Assembly: GCA_902812365.1 (NCBI GenBank) | Contig: CADDZC010000008.1 | Coordinates: 1 to 64,000 of the forward strand | From: Acidobacteriota bacterium | Lineage (GTDB): Bacteria > Acidobacteriota > Terriglobia > UBA7540 | Direction of reading: 5' to 3' | Length of the DNA stretch: 64,000 nt | In this document: positions 1-64,000 of the stretch, in pieces | Numbering within the stretch: the stretch's first letter is position 1 | How the letters are laid out: each line of letters starts with the position of its first letter | Position numbers and translations under genes: made by a program | The notes under the pieces: model-generated | Database searches by the model: none | What the model saw: the letters and a program-made list of their open reading frames with translations, nothing else | What the model was told of the DNA's origin: nothing

Positions 1-2
1 CG

Positions 3-1487
3 CCCGGCGCGACATCCAGCCGGCCGCGGCCTCAGCCGCCGCAGCGACCGGCGGCACGAGGCTTCGGGCCGCCCGCCGTGACCGACATCCGGCACTGGGA
101 GGGGCCGAACTATACGCGGATCGTCATCGGCGTCCAGGGCGAAGTGAAGTTTGATGCGGCCCGGCTGAAGCATCCCGATCGCATCGTCTTCGACCTGCTC
201 GGCGCGCGCTTGAGCCGCTCCCTGGCCGGCAAGACGTTTCCGGTCGAAGACGGGTTTCTGCGGCAGATTCGCGTTGCTCAGTTCAAGCCCACGGTGGCGC
301 GCGTCGTCCTGGATATTCAGAAAATCGAAGACTATTCCGTCTTTTCCCTGCCCAATCCGTTCCGGCTGGTCATTGACGTCCACGGTCCGCCGCCCGCCGC
401 CGAACGGCTGGCCGGCAACGGCGCGAGATCCTCGCGGGCGCTCGCCCATCGCGCGCCACCCGCCGTGCGGCCGCCCGAGCCAGCGGAGAAATCGAGCCCC
501 GCCGCCCCCGCGGCATCAGCCTCCGGCGGCGGACGCACGCCGGCCGCCTCCGCTGCCGCGGTTGGGCGCCAGCTACCCGACGCGGCGCCTCTCTCGTCCT
601 CGGCCGATGCGGCTATCGCGACCGATCACGCCGCGGCAGGCCCGGCTTTGCCCATCAAGCCGGCGGCGCCGACGGCGACCGGGGCCACTACCCTGACGCG
701 CGCCCTCGGACTCAAGATCGCTCGCCTGGTCATCGACCCGGGACATGGCGGGCACGACACGGGGACGATCGGCCCGACCGGCTTGCGCGAAAAAGATGTC
801 GTGCTCGACGTCGGGCTGCGCTTGCGCAAGCTGATCAAGAAACGGATGGGGAGCGACGTCGTGATGACGCGCAGCGATGACAGCTTTATTCCCCTCGAAG
901 AACGGACGGCCATCGCCAACGAGAAAGATGCCGACCTGTTCGTCTCCATTCATGCCAACGCCAGCCGCGATCCCGGCGCCCGCGGCATCGAAACGTACTA
1001 CCTGAATTTCACCACCGACCCTCGCAGCCTGGAAGTGGCGGCCCGCGAAAACGCGACCTCCCAGGAATCGGTGCATCAGCTCCAGACGTTGATCAAGAAA
1101 ATCGCGCTGGCGGAGAAAATCGAAGAGTCACGCGAGCTCGCCCGTCATATCCAGCGCTCGCTGTGCGAAGCCACCGACCAGGCGACGGGCGGCGCGGAAG
1201 AGGATCGCGGCCTGAAAAAGGCCCCCTTTGTCGTGCTGATCGGAGCCAACATGCCATCGATTTTGGCGGAGATTTCGTTCCTGAGCAATCCCGCGGATGA
1301 GCGCTTGCTGCGCAAGCCGGCCTACCGCGAGAAGATTGCCGAGGCGCTCTATCAAGGGATTGTCGGTTACGCGAACAATCTCGGCACGCTGCGGGTTGCC
1401 CAAACATCGCCCTCCGCCGGATCCGCGCCCGCCGTGCGCCCGCCCGCCGCGCCGCTTTCTCTCCCGGCCGACCCGCCCGAGCGGTGA
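3..1487 (+). CDS. N-acetylmuramoyl-L-alanine amidase with AMIN domain (5' truncated by window)
   Basis: Zn-dependent amidase that would cleave the amide bond between muramic acid and the stem peptide in the periplasm. The reading frame is open to the left edge, and the GTG at 78 lies inside the AMIN domain (TDIRHWEGPNYTRIV), so the true start is upstream. A proline/alanine-rich linker follows, then an Amidase_3 domain with VIDPGHGGHDTG (Zn His), the downstream Glu in GLREKD, FVSIHANAS (second His) and the C-terminal LAEISFLSNP (catalytic Glu). The C-terminal tail is low complexity. It is convergent with the minus-strand glycosyltransferase gene 48 bases away. Function is clear; the specific Ami type is not assigned. 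Confidence 0.93.
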   Translation, partial: PGATSSRPRPQPPQRPAARGFGPPAVTDIRHWEGPNYTRIVIGVQGEVKFDAARLKHPDRIVFDLLGARLSRSLAGKTFPVEDGFLRQIRVAQFKPTVARVVLDIQKIEDYSVFSLPNPFRLVIDVHGPPPAAERLAGNGARSSRALAHRAPPAVRPPEPAEKSSPAAPAASASGGGRTPAASAAAVGRQLPDAAPLSSSADAAIATDHAAAGPALPIKPAAPTATGATTLTRALGLKIARLVIDPGHGGHDTGTIGPTGLREKDVVLDVGLRLRKLIKKRMGSDVVMTRSDDSFIPLEERTAIANEKDADLFVSIHANASRDPGARGIETYYLNFTTDPRSLEVAARENATSQESVHQLQTLIKKIALAEKIEESRELARHIQRSLCEATDQATGGAEEDRGLKKAPFVVLIGANMPSILAEISFLSNPADERLLRKPAYREKIAEALYQGIVGYANNLGTLRVAQTSPSAGSAPAVRPPAAPLSLPADPPER

Positions 1488-1535
1488 TTCCGACGGCTGC
1501 GCCGTCTCTTCCCGGCACGTTTGCCATCGCACCCG

Positions 1536-2699
1536 CTATCGGAGCAATCGGCCGTAATGTTCGTCCAGAATGGCCCAGACGCGCCGGCGGTCGAATCGCT
1601 CTACGGCGCGGGCGCGTGCGGCCTCGCCGAGGCGCTGGCGCTCGCCGGGGTTGGCGAGCAGGGCGTGGATCGCGCTGGCCAAAGCCTCCCGGTCGCGAGG
1701 CGGAACCAGGCGGCCGGTCACGCCGTCTTCCACGACTTCCCGGCATCCCCGAATCGTCGTCGCCACAACGGGTAGCGCCATGGCGCTGGCCTCGACCAGT
1801 GACAGCGGCACCCCCTCGCGGTGGCTGGGAAGCACGAAAAGATCCATGGCGCTATAAACAGCCGGCATGTCCGTTTGCACCCCGAGAAACCGGAATCGGC
1901 CGCCCAGTCCCAACTGCGCCGCTTGCCCCTCGAGCTGCGCGCGAGTCAGCACGTAGTCCGGACCGGCGACCAGGAACACGGCTTCCCGATGATGAGCCAC
2001 CACCCGCTGCGCCGCGCCCAGCAGCTCCGCCAAGCCCTTCTCCCACGTCAGACGCGCCACCGTACCCACCACCAGCGCATCGGGCGCCAGGCCGAGCCGC
2101 CGGCGCGCCCCGCATCTCAGCCTTTCGCGCGTGGCGGGCGAGAATCGTTCGATGTCGGTGCCTTGGCCGATCAGAACAAGTTTTCCGCTCTTGCAAATTC
2201 GCTCCCGGCCGGCGGTCTCCGCGTCCTCGGCGCTCAATGAAAAAACCAGATCGGCGCGCTTCAAGGCTTGCCGATAGAGCCGCACGAACCATCTCCGCTT
2301 CCAAGGCGGCATGTGGTCGTGAAAATAGAATCCATGGATCGTGGCCACGCAGGGCGTCGGGCGAGCCAGTCGGCTGGCGGCGTGCCCGATCACCAGCGAC
2401 TTGGGTGTGTGAAGGTGGACCAGGTCGAACCGCTCGCGGCGGAGCACCCGCGTGATTTGAGCGAGGGCTCGCAGGTCAGCCCAGGGGCGAACCTGGCGCC
2501 GGAAATCCACCGCCAGGTGCCGGATTCCCGCCGCTTCAATCTCCCCCACCCAAGGCCCGGGCGCGCTCATGGCCGCCACGTCATAACCTTGCTGCTGCAA
2601 ATGACGCAGGTAATCCAGCAGCAAGAACCGAATCGCCATGTCGAGCGTGGCGATGTGGAGGATTCTGGGCTTGTCAGAGCGCTGGCTAGCGGCAGCTAT
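1536..2699 (-). CDS. Glycosyltransferase family 4, probable AUA start
   Basis: GT-B fold glycosyltransferase that would transfer a sugar to the growing polysaccharide repeat at the inner membrane. Motifs: a donor-site segment with SHREGVPLSLVEASAMALPVV (E-x7-E type) near the C-terminus and GTVARLTWEKG at the start of the second Rossmann domain. The first ATG is at 2639, but the frame upstream encodes KPRILHIATLD, the first beta strand expected in this family. No ATG, GTG or TTG exists in that upstream frame before a stop at 2766-2768. An ATA at 2699-2697 overlaps the TAG stop of the preceding gene and has GGGAGG six bases upstream, so it is taken as the start. The alternative is the ATG at 2639 with a clipped N-terminus. 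Confidence 0.85.
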   Translation of the reverse strand: MAAASQRSDKPRILHIATLDMAIRFLLLDYLRHLQQQGYDVAAMSAPGPWVGEIEAAGIRHLAVDFRRQVRPWADLRALAQITRVLRRERFDLVHLHTPKSLVIGHAASRLARPTPCVATIHGFYFHDHMPPWKRRWFVRLYRQALKRADLVFSLSAEDAETAGRERICKSGKLVLIGQGTDIERFSPATRERLRCGARRRLGLAPDALVVGTVARLTWEKGLAELLGAAQRVVAHHREAVFLVAGPDYVLTRAQLEGQAAQLGLGGRFRFLGVQTDMPAVYSAMDLFVLPSHREGVPLSLVEASAMALPVVATTIRGCREVVEDGVTGRLVPPRDREALASAIHALLANPGERQRLGEAARARAVERFDRRRVWAILDEHYGRLLR

Positions 2700-4096
2700 G
2701 TCGGTCCTCCCGGTGCAGATTGGAGCCTGCCGCCCGCGGCAGCCATTCCGACGGCGAGTTGGTCCTCACGGTGTGCAGCCGATCGAGGTCGTGAAGCTCC
2801 GGCGATTCGATGAAGGGACGTTATGACCGCCAACATCAGCCAATATTCGCGATTGCGGAAGTGGATATGGTAAATCGAGCTGACGCCGACCGCCACCAAG
2901 CCAGAGAAGAGGCATGCGGCGGGAAGTCGCCATTCTGCCATGGATTTTGATGTCGCCGTCGTGTAGATGGCTTTCAACATCAAGAACTGGGCCAGGCAGA
3001 AAATCAGAAAACCAACGAGACCCGTCTCGGCCAGCACTCGAAGGGGTGTGCTATGGATCTCGTAGCCGCCCGGGTCGTACGCCGATCGCTCAAAGCCTCC
3101 GAAACCAATACCCACGGCCCAATGCTCAAGGAACGCCTCGACGGCTCCTCCCCAGTTTTCCTGAAGGAATTCGTTCTGTTCCATTTCCGGCCAGTGGAAA
3201 ATCTCCATGCGCCATCCCGTGAATTGCTCGAGGCCGGCCGAGTAGCGAACTAGGCCGACGATCACGCCTAGACCCAGAATGGGAATGAGAATGAATTTCT
3301 TGGGGAGCCCTCGGAGGCGAACAACATATCCCAGAAGTGTCAACAGTCCCGCGGCGGCGCCTACCCACGCCGAACGCTTGGAAGAGAAAAAAAGGATCAC
3401 ACAGGCCACGACGGCCAGCCCGCACGCCAGCCGACGCCGGGTGCGGCCGACGCCGGGGAAGCTAGCGTAACCCAGGATGATAAAGAAGGTGACGAGTGTA
3501 TAGGCGCCTAATTGAGCGCCATTGCGAAAGGTCAAGCGGACACGGTAAAGATCTTGCGGATCCTCCCACGGCAACCAGTGATGGTGAAAGACGAGCAGCG
3601 AAAGGATGTCGCAACATCCCGCCGCAAAGAGGATCCCTGCGGTCATGAGCCATACTGACAGCAAGCCTCGCAAATCGTCCGGGGTTGCAATCAAGTCATC
3701 CACCACATAATAGACCAAGCTCAGATACCAGACGGCGAGAAGCTCGGAAATCCCCAGGTTATAGAGACCACCCCTGAACCACACGAGTGAAAACGACGCG
3801 AAAATCAAAAACAGGAGCCACACTGCAAGAAAACCGGTCATTGTGCGCTTGGCGCGACGTTGAGCCCGGAGCCGGGTGAGCAACCACGAGAGGAGCAGAA
3901 GGCCGCCGACCACTTCGCTCCCGGTCAAACGAGAGCTCCACTCTTCCGCATCGAGTTTTCCCGTGAGGGTCCGGGTTATCGTGATCGTGAGGACGAATAA
4001 CGCGAGAGCCAAGCGGGGCTGGGCAAGGGCCCGCCAGACGAAGAGCAGCAGCGCCAAGGCGCCGAAGAGGGCCAGGATGAGCTGCCAGAGGTCCAT
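2696..4096 (-). CDS. O-antigen ligase/polymerase (Wzy-like) membrane protein
   Basis: Polytopic inner-membrane protein of about 466 residues with roughly ten hydrophobic segments and a large periplasmic loop before the last helices (YDPGGYEIHSTPLRVLAETG). That loop is typical of the O-antigen ligase/polymerase (Wzy_C) family, which joins lipid-linked repeat units or attaches polymer to an acceptor. The ATG at 4096 was chosen because the longer frame begins with TTG at 4111. The stop overlaps the start of the next GT4 gene, so the two are probably translationally coupled. This is the second such protein in the window; the other is at 25353-26591. Which is polymerase and which is ligase cannot be told. 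Confidence 0.82.
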   Translation of the reverse strand: MDLWQLILALFGALALLLFVWRALAQPRLALALFVLTITITRTLTGKLDAEEWSSRLTGSEVVGGLLLLSWLLTRLRAQRRAKRTMTGFLAVWLLFLIFASFSLVWFRGGLYNLGISELLAVWYLSLVYYVVDDLIATPDDLRGLLSVWLMTAGILFAAGCCDILSLLVFHHHWLPWEDPQDLYRVRLTFRNGAQLGAYTLVTFFIILGYASFPGVGRTRRRLACGLAVVACVILFFSSKRSAWVGAAAGLLTLLGYVVRLRGLPKKFILIPILGLGVIVGLVRYSAGLEQFTGWRMEIFHWPEMEQNEFLQENWGGAVEAFLEHWAVGIGFGGFERSAYDPGGYEIHSTPLRVLAETGLVGFLIFCLAQFLMLKAIYTTATSKSMAEWRLPAACLFSGLVAVGVSSIYHIHFRNREYWLMLAVITSLHRIAGASRPRSAAHREDQLAVGMAAAGGRLQSAPGGPT

Positions 4097-4122
4097 GCCT
4101 ATCACTTTCAAAGCGCGCAGCG

Positions 4123-5457
4123 CTATCTAGCCGTGACCCCGTCTAAAATCTCCGCGAGCTGCTGCGACAGGTTTGGCCATGTATAGACGTCAAGTTGCCG
4201 GGGGACGATGGGTAGCCGGCGTTCTGAATGAGCACGAACGTATGACAGCAGCGCAGAGTCTATCTCCGCGGCGTCGTCCGAAACCACGGTGCCAGCCTTC
4301 AGGCCTTCAATGAGGCACGCGGCTTCGCCGCCGGACGGCGAAAATAACAGGATCGGCGCGCCGGCCGCCAAGTATTCATAAGTCTTCGAAGGTCGGAACA
4401 CGTCGGGGCAGGCATAGTCACCGACGATCTCCCACAAAAGGTCGGCGTTGACGATCTCCTGCAGAGCGTCCCGCCGGGAGAGCGGCCCGGTCAGCCGGAC
4501 GACGCTCTGAAGATTATGCTTTTCGGCGATCCGCTGTACCAGCTCGTCCTGCTTTCCAGTAATTCGCAGTTCGATTTTCGCCCGGTCCAAACAACCGCGT
4601 CGCACGAGCCGGGAAATAGCCGCCAGCAAAGGTTCTGGGTTCCGGATGCCGTGATAAAAAGAACCACAGTAAACAATCCGGAAAGCGTTGTCGGAGCGCA
4701 CGCGGCGAAGATCACGAAATTCTTCGGGATCGTAACCGCTGGTGATCACACTGCATTTGGACTCCACGAACGGGTACTTGCGCACGTAAAGCTCTCCCAA
4801 GCGGGCTGTGGTGACGATGACATGGGTGGCGTGCTCCATAATCTTACGTTCCAAGTACTCATCGAGCCGGCGGCGGAGCGGCATCAGATATTGCGCTGTC
4901 ACGGGCGTCCAGGGGTCATGAAAGTCCGCGATCCAGGGCAGGCCCGCGGTCTGTTGGAGCCTCAAGGCGGCCAGATGGCTGCTGGCGTAAGGCGATGCAG
5001 AGTAGATGACTTCAGCGCGCTCCCGGGCCAGCCACCGTCGGGCCGCCTTGACGCAAGCCGTAATCCACAGGTTGGCACGGTCTGGAACAAAGAGGAAATT
5101 GTCGGCCAACCACTTGGCCGGGCGAAACCATCGCCGCCCCCCATCGCTCTGAAGAGAGGTTTCTACGGTGGACTTTGGGTGCGTCCAGCGGATTGACCCC
5201 ATGGGGAACACCCGTTGCAGGACCCGCGCCCAGTCGGCGTTGTCGGCCCTGATAACCTCCGCCCCGAGATTATTTTCCGCCTCCGCATCAGTTCCCGCCG
5301 AGGTATGGAAACGGCGCGGCGCCAGCACGGTTGGCGACCATCCCATCCCGGAAAGGTATTGGGCGAACTTGGCCGTTCGAAGGGACGCCGCACCTCGGTC
5401 CGGAGGAAAATGGTAGGCAATCATCAACACACGCTTCACGCGAGAAGCGGTATCCAC
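4123..5457 (-). CDS. Glycosyltransferase family 4 (WcaI/GT4-like)
   Basis: GT-B glycosyltransferase of 444 residues acting in polysaccharide assembly. The N-terminus has VLMIAYHFPPDRGAASLR, typical of GT4 enzymes whose first domain binds the acceptor. IVYCGSFYHGIRNPEPLL begins the nucleotide-sugar domain, and a late segment YEYLAAGAPILLFSPSGGEA carries the donor-binding glycine-rich turn. The start is GTG at 5457 with GAGGG a few bases upstream. It precedes the ligase/polymerase gene by about 26 bases and is likely in its operon. Donor and acceptor are unknown. Confidence 0.87.
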   Translation of the reverse strand: MDTASRVKRVLMIAYHFPPDRGAASLRTAKFAQYLSGMGWSPTVLAPRRFHTSAGTDAEAENNLGAEVIRADNADWARVLQRVFPMGSIRWTHPKSTVETSLQSDGGRRWFRPAKWLADNFLFVPDRANLWITACVKAARRWLARERAEVIYSASPYASSHLAALRLQQTAGLPWIADFHDPWTPVTAQYLMPLRRRLDEYLERKIMEHATHVIVTTARLGELYVRKYPFVESKCSVITSGYDPEEFRDLRRVRSDNAFRIVYCGSFYHGIRNPEPLLAAISRLVRRGCLDRAKIELRITGKQDELVQRIAEKHNLQSVVRLTGPLSRRDALQEIVNADLLWEIVGDYACPDVFRPSKTYEYLAAGAPILLFSPSGGEAACLIEGLKAGTVVSDDAAEIDSALLSYVRAHSERRLPIVPRQLDVYTWPNLSQQLAEILDGVTAR

Positions 5458-5584
5458 ATCACCCTCGCTTGCGATACAAGGCTACAAAATTGCTCGAAGG
5501 CCCAGTTATCCACGTGCGCAGGCGGCATCAAACCTCCGCGACGATCGCCGGCAAGGGCGGAATGCCCTGAGGCGCACCACCCAC

Positions 5585-6607
5585 TCAGACCCCGTAGTAT
5601 TCCCGGTACCAATCGACAAACCGGCCGATGCCCTCTTCGATGGAGGTGCGAGGAGCGAAGCCGGTGTCGCGGACCAGGTCCTCGACGTCGGCGTAAGTTG
5701 CTGGAACGTCACCCTCTTGCAAGGGCAGCAGCTCCTTTTTTGCCGTCTTTCCCAGCTTGCGTTCGAGCGTCTCGATAAACTCCATCAACTCCACCGGATG
5801 ATGGCTGCCGAGGTTGTAGAGCCGGTAGGGCGCCACACCGGAGGCTCCGTCGGGGTGTTGGTTCCCGTCCCAGGCCGGATCGGGCGCCGGAATTCGCTCC
5901 GCCACGCGGGCGACGCCCTCCACAATGTCGTCGATGTAAGTAAAATCGCGCCGCATGCGGCCGTAATTGAAGACCTGAATCGGGCGGCCTTCCAGGATCG
6001 CTCGGGTGAAAAGGAAGAGCGCCATGTCAGGCCGGCCCCACGGCCCGTAAACGGTGAAAAACCGCAAGCCGGTGCACGGTAGGCCGTAAAGATGGGCGTA
6101 ACAATGCGCCATCAATTCGTTGGCTCTCTTGGTGGCGGCGTAGAGGCTGAGGGGATGATTCGCGCCTTCGCGCACCGAAAACGGCATTTGGGTGTTCGCT
6201 CCGTAGACCGAACTGGAAGAAGCAAACACGAGGTGTTTCACCCGCCCGTGGCGGCAGCTTTCGAGAATGTTGGCAAACCCCACCAGATTGGAGTCCACGT
6301 AGGCGTGCGGATTCGTCAGCGAGTAGCGCACGCCCGCCTGCGCCGCCAGATGGATGACCTTCTCGAACGATTCGGCGCCGAATAAACCGGCCACCCCCTC
6401 GCGGTCAGCCACATCCAGCTTGACGAAGCGAAAGCCGGCCCGGCCCTCGAACTCGGCGAGCCGGGCACGCTTCAGGTTGACGTCGTAATACTCATTCAGG
6501 TTGTCAACCCCGACCACCTCCGCGCCGTGCTCGAGCAGGCGCCGGCAGACAAAAAAGCCGATAAAACCAGCGCAGCCGGTGACGAGAATCTTTGGCTTTG
6601 ACGTCAT
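5585..6607 (-). CDS. NAD-dependent epimerase, probably UDP-glucuronate 4-epimerase
   Basis: Extended short-chain dehydrogenase/reductase that would interconvert UDP-glucuronate and UDP-galacturonate in the cytoplasm, supplying an acidic sugar. It shows the NAD-binding TGCAGFIGF near residue 10, catalytic YAATK, and the subfamily signatures [18 protein letters not shown] and [11 protein letters not shown]. At 340 residues it has the normal length. It lies between the Wza-type gene and a GT4 gene on the same strand. UDP-glucose 4-epimerase activity is the main alternative, but the NEYYD segment favours the glucuronate branch. Confidence 0.88.
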
Positions 6608-6692
6608 CCTGATCCCACTGCGTCGCCCGCCGGCCAGCCGCCGGACGCGAGCGCTTCCCCTCGTCCGCTGGGCGCGCGGCCCCAGCGCCCTT

Positions 6693-7727
6693 TCACCGCA
6701 CGATGCCGTAGCCGACGCCGTAAATGATTACACCCGTCGCGGCCTGCACGGCCGCCTCGGCCAGCCGGCGGGCACCGCGCCGAGCCCCGCTTTCCGGAAC
6801 GAACAGAATGTCATCGGGTTCGAGAGGTTGGTCGTCGGCCTTGCCGGCCATCAGCTTCTGCACGTCAACGGGAATCTCGCGGCGGTTTGAGCCGTTCGCG
6901 GCGTGGCGCACAATCACGCTGCGGCCGGCGGCGGCCACCGGCGTCAATCCGCCGGCCAGCGCCAAGCCTTGCAACACCGTAATCGAGGCATAGGGATCGC
7001 CAAGCACAAACCCACCCGGCTTCTGGACCGCCCCCACCACGTAAATCAACGGCGCCGTGCTCACCGTGAGCACGTCCCCGGCCTGAACCTCCAGGTTCAG
7101 AGCTGGATCCTCACCGCTGAGCAGCTTCCCGAGATCAAGGTCGAGGACACGGGCGGGGGCTTCGGTTGAAGATTTGGCGGTCGCCGGAGCGGTGCCGCTA
7201 GGCGCCTTGCGTACCAGTGTTAAATGCCGTCCGGCCGTAGGCAGCAAGCCGCCGGCCAAGGAAATGGCCTCGAGCACCGTGGTCGCCCGCTCGAGCGGAT
7301 ATACCGAGGGCTTTTGGACGGCGCCGAGGACGGTGACCGTCCGGCTGCGATACTCCTCCACGAAAACGTTGACCACCGGATGACGCAACAGCTCGGCTTG
7401 TCGAAGGGCTTGCCCAATCCGTCGCGACAGCTCGGGCGCCGTCAACCCCGCGGCCTTGACGGGCGTGGACAGCCCCGGCAACACCACCTCTCCGAGGCCG
7501 CTCACCCGAAACTTGCCGCTCGCCTCCGGCATATCCTCAATGGTGATGTCCAGGACGTCTCCGGGCCCCACCGTATAGTCCTCGGCTACGGGCGGCGCGA
7601 CGAGCGAAGCCGGCGGCCCCGCCTCGCGGCTGGACGCCGACGCTCTGGGCGCGGATTGGCAGGCCCGCGCCGAGCCAGCCAGGATCAATTCCAAGGCCAG
7701 AAACCAGACCGTCCACTTTCTCGTCAT
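6693..7727 (-). CDS. Polysaccharide export protein, Wza-type (SLBB)
   Basis: Outer-membrane/periplasmic export component for exopolysaccharide. After an N-terminal signal sequence ([18 protein letters not shown], ending near ARAC, a weak lipobox-like site) it has the poly-export domain [15 protein letters not shown] and two SLBB repeats with [13 protein letters not shown] and [13 protein letters not shown]. The ATG at 7727 was chosen over a longer frame because GAGGAG lies nine bases upstream and the signal peptide begins there. The C-terminus is hydrophobic ([11 protein letters not shown]). It sits upstream of the epimerase and downstream of the M16 pair on one strand. Confidence 0.9.
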
Positions 7728-7861
7728 ACGCCTGTGCTCCTCACGCCTCGCGCCCGAGTTCGAGGCCCATGATCGAGGCCGGCGGATCCGTTCCCAGTCT
7801 GGAAATGCCGCCCGGCGCGTCATGGCCTGCCCTTCCGGCAAGCGTTGTCTGGTGAGAGCGC

Positions 7862-9328
7862 CTACTCGAGGCGTTTACCGTTGGCGTCGTACTCTTCGAC
7901 CGGACCGTACTTTTCGAGCACCGGCTTGATCTGCTTGCCGTCGCCCACACAGACCAACTGAAGGTGATCGAGGTCGACGTACTTCCGGGCGGCCCGCTGC
8001 ACGTCTTCCGGGCTGACTTGAGCCACGGCGGCGGGGTAGCGATCCCAATAGTCCTCGGGCAAGTTGTAGTAACGGACGAGCAGCCAGTCATGGAGCAAGG
8101 CAAACGGGTGCTCGAGAGAGAGGGCAAAGCTGGCCACCATGGCGTGTCGCGCTTCGTCGAGCTCGCTTTCGGCCACTTTCTGATCGCGAATGCGCTTGAA
8201 CTCGTACATCAGCTCGTGCAGAGACCCGTCGGTGACGGCGGTTCGCACTTGGGTCGACGCCTGCCAAGCCTCCCGATAAATATCGTCGCCCACGGAACTA
8301 TAAGCTCCGTAGGTATAGCCTTTCTCCTCGCGCAGATTGAGAAAAAGCCGGCCTGTCGGCCCGCCGCCGAGAATGCGATTCATGACCGTCAGAGCCACAT
8401 AGTCCGGGTCGATCCGCCGGGCGCCATAATCGCCCGCCACAATGTTGGTTTGCACCGAACCCGGGCGATCAACCAGGTAGATTTTGTACGCTGCAGGCGG
8501 CGGCAGCGGACTCAAATCCGTTCTGGGCAGCGCCCGGTTCTTCCAGTCTCCAAAATACCTCCGGATCAACTCCACGACCTCATCCGCCTGAACGTCGCCG
8601 ACGACACCGAGAATGGCGTTGTTCGGAACGTAGTATTCATCGTGGAAGGTCCTGAGATTGTCGCGCGTCACGGCATGAATGGAATCCTCGGTGGGGGCCA
8701 TCGCGGCCGCCGGAAAGGCCCGATAGAGGACTCGGCGGAACGTCTGCTGGCCGAGAAAATAAGGTTCCGAGCGTTCCTGCTGGAGCTCGGCCAGTTGCCG
8801 CTTCTTGTACTTGTCCAGTTCATCGGGGGGGAACGTCGGGTTGAGGGTGATATCGCTCATGAGCTCCAAGATGCGATCCGTAGTGGTGGCGAGGCCGGAA
8901 CCGTTGATCTGGCTGAGGCTCGAGCCGAAGGCCGCCGACGCATCCAGCGTGGCCCCGATACCGTCCACATCGCCGGCGAGCTGAGCGCTCGAGCGGTGCG
9001 TTGTGCCCTCGCGGAGCATGTCGGCCGTAAATTTGGCAAGGCCGGGCAGGTTCTTCGGGTCATTGAGCGCCCCGGCCTTGATCCAAAGACTCAGTGAGAC
9101 GGTGGGCAGTTTGTGCTGCTCGAGAACCAGCACCGTCAGCCCGTTCCCCAGCGTCAACTCTTTCGGCCGCGGCAGCTTGACCCGCAGGATTTCCTTGCTG
9201 ACTGGCGCCCGATTCAGGCGTTCAACCTTAGAGATGGAGGTCTCATGGTGCTCTTCGCCCTGCGCGCAGAGCCCCGGCGCAAGCGTCAAAAGCAGCCCAA
9301 TAAGCGTCGCCGATGTGTGTTGCCTCAT
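7862..9328 (-). CDS. M16 peptidase-like protein, non-catalytic partner
   Basis: Secreted or periplasmic M16 family subunit of 488 residues with a signal peptide (MRQHTSATLIGLLLTLAPGLCAQ). Where an active subunit has HxxEH this protein has LAKFTADM, so it cannot bind zinc in the usual way. It keeps the C-terminal REEKGYTYGAYSSV, the Arg/Tyr element that typifies the substrate-binding partner of two-protein M16 enzymes. It follows the catalytic subunit gene with a gap of 27 bases on the same strand, so the two should form a heterodimer. The substrate is unknown, and a role in the polysaccharide locus is not evident. Confidence 0.9.
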   Translation of the reverse strand: MRQHTSATLIGLLLTLAPGLCAQGEEHHETSISKVERLNRAPVSKEILRVKLPRPKELTLGNGLTVLVLEQHKLPTVSLSLWIKAGALNDPKNLPGLAKFTADMLREGTTHRSSAQLAGDVDGIGATLDASAAFGSSLSQINGSGLATTTDRILELMSDITLNPTFPPDELDKYKKRQLAELQQERSEPYFLGQQTFRRVLYRAFPAAAMAPTEDSIHAVTRDNLRTFHDEYYVPNNAILGVVGDVQADEVVELIRRYFGDWKNRALPRTDLSPLPPPAAYKIYLVDRPGSVQTNIVAGDYGARRIDPDYVALTVMNRILGGGPTGRLFLNLREEKGYTYGAYSSVGDDIYREAWQASTQVRTAVTDGSLHELMYEFKRIRDQKVAESELDEARHAMVASFALSLEHPFALLHDWLLVRYYNLPEDYWDRYPAAVAQVSPEDVQRAARKYVDLDHLQLVCVGDGKQIKPVLEKYGPVEEYDANGKRLE

Positions 9329-9355
9329 GGTGAGTCTCTCCGCAAGCCGCCGCGT

Positions 9356-10720
9356 TTACTTTCCCGCCGTCGCCATCGAGCCACCCGCCGCGGGCAAATC
9401 AATAACCTCGGCCAGCTCCCGATCAATCAAATATTTTTCCGCGCTCTGTTTCACCTGATCGGCGGTGACAGCGTTGAACTTGTCGACGATTGTGTTGATG
9501 AGGTTCGGATCATTGAAATTGACCGCGAAATCACCGATTTGAATGGCCGTCCACAGGTCGGTCTGGCGACTCTGGATTTGCTGGTGCAGGAATTGCAGCC
9601 GGGCTTTTTCCAACTCTGCGGCCGTAATACCGTCCTTTTGCACGGCCGCAATATCCTCGCAAACGGCCTGCTCAACGTCCTCGGGTTTCACGCCGGGCCG
9701 CGCAAAGACGTAGATGTAGAAAAGGCTCGGCCCGCGGCGAAAATCGGCGTTGACGAAAACCTGCGTGGCCAGCTGCTTTTCCTTGACGAGATGTTGGTAC
9801 AGCCGCGAGCTCTGACCGGTGCCCAACACCTTCTCCAGAACCTGCATGGCATAGTTCCCGGGCGTGTTACCCGGCGGAATGTGATAGGCCATAATGATGA
9901 GTGGCGTGCGAGCCAGGGGGTCGCGGATGACTTCTCTCCGCTCGCCGTAATGCTCCGGTTCGGCGAGGTCAACGCGCGGCGGCGGCGGCTGAGACGGAAT
10001 GTCTCCAAAATACTTCTTGACCTTCTCCATGGTCTCAGCCGGATCGAGATCGCCGACCAGCGTCAGCACGGCGTTGTCGGGGGCGTAGTAGGTGCGGAAG
10101 AAGTCGCGTACGTCCTCCACGCTGGCGGCGTTTAAGTCGGCCATCTCGCCAATGGTCGAGTGCTTGTAGGCGAAGTTGTCGTAAGCGAGATTCTCGATTT
10201 CCAAAAAGGCCTTGCCATAGGGCTGATTGTCAATCCCCAGGCGCCGCTCTTCTTGGACGGCGTTGCGTTGATTGTCGAGATTGGCCTGGTTAACGTTGAG
10301 CGCGCGCATGCGGTCGCTTTCCAAAAACAGCGCCAGATCGAGCTGGTTCTTGGGCAACGCCTCAAAATAGGTGGTGCGGTCCGTGTTCGTCGTCCCGTTC
10401 ATGTCGCCGCCGTTGTTAAAGATCAAAATAAAGTGTTCGCCCTTGCCGACGTTCTTCGAGCCCTCGAACATCATGTGCTCAAACAAGTGCGCGAATCCGG
10501 TGCGACCCGGGCGTTCGTTGCGTGACCCTACGTTATAGCAAACATCGATGCCGAAAATTGGGGCCGTGTGATCCGGCACAATGATGACACGCAACCCGTT
10601 TCCCAGCCGTTGGTCGGTCATATCGACGTGGGGGAGGCGCGGCACCGCAGCCGCGAACATCTGCACGGCTCCCAGAATCCCTGCCCCCGCTACCGCACCC
10701 CACCTGCGGTACTTTTTCAT
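9356..10720 (-). CDS. M16 zinc metallopeptidase, catalytic subunit
   Basis: Zinc peptidase of 454 residues with signal peptide. The inverted zinc motif HLFEH is at residues 78-82, and the third ligand lies in the EE pair at 158-159, the normal spacing for M16. GFAHLFEHMMFEGSKN and NVNQANLDNQRNAVQEE match the M16B group. It is the first gene of a pair with the inactive partner at 7862-9328 and would degrade peptides or small proteins in the periplasm. Upstream lies a roughly 350-base AT-richer gap shared with the divergent tail-fibre-like gene. Confidence 0.94.
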   Translation of the reverse strand: MKKYRRWGAVAGAGILGAVQMFAAAVPRLPHVDMTDQRLGNGLRVIIVPDHTAPIFGIDVCYNVGSRNERPGRTGFAHLFEHMMFEGSKNVGKGEHFILIFNNGGDMNGTTNTDRTTYFEALPKNQLDLALFLESDRMRALNVNQANLDNQRNAVQEERRLGIDNQPYGKAFLEIENLAYDNFAYKHSTIGEMADLNAASVEDVRDFFRTYYAPDNAVLTLVGDLDPAETMEKVKKYFGDIPSQPPPPRVDLAEPEHYGERREVIRDPLARTPLIIMAYHIPPGNTPGNYAMQVLEKVLGTGQSSRLYQHLVKEKQLATQVFVNADFRRGPSLFYIYVFARPGVKPEDVEQAVCEDIAAVQKDGITAAELEKARLQFLHQQIQSRQTDLWTAIQIGDFAVNFNDPNLINTIVDKFNAVTADQVKQSAEKYLIDRELAEVIDLPAAGGSMATAGK

Positions 10721-11072
10721 GCCATCACCTCACCCCCTGAGAGAGCTCACGACCACCTGATCCATCGCCCGCCTGAGCCCGTCAAGCGAGCACGGATCGG
10801 GCCTGAGGCCGCGATCCTGGGAGCGTGGCATTATAGCAGAAGGGGATCGGCCCGTGCCCGATCATTGAGGCTCTCGAGGCCGGCGGGCAACCGTCGATGA
10901 CCGACAGTTGGTGCGGAGGTTTCAAGTGTGGAAAAACTCCACACTTTCGATGTCTCCTCGGGCGCTCACTCATTTTCCACAATCTAAGTTATTGATAAAT
11001 CAATGAACAATAATCTGTCTCACTTTTCTCAGTCGTCCCCACCGTCCCATTTGACAATGCTAGGCTTACCCT
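10721..11072. other. Divergent intergenic region with nested inverted repeats
   Basis: A gap of 352 bases between the divergently transcribed M16 gene and the tail-fibre-like gene. Its right half is clearly AT-richer than the surroundings. It holds a perfect inverted repeat AAGTGTGGA-5-TCCACACTT (10924-10946) and a nested pair TTATTG...CAATAA and ATTGAT-AA-ATCAAT (10989-11013). TTGACA at 11051-11056 looks like a -35 box, but no -10 box lies at the right distance before the start codon. No gene was found here. Confidence 0.6.
10924..10946. repeat. Perfect 9-bp inverted repeat, 5-base loop
   Basis: AAGTGTGGA and TCCACACTT separated by AAAAC. It has no T-run after it on either strand, so it looks more like an operator than a terminator. 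It lies about 125 bases upstream of the tail-fibre-like gene and about 205 bases upstream of the M16 gene. Confidence 0.6.
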
Positions 11073-13694
11073 ATGAGATCAAGAAGAAACCCGTTGCCGT
11101 ATGCTAGCGTGCTTCTCGTCTCCTGCTTCGCGTGGGCGGGGACGCCTCCAGACCCGCTTCCCTTGTCGCCAGTCCCCTATCGCATCATATATAAGGGAAA
11201 ACAGGTGGTCGTGATCCCAAGGGATGGGTTCGCTGAGGCGCCCGCTCCTGAACCCGGCTTAGGTGGCCAGACCTCAAGGCCCACGGGCTTCGACCAGGTC
11301 AGTGTCGCGGCTTTCGATCCGATCAATAACGCTTTGCGGATCAACGCGATGCTGACTCCTGGTGGAATTCATACTCCGACGGATGCCGACCAGGTTTTCA
11401 CCTCCATTTTTGACTCAACGAACAGCGCGATCCGAGTGAACTGCGTCGTTGGATGCACCAGTACGAGCGGGACCAGTTTTACGGCCGGTGGGGACTTAGC
11501 GGGATCAAACACCAGCCAGACGGTGGTGGGGCTGCAAGGCAGGCCGATCTCGAGCACCGCCCCGAGCTCCTCCAACCAGTTCCTTGGTTGGAACGGAACG
11601 CAGTGGGCTCCGGTTCAACCCTCCTTTCTGAACCTCTTCGGGACCGTGACGCCGGCCCAGTTACCTGCAGCCACTTCATCGCAGCAAGGCGCGATTCTTC
11701 TCACTCACGATCTGGGAGGGTCGGCTTCATCCCCGACGGTTGTCGGTCTGCAGGGCAATCCGGTTGCTTCCCTCGCACCGACGACGGGCCAAGTGTTGTC
11801 GTGGAATGGTTCGGCGTGGGCCCCAGCGACGGCCGCTGCGGGAGGCGGTACGGTGACGAGCGTCGGATTATCGTTGCCCGCAATCTTCACCGTTTCCGGG
11901 TCCCCGGTTACGTCGTCAGGGACGCTGACGGGAACATTGGTAACCCAGAACGCCAACACGGTCTTTGCCGGGCCGTCGAGCGGCGTCGCCGCCGCGCCAG
12001 CATTTCGGGCGCTCGTCGCGGCGGACATTCCTGCGCTTAATTACCAGGCCCCGCTGACGACGTTTTCAGCGCCCGCCAATCAATTCCTCACCGGCTTCAC
12101 TGCCCCTGGCACCTTTACGACAGCACAGCCGTCGTTCTCGAATCTTTCGGGCACGGCGAGCGCCACGCAGATTCCTAATCCCGCCGGCGATGTGACAGGC
12201 ACTTACACGGCTACTACGGTGAGTGGGCTGCATTTTGGTAGTACCGGCATCCCGCTGTCGACGACTGCGCCCGGCGCGGGCCAATGCCTGACCTACAACG
12301 GCACGGCCATCACCGGAGCCAGCTGCGGCAGCGGCACCGCAATCACCCTGCAAACCAACGGCACCAACAATGCCAGCCAGACCCTTTTGAACCTGGTAGC
12401 GGGCACCAACGTTACCCTGGCGAATAGCGGCGGCAATGTGACCATTAGTGCTGCGGGCGGCACAGGAGCGCCGGGTGGGGCGGCCACCCAGGTTCAGTTC
12501 AACAACAGCGGAGTGTTCGGCGGATCCGCTAACTTCACATGGAACAACACCAGTAACACTCTGACGGTCAATGGCACGGTTGCGGCGACGAGCTTCCAGA
12601 CGACTGGGGCGGGCGCTGGACAAACTTTTTGGACGACCGGCGCGATGTCCACGGCTGCTGCCGGTCAAGTAACTTGCGGCGCGAACACCGGCAACATCTT
12701 CTCCTGCTCGGACAGCACGGGGCCGATTTATCCCGTGGCTTTTCTCAATGACGGCGGCGACCTGGGCGGAGCGCAAGGAGCCGAGCGCGTGACCGGACTC
12801 CATTTCGGAACCGTCGGTATCGCGCTGAGCGCGACGGCTCCGACTTCAGGTCAGTTCCTTCAATACAACGGAACCAACATCGTGGGCGCGGCGGCGCTCT
12901 TGAATCCCATGACCACGGCGGGCGACATCATCGTCGGCGGGACAGGCGGCAGCCCGACACGGCTTGGGCTCGGAACGAGCGGGCAGTGCCTGCAGTCGAA
13001 CGGAACCACGGTGGTGTATGGCGCTTGCGGAGGAACGAGCACCGCCACGGCGCTGCAGTTCGGCATCAATCCGTCCATCAGCTTGAGCAGCACCAACCCG
13101 ACGACGGGTCAATGCCTGACTTACAACGGCACGAACATTGCTGGAGGGAGCTGCGGCTCCGGCGGCAGTTCTCTGTACATATGGCAGCCGTTTCCGAATG
13201 CGTCGGCCAGCAACCTCGCATTTAGGACGAACGGCGTGTCCGTCTCATCGATTCCGGTCGTTGCCAGTGGTACTCTTTACTTCAGCTACGTCGATATCAG
13301 CGTGAGCACGGCTGACGCGACTTCCACCGACCTCTATTCTGTGGGTATTTACGGGCCCTGCGCCCCCAACTCGGCGTCCTGTGCGGCGGTGGTCACGACG
13401 AAAGCCCAAGCGCTCACGACGGCCGGATTCGTCGAATTTGGTCCATCGCAAATCAACCAGACCACACCCATTACTCTGGCGCCGCCGCCGAGCGGACAGT
13501 ATTACTACATTGCGTGGACGGGTAATGCCGCGACGGCTCTCGTTGATTCACCCAACAGCCGGCTCTTTAGTCCGCTCTGCAACGCATACAGCGGCAACGC
13601 GACTACGGGCGGCCAGGTGCCGACTTCGATCACGATTCCAGCGGCGAGCTGGAGCAATGGCTGCGCCATGCCCATCTTCGCCTTGCACAATTAA
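11073..13694 (+). CDS. Secreted protein with phage-tail-fibre-like beta repeats
   Basis: Protein of 873 residues, not recognised as a named family. It has an N-terminal signal peptide (ASVLLVSCFAWAGTP). A duplicated element follows (FDPINNALRIN, then FDSTNSAIRVN), then a long Gly/Ser/Thr/Asn-rich region with six copies of a unit related to SGQ-x-L-x-YNGT (for example TGQCLTYNGTNIAGGSCGSG), alternating with VVGLQGNPVASLAP-like segments. GTVTSVGLSLPAIFTVSGSP and FRALVAADIP resemble repeats seen in phage tail fibres and bacterial adhesins. The last 160 residues form a separate, non-repetitive domain beginning at LYIWQPFPNA. The stop is one base before the next start, so expression is coupled to the glycosidase-like gene. 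A surface or matrix-binding role is inference. Confidence 0.75.
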   Translation: MRSRRNPLPYASVLLVSCFAWAGTPPDPLPLSPVPYRIIYKGKQVVVIPRDGFAEAPAPEPGLGGQTSRPTGFDQVSVAAFDPINNALRINAMLTPGGIHTPTDADQVFTSIFDSTNSAIRVNCVVGCTSTSGTSFTAGGDLAGSNTSQTVVGLQGRPISSTAPSSSNQFLGWNGTQWAPVQPSFLNLFGTVTPAQLPAATSSQQGAILLTHDLGGSASSPTVVGLQGNPVASLAPTTGQVLSWNGSAWAPATAAAGGGTVTSVGLSLPAIFTVSGSPVTSSGTLTGTLVTQNANTVFAGPSSGVAAAPAFRALVAADIPALNYQAPLTTFSAPANQFLTGFTAPGTFTTAQPSFSNLSGTASATQIPNPAGDVTGTYTATTVSGLHFGSTGIPLSTTAPGAGQCLTYNGTAITGASCGSGTAITLQTNGTNNASQTLLNLVAGTNVTLANSGGNVTISAAGGTGAPGGAATQVQFNNSGVFGGSANFTWNNTSNTLTVNGTVAATSFQTTGAGAGQTFWTTGAMSTAAAGQVTCGANTGNIFSCSDSTGPIYPVAFLNDGGDLGGAQGAERVTGLHFGTVGIALSATAPTSGQFLQYNGTNIVGAAALLNPMTTAGDIIVGGTGGSPTRLGLGTSGQCLQSNGTTVVYGACGGTSTATALQFGINPSISLSSTNPTTGQCLTYNGTNIAGGSCGSGGSSLYIWQPFPNASASNLAFRTNGVSVSSIPVVASGTLYFSYVDISVSTADATSTDLYSVGIYGPCAPNSASCAAVVTTKAQALTTAGFVEFGPSQINQTTPITLAPPPSGQYYYIAWTGNAATALVDSPNSRLFSPLCNAYSGNATTGGQVPTSITIPAASWSNGCAMPIFALHN

Positions 13695-13695
13695 T

Positions 13696-16600
13696 ATGAA
13701 AACGCTCTCAATTCTCGCGGTATTGATACTCGGCTTCGGAAGCGCCCGAGGCGTTCAACTGGATGATTTCGGCGGCAACATGGCGGAATCCTGCCCAGCC
13801 CCGCTCCACCGCGTGACGGCGACCTGCTCGCAATCCGGCACCACGCAGACCTGCACGATCGCCAACGCGACCATCACCGCGGATCCGAACTACTCGCTCG
13901 ATTACGATGTGACGATCTCGTCGCCCGCTATGTCGTTCATTATCGGGGTGGGCGAGCCGATGTTGATTGGCGGGACCGGAACGGCGCTGGACTGGGTCTA
14001 CGTGGCGCCGAACCTGGACTACAAAAACGGCGCGAGCATCATTTCCGCCGTCAACACCAGCACGGGAGCGATTACGCTCACCGCCTATGCCTCCGCGACC
14101 GTTGCCGCGACGGCAGGATGGATTGAGCCAGGACGGTATTACGATCCGTTTTCCCAGGGCACTCAAATCGGGGTCACGCCGACCGTGGCGCAATTCACCG
14201 TCAACGACGCCAACGGCAAGCCAACCTATCCGATTTGCACCCCGGAAGGGCACCGCGTATTCATCCAGGCGGTGAGTCTGGCTTGTATGTACGGAGCCTT
14301 GAGTCTATGCGGAGGGAGCTTCTCGATCACCAGCGCCAGTGCCAGCGCTGGAGTGGTGACAGCGACGCTTAACACGGCGGAGGATGTCACCCCGGGGGAG
14401 ATGGTGACGATCAGCGGCGTTTCTGGCACGGGCTTCAACCTGCCCTCCGTACAACTTCAGAGCGTCAATCAGAGCACCAACACGGTCACGTACAATGATC
14501 CTGCGGCCAGCGGCACCGGAAGCGGCGGCACACTGACTCCGATCAGTTGGGTCACGCGTCTCTACGGTGGATCCGCAACATTGGCCGCGAGCACGGAATC
14601 AGCCAAAGCGAAAGCAATTGGATTCAATACCATTGGCGAAGACTCTGAATCCTGCATTACGATCGGCGGCAGTTGTCCTACAGCGAATATTATGCCCTCG
14701 CTGAACATTTTCGGGACGACCGTAGCGAGCCCGAGCCTCTACAGCAGCTCCAATCTGTGGGGGTACATTAGCGCGCCCGTGAAGGATTTTAGCATCACCC
14801 TGACCAGCGTCTATCCGCAGGGAGGTGTCTTCAATTATCCCGGCGGTGAGTTGGATTGGTTTAATCCTGAATTTCCTACCTATTTTCGCTCCGCTTTTGG
14901 AAATACGCCGTTGACGATCAATCCGGCTCCCGTCTCATCACCCTCGATCATTGCGAACATGTCCGACGATTCCGACTTTCAGCACATCACGGACGGCTCA
15001 GGGCTGTTTCGAGGCTATGGCAACAGCCTGAACGGGAATGGCGGCGGTCAGTTCTGGCATGTGGGAGCGCTGTTGGCGGTGGCTTCGCCACACCAAAGCG
15101 TCAGTAATCATCAGAACTATGGCAATCCGCCGCCACCGTATCTTTTCACCAACACCACGGTCTATTCGAAGACGTTGTCAACGACGGCTCCGGCCGGATG
15201 CTGGAGCGCGACGGCGTCAACTACGCCCGCCGGAAGTCCGGTTGGCCCCACTTACGCGGCTTGTACTTGGCCGGATTGGGTGAGGAACTGGTACGGCACC
15301 GTGGCGGCGATGAACGCGGCCTGGGGGTCGAACTACACCACGTTCGGATCGAGCGAAACCGTGGTCACGGGAGCGACCGTGGGCACGGGCAACGGCACGG
15401 CGACGGCGTTCAGCGCGGCGCTCGCCGGACATGCAGGTTCGCCGGATATCACTCCAACTACCGTGCAGATTTATCTGACGCCAAGCGGCGGTTCACCCAC
15501 GCTGATTGCCGGTGATTGCCCAACCACCATTGAGGCAGGGTGTCCAAGCGGAACGGCAGGCACAGGGCAGTTTCTCCCTAATACTACAACCCTGCGAGGA
15601 TTCCCAGCCGGTCACTGGGTAGAGAAAGGCTATACGTTCATCGACCCTAACAACGATGTTGAGGTGGTCACTTCTGCGCGCGGCGTGACGGGAACTTCAG
15701 CTCCGGCTTGGCCGGCGGCTCCGTGCAACGGGCAAACGACGACGAGCGGCACCGTGACCTTCACCTGCATCGGCCCGGCGTTGACAAGCGCGAGCACCAT
15801 CAATTACTCCACCGGAGCGCTCTCGCTAACCTTTTCTTCTCCACCTCCGAGCGGCGTGGCGATCACCGTCTCCTACACCTGGGGCGGATGGGCCAGCGGC
15901 ATCGGCACCGGACTTGCGGACGAATCCGGCACCGGCTCCTGGGTGGGCACCAACCCGATTTGCGTGATCAACCCTCCGGCGTGGCAGGCAAATCACTCCT
16001 ACACGGCCTATCAGGCGATTCCGGTGAGCGATCCGGCCACCGGAGCCTGGATGCTGCCGATTACGACGGGGACTTCCGGCGCGACGGATCCGAGCGTGCC
16101 AACCACCGTCGGAACCAAAGTGGCCGATGGCAGCGTAACTTGGGCGAGCATCGGAGGGCCGGTGTGCGCCGTGAGCGGAGGCTATCTGCCAGTGGCCATC
16201 AACGCCAATCAAAACTGGGCGATTGACGTAACGAATTGGGCGGGGCAATTGATGTATGAGTATGGAAACGCCCTACAAGTTGTCAATCATCAGCTTTGGC
16301 CGGACTTGATCAATCTGGGAGTCAATTTCAGCCTGCAGAGCTATGACGTGCCGATGTACGCTCCGATGCTCCAAGCCGTCAACGCCACGAGCGACGGAGC
16401 CTTTACGGGGCAATTTCCCACGCCGGATACTGTTGATGCGATGGGAACCCAGAAGTATATTTATCTCACACAGTTTTATCACAAGCCGATACTGAATGAG
16501 ATGTTTATGTGGGTCTCGAGCGGTTGGGATATGACTCAGGTGTGTACGACCTGGACAACGTGGTTGTGTGCCCCAAGTCTCGCGGCGCGATCTCAATTGT

Positions 16601-16950
16601 GGTATACCATTGTCAGTAATGAGCTGAACCTACCGGGATTCTCTGGAGTCAACCAGAACGCGGGAGTCACCTGGTTCGGCAACATCTCCGCTCAGAATCA
16701 AGGGTTCGGCTACGAGACGCATCTAGGGAACCTGCTCAACGGGGTCGACAATGTTAGCGCCACGGTTCCATGCGCGCCGCCCTTTTCCAACCGAACGTGC
16801 GGCGGCGAGCTTCCGAGCGCCCCTTGGAATGGGCAAGACGTCATCAATGGACTGAATAAGCAGGCTCTCACTTTGTGGCTAACTGGCACGCCTTACGGAA
16901 CGGCGCATGACGGCGCGTCGGTGGTAAGCGGAGGGACGAGTTTAAAATAG
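13696..16950 (+). CDS. Secreted glycoside-hydrolase-like protein with inserted domain
   Basis: Protein of 1084 residues with signal peptide MKTLSILAVLILGFGSARG. The ATG at 13696 was chosen because the longer frame upstream overlaps the previous gene with arginine-rich, out-of-frame sequence. IGFNTIGEDSES, the segment around 420-430 (SDDSDF) and MNAAWGSNYTTF near 540 recall TIM-barrel glycosidases of the agarase/GH50 or GH42 kind. Between about 550 and 740 a beta-rich insert is present, containing GTGNGTATAFSAALAG. The barrel resumes at GLADESG and includes HKPILNEMFMW with Glu935 on a late strand. It is a paralog of the lipoprotein at 18171-20717. Substrate unknown; the cell's own polysaccharide is a plausible one by location. 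Confidence 0.7.
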   Translation: MKTLSILAVLILGFGSARGVQLDDFGGNMAESCPAPLHRVTATCSQSGTTQTCTIANATITADPNYSLDYDVTISSPAMSFIIGVGEPMLIGGTGTALDWVYVAPNLDYKNGASIISAVNTSTGAITLTAYASATVAATAGWIEPGRYYDPFSQGTQIGVTPTVAQFTVNDANGKPTYPICTPEGHRVFIQAVSLACMYGALSLCGGSFSITSASASAGVVTATLNTAEDVTPGEMVTISGVSGTGFNLPSVQLQSVNQSTNTVTYNDPAASGTGSGGTLTPISWVTRLYGGSATLAASTESAKAKAIGFNTIGEDSESCITIGGSCPTANIMPSLNIFGTTVASPSLYSSSNLWGYISAPVKDFSITLTSVYPQGGVFNYPGGELDWFNPEFPTYFRSAFGNTPLTINPAPVSSPSIIANMSDDSDFQHITDGSGLFRGYGNSLNGNGGGQFWHVGALLAVASPHQSVSNHQNYGNPPPPYLFTNTTVYSKTLSTTAPAGCWSATASTTPAGSPVGPTYAACTWPDWVRNWYGTVAAMNAAWGSNYTTFGSSETVVTGATVGTGNGTATAFSAALAGHAGSPDITPTTVQIYLTPSGGSPTLIAGDCPTTIEAGCPSGTAGTGQFLPNTTTLRGFPAGHWVEKGYTFIDPNNDVEVVTSARGVTGTSAPAWPAAPCNGQTTTSGTVTFTCIGPALTSASTINYSTGALSLTFSSPPPSGVAITVSYTWGGWASGIGTGLADESGTGSWVGTNPICVINPPAWQANHSYTAYQAIPVSDPATGAWMLPITTGTSGATDPSVPTTVGTKVADGSVTWASIGGPVCAVSGGYLPVAINANQNWAIDVTNWAGQLMYEYGNALQVVNHQLWPDLINLGVNFSLQSYDVPMYAPMLQAVNATSDGAFTGQFPTPDTVDAMGTQKYIYLTQFYHKPILNEMFMWVSSGWDMTQVCTTWTTWLCAPSLAARSQLWYTIVSNELNLPGFSGVNQNAGVTWFGNISAQNQGFGYETHLGNLLNGVDNVSATVPCAPPFSNRTCGGELPSAPWNGQDVINGLNKQALTLWLTGTPYGTAHDGASVVSGGTSLK

Positions 16951-16971
16951 AGCGCGACGGAAGCCGCCAGG

Positions 16972-17829
16972 TTATCTTGCACCGTTCTTCCATGCCGATA
17001 AATCCCGTCCCAGTATGGTTTCCAGCTCTTCCACCTCCGGCCGGAAGATTTCCCGAAGGCGCGCCTCGGTTTCCGGCCGGATCGGTTCAAAAGCCGGCCC
17101 GCCACTGAACAGAAAGCTCCGCAGTCGCGGATTTTTCAAAGCATTGACCAGCCGAAAATGGCCGCGATTCTGAAGACCGTCGCGCACCTTTCGTGCGAGC
17201 CACGCCAGGCGCAGATTCCTGGGAGCAACCGGTATCGCGTTAACCAACTTATCGCCAGCGTCCGCGCGCGGGAGCGGAAACCTCGGGATGCCGATAAAAT
17301 CGCAGACCCGGTCAAGGAAAGCTTGCGGATCTCGCTTGAGGTCGTCGTGTAAAAGCACCAGGACCCGCTCAGAGCCAAACCGTTGCTGCCAGGCGCGCAC
17401 GTGGGTAGCATACCGCGACCATTCAAACAGGTCCGGGCGTTTTTCAATGCACTCCTCGAAACTGCCCCGAAAATACTGCCCCTCAAACGCCTTTCGATAG
17501 TGGGAATAAGCCCTGTCGACCGGGTCTCTCAAGGTGCAAATAATTTTGCAGTTCGGAATGTGCAGCGCGATGCGCCGGCGCGTCTCGGCGCCAATGAAGC
17601 AATTCGGGTCAAACTCTCCCATTGGAAGCGCGGGGTCGCAGTGGCGAAACAGAGAGGCATACCACGCGATCCCCATCGAGTAGCGATACACGAAGAACTG
17701 GGATTCCTTAACGTCCCGGGGGAGTCCGACGCGGCCAGTCAAGGCCTCATGGAGCCAGGTCGTAGCGGTGCGCGGTGGGCCAACACCAATAAAGTCCGGC
17801 AGTCTCGTTATCTTCTGGGCAAACGTCAT
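16972..17829 (-). CDS. PAPS-dependent sulfotransferase
   Basis: Enzyme of 285 residues that would transfer sulfate from PAPS to a hydroxyl or amine of a carbohydrate. The 5'-phosphosulfate-binding loop is GPPRTATTWLHEAL at residues 17-30, and the 3'-phosphate-binding segment is CTLRDPVDRAYSHY. Both are complete, so it is probably active. It lies on the minus strand between two plus-strand glycosidase-like genes, the only minus-strand gene inside that island. It suggests that the polysaccharide is sulfated. The start ATG at 17829 has only a weak GGGA upstream. Confidence 0.9.
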   Translation of the reverse strand: MTFAQKITRLPDFIGVGPPRTATTWLHEALTGRVGLPRDVKESQFFVYRYSMGIAWYASLFRHCDPALPMGEFDPNCFIGAETRRRIALHIPNCKIICTLRDPVDRAYSHYRKAFEGQYFRGSFEECIEKRPDLFEWSRYATHVRAWQQRFGSERVLVLLHDDLKRDPQAFLDRVCDFIGIPRFPLPRADAGDKLVNAIPVAPRNLRLAWLARKVRDGLQNRGHFRLVNALKNPRLRSFLFSGGPAFEPIRPETEARLREIFRPEVEELETILGRDLSAWKNGAR

Positions 17830-18170
17830 TTCGGATCCCGAGTCTAGGTTTAGGAGGAGCGATTCCCTGGGCTTGGCGCACCGGGCGCCAGCCCTGCTCC
17901 CTTAATATTTTACATGGGCCTAGGTCCTGCGATTGATCTTTCTCACCACGTACTGTATTATCCTGCGCTTCGACTTCGTAGTACGGTTCACAAGGGTAGC
18001 GGTTGACTGCAACCAGCAGCGCGAGAGCACCCCTTCGTGATCGCCGGGTGTTGATTTCCTCCTCGCGGGGCAGAGCTCGGGCCGACTCTTGCAAGAATTG
18101 ATGCGGCTTATTGCCTTCTCATCTGCTGGCTTCATTTCAATCGCTGGAACGGGGAGAGAGGACATGGTGG
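17830..18170. other. Divergent intergenic region
   Basis: A 341-base gap between the divergent sulfotransferase and lipoprotein genes. It contains an imperfect GC-rich hairpin (GGGCTTGGCGC and GGGCGCCAGCCC, 17869-17894). On the minus strand a TAAAAT lies in an AT-rich patch around 17905-17915 and could be a -10 box, but no good -35 box was seen. No coding sequence is supported here. Confidence 0.5.
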
Positions 18171-20717
18171 ATGCGGACGAGAAGGTTTAGTGTGGTCGCA
18201 GCCGAGATCATTCTGCTTTTGCTCCTCGCGGCGTGCGGCGCCGGCGAGGGTCCAACCGCCAACACGGATACCCCGCCCGCCGGAACCGGCGAGAATTCGG
18301 GCACGGGCTCAGCCGCCCCGCCACCGGCGCAGCCGCCCGGGGTAAACATTGACCAGTATGGAGGATCCGCGCTTTTGACCTGCACCGCCACCGGCTGGTT
18401 CCACCCGGAAAAGATTAGAAACCGCTGGTGGTTCTGCGACCCCGGCGGCAACGTGTTTTTCGCTGTCGCGGTCGGAGGGATCGATGCGGCCGAGCCGGCT
18501 ACCAATGACATGGGAACCAGCTACGCTGCCGTGATGAATGCTAAATATCCCAACCCGGGGGCAAGTTGGGGACCGCAGCAGAACCGTCGATTGCTTTCAT
18601 GGGGCTTTAACTCGATCGGCGAAGACGCCGTGGGCGAGGTATCTCCGCTTCAAATCTGCAACACGTGTCCCGGCTGGCCAGGGGGAGAGCAACCGGTAAA
18701 AATGCCCATTATGGTCGAGATCAGACCCGGGGTTTATGCGGCCTCGAATCTGCACAACTACGGTTCGGGTTATATGAAAGACCTGATCTATGGAGTGAAC
18801 GGGCATTACAATGCCTACCGCTCGCCGCTGGGAGATTTCTTCGATCCGACCTTTGGCCAGTGGGTGGCCGGCGAGCTGCAAAATGACCCGGTGCTGAGTC
18901 CTTATTTAAATTCCCCCTGGACGCTCGGGATTTTCTTCGACGATTCGGACCAGTTAATGGGTTTTGGAGGGGGGCCGGACTTTCCAACCTATCCGCCAGG
19001 TTATAACACCGTGGACCTCGCTTACATGCTTCTAATCGCATCGCCCGTTCAGACTTTTAACCCAAATCCAGAAGGCGGTCTCCCCGCGGTGATTTATGCG
19101 GACTCGAAGGTCTACTCCAAGACGGCCGGCGCTTCCCCGCCCGCCGTCTGCTCCATCTCAAGCCCGTGCACGCTACGTGACTACCTTTACAAAAAGTATA
19201 ACGGCAGCATTGGGGCCTTAAATGCCGCCTGGGGATCCAATTACACAACCTTCGATTCCGCTGGCCAGCCAGTTTCTGGCGAGTTGATTGGCGTCGGCGA
19301 CGGCAAGACGAACCTTTTCACTCATACGCTAGCCCGAACGCCGGTTTCGCCCGAATCGGTGTTGATCAGGGCGGGAGGAACGGCCATCGCCGGAGATTGC
19401 CCCTGGTTTGCCGGGGCCTGCCCGGCAGGACTGGCGGCCAATTCCGGAGCGATTGAGGGGGTAAGCGGCTCGCCGATAGCAACGGGAGACCGGCCCTACC
19501 TAGGCGCACTGACTCAACAGAATTGCGGCTGCTCGTTACCCTCTCAGTTGACTGATGTCGTCGTCGTCTATCACACGAACCCGGGTTTCTATTCGCAGCC
19601 CAGCAATGAACAAGGCATCGACCAAGTGGCAGGCCAAGTTATTGTCGTCCCGTCCCCTCAGCCGGACGCCCATGCCACCGGATATGACGTCTACGCCGCT
19701 TCCGAGCCGAATAGCCTGGGCTGGACCAATTTTCCTCCGCTCCGGCTGCAAGCTTCCAACGTACCCTTTGGTACGAATTGGGTCGAGCCGGCCGCGGGGT
19801 TGATCACCGAGGGTCCGATTGTTCCTCCGCCGCCCAGCTCCATCAATTACCAAGCCGGACAAATCTCCGTGGCCTTCACCACTCCGCCGGCGCCCGGAAC
19901 CCCCATCACCGTCAACTACACCGCCAACGGCTGGATGTACGGCAGCGGACTGATGGACGAGGATGGCCGGCACACGCAATGGTTGGGGACAAACTTTAAG
20001 TGTCTCCAAGCTGCGGCCGTATGCGACGGCAAAGGTTACCCGGCGCCCGATGCCCGCCCCGCCGTGGGCGCCGACCTGGATGCCTGGATCTCTCAGTTTT
20101 CGGCCGAGTATTTTTCCACCATCCACGCGGCCATGAAAAAGTACGCGCCCCATGTCTCTTATCTCGGCCTGGATACCATCGGCGCCTGGGCCGCTCCCGC
20201 CCGCAAAGAAATTCTGGAGGGCGCGGCTCCTTACGTGGATGCCGTTTTTACTCAATGGTACGCGTTCGCCCCCAACAGCCAGCAGGAGCTGGATTATATG
20301 GAACAGTATCTCGGGGATAAGCCGCTTATGAACTTTCTAACTATGGCGGCGAATCCGGATTCCTGCCTGTGGCGACATCCCAACCCGCCTGCCCAGTTTG
20401 CCACTCAGCAGGCCCGCGGCCAGGCGTATGCCAGCACCATGAGCGGAATGCTGACCCAGATGCACGTCTCTTCAACCGGGACTTATCCCTGGATCGGATC
20501 CGTCTGGTGGGCTCTGGTCGATTCCTGGGGCGAGAAGGCGGATTGGGGACTGATCTCCCTCGAGGACAATCCGTATGATGGCGTGTGCGACAAAACCGCC
20601 AAGACGGTCGACCAATGGGGCTATCCCTGTGGCGGCGAGGAGAAAAACTACGGGGACGTCATCACCCCCGTTAAGCAGGCCAATAAAATCTGGCTGAACG
20701 TGCTGACCCCACAGTAG
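18171..20717 (+). CDS. Lipoprotein, glycoside-hydrolase-like paralog of 13696-16950
   Basis: Protein of 848 residues. The ATG at 18171 gives a clean lipoprotein signal (VVAAEIILLLLLAACG) with lipobox LAAC followed by a Gly/Pro/Ser linker. The catalytic-type region starts with RNRWWFCDPGGNVFFAVAVGG, then WGFNSIGEDAVGE, TLGIFFDDSDQL (257-260 DDSD) and LNAAWGSNYTTFDS near 351, like agarase/GH50-type barrels. A beta-rich insert spans about 362-590, then LMDEDG, YLGLDTIGAW, and a C-terminal WWALVDSW with ADWGLISLEDNPYDG. The late strand reads DKPLMNFLTM, with Phe722 where the paralog has Glu935. It may be inactive or use other residues. It would sit on the outer membrane or periplasmic face. Family placement is from motif memory. 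Confidence 0.7.
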   Translation: MRTRRFSVVAAEIILLLLLAACGAGEGPTANTDTPPAGTGENSGTGSAAPPPAQPPGVNIDQYGGSALLTCTATGWFHPEKIRNRWWFCDPGGNVFFAVAVGGIDAAEPATNDMGTSYAAVMNAKYPNPGASWGPQQNRRLLSWGFNSIGEDAVGEVSPLQICNTCPGWPGGEQPVKMPIMVEIRPGVYAASNLHNYGSGYMKDLIYGVNGHYNAYRSPLGDFFDPTFGQWVAGELQNDPVLSPYLNSPWTLGIFFDDSDQLMGFGGGPDFPTYPPGYNTVDLAYMLLIASPVQTFNPNPEGGLPAVIYADSKVYSKTAGASPPAVCSISSPCTLRDYLYKKYNGSIGALNAAWGSNYTTFDSAGQPVSGELIGVGDGKTNLFTHTLARTPVSPESVLIRAGGTAIAGDCPWFAGACPAGLAANSGAIEGVSGSPIATGDRPYLGALTQQNCGCSLPSQLTDVVVVYHTNPGFYSQPSNEQGIDQVAGQVIVVPSPQPDAHATGYDVYAASEPNSLGWTNFPPLRLQASNVPFGTNWVEPAAGLITEGPIVPPPPSSINYQAGQISVAFTTPPAPGTPITVNYTANGWMYGSGLMDEDGRHTQWLGTNFKCLQAAAVCDGKGYPAPDARPAVGADLDAWISQFSAEYFSTIHAAMKKYAPHVSYLGLDTIGAWAAPARKEILEGAAPYVDAVFTQWYAFAPNSQQELDYMEQYLGDKPLMNFLTMAANPDSCLWRHPNPPAQFATQQARGQAYASTMSGMLTQMHVSSTGTYPWIGSVWWALVDSWGEKADWGLISLEDNPYDGVCDKTAKTVDQWGYPCGGEEKNYGDVITPVKQANKIWLNVLTPQ

Positions 20718-20736
20718 CCTGTTGAACCGTCACCAG

Positions 20737-20813
20737 GGGCAAAGTCTCGTTGCCCGGAAGAAGGTATCAGGTGCGCCATGCCCCGGGGCATGGCGCACCT
20801 GCGCGGCAACGAG
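20737..20813. terminator. Nested palindromes between convergent genes
   Basis: Contains a perfect 34-base palindrome (20768-20801, 17-base arms beginning CAGGTGCGCC, no loop) framed by CTCGTTGCC (20746-20754) and GGCAACGAG (20805-20813). To its left is GGGCAA-7-TTGCCC (20737-20755), a member of the inverted-repeat class seen in other gaps of this locus. It lies between the convergent lipoprotein and FkbM genes, which fits a bidirectional transcription stop. It has no T-run. Confidence 0.65.
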
Positions 20814-20823
20814 GGGGAATGGC

Positions 20824-21678
20824 TCACTCGAATGGAAGCGCCACCAAATTGAAGAACTCGTATCGAGCCACCTCAGAGAGGTCGCTCAGAGGATGGATTC
20901 CCCTCCACCCGAAACGGTAGAGACGGTATCCGAACCCTTTAACGCGCTCCACGAGACTTTGGGGGGTCGAACCGAACTGGGCCAGGGCGCAGGCGTTGAC
21001 CTCGAACAGAATGGACGGTTGGAAGCGCGTGATGGTCTTGGTGGCCCCGTCGAGAAAACGTTCTTCGGCGCCTTCGACATCGATTTTGATGAAGTCCAAA
21101 CGCGCCAGACCGTGTTCGCCGACGAAAGTGTCGAAGGTTGTAAGCTCGGTGAGCTCATTGCCGGGCTCCGAGACTCCGAGCCGGGTCTTGCCGGTGTTGC
21201 CAGTGGGTCCCCAGACCAAGGAGACGGCACCACAGGTTTCTCCCAGGGCGACTCTGTAGGTATAGACATTGCCGGCTGCATTCAGTGCGATGTTCTCCTC
21301 GAGCGCCTGGTAGGCGGGGGTGGCGGGCTCGAAGGCATAGACGGCGCCTCGAGGCCCAACGAGCCGCGAGAGCAACAGCGTGAAATAGCCGATATTCGCC
21401 CCCACGTCCGCCGCTACCCAGTCGGGCTTAACACGGCGTTTCAAAAACTTCGTTTCCGCCGTTTCATAGTGGAGGTAGTAAAGATGCCGCCCGATATGGT
21501 CCTTGCGGTCCAATTGATACCAGATTCCGTCGCGCTTCACGATCGAAGGATCATTCCACGCCCCCTGTGTCCAGGGCCAAATCTTTTCGAACACGCGCCA
21601 ACTCCCAGGATGCGGGGGAAGTAACCTTCCATAGGCGAGAAGCAGTGTGTGCCAGAACCTTGCCGAAATGTTAGCCAT
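20824..21678 (-). CDS. FkbM-family methyltransferase
   Basis: SAM-dependent methyltransferase of 284 residues that would O-methylate a sugar of the polysaccharide. The SAM site is VAADVGANIGYFTLLLSRLV, followed by AVYAFEPATPAYQALEENI; the FkbM signature LDFIKIDVEGAEERFLDG is intact. The ATG at 21678 overlaps the end of the upstream glycosyltransferase gene by eight bases and has GGCAGGG upstream; the longer frame adds no family sequence. It is the last gene of a minus-strand run. Confidence 0.9.
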   Translation of the reverse strand: MANISARFWHTLLLAYGRLLPPHPGSWRVFEKIWPWTQGAWNDPSIVKRDGIWYQLDRKDHIGRHLYYLHYETAETKFLKRRVKPDWVAADVGANIGYFTLLLSRLVGPRGAVYAFEPATPAYQALEENIALNAAGNVYTYRVALGETCGAVSLVWGPTGNTGKTRLGVSEPGNELTELTTFDTFVGEHGLARLDFIKIDVEGAEERFLDGATKTITRFQPSILFEVNACALAQFGSTPQSLVERVKGFGYRLYRFGWRGIHPLSDLSEVARYEFFNLVALPFE

Positions 21679-22750
21679 TGCCCTGCCTTGCGTTTCGGAC
21701 GCACTCCTCCGCCAAGCGGAGCACGCTTTCAATGAAAATTTCCGGTGTGAACCTGCGCGCCGCCAGTGCCGCCCTTTGCCCCACCAGCCTTGCTAAAGCT
21801 CGGTCTTCCATGAGCAGACGGATGACCCTGGCCAGTTCGGCAGGGTTCCCCGGCTCGACCAAGTATCCCGTAATCCCATGCTCGATGTAATCCTTCGCCG
21901 ATCGATCTTCGGCGACAATGACGGGCTTGCCCAGGGTCATGGCGTTGATCCAGGTCTGCTCTCCCCCGGGATGGATCATACCACCCAGCATGGGCACAAC
22001 CACCAGCGCGGCCCCCGCCATCAGGCGGAAAAAATCGTCCTGACGCACGGTCACAATTTCCACGTTTTCTGGGATCTCAATTCCCTGGAAGTGATCACGG
22101 CGAAGCGCGGCGATGACTATGCGGTAGGGCAAGCCACGCGCCGCCTCGACCAGCGTGCGGTAATCTCGCCGGGTGTCTCCGCCGGCGAAGACGTAGTCGC
22201 CTTCCTCCGGCTGGCAGGAAAACTCGTAAAGCGTGGAGTGGTAGGGCACGAACACGAATTTGGAAGCGGGGAGGCGAAGTTCGCTTGCCCATGCCGGGAT
22301 CTCATCACGGCCTTGGACAAGAGCGCGGTTCGGACCCAGTAAAGCCAAGCGCAGGCCTGCCCGCCGGAACCATCGCTCAATCGGGCTGCCGCTCACTTTA
22401 CCGAGCCAGTCGATGTAGAGAAGGGGAACCCTCTTCCGCCGCCGCACCAGTTGCAGCACCGCGAAAATCCTGGTCATACGGTCGCTCCCCGACACCACCA
22501 CGTCGTAACTTCGGCTGGCGCGGAAGAGCCTCCATGCCCACTTCAGGTCATCGCGGACGGACCGGCCTTCGGGCGCTCCCCATGTCCGGGCAACTTCCTC
22601 CCGCCATCCGGGCAGCAGCTCGACCCGGCTGATCCACATCCGATGATCGTGCTTAGGGTAAGTCGTCAGTATGCGGCAAGAAGACGTGTCCCAACCGCCG
22701 CTGGTCTGAACGGACGCTGTGCATTCTTTCGCCGTCATGAAAATCCTCAC
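21671..22750 (-). CDS. Glycosyltransferase (GT-B, group 1)
   Basis: Protein of 359 residues with a typical C-terminal GT-B domain: FVFVPYHSTLYEF, YVFAGGDTRRDYRTLVEAA, and EQTWINAMTLGKPVIVAED followed by GYLVEPGNPAELARVI. The N-terminal domain is less conserved. The start is GTG at 22750 in a GTGA overlap with the flippase stop, a sign of translational coupling; an ATG at 22738 is the alternative. It would add a sugar on the cytoplasmic face of the inner membrane. Confidence 0.85.
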   Translation of the reverse strand: MRIFMTAKECTASVQTSGGWDTSSCRILTTYPKHDHRMWISRVELLPGWREEVARTWGAPEGRSVRDDLKWAWRLFRASRSYDVVVSGSDRMTRIFAVLQLVRRRKRVPLLYIDWLGKVSGSPIERWFRRAGLRLALLGPNRALVQGRDEIPAWASELRLPASKFVFVPYHSTLYEFSCQPEEGDYVFAGGDTRRDYRTLVEAARGLPYRIVIAALRRDHFQGIEIPENVEIVTVRQDDFFRLMAGAALVVVPMLGGMIHPGGEQTWINAMTLGKPVIVAEDRSAKDYIEHGITGYLVEPGNPAELARVIRLLMEDRALARLVGQRAALAARRFTPEIFIESVLRLAEECVRNARQGNG

Positions 22751-24279
22751 ACGCCTTCCGAGCCTTCAACCCGCGGCGGGAGCGGCACGAGACAATGCAG
22801 CAATTCCTTGCATTCGGCGTAACGGTAACCTGCAAGTACTAAGAAAAGCAGCCAAGCGGCGCCGCAGGCCGGGATCGCCGCCAGGAGCCAGCGGGATTCC
22901 CAGTGAGCCGCCAGAACCGCTGCCAAGCCGGCCAAGCCCGCGAACCAGGCGTAGTCCTTCAGGGCAGAAAACTTGATACCCGTGTTGTATCGGGCGGCGA
23001 CCAAATAAGCCGCATTGGCCGCAAACTGCGAAACCGCAAAGGCCAAGGTGGCGCCGAGCAGGCGCCAGTGCGGCCACAGCATGAAAAACATGAAAACGAA
23101 GAGGCCGGTCTGGGCCAGTGTCACCCATACGGCCCGCTGTTGTTTGCCCACGCTGGTGAGCAGGGTGGCACCGAGCGAGCCGGGAACCGACAAGCCCGAG
23201 AATAAGAGGATGATGATGACCAGATGATCCAGGAAAATATATCTTGGCCCGAGCAGCATGACGAGCGGCTTGACCAGAAACATCAAGGCGCAGGTGCCCG
23301 CCATATAGACGGCGAAGATCAGGCGCAGGTGCACCGAGAACACTTGCGAGGCCGCTTGGGGTCCTTCCGAAGCCAGCACGTTGGTCAGGGCCGGCAGCAG
23401 GGTGCCGACAAAGTACTGGTTCGCCTTCCACAGCACATCTCCCATCTGGGTGATGGCGACGTATTGGCCGAGCGCCACCAAGCCGCCGAAATTCAAGATG
23501 AGGATATAATCCAGTCGGCCGGCGATCGCCGTGAGGGCACTGATTTCCTGCAGGGCCAGACTGTACCGCCAGAAATTGCGCGGCAGGAAAAAGCGGAGTG
23601 AGCCGAGTTGGCTGCGCCAGTCTTGCAGCCGCGCCAGCCGCCGCATGCCGAGCGCAAAGCTGGCTCCGGCCAAAGCGAAAAAGACGCCCCACACCAGCCC
23701 GGTATAGTGGACTCGGAGGGCAGAACGAAAGAAGAAGTAGAGCGCCGCATAGATGAGAAACGAGCCCACCGTCATGACCCGCATGAGCAGTTGCGCCCAG
23801 CCCATCTCGAGCTCGGCTTTGAGCGCGGCGCTGGCAAGGGAGAACAAAATATAGACCGGCGATAAATAGAGGAAAACCAGAAGCGGGCCCTCGCGCGTCC
23901 CAAACAGATATGTCAGCGACGACGGCCACAGGCTGGCCGCTGCGAGCCAGGGCACCAAGGCCAAAAGAATGACCAGCAGGTACGAAGCGAGAAAGGAAAG
24001 CCGCTTGTCGCCGGACAATTCGGGAATGAACTTGATGACGACGGCATCTCCACCCCAATAAAAAAGGCAGATGACGATGACCCGGTACACCATGAGCAGG
24101 CCGTAGGTTCCGACCACCTCGGGTCCGACGCGCGCCAGCAGAATGGTGGTTCCGTAACTGAACGGAACCGCCAGGACGGCGAGCCACAGGGTCCAGCGCA
24201 TTCCGGAAAGAATGCGGGCACGGAGCTCGCCGGGAACGGTGTGCATCAGTCCAGCTTCGGTTGTGACGGGCGGGGCCAT
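22747..24279 (-). CDS. Wzx-type oligosaccharide flippase
   Basis: Polytopic membrane protein of about 510 residues with 12-14 hydrophobic segments, matching the polysaccharide biosynthesis (MOP/Wzx) family that flips undecaprenyl-linked repeat units across the inner membrane. It begins with LWLAVLAVPFSYGTTILLARVGPEVVG and has a charged cytoplasmic loop around RLARLQDWRSQ. The ATG at 24279 is preferred to the TTG at 24288; the ATG at 24246 is also possible. It overlaps the following glycosyltransferase gene. It is the only flippase in the window, although two ligase/polymerase genes are present. Confidence 0.9.
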   Translation of the reverse strand: MAPPVTTEAGLMHTVPGELRARILSGMRWTLWLAVLAVPFSYGTTILLARVGPEVVGTYGLLMVYRVIVICLFYWGGDAVVIKFIPELSGDKRLSFLASYLLVILLALVPWLAAASLWPSSLTYLFGTREGPLLVFLYLSPVYILFSLASAALKAELEMGWAQLLMRVMTVGSFLIYAALYFFFRSALRVHYTGLVWGVFFALAGASFALGMRRLARLQDWRSQLGSLRFFLPRNFWRYSLALQEISALTAIAGRLDYILILNFGGLVALGQYVAITQMGDVLWKANQYFVGTLLPALTNVLASEGPQAASQVFSVHLRLIFAVYMAGTCALMFLVKPLVMLLGPRYIFLDHLVIIILLFSGLSVPGSLGATLLTSVGKQQRAVWVTLAQTGLFVFMFFMLWPHWRLLGATLAFAVSQFAANAAYLVAARYNTGIKFSALKDYAWFAGLAGLAAVLAAHWESRWLLAAIPACGAAWLLFLVLAGYRYAECKELLHCLVPLPPRVEGSEGV

Positions 24280-24402
24280 GGTGCGCAATTTAGTCAGTCT
24301 CCCTCGGGTACGGGTGGAGCGGCAGAGCCGGCGACTTTAGATCGGCATCCATTCGCTATCCTTGACGTGCGCATGGGCGGCAGAAACCCTCTGCGCCATC
24401 CT

Positions 24403-25356
24403 TCAGCATCCCGCCAATGTCTCCCGGGCGTCCCTGGCACCGGTGAGGAAAGCGCGCCAAGGCTCGAGCGAGCGCCTGCGCAGCGCACTGGCAGAAGCAA
24501 GAAGCGCACAGCCGGCCTTCAGCCAGAGAAAGCACAAGCGGTTTTTGAATCCATGGTTCCAATGCCGACCGTAAAGGTAGAATGCGCCGCGGGAAAGGCG
24601 CGCCAGGAAGTGACGCTGCTCGCGGCCGATCGCACTGTGCTTGTGGACCAGCCTGGCCCGGGGCGCCATGAAGAACTGCGCCCGGGGGCCCAGACTCAGA
24701 CAGAAATCGACATCCTCACCCTCCGAGACGCCGCGCAGGTGGTCGTTAAACCGAAGTTGCTGGATTGCCTCGGCGCGGAAGCTCATCAAGCCTCCGCCCA
24801 ACCTGGAGACCCGCAGGGGCTCATGGTCGCGCAGCTCTTCTACCCGCCAATAAACGGCCTGGCGATCGTCGCGGAACGGGCCGCGCATAAAAATTGATCG
24901 CCACAGGCGGAATTCAAGGGGGGGCTTCGAGTAGTTCGTGACGACGCCGGAGACGCCGGTGGCTTCGGGGCGGCGCGTATAGGCGGCCAGAATTTCCTCC
25001 ACAAATCTGGGCTCCAAGATCACATCGTCGTCCAGAAACAACCAGATGCCATCCTCCAGCAGGTCCATGGCCCGGTTACGCGCCTCCGCCAATCCGGAAA
25101 TGTGCGGGTCATGAACGTAAGTCAAGCGGGGTTTTTCACCAATGCGCGGCGGAGCTTCGGCATAAATCTGCCCGATTAAGTCTTTGGATTCGCTCCCCGG
25201 GCTCTGATCCACAATGACCAGAGTCGCCGGAACAACCGTCTGCCTCAACACGCTCTCCACCGCAGCGGCAAGGTCTCGCGGCCGGTCGCGGGTGGGGATC
25301 ACTACCGCAACCTCCGGTGCCTTACCCGATGGAACGCTTTGGGAGCCCGTGCTCAA
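24403..25356 (-). CDS. Glycosyltransferase family 2
   Basis: GT-A enzyme of 317 residues. VAVVIPTRDRPRDLAAAVES is the nucleotide-sugar fold start, LFLDDDVILEP carries the DxD metal site, and SEGEDVDFCLSLG is the acceptor-side ED motif. The start appears to be TTG at 25356 in a TTGA overlap with the stop of the ligase gene, preceded by a purine-rich GGGGGAAGAGG. It would add one sugar to the repeat unit. The C-terminal 70 residues are Arg/Ala-rich with a hydrophobic stretch. Confidence 0.87.
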   Translation of the reverse strand: MSTGSQSVPSGKAPEVAVVIPTRDRPRDLAAAVESVLRQTVVPATLVIVDQSPGSESKDLIGQIYAEAPPRIGEKPRLTYVHDPHISGLAEARNRAMDLLEDGIWLFLDDDVILEPRFVEEILAAYTRRPEATGVSGVVTNYSKPPLEFRLWRSIFMRGPFRDDRQAVYWRVEELRDHEPLRVSRLGGGLMSFRAEAIQQLRFNDHLRGVSEGEDVDFCLSLGPRAQFFMAPRARLVHKHSAIGREQRHFLARLSRGAFYLYGRHWNHGFKNRLCFLWLKAGCALLASASALRRRSLEPWRAFLTGARDARETLAGC

Positions 25357-26591
25357 GCCTCTTCCCCCACGCCCGCCGGTGCGGGCGAACGTTCAACGAT
25401 CCACGTTCGGTCTTCCATGCGGCCAACTGGCCGCACCAGGCCGGGCAGGCGGATCGAAAGAAAAACTACCGCCCACAGAAGTTTTTGGTATTCCGCCGAA
25501 AGAAAAAATGCGCCGGACAGAAAGCCGAGCATGCCGGCTTCAAGCGAAAGAGCTGAAAGGTACAGACGCGAGGGCGATCCGAGGCTGCGCGTCCGATTTC
25601 GAACCCTCCTGAAAGAGCGGAACGTGCAAACTATGATCGCGGTAAAAAGCACCAGGCCGGCCGGACCCAGTTCCGCCAGGTACTCGATATAAGTATTGTG
25701 GGCCAGCGAAGCGTAGTTGGCGCCGGCACTTACGTAAAGGGGCATCAAGGGCTTGAAATTGCCGAGCCCCACGCCAAAAAGCGGATGAGTTTTAAACATC
25801 TTCAATCCAGCTTCCCATGCCCAAAGGCGGGTTTGCTCGGTATCCGTGCCCCGGGGATGCAAAAACCTCTGTACGGGCGACATGGGCAGCCAGATCAGGA
25901 ACGGAACAGAGAGCACGCTGAGCAGAATAAAGTTGCGAACCCGGTGCCGCAGATGGCCAATCAAGTAGCAGAATGAGACCGCCACAGCGATGAATCCGCC
26001 TCTCGACCCGGTGAAGATGACGGCCGGAAGCGAGATCAGCAGGCAGCCCGAGTAAAATATTTTTTCCCACCGTTTTCTCGAGTGAAAGATCATGAGAAAA
26101 ACGAAAGGGAGGATGAGGGCGGCCGAGGTGCTGAAATAGTCGCCATCTGTGACGTTGTTGCCGGCACGGTAATAGAGATTAAAGCCGCTATGGCGCCAGT
26201 CGCGGATGATGTCCACCGAGCCATAAGCCATCCCCGCGGCCATCGAAAACAGCATCCAGGTCAGTCGCTTTTGCGACCGTACGAGCGCTACGGTGACAAA
26301 GAAGAACACAACAAAATCCACGTACACGAGAAGCAAGCTGCCCGGAAAAAAAGGGGCGAGACCTCGGCTGAAGAACGAAACCGAGGCCAGCACCACCAAG
26401 GCCACAAAAAAGCGGGCCTGCCACGTGCGAAAGTAGGCTGGGAGGCACCCGTGTCTCCCAAGATCAAAGATTGCATATATCACACAGAGCCCGCCCAAAA
26501 TCTTAAAAGACCCGGTGTTACCAAGCAACCGCCCAATAATCGGCGGGTTTTCAAAAGGTGCGATCGCGATGAGGAGGTAATACAAAATCAT
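25353..26591 (-). CDS. O-antigen ligase/polymerase family membrane protein
   Basis: Polytopic inner-membrane protein of 412 residues. LWAWEAGLKMFKTHPLFGVGLGNFKPL and AHNTYIEYLAELGPAGLVLF are the conserved Wzy_C loop and the helix that follows; the His in AHNTYIEYLAE is the family hallmark. The ATG at 26591 was taken because the first hydrophobic helix starts directly after it; the longer frame opens with GTG at 26657. It overlaps the GT2 gene by four bases. It is the better ligase/polymerase candidate of the two in the locus because the family residues are clearer. Confidence 0.88.
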   Translation of the reverse strand: MILYYLLIAIAPFENPPIIGRLLGNTGSFKILGGLCVIYAIFDLGRHGCLPAYFRTWQARFFVALVVLASVSFFSRGLAPFFPGSLLLVYVDFVVFFFVTVALVRSQKRLTWMLFSMAAGMAYGSVDIIRDWRHSGFNLYYRAGNNVTDGDYFSTSAALILPFVFLMIFHSRKRWEKIFYSGCLLISLPAVIFTGSRGGFIAVAVSFCYLIGHLRHRVRNFILLSVLSVPFLIWLPMSPVQRFLHPRGTDTEQTRLWAWEAGLKMFKTHPLFGVGLGNFKPLMPLYVSAGANYASLAHNTYIEYLAELGPAGLVLFTAIIVCTFRSFRRVRNRTRSLGSPSRLYLSALSLEAGMLGFLSGAFFLSAEYQKLLWAVVFLSIRLPGLVRPVGRMEDRTWIVERSPAPAGVGEEA

Positions 26592-26704
26592 GTTGTCAAA
26601 GGCGCCTTCTCGTTGCAAGCTCGGAGGAGACACTTTCGTCCTCACGGAACTGCCCACCCTTGGATTCGGTCAACCCAGCTAGCCCATTCAAGGTATGCAA
26701 TTGT

Positions 26705-28078
26705 TTATCCTTTCGGCTCCAAGGCTTGGTCTGTATCGCCGGTGGCGCCGTCGAAAGCGGCCAAGCCTCGATCTTTGGAAGGGCACCCACCTTGGGAAAG
26801 ACGGCTTTTCGAAAACGTCCCGGTCTTCAGTGAAATCGGCTTCTCCACAACTGCGAATAACAACGTGGACGTGAGCCAGCTTGTCAAGAATGCCGTGGGA
26901 GCAAACAGGCAAAAAAGGACCGGCGAGTTTCCGTCGGGCTTGAACCCGGAATGCAGCACATACGAGAGTCCGTGGAGTGTAACACCATGCAGCAGATAGA
27001 ACGAGTAGCTCATGTTTCCGAGGTATCGCAAAGGAGACCAACACAAAGATTTTTCGAGAAATCCACCCCCCGCTATACAAAAGAGAATGAATAAAAAGCA
27101 GCTCATGCCGAGCATCATCACCTTATAAGGACCTTCCCAGCTTGTGATTCCGGGCAGCGCCGTGTTCCCAGCACTCGCCGCCGGAAGCAGCCGTGCCAGC
27201 TTCTGCATATCCAGCAGATACGCGAAGACCAGGTTGCCCCCGAACACCACGCCGGCGAGCGGTTCTCCCCATCTTGCTCTCAGAAACCTCCTCCAACCAG
27301 CCGATGACGTTGCCTCAAAAAGGATGATTCCTGAAACAAACATCAGCAACCGTACCCTGGACAGAGTCTCGGTGAACGAGTAGATCAAGTAGCAAGCGGA
27401 TACGCCGAGAAACAATGCGACGCGCCATTTTCTTTGCCATTTTGCCATTCTGGTAAAGGTGACCACGAGCGGGATCGTCACGTAGAAAAAAAACTCGTAG
27501 CTGAGGCTCCAGGCAACGGTGATGAGCGGTTTAATATGGAAAATGCCCGGCAGCAAAAGGAGGTTTGCCAGAATCAAGACGGCATCGGAAAACAGTGTGC
27601 CATGAAGCTTGTTGAGGCGAGGAAAGATAGCGAATACAGTCAGATAAAGACCCAGCACGCAAACGAAGGTCGGAAAGATCCGCTCGATCCGCCGCTCGAT
27701 GAATTTCAAGTAATGCGGCTGCTTCTGGAGTAGGGCACCATAAATCAGGTACCCGCTGAGAACAAAGAAAAGGTCCACGCCTGTATTGCCGACCAGACCT
27801 AAAAACTGCGACACCCTGAACAGACCGGAGCTGGAAGCTACGTAATCGCTGAAAATAGCGTGATAATGGACAAAAAACACTAACGTAACGGCTAAACCTC
27901 TCAGCCCTTCCATGGGTAATGAACGTGAAGGATCACTGGAAACCTTGTACAGGGAGCTCGGTGACGGGAGACACCTGCATATCCTGGCGACGAAAAAACG
28001 GCCAGACAGCGTCCGCGCTCCTCTACGTTCGTTCATTCCGCGTCGAGTCCAGGTTGCCGGCCTCAAGCCGGAAGTCAT
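26705..28078 (-). CDS. OafA/YrhL-type acyltransferase
   Basis: Integral membrane acyltransferase (acyltransferase-3 family) that would O-acetylate a sugar. It has MEGLRGLAVTLVFFVHYHAIF with the essential His, GNTGVDLFFVLSGYLIYG, RIERIFPTFVCVLGLY, and about ten membrane segments. The ATG at 28078 has AAGG seven bases upstream, but the first 50 residues are Arg/Ser-rich and atypical, so a later start (28036 or 27913) is possible. The tail after GTFSKSR is polar. It is 17 bases downstream of a GT2 gene. Confidence 0.88.
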   Translation of the reverse strand: MTSGLRPATWTRRGMNERRGARTLSGRFFVARICRCLPSPSSLYKVSSDPSRSLPMEGLRGLAVTLVFFVHYHAIFSDYVASSSGLFRVSQFLGLVGNTGVDLFFVLSGYLIYGALLQKQPHYLKFIERRIERIFPTFVCVLGLYLTVFAIFPRLNKLHGTLFSDAVLILANLLLLPGIFHIKPLITVAWSLSYEFFFYVTIPLVVTFTRMAKWQRKWRVALFLGVSACYLIYSFTETLSRVRLLMFVSGIILFEATSSAGWRRFLRARWGEPLAGVVFGGNLVFAYLLDMQKLARLLPAASAGNTALPGITSWEGPYKVMMLGMSCFLFILFCIAGGGFLEKSLCWSPLRYLGNMSYSFYLLHGVTLHGLSYVLHSGFKPDGNSPVLFCLFAPTAFLTSWLTSTLLFAVVEKPISLKTGTFSKSRLSQGGCPSKDRGLAAFDGATGDTDQALEPKG

Positions 28079-28095
28079 CGTCAGCCTTACGAATT

Positions 28096-29142
28096 CTAGA
28101 TCTGGGGTCCGTCACGATGACGGCCTAAGCGTGCCAACCAACCCGGACGGGTTCGCTCCAATTCATTCACATAGCACAGCGTCGACTTGCGCACCGGTAG
28201 TCGGTCCCGATGGATTCGTTTTAGCCCCGCCATTCCGTCCCAGACGCCCCGCACGAACGGCCGATAGGCGGCGGTGCGCGCTGCAAAGTAGCCCATCATG
28301 AGCAATTTCGGAATTAAGTAGCGAAGAGCCGAGAGAGCCGGATAATCTTTATAGGCAGTCCAAATATAATTCCGAGTAAAGTAATACAATTGGCGACTCA
28401 GGGAGCGGCCTTGTTGCGAGGCACGGTGGCCAACGCGCACTCGCGGCGTATAAAGGATGCGAAAGCCGCGGTCGAGCAGCCGCAACACGAGATCGTCGCC
28501 TTCCGCACCGTAAAAAAGCGGCTCGTAGTAACCTCTGCATTCTTCCAACACGGTCCGCCGGAAAGCCGACGCCCCCTCGCCGAACCACAGCGTTTCAAAC
28601 TCCGTCTGGCACGCTTGTTTCCAGTATCGAGGGTGGCACCATTCGCGCAGGCGCATCTCACCCGAATCCGGATCGCAGATTTGAAAAGCAAGCACGTGAA
28701 TCTGCGGATGCTTTCCAAAGATCTCGACGATCCGGCTGACGTCCGCTGCGGACATGAACGTCACATCGTCCTCTAGAAACACCAAGATTTCGCCAGAAGC
28801 GGCAGCAATGCCCGCGTTGCGCCCCCCGCACGCGCCACGATTCCGCTCCAGTTCGATCAGGCGAACTTGCGGCCTGCTCAGGGCCGCCACTTGCCTGAGA
28901 TCGTCCTCGGAATGGTTGTCTACCACGATGATTTCCAGGTTCGGGTAGTCCTGCCCCAGTACCGAGCGCAGTGTCTCTTCGATGGTTTCTCTGCGCTTGT
29001 AGTACACGATGATGACGCTCACCCGGGGTTGGTTTCCCTCTCTCCCGAGTACGCCACTCGGTGAAAGCGACGCCAGAGGTTCGCCGCTATTAGAGAGTGC
29101 AATAGATTGTGGAGTGAATGACGCCATCACTGACCTCGGCAT
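28096..29142 (-). CDS. Glycosyltransferase family 2
   Basis: GT-A glycosyltransferase of 348 residues. VSVIIVYYKRRETIEETLRS, NRGACGGRNAGIAAASGEIL and LVFLEDDVTFM (acidic metal-binding DD) place it in the rhamnosyltransferase-like GT2 group. YGAEGDDLVLRLLDRGFRI is the late acidic acceptor motif. Either ATG at 29142 or 29127 could be used. It belongs to the minus-strand run that includes the DUF362 gene upstream. Confidence 0.88.
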   Translation of the reverse strand: MPRSVMASFTPQSIALSNSGEPLASLSPSGVLGREGNQPRVSVIIVYYKRRETIEETLRSVLGQDYPNLEIIVVDNHSEDDLRQVAALSRPQVRLIELERNRGACGGRNAGIAAASGEILVFLEDDVTFMSAADVSRIVEIFGKHPQIHVLAFQICDPDSGEMRLREWCHPRYWKQACQTEFETLWFGEGASAFRRTVLEECRGYYEPLFYGAEGDDLVLRLLDRGFRILYTPRVRVGHRASQQGRSLSRQLYYFTRNYIWTAYKDYPALSALRYLIPKLLMMGYFAARTAAYRPFVRGVWDGMAGLKRIHRDRLPVRKSTLCYVNELERTRPGWLARLGRHRDGPQI

Positions 29143-29196
29143 ACCCGGAAAACCGCGAGCTGAAGCCGCCGATTAACCTGAAATAGCTCACCCGAC

Positions 29197-30171
29197 TCAG
29201 CTCGGTATGGCACCGACTTTTCGCAGAGTCTGGACCAGCGCGCGACAGGCATTATAAACTCGATCGTTTCCGATAACGCCATCAACAAACCACGAGTAGC
29301 GGCTAAGCTGAAACATCGCCCAGTTGACACGGTCTTTAGGAGCTGGCTCAAACTGGACACGAAATTTTTGCCAGTCGCCGTCCCACTCGATCTTGTCTTC
29401 GTCAATTTCTCCTAATCCGTCTTCAGCCGCCAGCGCAACATGCCGCGCCCGCCGTGGTTCCAACCCCACCAGCCGCATCGCGCTGGCATCGAGAGCAACC
29501 GCATCTCGGCTTGCCAGTATCAAGTTCAAACGGCGGGGCCTGCCGTAAACCGGGCCACGAGCCTCCATTCCGACAATCGCATCCATCAAAGCCATTTGGG
29601 GATGGAAAATCCGATGCAAGGTGGCCAGGAGGCGGTTGATCCGCCGGTGCTCGCGGATGCGGTCTCGGTAACCGGGGACGCAGCCCCACTGGTTCTTAAG
29701 CGCGCCTGTAAAGTAAGTCAAAGCGTGAGTCTTAAGCACGGGCAAAGTAATAAAAGCGTCGGCCTCTAAAAGCAGTTTGGGCAATTCCATTTCTCCTGCC
29801 GGCGGGCAAGACACGCGGGACGTGGGTAGCTTAGAAAAATTCACCAACTGGACGCCATGCTTGCGAGCCATAGCGACGTAGCCGGACACCTCAAATCCCT
29901 CCTCGGCGGTTTGCCGCATGTGGTCTGCTTCCCCCACATAAATGTTCCGCGTCCTCGAGAGCAAGGCCTCGCAAAGCGCCGCCACCAGTCGTACATCGGT
30001 ATTCGCCGCTCCAGCAACCTCCGGAGAAACGGCGCACAAATTCGGTTTCAGCACAACTGTGCCATCCGCGGGCAGCCAGCTCTTCCACTCGCATAGGTCC
30101 AAGGACTCCGCCACCGCGCGGTTTATCATAGATTCTGAAAATTCCCGTAATATGACTCGACTCTTTGCCAT
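29197..30171 (-). CDS. DUF362 domain protein
   Basis: Protein of 324 residues of the DUF362 family, whose biochemical role is not established. Conserved segments are VVLKPNLCAVSP, NIYVGEADHMRQTAEEGFEVSGY, ADAFITLPVLKTHALTYFTGALKNQWGCVP and NLILASRDAVALDASAMRLVG. It lacks the C-terminal ferredoxin-type Cys clusters found in some relatives. The ATG at 30171 has a clear AGGAG. It follows the nucleotidyltransferase-like gene and precedes a glycosyltransferase, so a part in sugar or lipid-carrier modification is possible but unproven. Confidence 0.85.
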   Translation of the reverse strand: MAKSRVILREFSESMINRAVAESLDLCEWKSWLPADGTVVLKPNLCAVSPEVAGAANTDVRLVAALCEALLSRTRNIYVGEADHMRQTAEEGFEVSGYVAMARKHGVQLVNFSKLPTSRVSCPPAGEMELPKLLLEADAFITLPVLKTHALTYFTGALKNQWGCVPGYRDRIREHRRINRLLATLHRIFHPQMALMDAIVGMEARGPVYGRPRRLNLILASRDAVALDASAMRLVGLEPRRARHVALAAEDGLGEIDEDKIEWDGDWQKFRVQFEPAPKDRVNWAMFQLSRYSWFVDGVIGNDRVYNACRALVQTLRKVGAIPS

Positions 30172-30232
30172 TTGGCTCCTGAACTGCGATCACCTCAGCT
30201 GCATTGCACGAAGGGATCCGAAAAGTTAATCT

Positions 30233-31492
30233 TCAAGCAACCGTTTTTTCGATGAACCGATGATAGTTCGTGGCAACTTGAGCTGCCCAATCCCTCCAGT
30301 CACCCGCGCTCCTATTCCACGCTTCCACGATCGGCAGTGAACCAGCTGGCCTCGCGCTCGTGTCGTCCGGCCATTGAAACCATCCCGACTTGACCCAAAC
30401 GGGCAAGCGGAAGAGAAGATCGGCCGCGGCTTCATAGATGAGGCACCGCGGCGAACCTCGCCGGCATAGAATCATCCAGCGAGGCCAATGGCGACAGCTC
30501 CGGATCCATCCGCTGGCACGCATCACATATGCCCAGCCGCGCAACCTTCTCGTCATCGGCTGGGATTTGGCCCATCTCTTCATAAGAGCTGACGCCTTGT
30601 CGTCAGCACCGGTCAGCCGAACTAGTTCCCATCTCCACAGTTCCCGTGCATAGTCCACAGCCTCTTCCCAGAACTCCAATGACGGTTGCAGCCACGCCTC
30701 ATGTGGCACCGTGCGCGAGGAAATACCCCGGAGCTTAACCTCCGTGCATGCCCGCACCTTCTCGCTGAACGCGGCCAAGGGGAAGGGCAGCAAGCCGTCC
30801 CCACCGGCGCCAGCAACCGCCAAACGGTCCAGGGCCCTGGCCCGCTCACGATACGACGGCTCGTAAGCACCCAGAAATACGAGAAGCGAGGTGGCCATGT
30901 CCAAATAGAGTTTCAGGGTTCGGTAGTAGAGGTTTTCCGGCAAGCCTGTCAATCCCGGCCTGATCGCCGCCGCCGCCTCTAATTGCTCGACAATACGGTT
31001 TGCCAATAACCGCCACGCATCCTCTAAAAGAATGTCGGCAGATGTGAACTCGGGCACGAGCGAGAGAATACCTGACTCTCCGGCAACGACTCGGCCCCAT
31101 CTTTTCAGTTCGTAGCTCAAAATACGCCGCGGCAGTGTCCGGAGATATTTCGAATCAACCGGGCTGATCTCAACGCGACACACAATGCCGCGCCGAAAGA
31201 GGTTGGTCTCAATTTCCTCACTTAATCTTTGGACCTCAAACCGGGCGGGGAACGTAGCGCCATCTGCCCTGACCAGGAAGAACTCTGCGTCTCCGAGCAG
31301 TCTGTGTTGCTTGCCTTCCCGCACAAACGTGCCTTCACCCCTGGCTAGGCTGCCGCTCAGCACCAGCGCTCCTAACGCACGCCTGCATTCGCGCTCGCAA
31401 ACCGAGGCGGCTTGCAAACTGATGGCGTCAACCAGCGCGTTCTTGTCCCGTTCCGAATCGAGCTGTTCCTCAACCGAGTTCATCAACTTCAT
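30233..31492 (-). CDS. Nucleotidyltransferase-fold protein
   Basis: Protein of 419 residues with an N-terminal DNA-polymerase-beta-like nucleotidyltransferase signature: ALVLSGSLARGEG (GS-x-R-E-like) followed by LLGDAEFFLV, which gives the D-x-E metal pair. The remainder is largely alpha-helical with no recognised domain. It overlaps the following GT4 gene in an ATGA junction. It could transfer a nucleotide or phospho-group to the polysaccharide or to a protein of the locus; no direct evidence exists. Arg and Trp are frequent in the C-terminal third. Confidence 0.7.
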   Translation of the reverse strand: MKLMNSVEEQLDSERDKNALVDAISLQAASVCERECRRALGALVLSGSLARGEGTFVREGKQHRLLGDAEFFLVRADGATFPARFEVQRLSEEIETNLFRRGIVCRVEISPVDSKYLRTLPRRILSYELKRWGRVVAGESGILSLVPEFTSADILLEDAWRLLANRIVEQLEAAAAIRPGLTGLPENLYYRTLKLYLDMATSLLVFLGAYEPSYRERARALDRLAVAGAGGDGLLPFPLAAFSEKVRACTEVKLRGISSRTVPHEAWLQPSLEFWEEAVDYARELWRWELVRLTGADDKASALMKRWAKSQPMTRRLRGWAYVMRASGWIRSCRHWPRWMILCRRGSPRCLIYEAAADLLFRLPVWVKSGWFQWPDDTSARPAGSLPIVEAWNRSAGDWRDWAAQVATNYHRFIEKTVA

Positions 31493-32733
31493 GGCGCCTC
31501 ATCCGACGCTCCCGGTGAAAAGCTGCCCGATGGATCTGGCGCCGGCGTCAAAACCCCGGCGTCTTCTGCGCGCAGGTCCAGAGTCGGCGCTCTATGCATG
31601 GCCGCACGATGAAGAGCCTTGAGATATAGCTCCTGCGTTTTCGAAACCTGCTGTTCTTTGTCGAAGTGCAGCACTGCCCATTGTCTTCCTGCCGCTCCCA
31701 ATTCACGCCTTAGCTCTCGGTTGCGCAACAGGCAGCGAATGGCAACGGCGAGAGCGCCGGGATCGCCAGGAGGCACTGTCAGCCCCGTCTTCCCGTGAAC
31801 CACAACCTCCGGCGTGCCGTCAACCGCCGTGGCGATCATGGGAGTGCCCATGGCAAGCGACTCGATGGCCGCAATAGGAAGTCCTTCGTAGAGTGAAGGC
31901 AACACCGCGATATCCGCCATGGCAAGCCAATTCTCGGGATCGGCCTGACGACCCACGAAATCGACCGACCGTTCCAATCCCAGGGAACGGGATTTTTGTT
32001 CAAGCTCAGCTCGCAGCGTGCCGTCCCCGACGAAAACGACGCGAAGACGAGGAAACTCTGGCACCACGTGGGTTAGGGCCTCCAGCAAGATGTGGTGACC
32101 CTTCTGCGGCTCAAGTCGTGCCATCACCACGATCACGAGATCGTCTTCGCCGAATCCCCGCGTCTTTCTGAGTTCCTGCGGACGAAGCCGGGCGGGATCG
32201 AACCGCGTGAGGTCAATACCGTTCCGGATCACCGTTACCTTCTTCGCCGGTATTCGCTTCTCTTCAACCAAATACCGTGCATTCGCTTCCGAAACCGCGA
32301 TGTAATGGGTTACGAACCGCCCGAGAAACCGGTCGACCGCAAAGCTACCCTTCAGCCAGCCTCGGCGCCACCCTTCGCGCACGTGAGGTGTCTCCACGAT
32401 CGCTGGGATACCACACAAAAAGGCTGCCGGAGAAGCGACCAAACTGCTCCTGAACATATGAGAATGGACCACGTCCGGCCGCCAGCATCGCATCAGCTTC
32501 ACAAGCTGGAGCATGCCGCGAACCTCGAGAGGGTTTTCAATCGAGAGTCTCGCCACTGGAACGTCGTTAGGAATATCAGGCTCGAATTGTTCGGCCAGAA
32601 TGGCGGGACAGACCAGATAGCTCTTAAAGATGCCCCGATCCAGTCCGTGCAGAAGCCGCAACAGGTGCTCCTCGACACCTGCGCGGACGGTTGTGTTCGT
32701 AAACTGCAAAACCTTAATCTGGCCATCAACCAT
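31489..32733 (-). CDS. Glycosyltransferase family 4
   Basis: GT-B enzyme of 414 residues. KVLQFTNTTVRAGVEEHLLRL opens the acceptor domain, VVHSHMFRSSLVA and VIRNGIDLTRFDP are typical, VMARLEPQKGHHILLEA starts the donor domain, and PSLYEGLPIAAIESLAMGTP holds the E-x7-E pair. It resembles enzymes from XrtA-type loci that act in polysaccharide elongation. It overlaps both neighbours (eight bases with the phosphodiesterase gene, four with the nucleotidyltransferase gene), so these three form a tight operon segment. Confidence 0.92.
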   Translation of the reverse strand: MVDGQIKVLQFTNTTVRAGVEEHLLRLLHGLDRGIFKSYLVCPAILAEQFEPDIPNDVPVARLSIENPLEVRGMLQLVKLMRCWRPDVVHSHMFRSSLVASPAAFLCGIPAIVETPHVREGWRRGWLKGSFAVDRFLGRFVTHYIAVSEANARYLVEEKRIPAKKVTVIRNGIDLTRFDPARLRPQELRKTRGFGEDDLVIVVMARLEPQKGHHILLEALTHVVPEFPRLRVVFVGDGTLRAELEQKSRSLGLERSVDFVGRQADPENWLAMADIAVLPSLYEGLPIAAIESLAMGTPMIATAVDGTPEVVVHGKTGLTVPPGDPGALAVAIRCLLRNRELRRELGAAGRQWAVLHFDKEQQVSKTQELYLKALHRAAMHRAPTLDLRAEDAGVLTPAPDPSGSFSPGASDEAP

Positions 32734-33931
32734 GGTTCACTATCCTTCTCCGCCGCTCGCCGGCTTCCCGGCTACACTGGGTGCGTGCGCCCAGGACCTC
32801 CTCACGCAAGCAATGAAATATATCGGCGACGGAACGAACCTCAACAGAAGGGGGCAAGTTGGAGAGAAAAATCGCATCCGAGCTGGCATCGGCTGGATGA
32901 TAGCCGTGCATGCCGGCTGGCATCCAGCCGGTCCCGTGGAAGTCGCTTTTGGCGAAGATCCAGCCCGGATCGAGCAGAAATATAATCTCGCCATAGCGCC
33001 TGTCGGGAAAAAGTACGCCCAAACGAGCGAGCTCGTCGTCCGGCAAAATACGCCCACAGCTCAGCGAGAGGAGGAGCTGAGAGATGGCCTGCCGAGCCCG
33101 CTCCGAAAAACACCAAAATCTAGCCATGGTTGAGTCGTAGACGGCGAGATAATCGTCGATCAGCGTAAGGCGCAGGTCCGCAACGTCCCGCGCGAGGTCG
33201 TAATGATGGCGCACGGGCGCCATCCCATGGTCGGAAGTAATGATTAAGCGTGCGTTCGGATCACTTCGGAGCGCCGCATCGAACAACTGGCGGAGGCGGA
33301 CAGTATACCAATCGAGCTTATCCTGAAGGCGCCCCCGATCTCCCCAGTGGTCGTGTAGCGTGCTGTCCATCTCACATAAATAGACAAGAAAGAATTCAGC
33401 GGCGCTGGTCGAAACGTCACTCACGGCGCGAGACAAGATTTCTTCGTCACTCCATTGGTGATACGTGTACACACGATAGCGAACTCCAGCATCGGCCAAC
33501 TGATCGATAATCGAATCGACGTTAAGAATCCCCCGACGGCCGTAAATGTCACGCCGTTCTAGAAAATTGAAGTAAGACAGCACCCGCGGGCTCACGCAGC
33601 ACTCAAAATTGGGACCCATTCCCAGGAATCTCCTGCCTAGCTCCTTAACCAACTTCCGGGTCAGGCGATTGTCTAAAACCGCATCCGGAAGAAATGCAAA
33701 CCGTCGCAACCACCGGAACGGCGACCCTTCCGGATCGTAGTAGAAAAGATTCCAATGCCCCGTGACTGCGGGCGGCTCACCCGTCAGCATGGTCGGAATT
33801 GCTCCGGAACTGAATCCCAAAATCGTCTGCAGCGGAACACGGTACGGGAGTTCATCATTAAGAAACTGGTGCTCCTTGAGGACCTCCCAGCCGAGTGCAT
33901 CGATTAAAACGAAGATCGTCATCCGCGCCAT
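32726..33931 (-). CDS. Alkaline phosphatase-superfamily phosphodiesterase
   Basis: Type I phosphodiesterase/nucleotide pyrophosphatase-like enzyme of about 401 residues. Metal-site segments are FVLIDALGWE, SSGAIPTMLTG (Ser/Thr nucleophile region), YLCEMDSTLHDHWG, IITSDHGMAP and GMHGYHP, giving the full set of Asp/His ligands expected. The ATG at 33931 is preceded by GAGGGAAA and is preferred to the GTG at 33946. No signal peptide is visible, so it may act in the cytoplasm. Inside a polysaccharide locus it may hydrolyse a nucleotide-linked or phosphodiester intermediate; sulfatase activity is less likely because the CxPxR motif is absent. Confidence 0.85.
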   Translation of the reverse strand: MARMTIFVLIDALGWEVLKEHQFLNDELPYRVPLQTILGFSSGAIPTMLTGEPPAVTGHWNLFYYDPEGSPFRWLRRFAFLPDAVLDNRLTRKLVKELGRRFLGMGPNFECCVSPRVLSYFNFLERRDIYGRRGILNVDSIIDQLADAGVRYRVYTYHQWSDEEILSRAVSDVSTSAAEFFLVYLCEMDSTLHDHWGDRGRLQDKLDWYTVRLRQLFDAALRSDPNARLIITSDHGMAPVRHHYDLARDVADLRLTLIDDYLAVYDSTMARFWCFSERARQAISQLLLSLSCGRILPDDELARLGVLFPDRRYGEIIFLLDPGWIFAKSDFHGTGWMPAGMHGYHPADASSDAIFLSNLPPSVEVRSVADIFHCLREEVLGARTQCSREAGERRRRIVNHG

Positions 33932-33957
33932 TTTCCCTCGGGACACCGCCGTATCGC

Positions 33958-35160
33958 TTAGGCAACTTCTGTCAGCAGTTTCACGACCCGGCGGGCCACC
34001 TTTTCCGTCACTTTCGCGTGCATCGGAAGATTCACGACCTGCTTCGAAGCACGCTCACCTTCCGGGCAGGTTCCCCACCGGTATCCAAAAAGCTCAACTT
34101 CTGAATCCGCAGAAGCCTGGACCGGATTTTTGTACCAATCTCCGAGCTCAATCCAGTGACGCCGGGCCTGCGCCAGAGCCCGTGCTTTATCTCGAACACG
34201 AAATGGGTACCGCATCAAAACAGGATCCGCATAGTCTGGAACTCGCAGGACTGGGAGTCCGGCCGCTTTCAGTTCGGCATCGTAAAAGTCCTTGAGCTCC
34301 CTGCGCCTCCGTTGAAGGGCGGTCTGCGCGAGTCTTTTTTTCAACAGCCACTCCTGCAATCGCGACATGCGCTTCGTGTATCCACCCGGTCTGATCCCCT
34401 TCAGTTCCTCCGGGCTTGAGCTGCCTACCACCACCAAACCGCGGGAATAGAGGTTGCGGTACAAGGTCAGCGCAACCCAGTAAAGGCGGGAGGAGGCAGT
34501 CATTGACCGGAGCCAGAGCTGGCCTGCCAGCAACAACACCTCGCCGATTGAAGGGTGTACACATTCATGTTGTCGAAAATCGGCAAGCGCTGCATCGAGT
34601 CGGGGATCGTGTGTTTTCACCCAGCCCCCGATTCCAGTCGAGACTGGCTTGGTCCATTGAGAACTGTAAAATGCTGCGTCACCAATAGACCCAACTTCGT
34701 GCCATTTGCCCCGCGAATCCCGGTAACGGCTCCCCCATACATGTGCGCAATCCTCAATGACAACAATGCCTCGTTCCCGCGCCCAGACGACGATGGGTTC
34801 AATGTCAGCCGGAATTCCAAACGTATGCTGGACTACCACCGCCCTTACGGTGGCTGGTTGCTGTCGGCGGTACGCTGCTTCGATCGTACTGAGAGATAGA
34901 TTAAAGCACTCCGGTTCAATATCGACGTAGATCGGTGTCGCTCCTGCGAACTTTACTGCCGAGGGCACCGAAAACCCCGTGAAGCCGGGCACCAAGACGG
35001 AGTGGCCCTCGCCAATGCCAAGCACCCTCAAAACCGCGTGGAGCGCCACACGGCCCTTCCAAAAGGTGTGAAGGGGCGTCGTCGCAGGCGTGCCCCACGA
35101 CTCTTTGTGACAAATTCGGTCTTTCGCCATGGGTTTCACACGAGTATCACGAACACCCAT
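33958..35160 (-). CDS. DegT/DnrJ/EryC1-type aminotransferase
   Basis: PLP-dependent sugar aminotransferase of about 400 residues that would make an amino sugar nucleotide. It has FWKGRVALHAVLR, VLVPGFTGFSVPSAV, VVVQHTFGIPADI, VVIEDCAH (PLP Asp) and AFYSSQWTKPVSTGIGGWV with the candidate Schiff-base Lys in TKPVS. The C-terminal VVNLPMHAKV is typical. ATG at 35160 or 35130 are both possible. It is a paralog of the gene at 36326-37570, which lies on the other side of the FemAB gene. Confidence 0.88.
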   Translation of the reverse strand: MGVRDTRVKPMAKDRICHKESWGTPATTPLHTFWKGRVALHAVLRVLGIGEGHSVLVPGFTGFSVPSAVKFAGATPIYVDIEPECFNLSLSTIEAAYRRQQPATVRAVVVQHTFGIPADIEPIVVWARERGIVVIEDCAHVWGSRYRDSRGKWHEVGSIGDAAFYSSQWTKPVSTGIGGWVKTHDPRLDAALADFRQHECVHPSIGEVLLLAGQLWLRSMTASSRLYWVALTLYRNLYSRGLVVVGSSSPEELKGIRPGGYTKRMSRLQEWLLKKRLAQTALQRRRRELKDFYDAELKAAGLPVLRVPDYADPVLMRYPFRVRDKARALAQARRHWIELGDWYKNPVQASADSEVELFGYRWGTCPEGERASKQVVNLPMHAKVTEKVARRVVKLLTEVA

Positions 35161-35223
35161 TGCGAAGAGGTCAAGCGATACGGCTGGCCGAACAATCCAT
35201 CTTTGGTCCGTATCTGCTCTCCT

Positions 35224-36321
35224 TTATGGGATCGAGCGCACAATCCGGGGTCCCAGCCAGTTCGTCACTGCCAGGGGAAGTCGCTGCCAGACTCGAACTG
35301 CAACACGAAAACGAGGATTGTCCGGACGCATTTCAGGCACCGTCGTTCCGGCCGATAGCCAGTAGTGCCAATGGAGCGTCCGTTCCTCACAAAGCCAAAG
35401 CCGCTTGAACAGGTGGACGCCGCCACCGGGCGTACATCTTCCGAAGTCGACGAATCTCAATCCCTGGCTAGTTGCCCACTCGATGAGGGTCCAAAACATC
35501 AGAACGACGGGCTGCAAATGACGCGATTCCGGCACCGATCCCGACCATGGTATCTCCAGGCCATCCCTGTAAATGGTCACAATGCCCGCAGCGAGAGTTT
35601 CCCGACCATTATTGATGGTCAGGATCCTTGCCTGATCCCGAAGGTGGCGACAAATGTTTTCGAACCAATCGCGGGGATAGACAGGAGTGCCTAGGCTGCG
35701 CATGTTAATTGAAAAGATCCTGTAAAAGTTTCCCACCGATTCGGCGCCTCCCCACTCAGAATTCAGCCCGTGCTTTATCCCAAAGCGAATTCGCTGCCTC
35801 ATCTTAGAACTCAGTCGCTTCGCGTAACTATCCACATCTTCAGTTGTGGACAGAACCATCGTGACCTTTGGCGTAAGATGATGCCAACCGTAACCGTAAT
35901 TCGAGGCACTGATGCTTCGCAGCTCGATGTGGCGGGCTCCCAGTTCGCGCGCCAAGTCGACCGCATGAGCGAGCAAAGCCTGTGCGGCCTCCTGCGAATT
36001 TGCCAGAACTCCGCCATACGAGAAAAAGGGCACCGAGGTCAGGAATTGCCCGAACAGGCGGCTCCGGATCCAGAACAGCGGCAACACACCCTCAATGGCG
36101 GCGCCGCGGACGGCAGCGAGATAGAAACTGCGGTGTCCGTAAGTCTCTTCGATGACCTCCTTCCAAACCCAGCGATGATAGTTCGAGGCTTCCGGGTGCG
36201 CTTCGACAAACGTATCCCACGAATTTCGGTCGTTCCAGACCACAACCTTTAACCTCGAGTTCGCCGTCGTGTTGGCTGGCGCTTCCGCTGCCAATATCAG
36301 TTCCCGCGTTCCTTCTGCCAT
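35224..36321 (-). CDS. FemAB-family protein, XrtA/PEP-CTERM-associated type
   Basis: GNAT-fold protein of about 365 residues. It has two related half-domains; SKMRQRIRFGIKHGL and YRIFSINMRSLGTPVYPRDWFENI match the FemAB-like proteins that are regular members of exosortase-A exopolysaccharide loci. The family relatives transfer aminoacyl groups to peptidoglycan; here an aminoacyl or acyl transfer to an amino sugar is plausible. The ATG at 36321 has GAGG four bases upstream and begins five bases after the stop of the aminotransferase gene before it. The C-terminal SYTRxP-like region is basic. Confidence 0.88.
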   Translation of the reverse strand: MAEGTRELILAAEAPANTTANSRLKVVVWNDRNSWDTFVEAHPEASNYHRWVWKEVIEETYGHRSFYLAAVRGAAIEGVLPLFWIRSRLFGQFLTSVPFFSYGGVLANSQEAAQALLAHAVDLARELGARHIELRSISASNYGYGWHHLTPKVTMVLSTTEDVDSYAKRLSSKMRQRIRFGIKHGLNSEWGGAESVGNFYRIFSINMRSLGTPVYPRDWFENICRHLRDQARILTINNGRETLAAGIVTIYRDGLEIPWSGSVPESRHLQPVVLMFWTLIEWATSQGLRFVDFGRCTPGGGVHLFKRLWLCEERTLHWHYWLSAGTTVPEMRPDNPRFRVAVRVWQRLPLAVTNWLGPRIVRSIP

Positions 36322-36325
36322 CGCC

Positions 36326-37570
36326 TCACCACTTCGCTGTTTGAGCAACAAAGTTCACGATTCGCTTCGCCTGCGCTGCATCAATCCGCCTGTGCATCGG
36401 AAGGTTGATCACCTCTCTGCCCGCTCGCTCGCCCTCGGGGCAATTTCCCGGGTGATAACCAAAGGCCGCGCTGTTCGATTCTCTCGGATGAATGGGATGA
36501 TTAAACCATTCGCCGATCTCGACGTGCCGGCGGCGCGCTTCCGCCAGGACTTCATCCTTATTGGCCACGCGAATCGGGTAGCGCACGAGGACAGAGTCAG
36601 AATAATCCGGGTCGCAAAAGTTCGGGATGCCGGCTCGCTGCAATTCCTCATCGTAGACTTTTCTGAGTCTCCTGGTGTGAGCTTCCCATCGCTTATCGGC
36701 CAAGCGGCGCTTCAAAAGCCACTCCTGAAAGGCCGACATTCGCTTGGCGAAATCACACGGCATTTCCCCTTGAAGTTCGCGATCGGACACGGTTCCATCC
36801 ACAAGACCTCTTCGCGTTACCCAACGGTAAGGCCGGACGAGGGCCCAGTAGAGCGACGGGCGGAACGTCAACTCTTTGAGTACGACTTGGGCAGCCAGCA
36901 AGCTGCTTTCGAGAACGGAAGGGGCGGCGCATTCCCGGGAGTGGAAGGCTTTTACCCCGTCCAACAACGACGGGTTATTCACCGTGACCCACCCTCCGAG
37001 GCCGGTCGAGATTGGCTTGGACCATTGCGAACTGAAGAACGTCGCATCGCCGCCGTCGCCCACAGTGTGCCATTGACCGTCCGCGTCGCGATACTTCGTA
37101 GCCGGGGCATGAGCGCAATCTTCAATAACCATGATGCCTTCGCTCTTCGCCCACGACACAATCCGGGCAACATCCGCAGCGATACCAAAGGTGTGCTGAA
37201 GGACCAGAGCCTTCGCGAGGCGCTTAGTCTTTCGGGCCCAGGTCTGTTGAAATGTTTCTAGCGAGCAGTTATAAGTGGCCGGGTCAATGTCAACATAGAA
37301 GGCCGACGCCCCAGAATGAACCACCGCGGCGGGCACCATCGCACAGGTGTATCCGGGAACCAGCACGCCGTCACCCGGGCCAACACCGGCCGCCTTCAAA
37401 ATGGCGAACAGCCCGACCCGCCCTTTCCAAAAGGTGAAAGTGGGAGGCTCCGCGTCCGCCGCTCGATCGACCCCATTGGCAGGAGCTCTGGCAGATGAAA
37501 CGGTCATAATATCCTGTAACTCTGCAGACTGAACCCCGTTCGTGTGGCCTGTGCTATCCGCTCGCCCCAT
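36326..37570 (-). CDS. DegT/DnrJ/EryC1-type aminotransferase (paralog)
   Basis: PLP-dependent aminotransferase of 414 residues, similar throughout to the protein at 33958-35160: FWKGRVGLFAILK, VLVPGYTCAMVPAAV, LVLQHTFGIAADV, MVIEDCAHAPATK and FFSSQWSKPISTGLGGWV with the presumed PLP Lys. It also ends with INLPMHRRI. The first 40 residues are extra relative to the fold start. The gene begins three bases after the deacetylase stop. The two aminotransferases bracket the FemAB gene, which suggests two amino sugars or a heterodimer. Confidence 0.88.
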   Translation of the reverse strand: MGRADSTGHTNGVQSAELQDIMTVSSARAPANGVDRAADAEPPTFTFWKGRVGLFAILKAAGVGPGDGVLVPGYTCAMVPAAVVHSGASAFYVDIDPATYNCSLETFQQTWARKTKRLAKALVLQHTFGIAADVARIVSWAKSEGIMVIEDCAHAPATKYRDADGQWHTVGDGGDATFFSSQWSKPISTGLGGWVTVNNPSLLDGVKAFHSRECAAPSVLESSLLAAQVVLKELTFRPSLYWALVRPYRWVTRRGLVDGTVSDRELQGEMPCDFAKRMSAFQEWLLKRRLADKRWEAHTRRLRKVYDEELQRAGIPNFCDPDYSDSVLVRYPIRVANKDEVLAEARRRHVEIGEWFNHPIHPRESNSAAFGYHPGNCPEGERAGREVINLPMHRRIDAAQAKRIVNFVAQTAKW

Positions 37571-37573
37571 ACA

Positions 37574-38464
37574 TCAAAGCCCTATCTGGTCTGACTCCGC
37601 TTGAGCGCTGTTTGTGACGAGGACGTCCGGTAACATCCCTGACTGGGCCACGAAATCACGAAATGACACCATTTCAAAATCAGCCAGCAGTTGCCGGAGT
37701 TTAGCTTCCGTCGTCTTAAGATTCACATATGTCTTGAACTTTCTTCCCAGACCCATAGGCAGGTGCGGCTGCAAGGGATCGATCTCACGGGGGTGAATGT
37801 AAAACACGACCGGCCGCCCCTCGCTTAGAACTCTACAGGTCATCCGCCGAATGAAGGACAATGGAAACAGCCTCAGATAGCCACCGCCGGAAAAACAGAC
37901 CCTTTTGCCAAAAATCGTAGTCACAGAAATTGGAAACTCGGTCAGCCATCCCGCCGCGGTATGAATGCGATAGGGAGACAGATGAGGCGTCGCGAGGCCT
38001 CCGTGCGCCCGGCGCGCCGGAAAAACCGACGAGTCATAACGATACCCCGCCTCGGCAAGCCGCTCGAAAAACCACGGAGTGGCTTCGGTGACTGAAAAGC
38101 CCGAGCCGCGATAACCTTGCACGGCGTTACCGGTAATATCCTCCAGAATCGCCCTGGAGGCTTTCGCGTCAGCCAGGAACTCGTCCGGTGTCATCTCGTA
38201 TACGAGACGGTGCTCCAAACCGTGAGAGGCCACCTCGTGACCGCGCTCCTGAGCCTCCCGCACCAGGTGGGGAAACCGTCTTGCAATCCAGCCCAGAAAG
38301 AAACACGTCGCCGAGACGCCGGCTCCGCTGAACAGATCGAGCAGTCTTCGAAAGTTTCCTTCGACGCGGGACGGCAAAGCTGTCCATTGGTCAATTCCCG
38401 GGGCGGTTCGCAAGTTTAGGATGTGGAACCAGTCTTCGACATCAACCGAAAGAATGCACTTCAT
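37574..38464 (-). CDS. Polysaccharide deacetylase, XrtA-system (DUF3473) type
   Basis: NodB-fold deacetylase of 296 residues. MKCILSVDVEDWFH at the N-terminus, CFFLGWIARRFP, HEVASHGLEHRLVYEM (metal His pair), GYRGSGFSV and the C-terminal VFYIHPREIDP match the deacetylases that accompany exosortase A. The product would remove N-acetyl groups from the polysaccharide. The ATG at 38464 begins the family-conserved sequence; 18 extra residues upstream are not needed. It has no signal peptide, usual for this type. Confidence 0.93.
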   Translation of the reverse strand: MKCILSVDVEDWFHILNLRTAPGIDQWTALPSRVEGNFRRLLDLFSGAGVSATCFFLGWIARRFPHLVREAQERGHEVASHGLEHRLVYEMTPDEFLADAKASRAILEDITGNAVQGYRGSGFSVTEATPWFFERLAEAGYRYDSSVFPARRAHGGLATPHLSPYRIHTAAGWLTEFPISVTTIFGKRVCFSGGGYLRLFPLSFIRRMTCRVLSEGRPVVFYIHPREIDPLQPHLPMGLGRKFKTYVNLKTTEAKLRQLLADFEMVSFRDFVAQSGMLPDVLVTNSAQAESDQIGL

Positions 38465-38528
38465 ACAGCGTTTCCCATCAGCGAGACTCTCGATGATCGA
38501 TCGCGCCCAAACCATCATCCATCAAGCT

Positions 38529-39689
38529 CTAACATGTGCCGCTAAACCGCCCCCGGGTCAGGGTTGGGGTGTTCCAAATCGCAAACTGACGTCCTCGGCA
38601 GGCGTCGACGACCCCCGCCAGCGTCGCGATGCTTCCCAAAATTGTGTAAAACGGCACGGAAAAAAGCGGGCCTACATCGCGATTCCAGGCGGAGAAAACC
38701 CAGCCTACTAAGGCGGATCCATAAAAAACAATTTGCAGGATCACCACGGTCGCCATAGCAAGACGACCCGCCAACGCCACGCTCGAAATGGCAATCAAAA
38801 GGAGCGGAATCAAAGTCAGCCACCGGAGAAATTTCCTGGAGACAAACTGCCATCTCCGGATTCCGCGCAGCGCCTCGCCGAGCCTCAACATGCCTAGCAT
38901 GCCCTGAGCCGAGATTCGCCGCCGCTGCGCAAAAGATTCTTTAGCCGACAGCGTGTCGGCCTCGTACACCACGGCGGCGGGATCATGTCGCACCCAGTAA
39001 TCCTTCTGGCCGATCCGGAGAGGAAGCTCGAGGTCGTTCGCGAGTTCCGGCGTCAGCGAAGTAAAGGCCGAGGAACGGATGCAAAAGATCGCGCCGTCAC
39101 AAACCAAAACGGACCCGATGGCGCTTTCCAGACGTTTGATCAGCGATTCGTAACCTCCATAAACGCCGCCTCCGCTTTCAATCACGGATCGTGAATTTTC
39201 CGCCAAAGAGTGCGTGTCGCCCGTGACGCACCCAACCCTCGGATCGGCAAAATGACGAACAACCTTCCGAAGGCAAGTCGGACCGATATGCGTGTTCGCA
39301 TCGGTGAAGAGGAGCAGCTCCCCTCGAGCGGACTGCGCGAGCCGGTTCAGAACCGCGTTCTTCCCGGCTCGGCTCTCCAGCCGAATCAGAGTGACTCTCG
39401 GATTCGAGATGCCGCTGACGATTTCATCCGTACGGTCCTCCGAGGCATCGGAGCCCACCAGCACCTCCAGCTTTTCCGGAGGATAATCCCATTCAAGAGT
39501 TTCCCTCACCTTCCATCCGATATCTTTTTCTTCATTGCGCGCTGCGATCAGCACCGACACGCTGGGGAAAAAACTCTCATCAACCGTCGGTTTCACGGGC
39601 CGGATTCGGCCGAGCAGCCACAGAATCGCCGGATATCCGACGTAAACGTAAACCAGCCACGTTATGCCAACCCAAAAAAGCCAGATCAA
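38529..39689 (-). CDS. Processive-type glycosyltransferase family 2, membrane bound
   Basis: Protein of 386 residues with an N-terminal membrane helix, a GT-A domain and three or four C-terminal helices, like hyaluronan/cellulose synthase-type GT2 enzymes. Motifs: VSVLIAARNEEKDI, LVGSDASEDRTDEIV, LLLFTDANTHI (DxN/D metal site), ELANDLELPLRIG and AQRRRISAQG in place of QxxRW. It would polymerise or transfer on the cytoplasmic membrane face. It is the first gene of a minus-strand run after a 600-base gap that contains a repeated inverted motif. Confidence 0.9.
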   Translation of the reverse strand: MIWLFWVGITWLVYVYVGYPAILWLLGRIRPVKPTVDESFFPSVSVLIAARNEEKDIGWKVRETLEWDYPPEKLEVLVGSDASEDRTDEIVSGISNPRVTLIRLESRAGKNAVLNRLAQSARGELLLFTDANTHIGPTCLRKVVRHFADPRVGCVTGDTHSLAENSRSVIESGGGVYGGYESLIKRLESAIGSVLVCDGAIFCIRSSAFTSLTPELANDLELPLRIGQKDYWVRHDPAAVVYEADTLSAKESFAQRRRISAQGMLGMLRLGEALRGIRRWQFVSRKFLRWLTLIPLLLIAISSVALAGRLAMATVVILQIVFYGSALVGWVFSAWNRDVGPLFSVPFYTILGSIATLAGVVDACRGRQFAIWNTPTLTRGRFSGTC

Positions 39690-40292
39690 TGCGCCCCTCG
39701 TGTGAATAGCAAGATGCTAATTTTCCGCACTACCGCAAGCTTCTGCTGAGCTCGACCCCAAATAGTCACTTCCGGCGTTACGGCCGGGCACTGGCAGCAG
39801 TACCGTGACCGTCGCCGACGCCCCAACAGCTGGTCCGAAGCCAGCGGATGCATGGCGGGTCGCCGGCAACCTTAGGTTCCCCAAACCGTTTCCTGCCGGC
39901 ACCGCCCCCCTTTCAGCAACCACGGTCCGATAAAGCTCTCCAAATTGTCTACCAAGGAGGGTCAAACCTTTCATAGGCTCATGAAAACATAAGGTGTTCG
40001 CTCGCTCCCGTCGCGGCGGCTTCTGCCACTGTCGCCATCCGTTGGTTGTTGGCGCGAGTGACCGCTACCGCGCAACCGTACTACGGGGAGAGGGCAACTT
40101 TCAATGGAACGAAAGGGCAAAAACCATTGCCCTAAAGTACCCTAAGCGCGGCGGCGAGTCCCGTCAGGCTATTGCTGCGAGGCGTTCGGCGGCCTCGCGC
40201 CCGGCGGAAATCAGGCTGGACCTTCCGCGAATGACTTTCCAGGGAGAAGACGGCCCATCCACTCTCTCTCGCGACCAGGCCGGGTCCGTGCG
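39690..40292. other. Long non-coding gap upstream of the GT2 gene
   Basis: About 600 bases with no convincing gene; a minus-strand open frame at 39717-39974 has no ribosome binding site and no family resemblance. The only clear structure is the repeated GGGCAA/TTGCCC element at 40091-40133. The length suggests a leader or enhancer region for the downstream operon. Confidence 0.55.
40091..40133 (-). promoter_or_regulatory. Three-part GGGCAA/TTGCCC element, candidate operator
   Basis: On the plus strand AGGGCAA occurs at 40091-40097 and again at 40114-40120, followed after six bases by its inverse TTGCCCT at 40127-40133. The 23-base step between the first two half-sites is the same as in the element at 45516-45558. 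It lies about 400-445 bases upstream of the GT2 start at 39689 and just downstream of the deacetylase gene. It could be an activator or repressor site; a transcript hairpin is the alternative. Confidence 0.45.
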
Positions 40293-41021
40293 TCAACGAG
40301 TGCGGGGCGGGAGAAAATCATGAACGGAGACGAATTTGAACCCTCGCCGGTAAACTTCCTCAATGATGGCGGGCAACGCCGCCACCGTTTTTGCGTGAAT
40401 TACCTCCCCAGGCTCGCAGGCTCCGCATCCGTCATGCAGCAAGATTACCGAGCCGTCCCGCAGATTGGCAACGGTTTTCGCGGCAATGTCCTCGGCCGTG
40501 TTCTTCTCGACCCAATCGAAACCGGTATCCGACCACTGGACAGACCACATCCCCTGCTCACGTAAAACTGAAAAAAGCCCGAACCATCGCACACCGTAAG
40601 GGGAGCGGAACACCTTCGGCCGAACTCCGGTCACCCGCTCGATGGCCTCCTGGGTGCGGTCGATTTCCCAGGCAATTCGCTTGCGGCTCTTCAGGCGCAG
40701 GCAGGGGTGGCTGTAGGTGTGATTGCCCAGGGCATGCCCTTCTCTGTGGATTCGGGCCACGATATTCGGGAACCGCTCAACCAGTTTTCCGTTGACAAAA
40801 AAAGTGGCCTGAATCCCGTGCGCCTTTAAAATGTCCAGAATCTGCTCGGTGCAAGGAGGTGTCGGACCATCGTCGAACGTCAGCGCAACTCGCTTAGCTC
40901 CCGCCGCCCCCCTCACCAGCGACGGCCCGAGAAGCTGCGAATCGTGCACCCAACAAGCATAGTAGACAGCCGCCGCCACACCCACCATACAGCCCATCAG
41001 CGCCAGGAGTATCCAATGCAT
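40293..41021 (-). CDS. Polysaccharide deacetylase (NodB domain), membrane anchored
   Basis: Carbohydrate esterase family 4 type enzyme of 242 residues. An N-terminal membrane helix (WILLALMGCMVGVAAAVYYA) precedes the NodB domain with VALTFDDGPTPP (catalytic Asp and metal Asp), GNHTYSHP (metal His pair), FRSPYGVRW and VILLHDGCG. All five catalytic motifs are intact. It would deacetylate polysaccharide or peptidoglycan in the periplasm. It is distinct from the XrtA-type deacetylase at 37574-38464. Confidence 0.93.
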   Translation of the reverse strand: MHWILLALMGCMVGVAAAVYYACWVHDSQLLGPSLVRGAAGAKRVALTFDDGPTPPCTEQILDILKAHGIQATFFVNGKLVERFPNIVARIHREGHALGNHTYSHPCLRLKSRKRIAWEIDRTQEAIERVTGVRPKVFRSPYGVRWFGLFSVLREQGMWSVQWSDTGFDWVEKNTAEDIAAKTVANLRDGSVILLHDGCGACEPGEVIHAKTVAALPAIIEEVYRRGFKFVSVHDFLPPRTR

Positions 41022-41190
41022 CTTCGGTTCCTTCGTCCAACGCTACGGAATCAATACCCCCAAGCGCCGCGGACCTGCGCCGCCTTGCCGATCCCGGTGC
41101 CGGCGGTTCCGATTGGTGAACCGTTATGGGCTCGGCAACTGGGGGGATGGCCGGAGCGGTAACGAGGGGAGCACAGCCCACCCTCGACGG

Positions 41191-41214
41191 GGCTTGCGTC
41201 CGGGGACGCGAGCC
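41191..41214 (-). terminator. GC-rich hairpin after the sugar transferase gene
   Basis: GGCTTGCGTCC and GGACGCGAGCC form an 11-base stem with one mismatch and a two-base loop. It lies 60-85 bases past the sugar transferase stop and before the deacetylase start, where transcription of the upstream operon might end. There is no T-run on the minus strand. Confidence 0.4.
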
Positions 41215-41275
41215 TGAAAGCATGGCTCAAGACTCTGCCCGCACCCATCTTGGCCGCGCCTGCCCATGCCCTCCC

Positions 41276-42667
41276 TTACCGCCCGCCTCGCCCCAAGAGC
41301 AGGATTTTCAGGGTTTGAAAAACAATCAGAAGGTCGAGCCCGACCGAGAGGTGCTTGATGTAAAACAAGTCGTAGGCTAGCTTATCGGCGTTATCGTGTA
41401 GGCTATCACAGTAGCCTCTGTGCACTTGCGCCCAGCCGGTGGCGCCCGGCTTTACGACCCAGCGCTGGGAGTAAAAAGGAATCTTCTCCACGCATTCCCG
41501 CTCCTGCACCGGAACAAACGGCCGCGGCCCCACGAACGACATGTCGCCGTGCAGAATATTGTAGAACTGCGGAAGCTCGTCCAGCCGGGTGCGGCGCAGC
41601 CAGCGCCCGACTCGCGTACATCGCTCGTCGTTGGCTTGGGCCGGCCGCAGGCTTTCGTCTCGGTCAGCCCCGTCGTACATGGAACGAAACTTGTAGAGGG
41701 TGAAGGGCTTGCCATCCTTGCCGATCCGCGTCTGACGAAAAATAATTGGCCGGCCGGAATCGATCCAGATCGCCAGGGCGATCACCACCATAGCCGGCAG
41801 GCACAACACCAAGCCGATGGCCGACAGCAAGATGCCGCAGACCCGCTTGTAGACGATGATCGAGCGCGACACCCGGAAACCGGGCGAGAAGAGCAGCCAA
41901 CTCAGCCGCAGCGAATCAACCGGCACTTTCCCGGTGATGGCTTCGTAGACGTCGGCTCCATCCTGGACGAGGACGCCCCGTGTCTTGAGCTGGAGCAGCG
42001 CTTCAACGGGAAGATTACCTCGCCGGTCGGCCATGGTGATAATGACTCGCCTGATCTCGCGGGGATCGATGACGGCCGCCAAATCCTCGGCTCCGCCCAG
42101 GCGCCGCAGTCCGCCGGCGCGAGAATCGCCGTCAAGCCCATTCCCCAAATAACCTTTGAGGCGCACACCGATTTCCGGATGTTTTTCGATTTCCGCCGCC
42201 AAGGCGGTGGCCAGGGGGCCGTCTCCGAGCAGAACCGCGTGTTCGGCCAAGCGAACAGATCGGCTCAACGCAAAGAACAGTCGGCGCGTGCCGGTGAGGA
42301 ACAGGCCGGCCAGCACTACGCCCAACAGCGACACCCGAGCGTCCAGCCCCACCGCCGGATAGGTGTAATAGAGAAACGCCAGTATGAGACAGACGGTGCC
42401 GAGCACCTGCACCAGCCGGGTGACTACTTCGCGCGGGTTCGTCAGCACCAGCGAGTCGTACAGATCGTAGTAGTACATGCACAGCAGGCAGATGGCGCAA
42501 GCCAGCGCAATTTTGAGGACGCCATTGCCATATTGCAGAATGATCGGCGTGCGGTTTCCCAATCCCGCGTAAGTGGCCGTGATGAGAGCCAGAAAGATCA
42601 GCGACGCTTCTGACAAGGCCAGCAAAAGCGTGCGGTTCGGAAAATAAACATTAAACACCCGCGTCAT
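41276..42667 (-). CDS. Initiating sugar transferase, XrtA/PEP-CTERM-system type
   Basis: Polyisoprenyl-phosphate sugar-1-phosphate transferase of 463 residues that starts the repeat unit on undecaprenyl phosphate. Four or five N-terminal membrane helices are followed by a CoA-binding-like domain (HAVLLGDGPLATALAAEI) and a catalytic domain with one membrane helix, IFRQTRIGKDGKPFTLYKFRSM, RRTRLDELPQFYNIL, MSFVGPRPFVPVQ and KPGATGWAQV. This architecture matches the sugar transferases found with exosortase A. The start overlaps the kinase stop in ATGA, so CpsD and this protein are coupled. Confidence 0.95.
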   Translation of the reverse strand: MTRVFNVYFPNRTLLLALSEASLIFLALITATYAGLGNRTPIILQYGNGVLKIALACAICLLCMYYYDLYDSLVLTNPREVVTRLVQVLGTVCLILAFLYYTYPAVGLDARVSLLGVVLAGLFLTGTRRLFFALSRSVRLAEHAVLLGDGPLATALAAEIEKHPEIGVRLKGYLGNGLDGDSRAGGLRRLGGAEDLAAVIDPREIRRVIITMADRRGNLPVEALLQLKTRGVLVQDGADVYEAITGKVPVDSLRLSWLLFSPGFRVSRSIIVYKRVCGILLSAIGLVLCLPAMVVIALAIWIDSGRPIIFRQTRIGKDGKPFTLYKFRSMYDGADRDESLRPAQANDERCTRVGRWLRRTRLDELPQFYNILHGDMSFVGPRPFVPVQERECVEKIPFYSQRWVVKPGATGWAQVHRGYCDSLHDNADKLAYDLFYIKHLSVGLDLLIVFQTLKILLLGRGGR

Positions 42668-43548
42668 TGGTCCTCACCTCCCGACTCGGGAAGCAAGCGC
42701 GTCAGTTCGTTCTTATCCGGTAACTTCTGCTCATAGGAGCGGTAGTAGTACCGGTCATGCCGCAAATCCTCGCTGGCATTCCAAACCATCCCCGCAATGT
42801 CAATCCCCTCAAGCCCGGCCAGCGTCCGACGCAGAATGTCCCGCGGCGTGTACCCCGGCCGCACCACCAGCAAAACCGTATCGGTCAGAACTCCGAGGGA
42901 ATGAGCATCGGCAAAAGGAACCAGAGGCGGCGAATCAAAGATGATCCAGTCGAAGGCAGGGGTCATTCGCTGGATCAGTTCCCGCATCCGCGCGCTCTGC
43001 AGCAACTCGAACGGATTGCCGGAAGATTTTCCCGCCCCGAGGTAGTGCAAGCCGAGCGGCTCCACGCGACATAACGCTTTCTCGAGCTCGATCCGGCCCT
43101 CCAGAAACTCGCCCATGCCCGGCCGCGCGCCGAGGCCCAGGACTTCGCTGATTCCCGGCTGCCGCAGGTCGGCGTCAACCAAGGCCACGCGGGCAAACGA
43201 ACGGGCCAAGCTGACCGCGAGATTCACAGCCGTAACCGTTTTACCCTCTTTCGGAATGCAACTCGTCACCGTCACTCGGCTCAAGGCGCGTCGTCGTCGC
43301 ATCTGGTTGAGCCGGTAACACAGGAGACGGAATTTTTCGGCTCCTAAATCGTGGTTTGACCCGCAACTGACGATTCGCCCTTCCGGGCGAACCCGGCAGG
43401 AGACGGTTTCCACCCCTTCGAAGCCCCTGGCTCGAACTTCCGGGGTTTGCGGTTCGAGCGGACCCGGCCGACGTTCGGGAGGATTCGCCAGGCCGGCATC
43501 CCCTCCACTTTCCAGGGATCGGCGAAGCGCCTCGAATATCCGACTCAT
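42664..43548 (-). CDS. CpsD/CapB-type tyrosine autokinase
   Basis: Bacterial tyrosine kinase of 294 residues controlling polysaccharide chain length together with the Wzz protein. Walker A is SCIPKEGKT (residues 96-104), Walker A' is VALVDADLRQP, and Walker B is WIIFDSPPLVP. AEKFRLLCYRL before the P-loop is the subunit-contact motif. The C-terminus holds a tyrosine cluster (RYYYRSY), the expected autophosphorylation site. It lacks a membrane domain, which is encoded separately by the upstream gene. It fits the XrtA-associated subtype. Confidence 0.94.
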   Translation of the reverse strand: MSRIFEALRRSLESGGDAGLANPPERRPGPLEPQTPEVRARGFEGVETVSCRVRPEGRIVSCGSNHDLGAEKFRLLCYRLNQMRRRRALSRVTVTSCIPKEGKTVTAVNLAVSLARSFARVALVDADLRQPGISEVLGLGARPGMGEFLEGRIELEKALCRVEPLGLHYLGAGKSSGNPFELLQSARMRELIQRMTPAFDWIIFDSPPLVPFADAHSLGVLTDTVLLVVRPGYTPRDILRRTLAGLEGIDIAGMVWNASEDLRHDRYYYRSYEQKLPDKNELTRLLPESGGEDQ

Positions 43549-43635
43549 GCAAACCCCTTCCCTCGCAACCGGCTCGTCTCTGAAAGCTGATGCCGCGAAA
43601 TACCGTTCTTGGCGGCGATTGGCACCGCCAACCCT

Positions 43636-45309
43636 TTATCGGAGCGGAACGGAACTGATCGCCCCCAGGTAAACCGCCGCGCCCACAGAAGCCACCACTG
43701 CCACGCTGACGGCGGCCACTTCCAGGCTTCGACGCCACCTTTGCCACTTCTGTTCCCGCGGTGTGCGCAGATTCGGAATCCGCGCCAAAATGGCCACCCG
43801 GGTTGATTCAATTTCCCGTTCGCTGCGTAAGGTTTGGTCGCGAAATTCGCGCACCAGCATGAGTCCAATTCCCACGCACAGGCCCGAACCCCAGCCGAGC
43901 AGAATGATTTCAAGCGGATTCGGCTCGTCCGGCTTTTCCGGCAGGCTGGCAGGGTCGAGAATGCGAAACTGTTCGCCTTGCTGACGTTCTTCGAGATTGG
44001 TCGCCAGTTCCGACTGCAACTTCTTCTTCAGCAGCGACTGGTAGTACTCCTGCGCGTTCTGATAGGCCCGAGTGACTTCCGCCAGTTGCTGCTCCCGAAC
44101 CGGAGTCAGATTCAGGTGCGATTGGACGTCGTGAATCCGAGCGCGCAGCGTGTTGATCTCCTTTTGCCGGTCCTCCATTTCCAGGCTGATGGCTTTGAGT
44201 CGACTGTTGACCTCCACCAGCGCCTGATCTTCCGCCACGGTGGAGGCTGCGACGGTGGTCGTGCCTTTCGTGTGCGGCGGGGCCGGGCTCTGGCCCGCCG
44301 CACCTCCGGCGTTCGCCTGACCGCCCGCACCCGGCGGCGGTCCAGCCTCGAGCTTGCGCGTCAAAGCTTCCCACTGGGCGATCTTCTCTCTCGTTCGGAT
44401 CACATCCGGGTATTGCGGCGTGTAAACAGCTTCCAGGTCCGCCAAGTGCCGGCGCAACTCGCTGAGCGTCGCCTCGGCGGCCGCGAGAGGGCTGACCCGG
44501 GAGCCAGCCGCCGCCAAGCCCATGGTCTTTTGCACCGCCTGATATTCGTTTCGAAGCGATTCCAAGTAGACCTTTTGCTGTTCCGCGCGACTCAACGCGT
44601 CGGTCGAAGAGTTGAGTTGGGCTTCCAGGCTGCTCAGAATCTGCAGGTTGCTTTGCTCCTGTTCCGGAAGCTCTCCGAGATAGCGCATCTTATATTCTCG
44701 TTGGCGCTGTTCCTGGGCCGCCAGGTCTTTGGCGGCCTGCTCGAGCTGACTCTCCAAAAACGTCGTCGTGCCAACCGAGGCTTGGGTGCGCGACTGCAAA
44801 TTCTCTTCGATAAACAGCGACGTCAACTCGTTGGTAATCTGCTGTGCCACGTGAGGGTTACGGGCCGCGTAAGAAATCCGAAAGGCCGTTAGCTCCCCCG
44901 GCTTCCCCGGCGCCTCGACCGGCTCGATGCGAATATCGCGGCGCATCTTATCAACGACATCTTCCATGATCTCGTGGGCGCGTTCCGACGGATACAGGTT
45001 AAACTGTTCGATTAATCGCTGCAGCCGAGTGCGGCTCAAAATCTGCTGGGTCATACTTTGCAGGCGATCTTGCAAGTCCGACACCACGTTGGGCGTCACG
45101 TATTGCTCGGGAACCCGTTGATGGACGACCAAGACCAGGGCTTCCGACCGGAACACGTACGGCCAGCGACGTGCCGCCGCAAACCCCAGCCAGCCGCAAA
45201 GAAATAGCGGTACCAGGAGCCACCAGCGCTGGCGGGCAATCGCCTGCCAATAATCCTGGGCAGTGAATCGACCTGCAGGGGTTTCTTCGAGAAACTCTTC
45301 GTCCACCAT
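43636..45309 (-). CDS. Polysaccharide chain-length determinant (Wzz/GNVR)
   Basis: Inner-membrane polysaccharide co-polymerase of about 557 residues. One membrane helix near the N-terminus (WLLVPLFLCGWLGFAAA) is followed by a Wzz domain (FRSEALVLVVHQRVPEQYV), long coiled coils (roughly residues 180-280 and 370-440), the GNVR-type ASLPEKPDEPNPLEI, and a C-terminal helix; another hydrophobic stretch follows near the end. A Gly/Ala/Pro linker lies between the coiled coils. The ATG at 45309 is preceded by AAGGA at good distance; the frame is open to 45348. With CpsD it sets polymer length. Confidence 0.92.
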   Translation of the reverse strand: MVDEEFLEETPAGRFTAQDYWQAIARQRWWLLVPLFLCGWLGFAAARRWPYVFRSEALVLVVHQRVPEQYVTPNVVSDLQDRLQSMTQQILSRTRLQRLIEQFNLYPSERAHEIMEDVVDKMRRDIRIEPVEAPGKPGELTAFRISYAARNPHVAQQITNELTSLFIEENLQSRTQASVGTTTFLESQLEQAAKDLAAQEQRQREYKMRYLGELPEQEQSNLQILSSLEAQLNSSTDALSRAEQQKVYLESLRNEYQAVQKTMGLAAAGSRVSPLAAAEATLSELRRHLADLEAVYTPQYPDVIRTREKIAQWEALTRKLEAGPPPGAGGQANAGGAAGQSPAPPHTKGTTTVAASTVAEDQALVEVNSRLKAISLEMEDRQKEINTLRARIHDVQSHLNLTPVREQQLAEVTRAYQNAQEYYQSLLKKKLQSELATNLEERQQGEQFRILDPASLPEKPDEPNPLEIILLGWGSGLCVGIGLMLVREFRDQTLRSEREIESTRVAILARIPNLRTPREQKWQRWRRSLEVAAVSVAVVASVGAAVYLGAISSVPLR

Positions 45310-45348
45310 CGCCATCCTTAAGGCCTTTTGTGCCTCAGGCCCCATCAC

Positions 45349-45792
45349 GTCACCGCCTTCACGAACGTGGCGGGCACGGCTCGGCGTACTCCCAATCGGC
45401 CTCGCAGAGCGCTATAAGCCGCTTTTACGGGTCGCAACACCTCGCCGCTCGCCCAGGGGTCCATCAGCCGCGACATCCACGGCGGCCGGTCGAGGGAACC
45501 AGCGTAAGCGGGGTCAGGGCAAATGACAATGCGACTAAAGGGCATAGGGATTGCCCTTCAGTACGATCACTGGAGCTAGGCTCCGCCGTGCAGCCCTATC
45601 GAATGGGCAAAGCTCCCGGCGCCGGGCCAAACCCGCCGGTTTCCAAGCCTTCCGACACGGAAGGGTCGCTTCCGCCAGGTGAAGGTCAAAAAGGCAGGGG
45701 TATACATCGATCTAAGGCATTGAAAACAGGTAGATTGCTGTAGTATACGCCGAAGCTCTGGAAGGTATTTCGAGCCCACTGCCTCAGGCCGT
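45349..45792. other. Structured gap between PEP-CTERM and Wzz genes
   Basis: About 440 bases without a convincing gene. It holds the repeated AGGGCA element (45516-45558) and a row of short hairpins: GCCC-8-GGGC (45593-45608), the 12-base palindrome CCCGGCGCCGGG (45615-45626), AAACC-4-GGTTT (45629-45642) and CCTTCC-5-GGAAGG (45648-45664). The right part lies just past the PEP-CTERM stop and may end its transcript; the left part is upstream of Wzz. Confidence 0.6.
45516..45558 (-). promoter_or_regulatory. Three-part GGGCA/TGCCC element upstream of Wzz operon
   Basis: Plus-strand AGGGCAA at 45516-45522 and AAGGGCA at 45538-45544, then TGCCCTT at 45552-45558 after seven bases. The 23-base step between the AGGGCA half-sites is the same as in 40091-40133. 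It lies about 205-250 bases upstream of the Wzz start. No recognisable sigma-54 or sigma-70 box was found between it and the gene. Confidence 0.5.
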
Positions 45793-46635
45793 TCAAGCCC
45801 ACGCCCGGCGCAGACCCCCACCCAAGAACACCAACGCGGCTACACCCCACAGGGCCATCGTCCCCGGCTCAGGTACCGGCGTCGCGTCCACCAACCCGGC
45901 CTGAGTAAAGGGGGTACTCATCACGTTGCCGTTCGGATTGCATGCTCCGGTCGTGCTAGCATCGCACCCATAACCGACCGCGAACGTTCCGAGGGGCAGA
46001 GCCCCCGAGAAATTCAGGGTGACATAGCCGGTTTGGTTCAGCGTTACCCCGTTGATGGTATAGGCGAAGATCCCAAAGCTGCCGGTCGTCGGATTAACCG
46101 TAATCCCGATGCCGGGGGCGTTGGCGTCCCATTGCTGCCAGTTCGTAAAGCTCTCTGAGGCGTCGCCTTGGTCCTGCAGTCCTACCGCACTGGTGACGGG
46201 CTGAGTAGAGCTGGCACTGAACTGCGTGGCGTAGCCGGTGCTGGTGTTCCAAGATCCCATATAGACGTTCGTCCCGCCTAATTGCGCCGTTGCACCGGGA
46301 GACTTGGAGGCGCTGCCGCCGATAGAAAAGCTGCTGATTTGCGGCGCGGTGAAGGAACTGGTCTGATTCGGGACGCCGATCAGCAAGACAATGGTGCCTA
46401 CCGTCGATGAGCCACTTTTACCTTGATCGTAGATATCCAGGCTGCTCGGCCCCAGGCCTATCGTCTCGTTGTTGTAGACGTAGGAGCAACCGGTGCTGTT
46501 CGGGCAAGTGGCCGGATTCCCGATAAACAACGGAGGGTCCACCAGGGTTTGCGCGCCAGCCAGCACCGCCCCCAAGGCCAAAATCGCTGCCCAGCAGCCT
46601 AACGCCGGGAGAAGTCTCTTTAACTGTTTCGCCAT
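45793..46635 (-). CDS. PEP-CTERM sorting domain protein
   Basis: Secreted protein of 280 residues. It has a signal peptide (LLPALGCWAAILALGAVLAGAQ) and a C-terminal sorting signal: VPEPGTMAL with Pro-Glu-Pro at 255-257, a hydrophobic helix (WGVAALVFLGGGL) and a basic end RRAWA. The middle is Gly/Ser/Thr/Asn-rich and has no recognised domain. Exosortase would cleave at PEP and pass the protein to the cell surface or matrix. The ATG has GGAGGG upstream. It lies directly upstream of the Wzz-CpsD-sugar transferase core. Confidence 0.93.
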   Translation of the reverse strand: MAKQLKRLLPALGCWAAILALGAVLAGAQTLVDPPLFIGNPATCPNSTGCSYVYNNETIGLGPSSLDIYDQGKSGSSTVGTIVLLIGVPNQTSSFTAPQISSFSIGGSASKSPGATAQLGGTNVYMGSWNTSTGYATQFSASSTQPVTSAVGLQDQGDASESFTNWQQWDANAPGIGITVNPTTGSFGIFAYTINGVTLNQTGYVTLNFSGALPLGTFAVGYGCDASTTGACNPNGNVMSTPFTQAGLVDATPVPEPGTMALWGVAALVFLGGGLRRAWA

Positions 46636-46757
46636 CGTGCCACCCTCCTCGACCGAAATGTGGAGCTAAATCACGCGGAGCTCGGCCAGCGTTCCCATGA
46701 TCGCCGCGCCGTTTTGCACCGTCAATGGTACGAACGGGAGATTTCTCTGCCTTCCCA

Positions 46758-46777
46758 GGCAAGGCGACCTTTGCCCT
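46758..46777 (-). promoter_or_regulatory. Weak GGCAA/TTGCC inverted repeat upstream of PEP-CTERM gene
   Basis: GGCAA (46758-46762) and TTGCC (46771-46775) separated by eight bases; the right side extends to TTGCCCT. It is a poorer version of the elements at 40091 and 45516 and lies about 125-140 bases upstream of the PEP-CTERM start. On its own it would not be significant. Confidence 0.25.
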
Positions 46778-46831
46778 TTGGCCAGCCGGCCCCATCTCAG
46801 GATCCCAATGCGCAATCCAGGCCTGGCACCT

Positions 46832-47224
46832 TCATTTTCCCGCCGTATGCACCCGAAGCAACCGATATTTGGTAATCCTGGCCGCAAGGCCCAGCTCGGC
46901 GCCCGTTAGGGGTACCTCGCGGACGATGTATCCTCGGCAATGAACCTGGGTCGTAGCCTGCCCGGACGATCTTTGAAAGAGCGAAAAAATCATCTCGATG
47001 GCCGTTTTGGGAGGGACCGGGTCAACCGCCCGGATGAATACCCCGGCGCCGCTGATGTTTTCCGTAACTCCTTCATGCCACTGAGTTTCCCCAGTTTTGC
47101 GATACTTGATTGGGGTCTTGACTTCGAAACGGGGCGGGCGCGGTAACCAACCGGGCGGCGGGTCGGGACCCCGGCACTCTCGAACGACGGTCACTATTCC
47201 CCCTGACGGCGAGCCAGATTCCAA
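46832..47224 (-). CDS. PilZ domain protein
   Basis: Small cytoplasmic protein of 130 residues with a PilZ-like fold: PRPPRFEVKTPIKYRK, then ENISGAGVFIRAV (N-x-S-x-x-G) and a closing ELGLAARITKYRLL. PilZ domains usually bind cyclic di-GMP through R-x3-R plus D/N-x-S-x-x-G. Here the arginine part reads RPPR, one residue short, so binding is uncertain. The start appears to be TTG at 47224; a GTG about 30 bases further in is possible. It sits between a response regulator and the PEP-CTERM gene and may link second messenger to exopolysaccharide. Confidence 0.82.
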   Translation of the reverse strand: MESGSPSGGIVTVVRECRGPDPPPGWLPRPPRFEVKTPIKYRKTGETQWHEGVTENISGAGVFIRAVDPVPPKTAIEMIFSLFQRSSGQATTQVHCRGYIVREVPLTGAELGLAARITKYRLLRVHTAGK

Positions 47225-47280
47225 GCCCTTTGCGCCTTACGAGCTCCGTTCGCCATGCTAGGGATGGAAGCGCTCCCTTA

Positions 47281-47312
47281 GCAATGGGACGGTCGGGCAG
47301 TTTTACTGCCCG
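47281..47312 (-). promoter_or_regulatory. CGGGCA-7-TGCCCG inverted repeat upstream of PilZ gene
   Basis: CGGGCAG (47294-47300) and CTGCCCG (47306-47312) form a perfect seven-base repeat with a five-base centre. The left flank GCAATGGGAC matches the flank of the element at 48184-48223 (GCAATGGCAC). It lies 57-88 bases upstream of the PilZ start and downstream of the response regulator stop, so it could act as an operator or as a transcript hairpin. Confidence 0.5.
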
Positions 47313-47315
47313 TCA

Positions 47316-47333
47316 GTACATGTACCGTACATG
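47316..47333. repeat. GTACATG palindrome cluster
   Basis: GTACATGTAC (47316-47325) is a perfect palindrome, and CATGTAC-C-GTACATG (47319-47333) is a second, overlapping inverted repeat, so three GTAC-type half-sites stand in 18 bases. It is adjacent to the CGGGCAG repeat in the gap between response regulator and PilZ genes. A regulator-binding site is likely from shape alone. Confidence 0.45.
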
Positions 47334-47419
47334 AGGCTTGGCGGTAAGCGCGAAAGACAAGGCCATTGGAGGAAGTAGATAGCCAATAAGTTACTGAAAA
47401 ACAAGATGATAAGCTGGGA

Positions 47420-48094
47420 TTACTCGTTGGGGAGAAGGTTGTGATTGATGGCAAACAAAGCCAGCTCCAAGCGATTGGAGACCCCCACTTTGTCAAATAT
47501 TCCGGTGAGGTGATACTTGACGGTCCGTTCGCTTACCGAGAATTTCTCCGCGACATCTTTGTTCGTACAGCCGGCCACGACGGCGGCAATGATCTCCAGC
47601 TCGTGGGGTGTCAGCCCGAAATTCTTCTTTCCCCCATTCGGATTAGGAGCGGGCAGGAACTCTCGCAGCGCCTGGATCAGGTTGGACACGCTTTCCAAAC
47701 CCACCCAGTAATGGCCTGCCATAATCTGGCGAATGCTCTTCAATAGCAGCTCCGTCGCCGATTCCTTCAGGACTATGCCTCGCGCTCCAAGTTGCAGCGC
47801 CTCAATCATTTCCGCCTTTTCTACTACGGCCGCCAAAATCAGTGTGCGGACCGAGAGGGACAACGCCGCCATCTGCCGCAAGGCCTCCATGCCCGAACAT
47901 CGCGGCATCGCCAAATCGAGCAACAACACGTCGGGACGCAACTCGCTGGCCAGCCTCACTGCCGCTTCCCCGTCGCCCGCCTCAGCCACCACACAGAAGT
48001 CCGGCTCTGCTTCGAGAAGCCTCTTCAGCCCGTCCCGAAACACGGGGTGGTCGTCCGCAACGAGAATCCGTACCCGTTTGTCCGCCCCGTCCAT
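47420..48094 (-). CDS. NarL/FixJ-type response regulator (Ala at switch position 88)
   Basis: Two-domain regulator of 224 residues. The receiver has the acidic pair D14-D15, phospho-acceptor D60 (LLLDLAMP) and K110 (GIVLKES). The LuxR-type HTH is at about 158-220 (LTPHELEIIAAVVAG, NKDVAEKFSVSERTVKYHL). Position 88, normally Ser or Thr, is Ala (TLILAAVV), while the paralog 48275-48949 has Ser. This may weaken phosphorylation-driven switching. No histidine kinase gene is nearby. It is a likely regulator of the polysaccharide genes. Confidence 0.94.
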   Translation of the reverse strand: MDGADKRVRILVADDHPVFRDGLKRLLEAEPDFCVVAEAGDGEAAVRLASELRPDVLLLDLAMPRCSGMEALRQMAALSLSVRTLILAAVVEKAEMIEALQLGARGIVLKESATELLLKSIRQIMAGHYWVGLESVSNLIQALREFLPAPNPNGGKKNFGLTPHELEIIAAVVAGCTNKDVAEKFSVSERTVKYHLTGIFDKVGVSNRLELALFAINHNLLPNE

Positions 48095-48183
48095 GATGTA
48101 TCGAGAAGAAATCAGCCTTTCGGTCGGCGACCAGCGACGCCGACCCAGTCAGCATGGAGTGTAAGAAGGTTCAGGCAAACCGG

Positions 48184-48223
48184 CAATGGCACTATCGGGC
48201 AGCGGGATTGCCCGAAGGTGCCA
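48184..48223 (-). promoter_or_regulatory. Nested inverted repeat between the two response regulator genes
   Basis: Inner CGGGCA (48196-48201)-7-TGCCCG (48209-48214) and outer TGGCAC (48187-48192) and GTGCCA (48218-48223) form a symmetric nested element. The inner part and the left flank match 47281-47312. It lies about 90-130 bases upstream of the regulator start at 48094 and 52-91 bases past the stop of the other regulator, so both operator and terminator readings are possible. Confidence 0.5.
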
Positions 48224-48274
48224 TATCGGGTTTCACCGGCTCACCTCGCCTACCCGCCCGCCGTCCCACCCCCC

Positions 48275-48949
<675 letters not shown>

Positions 48950-49255
48950 CGGGCCGTAGCGTACGGGTTGGATCCTGGGAAAAAGGTTAGCACACCAACA
49001 GTCTAACCAAACTAGTTCGTTCTCAACACTTCAGTTTGCCGGCAACGTGCCTCCCGGTAGCCGACTTTTGACCTCAGTACAATAGCACAATGAATGGCCG
49101 CTCGCCACAGCCCTCGGGCGCCGCTTGGACTACCGCCCGGGTTGCATCTAACCTCCTGCCAAATCACTGCTTGCCGGATTCGGCTGAGGCCGCCCCGAAG
49201 CGTCGCCAACCCCTCCGGCCCTTCTCCATGCCCTCCCCCGGGCCGGTTTTGGTTT
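48950..49255. other. Gap upstream of response regulator, inverted repeat
   Basis: About 306 bases after the MurB gene on the same strand, with no supported gene. GGTTAG (48985-48990) and CTAACC (49003-49008), 12 bases apart, lie 36-60 bases upstream of the regulator start and could be an operator at the promoter. Nothing else stands out. Confidence 0.45.
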
Positions 49256-50374
49256 TTATTCCAGCCGCAAGTAGCTCTCCAGTTCCGAAGCGGTGAATCC
49301 AACGAGTTCCGGCTCAATCGCCGCCACCAGGCCAGTTCGGGCGTAAATGGTTTGCCGGACCACTCGGGCGAGTCTCATCACATCGTCCGCCGTGGCCCCG
49401 CCTTGGTTTAGCAAAACCAAAGGCTGAGAGGAATTGACTGCCGCGCCCCCGATTCTGAAGTTCTTGAGCCCACAAATGTCCATTAAGAAGGCCGTCGGAA
49501 TCTTGATGCGGTCGGCGGCGGGAACGCAAGCCTCGCGCAACCGCAAAAGCGCCTCCGCGCCAAACTGCCGGTGGATCCGCCCTTCCAGCCGCCGGTATTG
49601 CTCGCCGCTGAGGAAGATGTTCTTAAAAAACGAACCCGCATTTCCCCCTTTCTCCTCGCGAGGAAAAGGAAACTTGGCATCGCGGATGGCGACGATGGCC
49701 TCCCGAACCTGACGGAGGGTCGGCTCAGTCACGCCCCGATTCTGAAACCAACGCCGGACGTCCGGATAACCGAGGTTGGGCCGTCCCTGCTTGAGAAGCC
49801 GCACGGTGATGCTGAAGATAAACCACTCGCCCTTGGCGGAGGTATTGAAGATACTGGTTCGATAAGCGAACCGGCAGTCGCTCGCGGTGACGTTCCGCGC
49901 GGCGCCGCCGGTCATCCCTCCCACCTCCGCCGTCTCCAACACATCGCTGATCTGCTGGCCGTAAGCGCCGATGTTCTGCACAATGGCCGCTCCCGCGTAC
50001 CCGGGGATATGGGACAGGTTCTCGATGCCCCACCATCCGCGTTCCACAGCGTAGGCTACCGCCGCGTCCCATATCTCGGCCGCCTGGATCCGGATCGAAA
50101 CAAACTCGCCGTCTTCGCGCACGACCTCGATCCCCTTGCGTACCGGATGCAACACCAAGCCCTCAAATCCGTGGTCGCTAATCAGAACGTTACTACCCCC
50201 GCCAAGCACGAAAACGGGCAGGCGCTCGAGCCGCACCAGGGCCAAGCTGTCCAGGAGGTCCTGCGGGCCGTTGATTTCCGCCATCAGCCGTGCGGGACCG
50301 CCGATTTTAAAGGTCGTGTAGGGCTTCAGCGGTTCGTGTTCCCGAAGGCAGAGGTTTGGGTAGGGGGGAACCAT
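49256..50374 (-). CDS. murB: UDP-N-acetylenolpyruvoylglucosamine reductase
   Basis: FAD enzyme that reduces enolpyruvyl-UDP-GlcNAc to UDP-MurNAc in the cytoplasm for peptidoglycan. The 372 residues hold TTFKIGGPA, VLGGGSNVLI (FAD pyrophosphate loop), IPGYAGAAIVQNIGAYGQQI, RFAYRTSIFN (catalytic Arg/Tyr region) and GNAGSFFKN with the active Ser, then the C-terminal Glu in AAIEPELVG. The long form resembles the E. coli type I enzyme. The ATG at 50374 directly precedes the conserved N-terminus. It is transcribed toward the regulator genes but is separated by 300 bases. Confidence 0.96.
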   Translation of the reverse strand: MVPPYPNLCLREHEPLKPYTTFKIGGPARLMAEINGPQDLLDSLALVRLERLPVFVLGGGSNVLISDHGFEGLVLHPVRKGIEVVREDGEFVSIRIQAAEIWDAAVAYAVERGWWGIENLSHIPGYAGAAIVQNIGAYGQQISDVLETAEVGGMTGGAARNVTASDCRFAYRTSIFNTSAKGEWFIFSITVRLLKQGRPNLGYPDVRRWFQNRGVTEPTLRQVREAIVAIRDAKFPFPREEKGGNAGSFFKNIFLSGEQYRRLEGRIHRQFGAEALLRLREACVPAADRIKIPTAFLMDICGLKNFRIGGAAVNSSQPLVLLNQGGATADDVMRLARVVRQTIYARTGLVAAIEPELVGFTASELESYLRLE

Positions 50375-50452
50375 AAACAGAACGGGATCGGCCTCGACAG
50401 GGGAGTCCGAAGGCCAAAAATCACCCGTCTTCGAACCTCCGTCGGCCCGAGT

Positions 50453-52057
50453 TTACTGAACTCTCCGCTCCTTCCCCGCCCAATACTTTTCGCGCAGAAC
50501 CTTCTTGAGGATCTTCCCCGTCCCCCCCTTGGGCAGGCTCTCCACAAACTCGACGGACTTCGGCACTTTGAAGCCGGCGAGATACCGGCGGCAGTGATCG
50601 AGGAGCTCCGGTTCCCTCGAGGTGTGGCCGGGCCGAAGGACAACCAAGGCTTTGGGCACCTCTCCCCAGGTATCATCGGGCACGGCGATGACCGCGCATT
50701 CCAGCACCGAGGGATGCTCGTACAGCACCCGCTCGATTTCGGCGGTGGCAATCTTCTCTCCGCCCGACAGCACCATGTCTTTCAACCGATCGACGATCAG
50801 GATGTAGCCCGTTGGTCGATCGTCGCCAAATCCCCGGTGTAAAACCAATCGTACCGGATCGCTCGCGCTGTCTCTTCGGGCTGGCGCCAATACCCGCTCA
50901 TGACCACGTCGCCGCGCACCGGCACCTCCCCGATCTGCTGGCCGTCGGGCCTCACGTCGCGGCCTTGGGCATCCACAACCCGCACCTCGGACCCGACGAA
51001 AGCGTAGCCGGCCGTAGCCTTCCGCCGCAATTGGGTCTCCGGCGGTTCGCCGGCCAGATGTGCCTTGATGGCGGCGAGGGTAATCACGGGCGACGTCTCC
51101 GTTAAGCCGTAACCCCCCAATCGCCACACAGCCAGGAATTTTCTGTTCGACCTGGCGAATCAGGGCGGTGTTCGTCGGCGCCCCGCCCATCATGGCGGCT
51201 TTAACACTCGCCCGATCATACCGGTGGAAGTCAGGATGGTTGATGAGCGCGATGACCATGGTCGGAACCATCTGCAATCTCGTCACCCGTTCGCGCTGGA
51301 CGAGCTCGAGCGCCACCGCCGGATCAAACTTTTTCATCAGCACGTGGCGGCCGCCGGTGAGCGTCACCATATGGGGGATGCCCCAACTGTTGACGTGAAA
51401 AAGGGGGACCGAGTAGAGCGCGACTTCGTCGTCGGCGCAGCGCAAGGCCAGCGCCGCATACAGCGCATGCAGGTAGAGATTGCGATGGGTCAGCATCACA
51501 CCCTTGGGATGGGCCGTGGTGCCGCTGGTATAAAACAGCTCGGCGACGGAGTTCTCGTCGATCGCCCGGTAGTCCACTTCGCGCGGGCCGGCAGCCGCCA
51601 GCTGTTCGTCGTAGGTTTGCGGATAAGCCCATGGGGGGCGGGCCGGATCCGTGTGCCATCGCAGAGCGATGAAGTGCTCGACCGAGCTTGCCCGCTGCCG
51701 CAGGCTCTCGACGAGCGGAATCAATTCAGGATCAAAGAAGAGGAGGCGGGGTTCAGAGTCGCCTAAAATGTAAGCCAGCTCCTCCGCGCTCAGCCGGATG
51801 TTCAGCGGCAGCAGGATGGCGCTGATCTGCGGCACGCCGAAGTAGGCTTCCAGAAGGCGGTGACAGTTGAAACTTAGATAGGCCACGCGGTCACCGGCTT
51901 TGAGCCCGAGCCGAACCAGCGCGTCGGACAGCCGATCCGCCCGTTCGGTGAACTCGCGATAGGTGAAGCGTGAGTGGCCGCAGACGATCCCCTTCTTCGC
52001 GCCAAAGATTCGCGCCGCGTGGCGCTTGAAGCGGACTGGAGTCAGGGGAAGAATCAT
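50453..52057 (-). CDS. Acyl-CoA synthetase (AMP-binding) with two compensating frameshifts
   Basis: Adenylate-forming ligase that would activate a fatty or aryl acid to acyl-CoA. The N-terminal half is intact (FYTSGTTAHPKGVMLTHRN, PLFHVNSWG), and the C-terminal half is intact (ILIVDRLKDMVLSGGEKI, GGTGKILKKVLREKYW). Between 51113 and about 50812 the correct sequence is in another frame: YGLTETSPVITLAAIK through WFYTGDLATID. The main frame stays open but reads Arg-rich nonsense for about 100 residues. One extra base in a run of six C (51113-51118) and one missing base near 50812 explain both shifts. As written the protein would be dead; a sequence error is possible. The ATG at 52057 begins the family sequence. 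Confidence 0.88.
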   Translation of the reverse strand: MILPLTPVRFKRHAARIFGAKKGIVCGHSRFTYREFTERADRLSDALVRLGLKAGDRVAYLSFNCHRLLEAYFGVPQISAILLPLNIRLSAEELAYILGDSEPRLLFFDPELIPLVESLRQRASSVEHFIALRWHTDPARPPWAYPQTYDEQLAAAGPREVDYRAIDENSVAELFYTSGTTAHPKGVMLTHRNLYLHALYAALALRCADDEVALYSVPLFHVNSWGIPHMVTLTGGRHVLMKKFDPAVALELVQRERVTRLQMVPTMVIALINHPDFHRYDRASVKAAMMGGAPTNTALIRQVEQKIPGCVAIGGLRLNGDVARDYPRRHQGTSGRRTAGDPIAAEGYGRLRFRRVRGAGCGCPRPRREARRPADRGGAGARRRGHERVLAPARRDSASDPVRLVLHRGFGDDRPTGYILIVDRLKDMVLSGGEKIATAEIERVLYEHPSVLECAVIAVPDDTWGEVPKALVVLRPGHTSREPELLDHCRRYLAGFKVPKSVEFVESLPKGGTGKILKKVLREKYWAGKERRVQ

Positions 52058-52141
52058 GCAGCATACCCTCGAGGGGCGTTCCCGCCCATCCAACCGGGAA
52101 GGACTATACCACCCGCGTTTCGGTTTGAAAATCCGGCGGCC

Positions 52142-52169
52142 TTCACGGCCAAGCCGGCCATGCTATGAT
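52142..52169 (+). promoter_or_regulatory. Possible sigma-70 promoter for the MATE gene
   Basis: TTCACG (52142-52147) and TATGAT (52164-52169) are 16 bases apart, about 110 bases upstream of the transporter start, in the gap between divergent genes. Fit to -35 is four of six, to -10 five of six. Other candidates were not better. Confidence 0.3.
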
Positions 52170-52277
52170 GGTCGCACGTCATCGCCCGATTCAGCTGGGG
52201 AGCTGGGCGCGCCGAGGAACACCCCTGATTGCGGCGGAAACCAGGGAGCTGCGACGGTTGGAGAGTGTTGAAGACCA

Positions 52278-53663
52278 ATGGACTGCGCGGGAATCCTTGC
52301 CTTCGCCGATCAGCCCGGCGCCTGGCGGCGCGAATTGTCTCACGTCCTCCATCTGGCTTGGCCGCTGGTCCTGGCCAATGTCGGATGGATGGCCATGGGC
52401 ATTGTGGACACCATGATGGTGGGCCGCCTGAGTGCCGAGGCCATCGGGGCGGTGAGCCTGGGCGGAATCCTTTTTGGCACCGTGGCCTTCTTCGGAGTCG
52501 GACTTCTTGCCGGTCTCGAGACCCTGGTGCCACAGGCTTTTGGGGCGGGCAACTTTGAAGATTGTGATCATTCGTTGTGCAACGCCATCTTTCTCAGCGC
52601 GCTTCTGTCAGCTTGTCTGATGCTGCTGGTATGGTTGCTGGTCCCCTTTCTGCCTCGAATCGGAACCAGTCCCTCAGTGCTGCAGCAGGCTATCCCGTAT
52701 ATGAACGCCTTGAACTGGGGCTTGTGGCCGACACTCGTTTTCTTCGCCTTCCGGTCGTACCTTCAGGGCATGAACCAGGTCCGCCCCATCATGTTTACGC
52801 TGGTGACCGCTAATTTGGTGAACGCCGGCGGCAACTGGGTGTTGATTTACGGTCATTGGGGATTTCCCGCCATGGGTGCCGAAGGATCTGGCTGGTCGAC
52901 GACCGTGGCGCGAGTTTATATGGCCGGGGTTTTGGCGGTTTACGCATTGTATTACAACCGCCGCCATGGCCTCGGCCGGCTCGAGATCCGTTTCGATGTG
53001 GACGCCGCGCGCTTGCGCCGCCTGCTCGAGCTGGGACTTCCCGTCGGTTTACAGATCACGCTGGAGGTGGGCGTGTTTGCCGTAGCGACGGCGTTGATCG
53101 CCCGGCTGAGTCCGGTGGCGCTCGCCGCCCACCAGATCGCGCTCAATCTGGCCAGTCTGACCTTTATGGTTCCCCTCGGCGTGGGATCGGCGGCCGCTGT
53201 CCGCGTGGGGCAAGCCTTGGGCCGAGGCGACGTGCACGGAGCAGCGCGTTCCGGCTGGGCGGCGCTCGCCTTGGGAGCCGCCTTCATGGCTTCGGCAGCG
53301 CTCGCGTTTCTGTTGTTTCCGCGCGCCTTGGCTCGGGCTTTTACGCCCGAGGAACCGGTGATTAACACGGCGGCCTCGCTCTTAATGGTAGCCGCGTTCT
53401 TTCAGTTGTTCGACGGATTGCAAGTGGTGGCGACAGGGGCGCTGCGGGGCGCCGGGGACACCCGCACCCCGATGGTTTGTCACCTCTGCGGCTATTGGAT
53501 TCTTGGCCTGCCGCTGGGATATCTCCTCGGTTTCCGGCTGAAGCTGGGTGCCGCAGGCTTGTGGATGGGACTTTGCCTCGCTCTAATCCTCATTGGCTCC
53601 GTCCTGCTGCTCGCGTGGCACCGCAAGGTGCCGGCGCTGGCCAAGTCACTGGTGGCGGCGTAA
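52278..53663 (+). CDS. MATE-family efflux transporter
   Basis: Membrane transporter of 461 residues with 12 predicted helices in two homologous halves, exporting drugs or cations by Na+ or H+ antiport. GIVDTMMVGRLSAEAIGAVSLG is the conserved helix 1-2 region, GLETLVPQAFGAGN the motif after helix 2, and GALRGAGDTRTPM lies in the second half. The family name NorM/DinF type cannot be narrowed. The ATG at 52278 gives a short hydrophilic leader before the first helix. It is divergent from the acyl-CoA synthetase gene. Confidence 0.93.
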   Translation: MDCAGILAFADQPGAWRRELSHVLHLAWPLVLANVGWMAMGIVDTMMVGRLSAEAIGAVSLGGILFGTVAFFGVGLLAGLETLVPQAFGAGNFEDCDHSLCNAIFLSALLSACLMLLVWLLVPFLPRIGTSPSVLQQAIPYMNALNWGLWPTLVFFAFRSYLQGMNQVRPIMFTLVTANLVNAGGNWVLIYGHWGFPAMGAEGSGWSTTVARVYMAGVLAVYALYYNRRHGLGRLEIRFDVDAARLRRLLELGLPVGLQITLEVGVFAVATALIARLSPVALAAHQIALNLASLTFMVPLGVGSAAAVRVGQALGRGDVHGAARSGWAALALGAAFMASAALAFLLFPRALARAFTPEEPVINTAASLLMVAAFFQLFDGLQVVATGALRGAGDTRTPMVCHLCGYWILGLPLGYLLGFRLKLGAAGLWMGLCLALILIGSVLLLAWHRKVPALAKSLVAA

Positions 53664-53819
53664 GCGCCGGGGTCCGGTCACTTGCGGCAGGGTTGGCGAG
53701 CGCCGGATAGCACCGTTTCTGGTAACATTGATAAAATTCCGCTGCCGGCGCGGAGGGGGCGGCGGGCCAGTCACCGGGCGGCGTCGCCGCCAGGTCAAGC
53801 GGCAGCGCACATCCCTTCG

Positions 53820-54374
53820 ATGGGGCACAATCAAACGCGTATGGCAACCAAAATCCACTTCCTGCAGGGCGATATTACCGATATGGCCGTCGATGCCATC
53901 GTGAACGCCGCCAACACCGATTTGTTGCTGGGCAGCGGCGTCGCGGGCGCGATTCGCCGCAAAGGCGGGGCGGCGGTCGAACGGGATTGCGAGCGCCGCG
54001 GTCCGATTCCGCTCGGCGAAGCGGCGGTGACGACGGGCGGCAACCTTAAGGCCATGTACGTGATTCACGCCGCCAGTATGAGACTGGGCGGGCGAACCAC
54101 GGCCGAATCATTGCGGCTGGCCACCCGCAACAGCTTGTGGCGGGCGGAAGAGAAGGCGTTTAAGACGATCGCCTTCCCCGCCATCGGTACGGGCGTGGCA
54201 GGATTTCCGATGGAGGAGTGCGCGCGGATCATGCTGGAAGAGGTACTCGAGCACCTGAAATCACGGACGAGCCTGGAACATATCTATTTCGTGCTCTATG
54301 ACGAAGCGGCTCGCCGGACATTTGAGGAAACGTACCGGCGGCTCACCTCCGCCGAGCGGCAGAACGCCAGCTAG
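53820..54374 (+). CDS. Macro-domain (ADP-ribose-binding) protein
   Basis: Single macro domain of about 184 residues that binds or hydrolyses ADP-ribose derivatives in the cytoplasm. KIHFLQGDITDMAVDAIVNAANTDLLLGSGVAGAIRRKGG is the binding core (NAAN and the GSGVAGAI loop), and AFPAIGTGVAGFPMEECARI is the second loop. The ATG at 53820 or the one at 53841 could be the start. The stop TAG overlaps the M1 peptidase stop of the opposite strand within CTAG at 54371-54374, so the genes are exactly tail to tail. Confidence 0.92.
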   Translation: MGHNQTRMATKIHFLQGDITDMAVDAIVNAANTDLLLGSGVAGAIRRKGGAAVERDCERRGPIPLGEAAVTTGGNLKAMYVIHAASMRLGGRTTAESLRLATRNSLWRAEEKAFKTIAFPAIGTGVAGFPMEECARIMLEEVLEHLKSRTSLEHIYFVLYDEAARRTFEETYRRLTSAERQNAS

Positions 54375-56419
54375 CCGGCCGTATACGGCTTCTGGATATA
54401 CTTGTTGGCGAGCTCGAGCGCTCCTTGGGTATCGTCGTTGGTTTGCAGAGCGCGCTGGTATTCGTTCAGTGCGCGATCGCGCTGGCCGGTGGCGTCGAAG
54501 ATCTCCCCCAGCATCAGATGGCCCCAAACCTCTACCCATTTGGGCTGCAAGTCCCCGGCCAGCGCCGCACGAAACTCCTCCATGGCCGCATTGTAATTGT
54601 GCAGGCGGAAGAACTGCTCGCCGATGCGGTAGTGGGCCAGTGAGCTGTTCTTATTCAGCTCCAGGACTTTGCGATATTGCTCGATGGCCTGCAGGTAGGC
54701 CTGCTGCTGCACGAGCTGGTCGCCGCGCGCCATCTCCACGGCAATCTTCGTTTGGTCGTCATATTTAAGAATTTGGCTGCCAGGGTCGATGACGACGCGC
54801 TGGGGGCGGGTCACCGTGTTGATGGTAAAGTCGGCGGTAGTCCCGACCATGTCGACGCGCTCGTCAACCGGCCGCCGGCCTTCGGTGTAAACGCGAACAT
54901 CGACGGGCATCCGAAAGATGTCGAGGTCCTGAGTGATCTTGCCCACCACCTGGTAGCCGGTTTGGGTGCGATAGACGGCCCAGGTGCGCTTGAACTGGGG
55001 CACGCCCGTCGAGTCGACCCATTGGGCAAAGAAGTATCTCAAATCCTGTTTGCCGGCCTGCTCGGCCAGTTCCTCAAACTGACGCGTCGACACCGATTTC
55101 CAAGCGTACTGTTGGGCCAGGTTGCGGAGCGTCTGCGTAAACGCCCCGTCACCGATGACCCACCGGAGCATGTGGAACACCATGGCCCCTTTCTTGTAAA
55201 CGATGGATTCGTATTCGGGCGTAAAGGGGTGGAGACGGTCGGCCTGGGCAATCGGGGCGACGTCCTCGTGGGTCAGCGCGTCCACCTCCACCTCGTGCAT
55301 GGTATCTTCAAACGCTCCTTCGCCGGCGGCCTCTTCCACGTACATTGCGGCCGCGTAGGTGGCCAGTCCCTCGTCGAGAAAGGCGTCATCGAGCGTGGCT
55401 GGACTCACCAGACACCGCCACCACTGGTGAGAGATCTCGTGGGCCAGCAACTGATAATTGACCGGGTTCGAAAACCCGCGGGAAGCCAAAGCGACGACGC
55501 CCGGAGCCGAATATCCCCCCACCGTCCCATTATCGATCTCGACCAGCGCCAGGTGGGACTCCGGCAAGGGCCCGAACTTGTCCGAAAAAAACGCCACAAT
55601 CTTCCCCGCTGTCTCGCCATAACTTCCCGCCAGGCCAGCGTGGCCCGGCTTCAAATACAGCGTGATATCGGCCCCCGCGGCCACGGCCGGCTGAATCTCA
55701 TATCGGCCGGCAATCACGGTCCCGGGAAACGAATTCCGGTTGTACTGAAAGGCATAGACAAGGCGATCGCCGTCGTGGACCGGCGCCGAAGCCCGCCCCG
55801 AGGCGATCACGGTTTCGCCGCTCGGCACGCTGACGGTTACACTCGCCGAGAAGCGCTCCAGGCCGTCGCCATAAACCGGAAACCAGTCGCTCGGGTAAAG
55901 CAGGTAGGAACCTTCCGGACCGATGTAGGCTAGCTTCAATCCCTCGACTGGACTGCCTTGCTCGGAGGCCAGCGCTCCCCCGTATTCGACCGTAATCGAG
56001 GCGGGCCGGCCGACGGCCAGGGAGGCCGGAAAGGAGAGATTCAGCAGCAAACCGTCCTGTTGGGCCGTCACCGCCCGCCCCGAGGCGTCAGTGACCTTCT
56101 TGACCTTCAAAGCGCTGTCCAGATTGAAACTGGCGCTCGTCAGGTCAACCGCCGGCGTAAAGTCGACGCGTACCTTGGCCGCCAGCATGTGAGTCTCGGG
56201 ATACAAATCGGCCCGAATGTCATAGTGCGTGACATGGAGACGCCCGGCGTTGGCGGCCGAGCTCACCTGGGCCGGGACAGGCAGCGTGACGGCCAGCAGG
56301 AAAAGGACAAGACCGCCGCCCCAGCGACCGATGACCAGCGCGGGTTTACGGCCGGCGAACGGCGAGCCCGGCAGGCGGCTTAATAAAGAGGCAATCCACC
56401 GCACCGCATCGACTGTCAT
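54371..56419 (-). CDS. M1-family zinc metallopeptidase with C-terminal TPR
   Basis: Secreted peptidase of 682 residues. After a membrane/signal segment (LVLFLLAVTLPVPAQ) and a beta domain, the zinc site is HEISH (327-331) and the third ligand E350 in FLDEGLATYAA at the usual spacing. A catalytic Tyr is probable in YESIVYKKGAMV. The exopeptidase motif G-x-M-E-N reads GGYSAPG (301-307), so the Glu that fixes the peptide amino terminus is absent. The C-terminal 130 residues contain three or four TPR-like repeats. Typical aminopeptidase activity is therefore doubtful. Confidence 0.9.
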   Translation of the reverse strand: MTVDAVRWIASLLSRLPGSPFAGRKPALVIGRWGGGLVLFLLAVTLPVPAQVSSAANAGRLHVTHYDIRADLYPETHMLAAKVRVDFTPAVDLTSASFNLDSALKVKKVTDASGRAVTAQQDGLLLNLSFPASLAVGRPASITVEYGGALASEQGSPVEGLKLAYIGPEGSYLLYPSDWFPVYGDGLERFSASVTVSVPSGETVIASGRASAPVHDGDRLVYAFQYNRNSFPGTVIAGRYEIQPAVAAGADITLYLKPGHAGLAGSYGETAGKIVAFFSDKFGPLPESHLALVEIDNGTVGGYSAPGVVALASRGFSNPVNYQLLAHEISHQWWRCLVSPATLDDAFLDEGLATYAAAMYVEEAAGEGAFEDTMHEVEVDALTHEDVAPIAQADRLHPFTPEYESIVYKKGAMVFHMLRWVIGDGAFTQTLRNLAQQYAWKSVSTRQFEELAEQAGKQDLRYFFAQWVDSTGVPQFKRTWAVYRTQTGYQVVGKITQDLDIFRMPVDVRVYTEGRRPVDERVDMVGTTADFTINTVTRPQRVVIDPGSQILKYDDQTKIAVEMARGDQLVQQQAYLQAIEQYRKVLELNKNSSLAHYRIGEQFFRLHNYNAAMEEFRAALAGDLQPKWVEVWGHLMLGEIFDATGQRDRALNEYQRALQTNDDTQGALELANKYIQKPYTAG

Positions 56420-56745
56420 ACCGTCGTCCCCTGCCCCGGGTTATACCGTCGCGACGAGCTCTCCTCTACTTCGATTATTCGCCGGGCAAACGCGTTGTAT
56501 CCTTCGCTGGTTAGAGGCTCAAAAAATCGCGCCGGAGGCGCCCGCTCGGGCGAACCAGCCCGCGGAGTCGTGGCTCCCGAACCGGGTCGTGCGCCGCGCG
56601 ATTTCCATAGTCGGCAATGGTCCCGGGATTGTCAAGCTCCACAGCTCGCTCGATTCCCATGACCCCCTTCGTCCCTGGAGCCCGGCGAGTTCCGTCCGTG
56701 ATACAGTAACCGTGTCGTATCCTGGAACATCCGGGGTTATACGCC
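56420..56745. other. Divergent gap, no gene seen
   Basis: About 325 bases between the divergent M1 peptidase and carboxyltransferase genes. A short GC palindrome CGCCCG-CT-CGGGCG (56539-56552) is the only structure noticed. No convincing promoter could be assigned. Confidence 0.4.
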
Positions 56746-58422
56746 TTGGCTGCTTCGATTCTTGAAACCCGTCTCGACTCGCACTCGCCCGATTTCCAGA
56801 GAAACACCCGGCGCATGATCGAGTTACTGAGCCAGATCAAGACCCAGGAAGAAGAAATCCGCCAGGGGGGTGGCGACAAGGCCATCGAGTCGCAGCATCG
56901 GAAAGGAAGGCTGACGGCCAGAGAGCGCATCGCCCGACTCCTGGACCCCGAAACCCCTTTTTTCGAGCTGGGCCTTTACGCCGCCCACGAAATGTACCAG
57001 GAATGGGGAGGCGCGCCGGCCGCCGGCGTCGTCGCCGGCCTCGGCCGGGTTCACGATCGCCTGGTGATGGTGATTGCGAACGACGCGACGGTCAAGGCGG
57101 GCGCGTTTTTCCCGATGACCGCCAAGAAAGTGATCCGCGCCCAGACGATCGCTCTCGAGAATCGCATCCCGACCATTTACCTGGTGGATTCGGCGGGAGT
57201 CTTCCTACCGCTCCAGGAGGACGTCTTCCCAGACACCGACGACTTCGGTCGCGTCTTCCGCAACAACGCTGTCATGTCGGCGATGGGCGTCCCTCAAATG
57301 ACGGCGATTATGGGGATGTGCGTGGCGGGAGGAGCCTATCTGCCGGTGATGTGCGACCACGTGCTGATGACGGAGGGGAGCGGATTGTTTCTGGCCGGAC
57401 CCGCGCTCGTGCAGGCCGCCATCGGCCAGAAGGTCTCGGCCGAAGAACTGGGCGGAGCCAAGATGCACGCCCGCGTCAGCGGCACGGTGGACTTCCGCGA
57501 GCCGGATGACGAAGCGTGCCTGGCGCGGGTTCGGGCGCTCGTCGATAAAATGGGTCACCGGCCCGGCGCCCCGTTTAGCCGCCAGCCCTCCGAGCCGCCA
57601 GCGTACCCGGCCGAAGAGATTTATGGCATTTTTTCGGCCGACCCCGCCAAGCAGTACGATATGCATGAGATCATCGCCCGCATCGTGGATAGCTCGGAGT
57701 TCGACGAGTATCGCGCTGAATACGGCCAGACGATCCTGTGCGGGTATGCGCGGGTCGGCGGCTGGGCCGTGGGCTTGGTCGCCAACCAGAAGAAGCACGT
57801 CGCGGTGACGGTGCGCGGCACGGACGAGAAGCGCATCCACTTTGGCGGAGTGATCTATACCGAATCGGCCGAGAAGGCGGCCCGATTTATTCTGGACTGC
57901 AATCAAAACCTCGTGCCTCTCGTGTTTCTCCACGACGTCAACGGCTTTATGATTGGGAAGGAAGCCGAGTGGAGCGGCATCATCCGCGCTGGCGCCAAGA
58001 TGGTGAATGCCGTCTCGAACAGCGTCGTCCCTAAGATTACGGTCATTTGCGGCGGCAGCTTTGGCGCCGGGCATTACGCGATGTGCGGCAAGGCTTACGA
58101 TCCGCGGTTTATTTTCGCCTGGCCCACGGCCCGCTACGCGGTGATGAGCGGCGAGTCGGCGGCCGCGACGCTGGTGGAGATCAAAGTCAAACAATTGGAG
58201 CGGGAAGGAAAATCTCTGAGCCAGCGTGAGCAAGAGCAGCTCTACGAGTCGGTCCGCGCCGCTTATGAGCACCAGATGGACCCGCGGTACGCGGCCGCCC
58301 GGCTCTGGGTGGACGCGATCATTGACCCGGCGGAGACGCGCGAGGCGCTGATCTGGGCGCTCGAAGCGGCCGCCCTCAACCCCGAGGTGCGGGAATTCAA
58401 AACCGGAGTCTTGCAGACCTGA
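56746..58422 (+). CDS. Acyl-CoA carboxylase carboxyltransferase (beta) subunit
   Basis: Carboxyltransferase of 558 residues that moves CO2 from carboxybiotin to an acyl-CoA; methylcrotonyl-CoA is the likely substrate given the downstream genes. GKLTARERI-like GRLTARERIARLLDPE, LVDSAGVFLPLQEDVFPD, MGMCVAGGAYLPVMCDH, LFLAGPALVQAAIGQKVSAEELGGAKMH and the C-terminal ICGGSFGAGHYAMCGKAYDPRFIFAWP match the methylcrotonyl-CoA/propionyl-CoA family. The start is TTG at 56746 by length; a later ATG at 56815 is possible. The biotin-carrying partner is not in the window. Confidence 0.92.
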   Translation: MAASILETRLDSHSPDFQRNTRRMIELLSQIKTQEEEIRQGGGDKAIESQHRKGRLTARERIARLLDPETPFFELGLYAAHEMYQEWGGAPAAGVVAGLGRVHDRLVMVIANDATVKAGAFFPMTAKKVIRAQTIALENRIPTIYLVDSAGVFLPLQEDVFPDTDDFGRVFRNNAVMSAMGVPQMTAIMGMCVAGGAYLPVMCDHVLMTEGSGLFLAGPALVQAAIGQKVSAEELGGAKMHARVSGTVDFREPDDEACLARVRALVDKMGHRPGAPFSRQPSEPPAYPAEEIYGIFSADPAKQYDMHEIIARIVDSSEFDEYRAEYGQTILCGYARVGGWAVGLVANQKKHVAVTVRGTDEKRIHFGGVIYTESAEKAARFILDCNQNLVPLVFLHDVNGFMIGKEAEWSGIIRAGAKMVNAVSNSVVPKITVICGGSFGAGHYAMCGKAYDPRFIFAWPTARYAVMSGESAAATLVEIKVKQLEREGKSLSQREQEQLYESVRAAYEHQMDPRYAAARLWVDAIIDPAETREALIWALEAAALNPEVREFKTGVLQT

Positions 58423-58456
58423 TAGCATTTTTTGGCTAAGGCGGCCGGCCCCAACC

Positions 58457-59392
58457 ATGGAAAGCGTCAAGATCATCGAATGCCCCCGCGATGCCTGGCA
58501 GGGCTTGAAACGCGTGATTCCGACGGACGCTAAGGTTGCCTACCTGCGGCGTCTGATCGAAGCGGGTTTTCGCCACCTCGATGCCGTCAGCTTCGTGGCG
58601 CCCCAGTACGTTCCCCAAATGGCGGATAGCGAGCAGGTGATCGAAGGGCTTCGCGAGAGCGGAGCCCTGGGCGGGGGAGATGGCCAGCGAGCCGTGGAAG
58701 CCCGAGGGTGGCCGGCGGGCTCAACGCCCGAGATTATCGGCATTGTGGTTAACGAACCGGGCCTGGAACGGGCGTTGAAGGCTCGCGGCCTGACTACTGT
58801 CGGGTATCCCTATTCCATCTCCGCCCACTTTCGCCGGGCCAACGCCAATATGTCGAAGGCGGAATCGCAAGCGCTGGTCGAGAAGATGCAGTCTGCCGTC
58901 TCGGCCCCCGACGCGCCCATCCGCGGCCTGATCGTTTACATCTCGATGGCCTTTGGGAACAACTACGGCGAGCCGTGGGGGCCGGAGCTCGTCGAAGAGG
59001 CTCTGCTGTGGCTCCGGTGCATTGGCGTGCGGCAGGTTTCACTCGCGGATACCATCGGGACAGCCTCGCCCCGCCAAGTCGGCGAGCTCTACGCGGCCGT
59101 GAAAGCGGCCGCCGCCGGCATTGAACTCGGTGTGCACCTGCACAGCCGGCCGGAAGGGGCAGCGGAAAAGATACTGGCCGCCTACGAGGCCGGATGCCGC
59201 CGCTTCGATTGCGCGCTCACCGGCCTTGGCGGCTGCCCTTTTGCCGGAGACCACCTGGTGGGAAATATCCCGACGGAAATTGCGGTCAGCACGTTGTCGG
59301 CGTGCGGAATTGAGACGGGCATCGAACCGTGGGCCCTGCTCGCCGCCTTGGAAGCCACCCAGGAGATTCGGCAGAAGTACGCGGAGGCGTAA
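58457..59392 (+). CDS. Hydroxymethylglutaryl-CoA lyase
   Basis: TIM-barrel lyase of 311 residues that splits HMG-CoA to acetyl-CoA and acetoacetate, the last step of leucine breakdown. IIECPRDAWQGLKRVIPTDAKVAYLRRLIEAGFRHLDAVSFV is the N-terminal catalytic strand region, VSLADTIGTASP the central strand, and LHLHSRPEGA gives metal His residues. The signature GLGGCPFAGDHLVGNIPTE contains the catalytic Cys. The start ATG at 58457 lies 35 bases after the carboxyltransferase stop, consistent with one operon. Confidence 0.93.
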   Translation: MESVKIIECPRDAWQGLKRVIPTDAKVAYLRRLIEAGFRHLDAVSFVAPQYVPQMADSEQVIEGLRESGALGGGDGQRAVEARGWPAGSTPEIIGIVVNEPGLERALKARGLTTVGYPYSISAHFRRANANMSKAESQALVEKMQSAVSAPDAPIRGLIVYISMAFGNNYGEPWGPELVEEALLWLRCIGVRQVSLADTIGTASPRQVGELYAAVKAAAAGIELGVHLHSRPEGAAEKILAAYEAGCRRFDCALTGLGGCPFAGDHLVGNIPTEIAVSTLSACGIETGIEPWALLAALEATQEIRQKYAEA

Positions 59393-59411
59393 CACCGCCA
59401 AGGGACGGGCC

Positions 59412-60215
59412 GTGACGTACCATACTTTGAAGCTCGCGTACGACCAGGAGCTCGCCACTGTCACCTTGAACCGCCCCGAGAAACGCAATGCGCTCTCGCT
59501 CGACATGATGGACGAACTGCAAGCGGCGCTGGACGGGATCGAGGCCGGCCCGGCCCGCGCCGTGATCCTGACCGGCGCCGGCCCGGCGTTCTGCGCGGGA
59601 ATGGACCTCGCGGCCTTGCGCTCCGCTCCGCCCCCCGGAAACCCCGCCGTTCCGGACGACTCTCGCCGCGCCGCCCAGCTGTTCCGGCGGATTTACAGCT
59701 TCACCAAGCCCCTCATCGCCGCCGTCAACGGCCCAGCTCTGGCGGGAGGCTGCGGCATCGCCACGCTGTGCGACTTCACGCTGGCATCCCCCGAGGCCAA
59801 GTTCGGGTACACGGAAACCCGCATCGGATTCATGCCCGCCCTCGTCGCCGTGTTTCTCGTCCGCCAGATTGGGGAAAAGCGCGCCCGCGAGCTGCTGCTC
59901 TCGGCGCGCGTCTTCGAGGCTCGAGAGGCGCAACGCCTGGGGCTGGTGGATGAGGTCGTGGCACCGGGCATGCTGATGGAACGCGCTCGCGAGCTGGCCA
60001 GCCAGCTCTTCGAACTGAGCCCGACGAGTCTTGCGTCCACGAAGCGCCTGCTCGCGCGGCTGAGCGCCGACCAACTTGACCGCGAGCTGGAGATAGCCCT
60101 CGGGGAAAGCGCCCGTATCCGCTCCACGGCCGATTTCCAGGAGGGCCTGGCGGCCTTCTTTGAGAAACGCAAACCCGCCTGGACGCGCCCGCGCGGCCCC
60201 TCGCCCCGGCCCTAG
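59412..60215 (+). CDS. Enoyl-CoA hydratase/isomerase (methylglutaconyl-CoA hydratase-like)
   Basis: Crotonase-fold enzyme of 267 residues. ATVTLNRPEKRNALSLDMMDEL, VILTGAGPAFCAGMDLAAL (oxyanion hole) and ALAGGCGIATLCDFTLASPEAKFGYTE (catalytic Glu region with Ala-Gly-Gly) are complete. In the neighbourhood of an acyl-CoA carboxylase and HMG-CoA lyase it would hydrate methylglutaconyl-CoA to HMG-CoA. The GTG at 59412 has AGGGA upstream; the longer open frame runs through the lyase gene out of frame. Substrate assignment is from context. Confidence 0.92.
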   Translation: MTYHTLKLAYDQELATVTLNRPEKRNALSLDMMDELQAALDGIEAGPARAVILTGAGPAFCAGMDLAALRSAPPPGNPAVPDDSRRAAQLFRRIYSFTKPLIAAVNGPALAGGCGIATLCDFTLASPEAKFGYTETRIGFMPALVAVFLVRQIGEKRARELLLSARVFEAREAQRLGLVDEVVAPGMLMERARELASQLFELSPTSLASTKRLLARLSADQLDRELEIALGESARIRSTADFQEGLAAFFEKRKPAWTRPRGPSPRP

Positions 60216-60240
60216 CTCCAGACTCCTACAAGCGATTGGG

Positions 60241-60630
60241 CTAGTATCCTCCCGGCCCCGAAGGGGCAGAAGCCCTCATGACAGCCAGCGGCAGCCGGGC
60301 GAAAGCCGCGCGATTCGCCAGCGGATCGAGCACGTTGACCTGCATCCAGTAGCGGCCGGGCGGAAACTGATCGAGCGGGATCTTAACCAGGTACTGCGTC
60401 TGATCTTTGGAAGAGGACTCCACCTGTCCCGTAAAACGGCCGGCTTCCGAGGTTTTGACCGTCCGCGGAAGAAAACGAGGGCAACCGCGGAAGGCGCGGC
60501 CGAAACTTCTCGACTTCCCTCCGAGCCCGCCCGCTTCCCGGGCCTCGGGGGGATATGATTCCAGGTAGACGTAAAGGTTCTGGTTGGTGCGAAGAACGCG
60601 GGTGACACTGGGTAAAATCATGAAGCCGCC
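60241..60630 (-). pseudogene. C-terminal fragment of a VWFA-related protein
   Basis: About 130 codons encoding SVTRVLRTNQNLYVYLESY, a damaged middle, and RYWMQVNVLDPLANRAAFARLPLAVM. This matches the C-terminal end of VWFA-related proteins common in Acidobacteria; the VWFA domain itself is missing. The upstream end joins a TonB-receptor fragment near 60630. It has no proper start region and is regarded as a remnant. Confidence 0.65.
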
Positions 60631-61015
60631 CCAAGCGAGCGTTGTGCCGGCCGCGACTGAGGATTAGAACGCCGGCGGCCCGCCACGTTTGGTTGTGGGT
60701 GAGCGATGGGAGGGTGTCATTGAGGCCGGCGAAATTGGTGAAGTTCAGGATCGGCAAACCCCAGTCCAACAGATTCTGCGAGACTCCTTGAATGCCTAAC
60801 TGGCCGGAGATGTCTTGCTGAAAGGCGAAAGGGTTCAACAGCGAGAGACGCTGGCGGTTGAGGTTCAGCGTGAGGCGGTTAACCGCGTGAGGCGAAAAGT
60901 TGTGAATTTCGCCGAGGTTGACGTTCTGGCTGCGGGATGACCGGGCGCTCGTCGGCGCCGGAAAGTTGGATGCTCCGCGCGAGCGGGAGGAACTGAAAAA
61001 GTAAAAGATATTCAC
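60631..61015 (-). pseudogene. Internal fragment of a TonB-dependent (Oar-like) receptor
   Basis: Reads SQNVNLGEIHNFSPHAVNRL, then FAFQQDISGQLGIQGVSQ, then LNFTNFAGLNDTLPSLTHNQ and RGRHNARLG. These are the strand/turn patterns of carboxypeptidase-regulatory-domain outer membrane receptors found in many copies in Acidobacteria. Plug and C-terminal barrel are absent, and the frame passes into unrelated sequence at the VWFA fragment. A decayed duplicate or recombination scar is likely. Confidence 0.65.
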
Positions 61016-61204
61016 ATTATTTTAAGACGAAATCTAATGCCCAACACGAACCATCAAACGGTCGCTCGCTCCCGCCATCTCGGCGCGACGAGGTGTCCAC
61101 CCCGCTTGACTAACCAGACGAAAAGACCCCGCTTCCGGTTGCACCTAATTTTGGCGTAACCGGAGCGCTCCCCTTTACGTTTATGGTTACATCAGGAGGT
61201 GGAC

Positions 61205-61876
61205 ATGAAAAGACAGATTCTTATCAGCATGGTTGCCGCAGGAGCGCTCGCTGCCCTGGGCGCTTGGGCGCAGAACCAACCACAGGGCCCCCCCGAAGCG
61301 GCGGGCCGCGGCCAGCGTATGATGGGCACCATCACCGCGGTGGGAGTAAATCAGTTTACGATCAAGAAAAGGGACGGAACATCCCAGGTTATCCTCGTGA
61401 ACGGCCAAACTCAGATCAGCGAAGGCCGGCGGCAAAATCGGAAAGCCATTCAGCTGGAAGATTTGAAAACCGGCGACGGAGTATTTGTGATGGGCCAGCC
61501 GGATGCCAGCCAACAGTTTGTCGCCTCCGTGGTGCATCGCATTCCAGCCGCCATGATGGAATGGTTGGAGAGCAATCGCGGTGGCCGGGCGTTTGGTCAG
61601 GTCGAGTCCATTGACGGTAACCAGATTAAGGTTCGCAACCGCCAAGGCGAGCAGACCATTACCGTGACGGACCAAACCGCTTTCGCGAAGGACGGCCAGC
61701 CGATCTCGCTCAAGGACCTCAAAATCGGCGACCGCATCTTCGCCATTGGGGAGGAATCGAACGGCCAGTTCACGGCGGCTCGGGTCGTGACCGGACAGTT
61801 CGGCGGCCGCGGATATGGTCGACCGGGTCGAGGGCAAGGGGGACCGGCGCAGAACCCTCCCCAAAACAATCCGTAA
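61205..61876 (+). CDS. Secreted DUF5666-like protein
   Basis: Protein of 223 residues with signal peptide (ILISMVAAGALAALGAWAQ). It contains two related segments of about 60 residues: GTITAVGVNQFTIKKRDGTSQVILVNGQT and GQVESIDGNQIKVRNRQGEQTITVTDQT, each followed by a LKTGD/LKIGDRI turn, as in DUF5666 domains. The C-terminus is Gly/Pro/Gln-rich and probably disordered. The ATG has AGGAGG five bases upstream, one of the best ribosome binding sites in the window. The function is unknown. Confidence 0.85.
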   Translation: MKRQILISMVAAGALAALGAWAQNQPQGPPEAAGRGQRMMGTITAVGVNQFTIKKRDGTSQVILVNGQTQISEGRRQNRKAIQLEDLKTGDGVFVMGQPDASQQFVASVVHRIPAAMMEWLESNRGGRAFGQVESIDGNQIKVRNRQGEQTITVTDQTAFAKDGQPISLKDLKIGDRIFAIGEESNGQFTAARVVTGQFGGRGYGRPGRGQGGPAQNPPQNNP

Positions 61877-61944
61877 GGCCCAAAAGAACGGTCAACGGCG
61901 CATGAACGCGGCCGCCCGGCCCCCCGAGAGCTGGGGCACGGCCG

Positions 61945-63999
61945 TCACCACTGGAGCGAGTCCCGAAGTTTCATGAGACGACTGCGGTCGAGTTGCGGGC
62001 GTGCAGCCTCGTCGGAGCATGCTCGAAACTCGCCGCGGCCGTCCAGGCTCCACTCGAACCGTTCCAGTGACCGATCAGCGGCTACGAACGGATGAGCCTC
62101 CAGCGCTAAGTAGCTGCCGTGGCACAAGATAAGATGGGCACTGGTGGCGCAGGCGGCCATGTAAGCGAATGCTGCGTCACTTTCCCAAGGTCCGAGCTTC
62201 CATGGTTTGCCAGGCCGTGCAAAGGCCACAACGCATTGGCTTTGGCGGTCAGTGTAGCGAAATCCGGCAGCCGCGGGGTTGGCTGCATCAGCCCGGATTC
62301 GCGTCAGGTTTCCCCAGGTTTCATCACAATCCTTTGAGACCTGCCGAACAGGCATCAAAATGACTGTAAATTCAGCCGGCACAGTCACTTGGAGCCGATA
62401 AGTGAGCACCGGAGCGGACTCGGCGACCCCATAGACCGGCGACACCTCCCCCTCCTCAATATGTTCCACCCAGCCGTGCCCTTCGACGGGCAGGAACACT
62501 AAACCGCCATGGGGCTCCGACGAGTCTTCGGGCCATGCCACCGTGGCGCGCCCGCCGCATTTTCGCAGCCGGAGCCCCAGGCCGAGGTGCCAGCGTAACT
62601 CAAGCTGATGCAACCCTTTACCTTCAGCCACGTCTCTCACCCACCACCGCCCGCACGGCTCCCGAAACACCCATCGCCGGTGCAGGACGGGGTCGGGTAA
62701 CCGCCGGTATCCATCATGGCTGCCGGCGAAGAGGTCAAAGCTTTTTCCCGCCACCCACATTTCCGCCCGGGGTTCCGGCATGGTGCGCCACCCGAAGGGC
62801 CCCGCCCGTTCCCCCTGGCTCCATCGGTCGACCCGGAGCGTGCTGTGCGCCCCGGTACCCCGAAACGCTTCTCGTTCTCGGCCGGTAGCCGAGACGTAGC
62901 CATAGGTTCCAGGATCCGCCAGCCATTCCCGCCCGTTTACGACCAGGTGAACACTGAGGGCGTCGGCGTGGGCGTGGCCGCGCGTGCTGCTGGTGGCCGA
63001 TCCTGCCTGGATCACCAGCCGCCGGGGCAGGGGTTTCGAGCCCGCCAGGACGTAAAGGCCGCTTTGCGAGAATCCGCGAGACTGGGCACAGAGCTCTCGC
63101 GTCTCGAGATCATCGAACGCCTTCAGGCCCTCCGGCCCAAGAAGCCAGAGCGACTCCTCGCGCCAGCCGCCCGCCGCGGCCTTGAAGTCGGCGCGGCGGA
63201 ACAGCACGGCTCCGGTCGCCAGCGGATCGAGCAGGTGCTCGGCGCGGTTGCGCTGAGGGTCAAAGAGCCGCCCGCCGTCATCGTCCCCGAAGCGCGGGGG
63301 AGGACCGCCGTAGGCTAGCGCCAGAAGAACCTCCAGCATGGCCAGCAGGCGGTCGTCAAAAATGGGCGGAATGGCGATGCCGTTGGCGGCGGCCAGCAAG
63401 CGGGCGTGAAGGAAAAGGTCGAGCGCGTAGACGTGATAATACAGCGATTGCTCAAAGTGCAGGCCGTCGCGCCGTACCTGCCTCCCCGCCTCCCGAAGCA
63501 TCACTCGCCAGCCCAGATTACGCCAGCGTCGCGCCGTCGGAAGGCTTGGATCCACAGTGCCGATGAAAAATAGCCCCACGGCCTCGCCCAGCAAATGCGT
63601 GTTGGGCGAGAAGTAGGTGGAAAGATACCGCTCGATGTGACGGCCGCTCAGAGCGAGCGCCCGCCGCCAGGCCGGCTCAAAGTCCCGGGGCACGGCGGGA
63701 GACCCGGCCAGCAACTGTTTCATCCAAATCCAAGACAGGCTGCGGAGAGCCACTTCGAGGCTGCTTGCCCAGTTGATGCCGAAGGGATAGCGGTTTCGCC
63801 TCAGCCAGTGGCGCCACTGACCGAACAACTCGGCGGCAAAGCGTTCTTCGCCGGTGAGGCGATACGCCTTGGCAAGCGTCACCAGATGCTGGTGCCGGTT
63901 CAGCTCCCAAATCACCTTGTGGTCTCCGACTTGGTGGAAGTCAAGGTAGCGGATGCGATACCACGCCTTTCGCGGAGCGCGCCGGGCGTGCGCGGCGTC
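61945..63999 (-). CDS. Heparinase II/III family protein (5' end outside window)
   Basis: Polysaccharide lyase-like protein, at least 685 residues in the window. The frame is open to the right edge: before the in-frame ATG it continues with RIRYLDFHQVGDHKVIWELNRHQHL, so the start lies outside. The N-terminal alpha/alpha-toroid part has WELNRHQHLVTLAKAYRL and NTHLLGEAVGLFFIG; the C-terminal beta-sandwich has TRGHAHADALSVHLVVNGREWLADPGTYGYV with the conserved His. Such proteins occur in exosortase-type loci. It may cut a uronate-containing polymer, possibly the one made here. Confidence 0.88.
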   Translation of the reverse strand, partial: DAAHARRAPRKAWYRIRYLDFHQVGDHKVIWELNRHQHLVTLAKAYRLTGEERFAAELFGQWRHWLRRNRYPFGINWASSLEVALRSLSWIWMKQLLAGSPAVPRDFEPAWRRALALSGRHIERYLSTYFSPNTHLLGEAVGLFFIGTVDPSLPTARRWRNLGWRVMLREAGRQVRRDGLHFEQSLYYHVYALDLFLHARLLAAANGIAIPPIFDDRLLAMLEVLLALAYGGPPPRFGDDDGGRLFDPQRNRAEHLLDPLATGAVLFRRADFKAAAGGWREESLWLLGPEGLKAFDDLETRELCAQSRGFSQSGLYVLAGSKPLPRRLVIQAGSATSSTRGHAHADALSVHLVVNGREWLADPGTYGYVSATGREREAFRGTGAHSTLRVDRWSQGERAGPFGWRTMPEPRAEMWVAGKSFDLFAGSHDGYRRLPDPVLHRRWVFREPCGRWWVRDVAEGKGLHQLELRWHLGLGLRLRKCGGRATVAWPEDSSEPHGGLVFLPVEGHGWVEHIEEGEVSPVYGVAESAPVLTYRLQVTVPAEFTVILMPVRQVSKDCDETWGNLTRIRADAANPAAAGFRYTDRQSQCVVAFARPGKPWKLGPWESDAAFAYMAACATSAHLILCHGSYLALEAHPFVAADRSLERFEWSLDGRGEFRACSDEAARPQLDRSRLMKLRDSLQW

Positions 64000-64000
64000 A

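Follow-up and report, generated by a model that had tools for sequence, protein, structure and literature searches.

Why would a bacterial exopolysaccharide (EPS) locus carry, on the strand opposite to its polysaccharide genes, three large genes for apparently exported proteins, two of them glycosidase-like? An earlier note had read these genes (P1, P2 and P4), with a sulfotransferase gene nested among them, as a module that binds, sulfates and trims the polymer at the cell surface. Acidobacteriota are abundant soil bacteria, and their polymers matter for soil structure. What EPS clusters need glycosidases for is described in one account as an open question (PMC9075953). We find that P2 and P4 belong to a family of GH50-derived, active-site-altered proteins tied to EPS loci, which is a new finding, and we give a probability of roughly 0.5 to the reading that they are catalytically remodelled surface proteins that bind or shape the cell's own EPS; binding or shaping is more likely than the usual trimming. 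The clade combines a glycosidase fold with the loss of the cutting residues and has stayed beside polymerase and flippase genes, and thereby offers a direct test of that question: if a non-cutting protein of the P2/P4 type is needed, its role would be binding or assembly rather than trimming.

The window (the whole stretch of 64,000 nucleotides analysed here) belongs to contig C8 of a 3.5-Mb genome, G000, and the relatives used for comparison are Acidobacteriota metagenome-assembled genomes (MAGs). All three plus-strand reading frames and the nested minus-strand gene were recovered as first described (Table 1), the sulfotransferase domain scoring 72.8 bits against a curated cutoff of 27. EPS genes do lie on both sides of the island, with SLBB export, epimerase, GT4, Wzy and GT4 genes at 1.5–7.8 kb on the left and FkbM, GT4, flippase, GT2, Wzy, acyltransferase and more from 20.8 to 45 kb on the right, but the immediate left neighbours are M16 peptidase genes. 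The description of the locus as exosortase-type held in part: the XrtA polysaccharide deacetylase TIGR03006 passed its cutoff (289.5 versus 276.2 bits), the only XrtA marker in the window locus to do so, whereas strong homologues of the XrtA chain-length protein (245.6/278.9 bits), the EpsB_2 glycosyltransferase (384/393.4 bits) and the tyrosine kinase (134/230.7 bits) fell below theirs. Two exosortases were detected in the genome, on contigs C62 and C12, and none in the window or elsewhere on its contig. The window's EPS locus is XrtA-like.

Table 1 Features of the island, its flanks and the element upstream of P1 (window positions unless a contig is named)
Feature	Position	Strand	Remarks
Two M16 peptidase genes	7862–10720	−	Immediate left of island; Pfam (7862–9328), purpose-built M16 model (9356–10720)
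Element upstream of P1	10924–11064	+	Inverted repeat AAGTGTGGA/TCCACACTT and conserved ~45-bp box
Element copies in G000	10924–11064; C4:52256–52391; C12:54273–54410; C51:2503–2547; C3:3820–3943; C9:20920–20996		
P1	11073–13694	+	Predicted secreted repeat protein, 873 aa
P1 C-terminal tip domain	13164–13691	+	Relatives only beside phage genes, apart from a fragment
P2	13696–16950	+	Predicted secreted GH50-like TIM-barrel protein, 1,084 aa, with inserted domains
P2 β4 motif DDSD	14965–14976	+	Replaces canonical GH50 DNE (acid/base Glu)
P2 inserted domain	15982–16146	+	Residues ~763–817; weak match to a phage head-decoration PHROG
Sulfotransferase	16972–17829	−	285 aa; Sulfotransfer_3 E = 6.4e-20, Sulfotransfer_1 E = 6e-18
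P4	18171–20717	+	Predicted lipoprotein, 848 aa from ATG 18171, GH50-like TIM barrel
P4 β4 motif DDSD	18939–18950	+	Replaces GH50 DNE
P4 SGLMDE motif	19944–19961	+	Family consensus G-x-G-[LM]-x-D-E
P4 β7 segment KPLMNFL	20319–20339	+	Leu at GH50 nucleophile Glu position
FkbM methyltransferase, GT4, flippase	20824–24288	−	EPS genes right of island

Later insertion of the island into the locus, which the earlier note had suggested, did not hold up. Its GC content (0.57–0.63) equals that of the flanks, so that comparing the base composition of 11–20.7 kb with its surroundings gave no contrast and a compositional insertion was rejected. In another genus of the same family (G001), homologues of P1 and P2, two homologues of P4 and a sulfotransferase stand ahead of a flippase, a GT4, a second sulfotransferase and Wzy; genes matching those at window positions 28096, 31489, 29197, 30233, 32726 and 38529 come further on. 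Because both genera have this island, and at matching ends of homologous EPS loci, recent insertion is unsupported, and we rejected it on this synteny. The same genome supplies the co-occurrence of P1, P2, P4 and the sulfotransferase at an EPS locus for which a search had been proposed. A further P2 homologue occurs in G204, whose GH50-like gene, on a different contig, adjoins GT2, NTase, GT4 and NodB genes. Sulfation of the polymer, one function earlier proposed for the module, is suggested only by the proximity of the sulfotransferase to the island in these two genera (G000 and G001), where it may tailor the polymer. The enzyme adjoins the island in these two only and was not found at other loci of the family, so we rejected it as a general part of such loci.

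P2 and P4 are paralogues, as had been claimed (36% identity over part of their length, E = 1e-15), and P4 has the lipobox LLAAC expected of the lipoprotein it was said to be. Although a Pfam search returned no family for either protein, their glycosidase-like character was borne out by several routes. Searching with phmmer, P4 matched GH50 agarases (E = 5.6e-12); a ten-row family profile matched the agarase Aga50D (E = 1.6e-27), and P2 matched that profile in three ordered segments (E = 1.2e-36). An AlphaFold model of P4 (mean pLDDT 73.7, pTM 0.77, with the insertion at residues 361–493 unmodelled) gave GH50 enzymes as all of its top 17 Foldseek matches in the PDB (best E 8e-16), and model and matches together place P4 in the (β/α)8 barrel of the GH50 GH-A clan, with a large insertion after β4. 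The fold and several conserved blocks are shared with Aga50D (4bq2), PfGH50B (6xj9), AgWH50C (5z6p), BpGH50 (5t3b) and Fsa16295Glu. Inspected family members with readable N-termini have apparent signal peptides or lipoboxes, which suggests that they are secreted.

The GH50 active site has been consistently replaced in this family. The proton donor of Aga50D is Glu534 and its nucleophile is Glu695, and the active site further includes Asn533 and Glu757 (PMC11079163). We counted residues in a 71-row alignment of the P2/P4 family and canonical GH50 controls. The acid/base Glu534 was present in none of 43 readable family rows, versus 24 of 26 controls, and position 533, Asn in GH50, was Asp or Glu in all 43. 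The nucleophile Glu695 was kept in 13 of 39 rows and was Asp in another 3, whereas the equivalent of Glu757, shared with GH50 β-agarases and β-1,3-glucanases, survived in 33 of 39, P4 among them. In the family profile alignment the Ser of 'DDS' falls on the Glu of 'DNE' in Aga50D; the structure 4bq4 has Gln at this Glu, which fits an active-site mutant. Both P2 and P4 have Ser at the acid/base position, and their nucleophile is Met in P2, with a Glu one residue earlier, and Leu in P4; in most members encoded between Wzy and a flippase gene (slot members) this position is hydrophobic or Thr. With both catalytic glutamates replaced in the two proteins, the claim that they trim the polymer is unsupported. 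The change is a consistent replacement rather than random decay, because the β4 motif D-D/E-x-D is conserved across the clade, as is G-x-G-[LM]-x-D-E, which lies in the insertion after β4 and is absent from canonical GH50 relatives.

These replacements mark out a clade with a distinctive genomic setting. A tree separated 44 family rows from 25 canonical GH50 sequences of the same class with an SH-aLRT of 100; P2 and its G001 counterpart form long branches, and their placement inside the GH50-like family is unsure. Scores among 399 genomes of the class fell into a strong group of roughly 20 genomes at about 220–860 bits and a canonical GH50 group that matched weakly (under about 70 bits). Of the 27 family genes for which 8 kb or more of context was available, 16 had at least three EPS genes within 10 kb, versus 0 of 25 canonical GH50 genes (Fisher p = 1.5e-6, strong but not exact, as the rows are partly related MAGs and their independence is overstated); labels for EPS genes were taken from the window's locus and applied equally to the controls. 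Nine contigs share the gene order Wzy, GH50-like gene, flippase. An EPS-locus setting was not seen for canonical GH50 relatives, and the insertion with its motif is extra to the family. The link to polysaccharide loci thus stands for the P2/P4 family, through this enrichment and the G001 module, but is not universal: 11 of the 27 had fewer than three EPS labels nearby and several had none, and orphan copies occur in several genomes of the strong group (no EPS gene was labelled within 10 kb of the copies in G342 and G383, two copies in G389 and the second copies in G321 and G280).

Two divergent pairs of GH50-like genes were seen beside this pattern. One (L133, on G312:C16) carries DDGD, with its GEF nucleophile motif intact, surrounds a GT2 gene beside Wzy and may be the pair that has changed least within the clade. 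In the other (L025/L026), flanked by NRPS/P450 genes and by sigma-54 regulators, the nucleophile Glu persists, and the one EPS gene nearby encodes SLBB export and lies at the end of L026.

We propose that the family derives from GH50 β-agarases and would be maintained mainly beside Wzx/Wzy EPS loci of Acidobacteriota. Its barrel retains the architecture of a sugar cleft, in P4 including the Glu757 equivalent, without the dyad of a retaining glycosidase, and P2 and P4 most likely hold or organise, outside the cell, the polymer made by their locus. P4 could act as a lipid-anchored EPS-binding protein. P2 could do so in secreted form; it would be expressed together with P1, and P1, a stalk protein of phage type, could serve to extend or display P2. 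As a counterpoint, the nucleophile Glu persists in a third of the family, and the conserved acidic motif may have a catalytic role. It is a tentative further step that the change from DNE to D-D/E-x-D, with the new conserved DE motif, made a dedicated EPS-assembly factor or a newly arranged enzyme out of an agarase fold. This protein would have become established between the polymerase and flippase genes of Acidobacteriota EPS loci, with a secreted stalk protein of phage type as its companion in two genera.

The strongest competitor keeps P2 and P4 active and moves the acid: an Asp of DDxD, or the DE of the clade motif, would replace Glu534, and an altered hydrolase, transglycosidase or lyase would trim or terminate nascent EPS. 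Strong conservation of the two motifs argues for a maintained active site, and the mostly kept Glu757 equivalent and the rows that retain Glu or Asp as nucleophile point the same way. Precedents from other glycosidase families exist, the families of PslG and of the PelA hydrolase domain being GH39 and GH166, which differ from GH50. Encoded in the Psl and Pel loci, respectively, these two resemble P2 and P4 in being glycosidase-fold proteins from inside EPS gene clusters, but the cited accounts describe active hydrolases (PMC9075953, PMC9894940), whereas the P2/P4 family lacks the canonical dyad. A retaining mechanism is hard to square with Leu or Met as nucleophile in P4 and P2, or with the residues of most slot members, and we consider a relocated acid possible but rather doubtful. 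For the binding reading, heparanase-2, reported as a glycosidase homologue without catalytic activity (PMC12406646), may serve as a precedent for how P2 and P4 work, by analogy from another organism and another ligand.

P1 raises the possibility of a phage contribution. The description of a repeat-built secreted protein was confirmed: its sequence shows an apparent signal peptide and a pair of 'FDxxNxAxRxN' motifs, besides five diverged stalk-like units ('..GL..P..S..AP..GQ.L.(W/Y)NG') and a C-terminal tip domain ending in ALHN. The repeat exists at the protein level, and we rejected it as direct-repeat DNA since only a single strong DNA pair was found (59 nt, 81% identity). P1 had no match in Pfam, NCBIfam or the PDB and a weak one to a PHROG of unknown function. 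Its repeats weakly match a Tunturiibacter phage tail assembly protein (47.8% over 89 aa), and relatives of its tip domain (modelled at a pLDDT of 40) stand beside a terminase gene (L202) and after a tape-measure gene (L203), a third match being a fragment. The gene after a P1 paralogue on contig C12 of G000 encodes not P2 but another secreted protein, PROP, which we guess from its sequence to be a β-propeller. The same P1–PROP pair, both members with apparent signal peptides, adjoins the portal gene (phrog_113) in prophages of three relatives (G014, G026 and G021), and in the last two a head-maturation protease (phrog_328) follows; the G014 contig ends before that point. These loci are L080 1–7727, where the contig ends after the pair, L081 7154–16180 and L084 1183–11831. 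Searches of viral contigs and phage records turned up neither PROP nor the P1 tip domain, and P1–PROP is a candidate prophage cargo pair, undescribed in the resources searched.

The label 'tail-fibre-like' suits P1, given the P1-like genes of prophages. Unlike phage tail fibres, P1 has an apparent Sec signal peptide and a seat in an EPS locus; among the scanned window genes no phage gene was recognised, and its neighbours are EPS and peptidase genes. Because its partner varies between P2 and PROP, P1 is suggested to be a carrier or stalk. In the window the start codon of P2 lies one base past the P1 stop, a spacing that suggests the coupling of the two genes earlier proposed, and the inserted domain of P2 resembles the C-terminal domain of PROP partner proteins.

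P1 and P2 might be a prophage-derived cargo pair of the lysogenic-conversion type. Phages of this bacterial family would alter the surface of their host through P1 and a secreted partner carried among the head genes, and the EPS locus would have captured one unit of this kind. The portal-linked prophage pairs, the phage neighbours of the tip-domain relatives and an upstream element common to P1 and the late operon of a resident prophage favour this origin. It would account for P1 and not for P4, however, and P2 was not found in phages; a search of viral contigs gave no match to the GH50-like family, and we rejected these proteins as viral genes. The upstream element is not specific to phages either. 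We judge such a capture unlikely. The P1 family also suggests that phages carry secreted surface proteins in this group of bacteria. That P2 and P4 scavenge, degrading foreign agar-like polysaccharide for food and lying beside an EPS locus by chance, agrees with their overall relation to GH50 but is disfavoured and highly improbable, given the lost catalytic residues and an EPS context that is strongly enriched and conserved across genera.

The element upstream of P1 spans ~140 bp, includes the inverted repeat GTGTGGA..TCCACAC and has six copies in G000 (E ≤ 1e-4). Besides P1, copies stand before its C12 paralogue, before the late operon of a prophage on C4 and before genes unrelated to these. 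In G011 it lies upstream of a P1-like gene and occurs in many copies, often near contig ends. A phage-specific late promoter was rejected because of the unrelated genes and the many G011 copies, and the element may be a promoter family or a mobile repeat. At the other end of the island, between P4 and FkbM, a perfect 17-bp palindrome (CAGGTGCGCCATGCCCC/GGGGCATGGCGCACCTG, window 20768–20801) is probably a bidirectional terminator.
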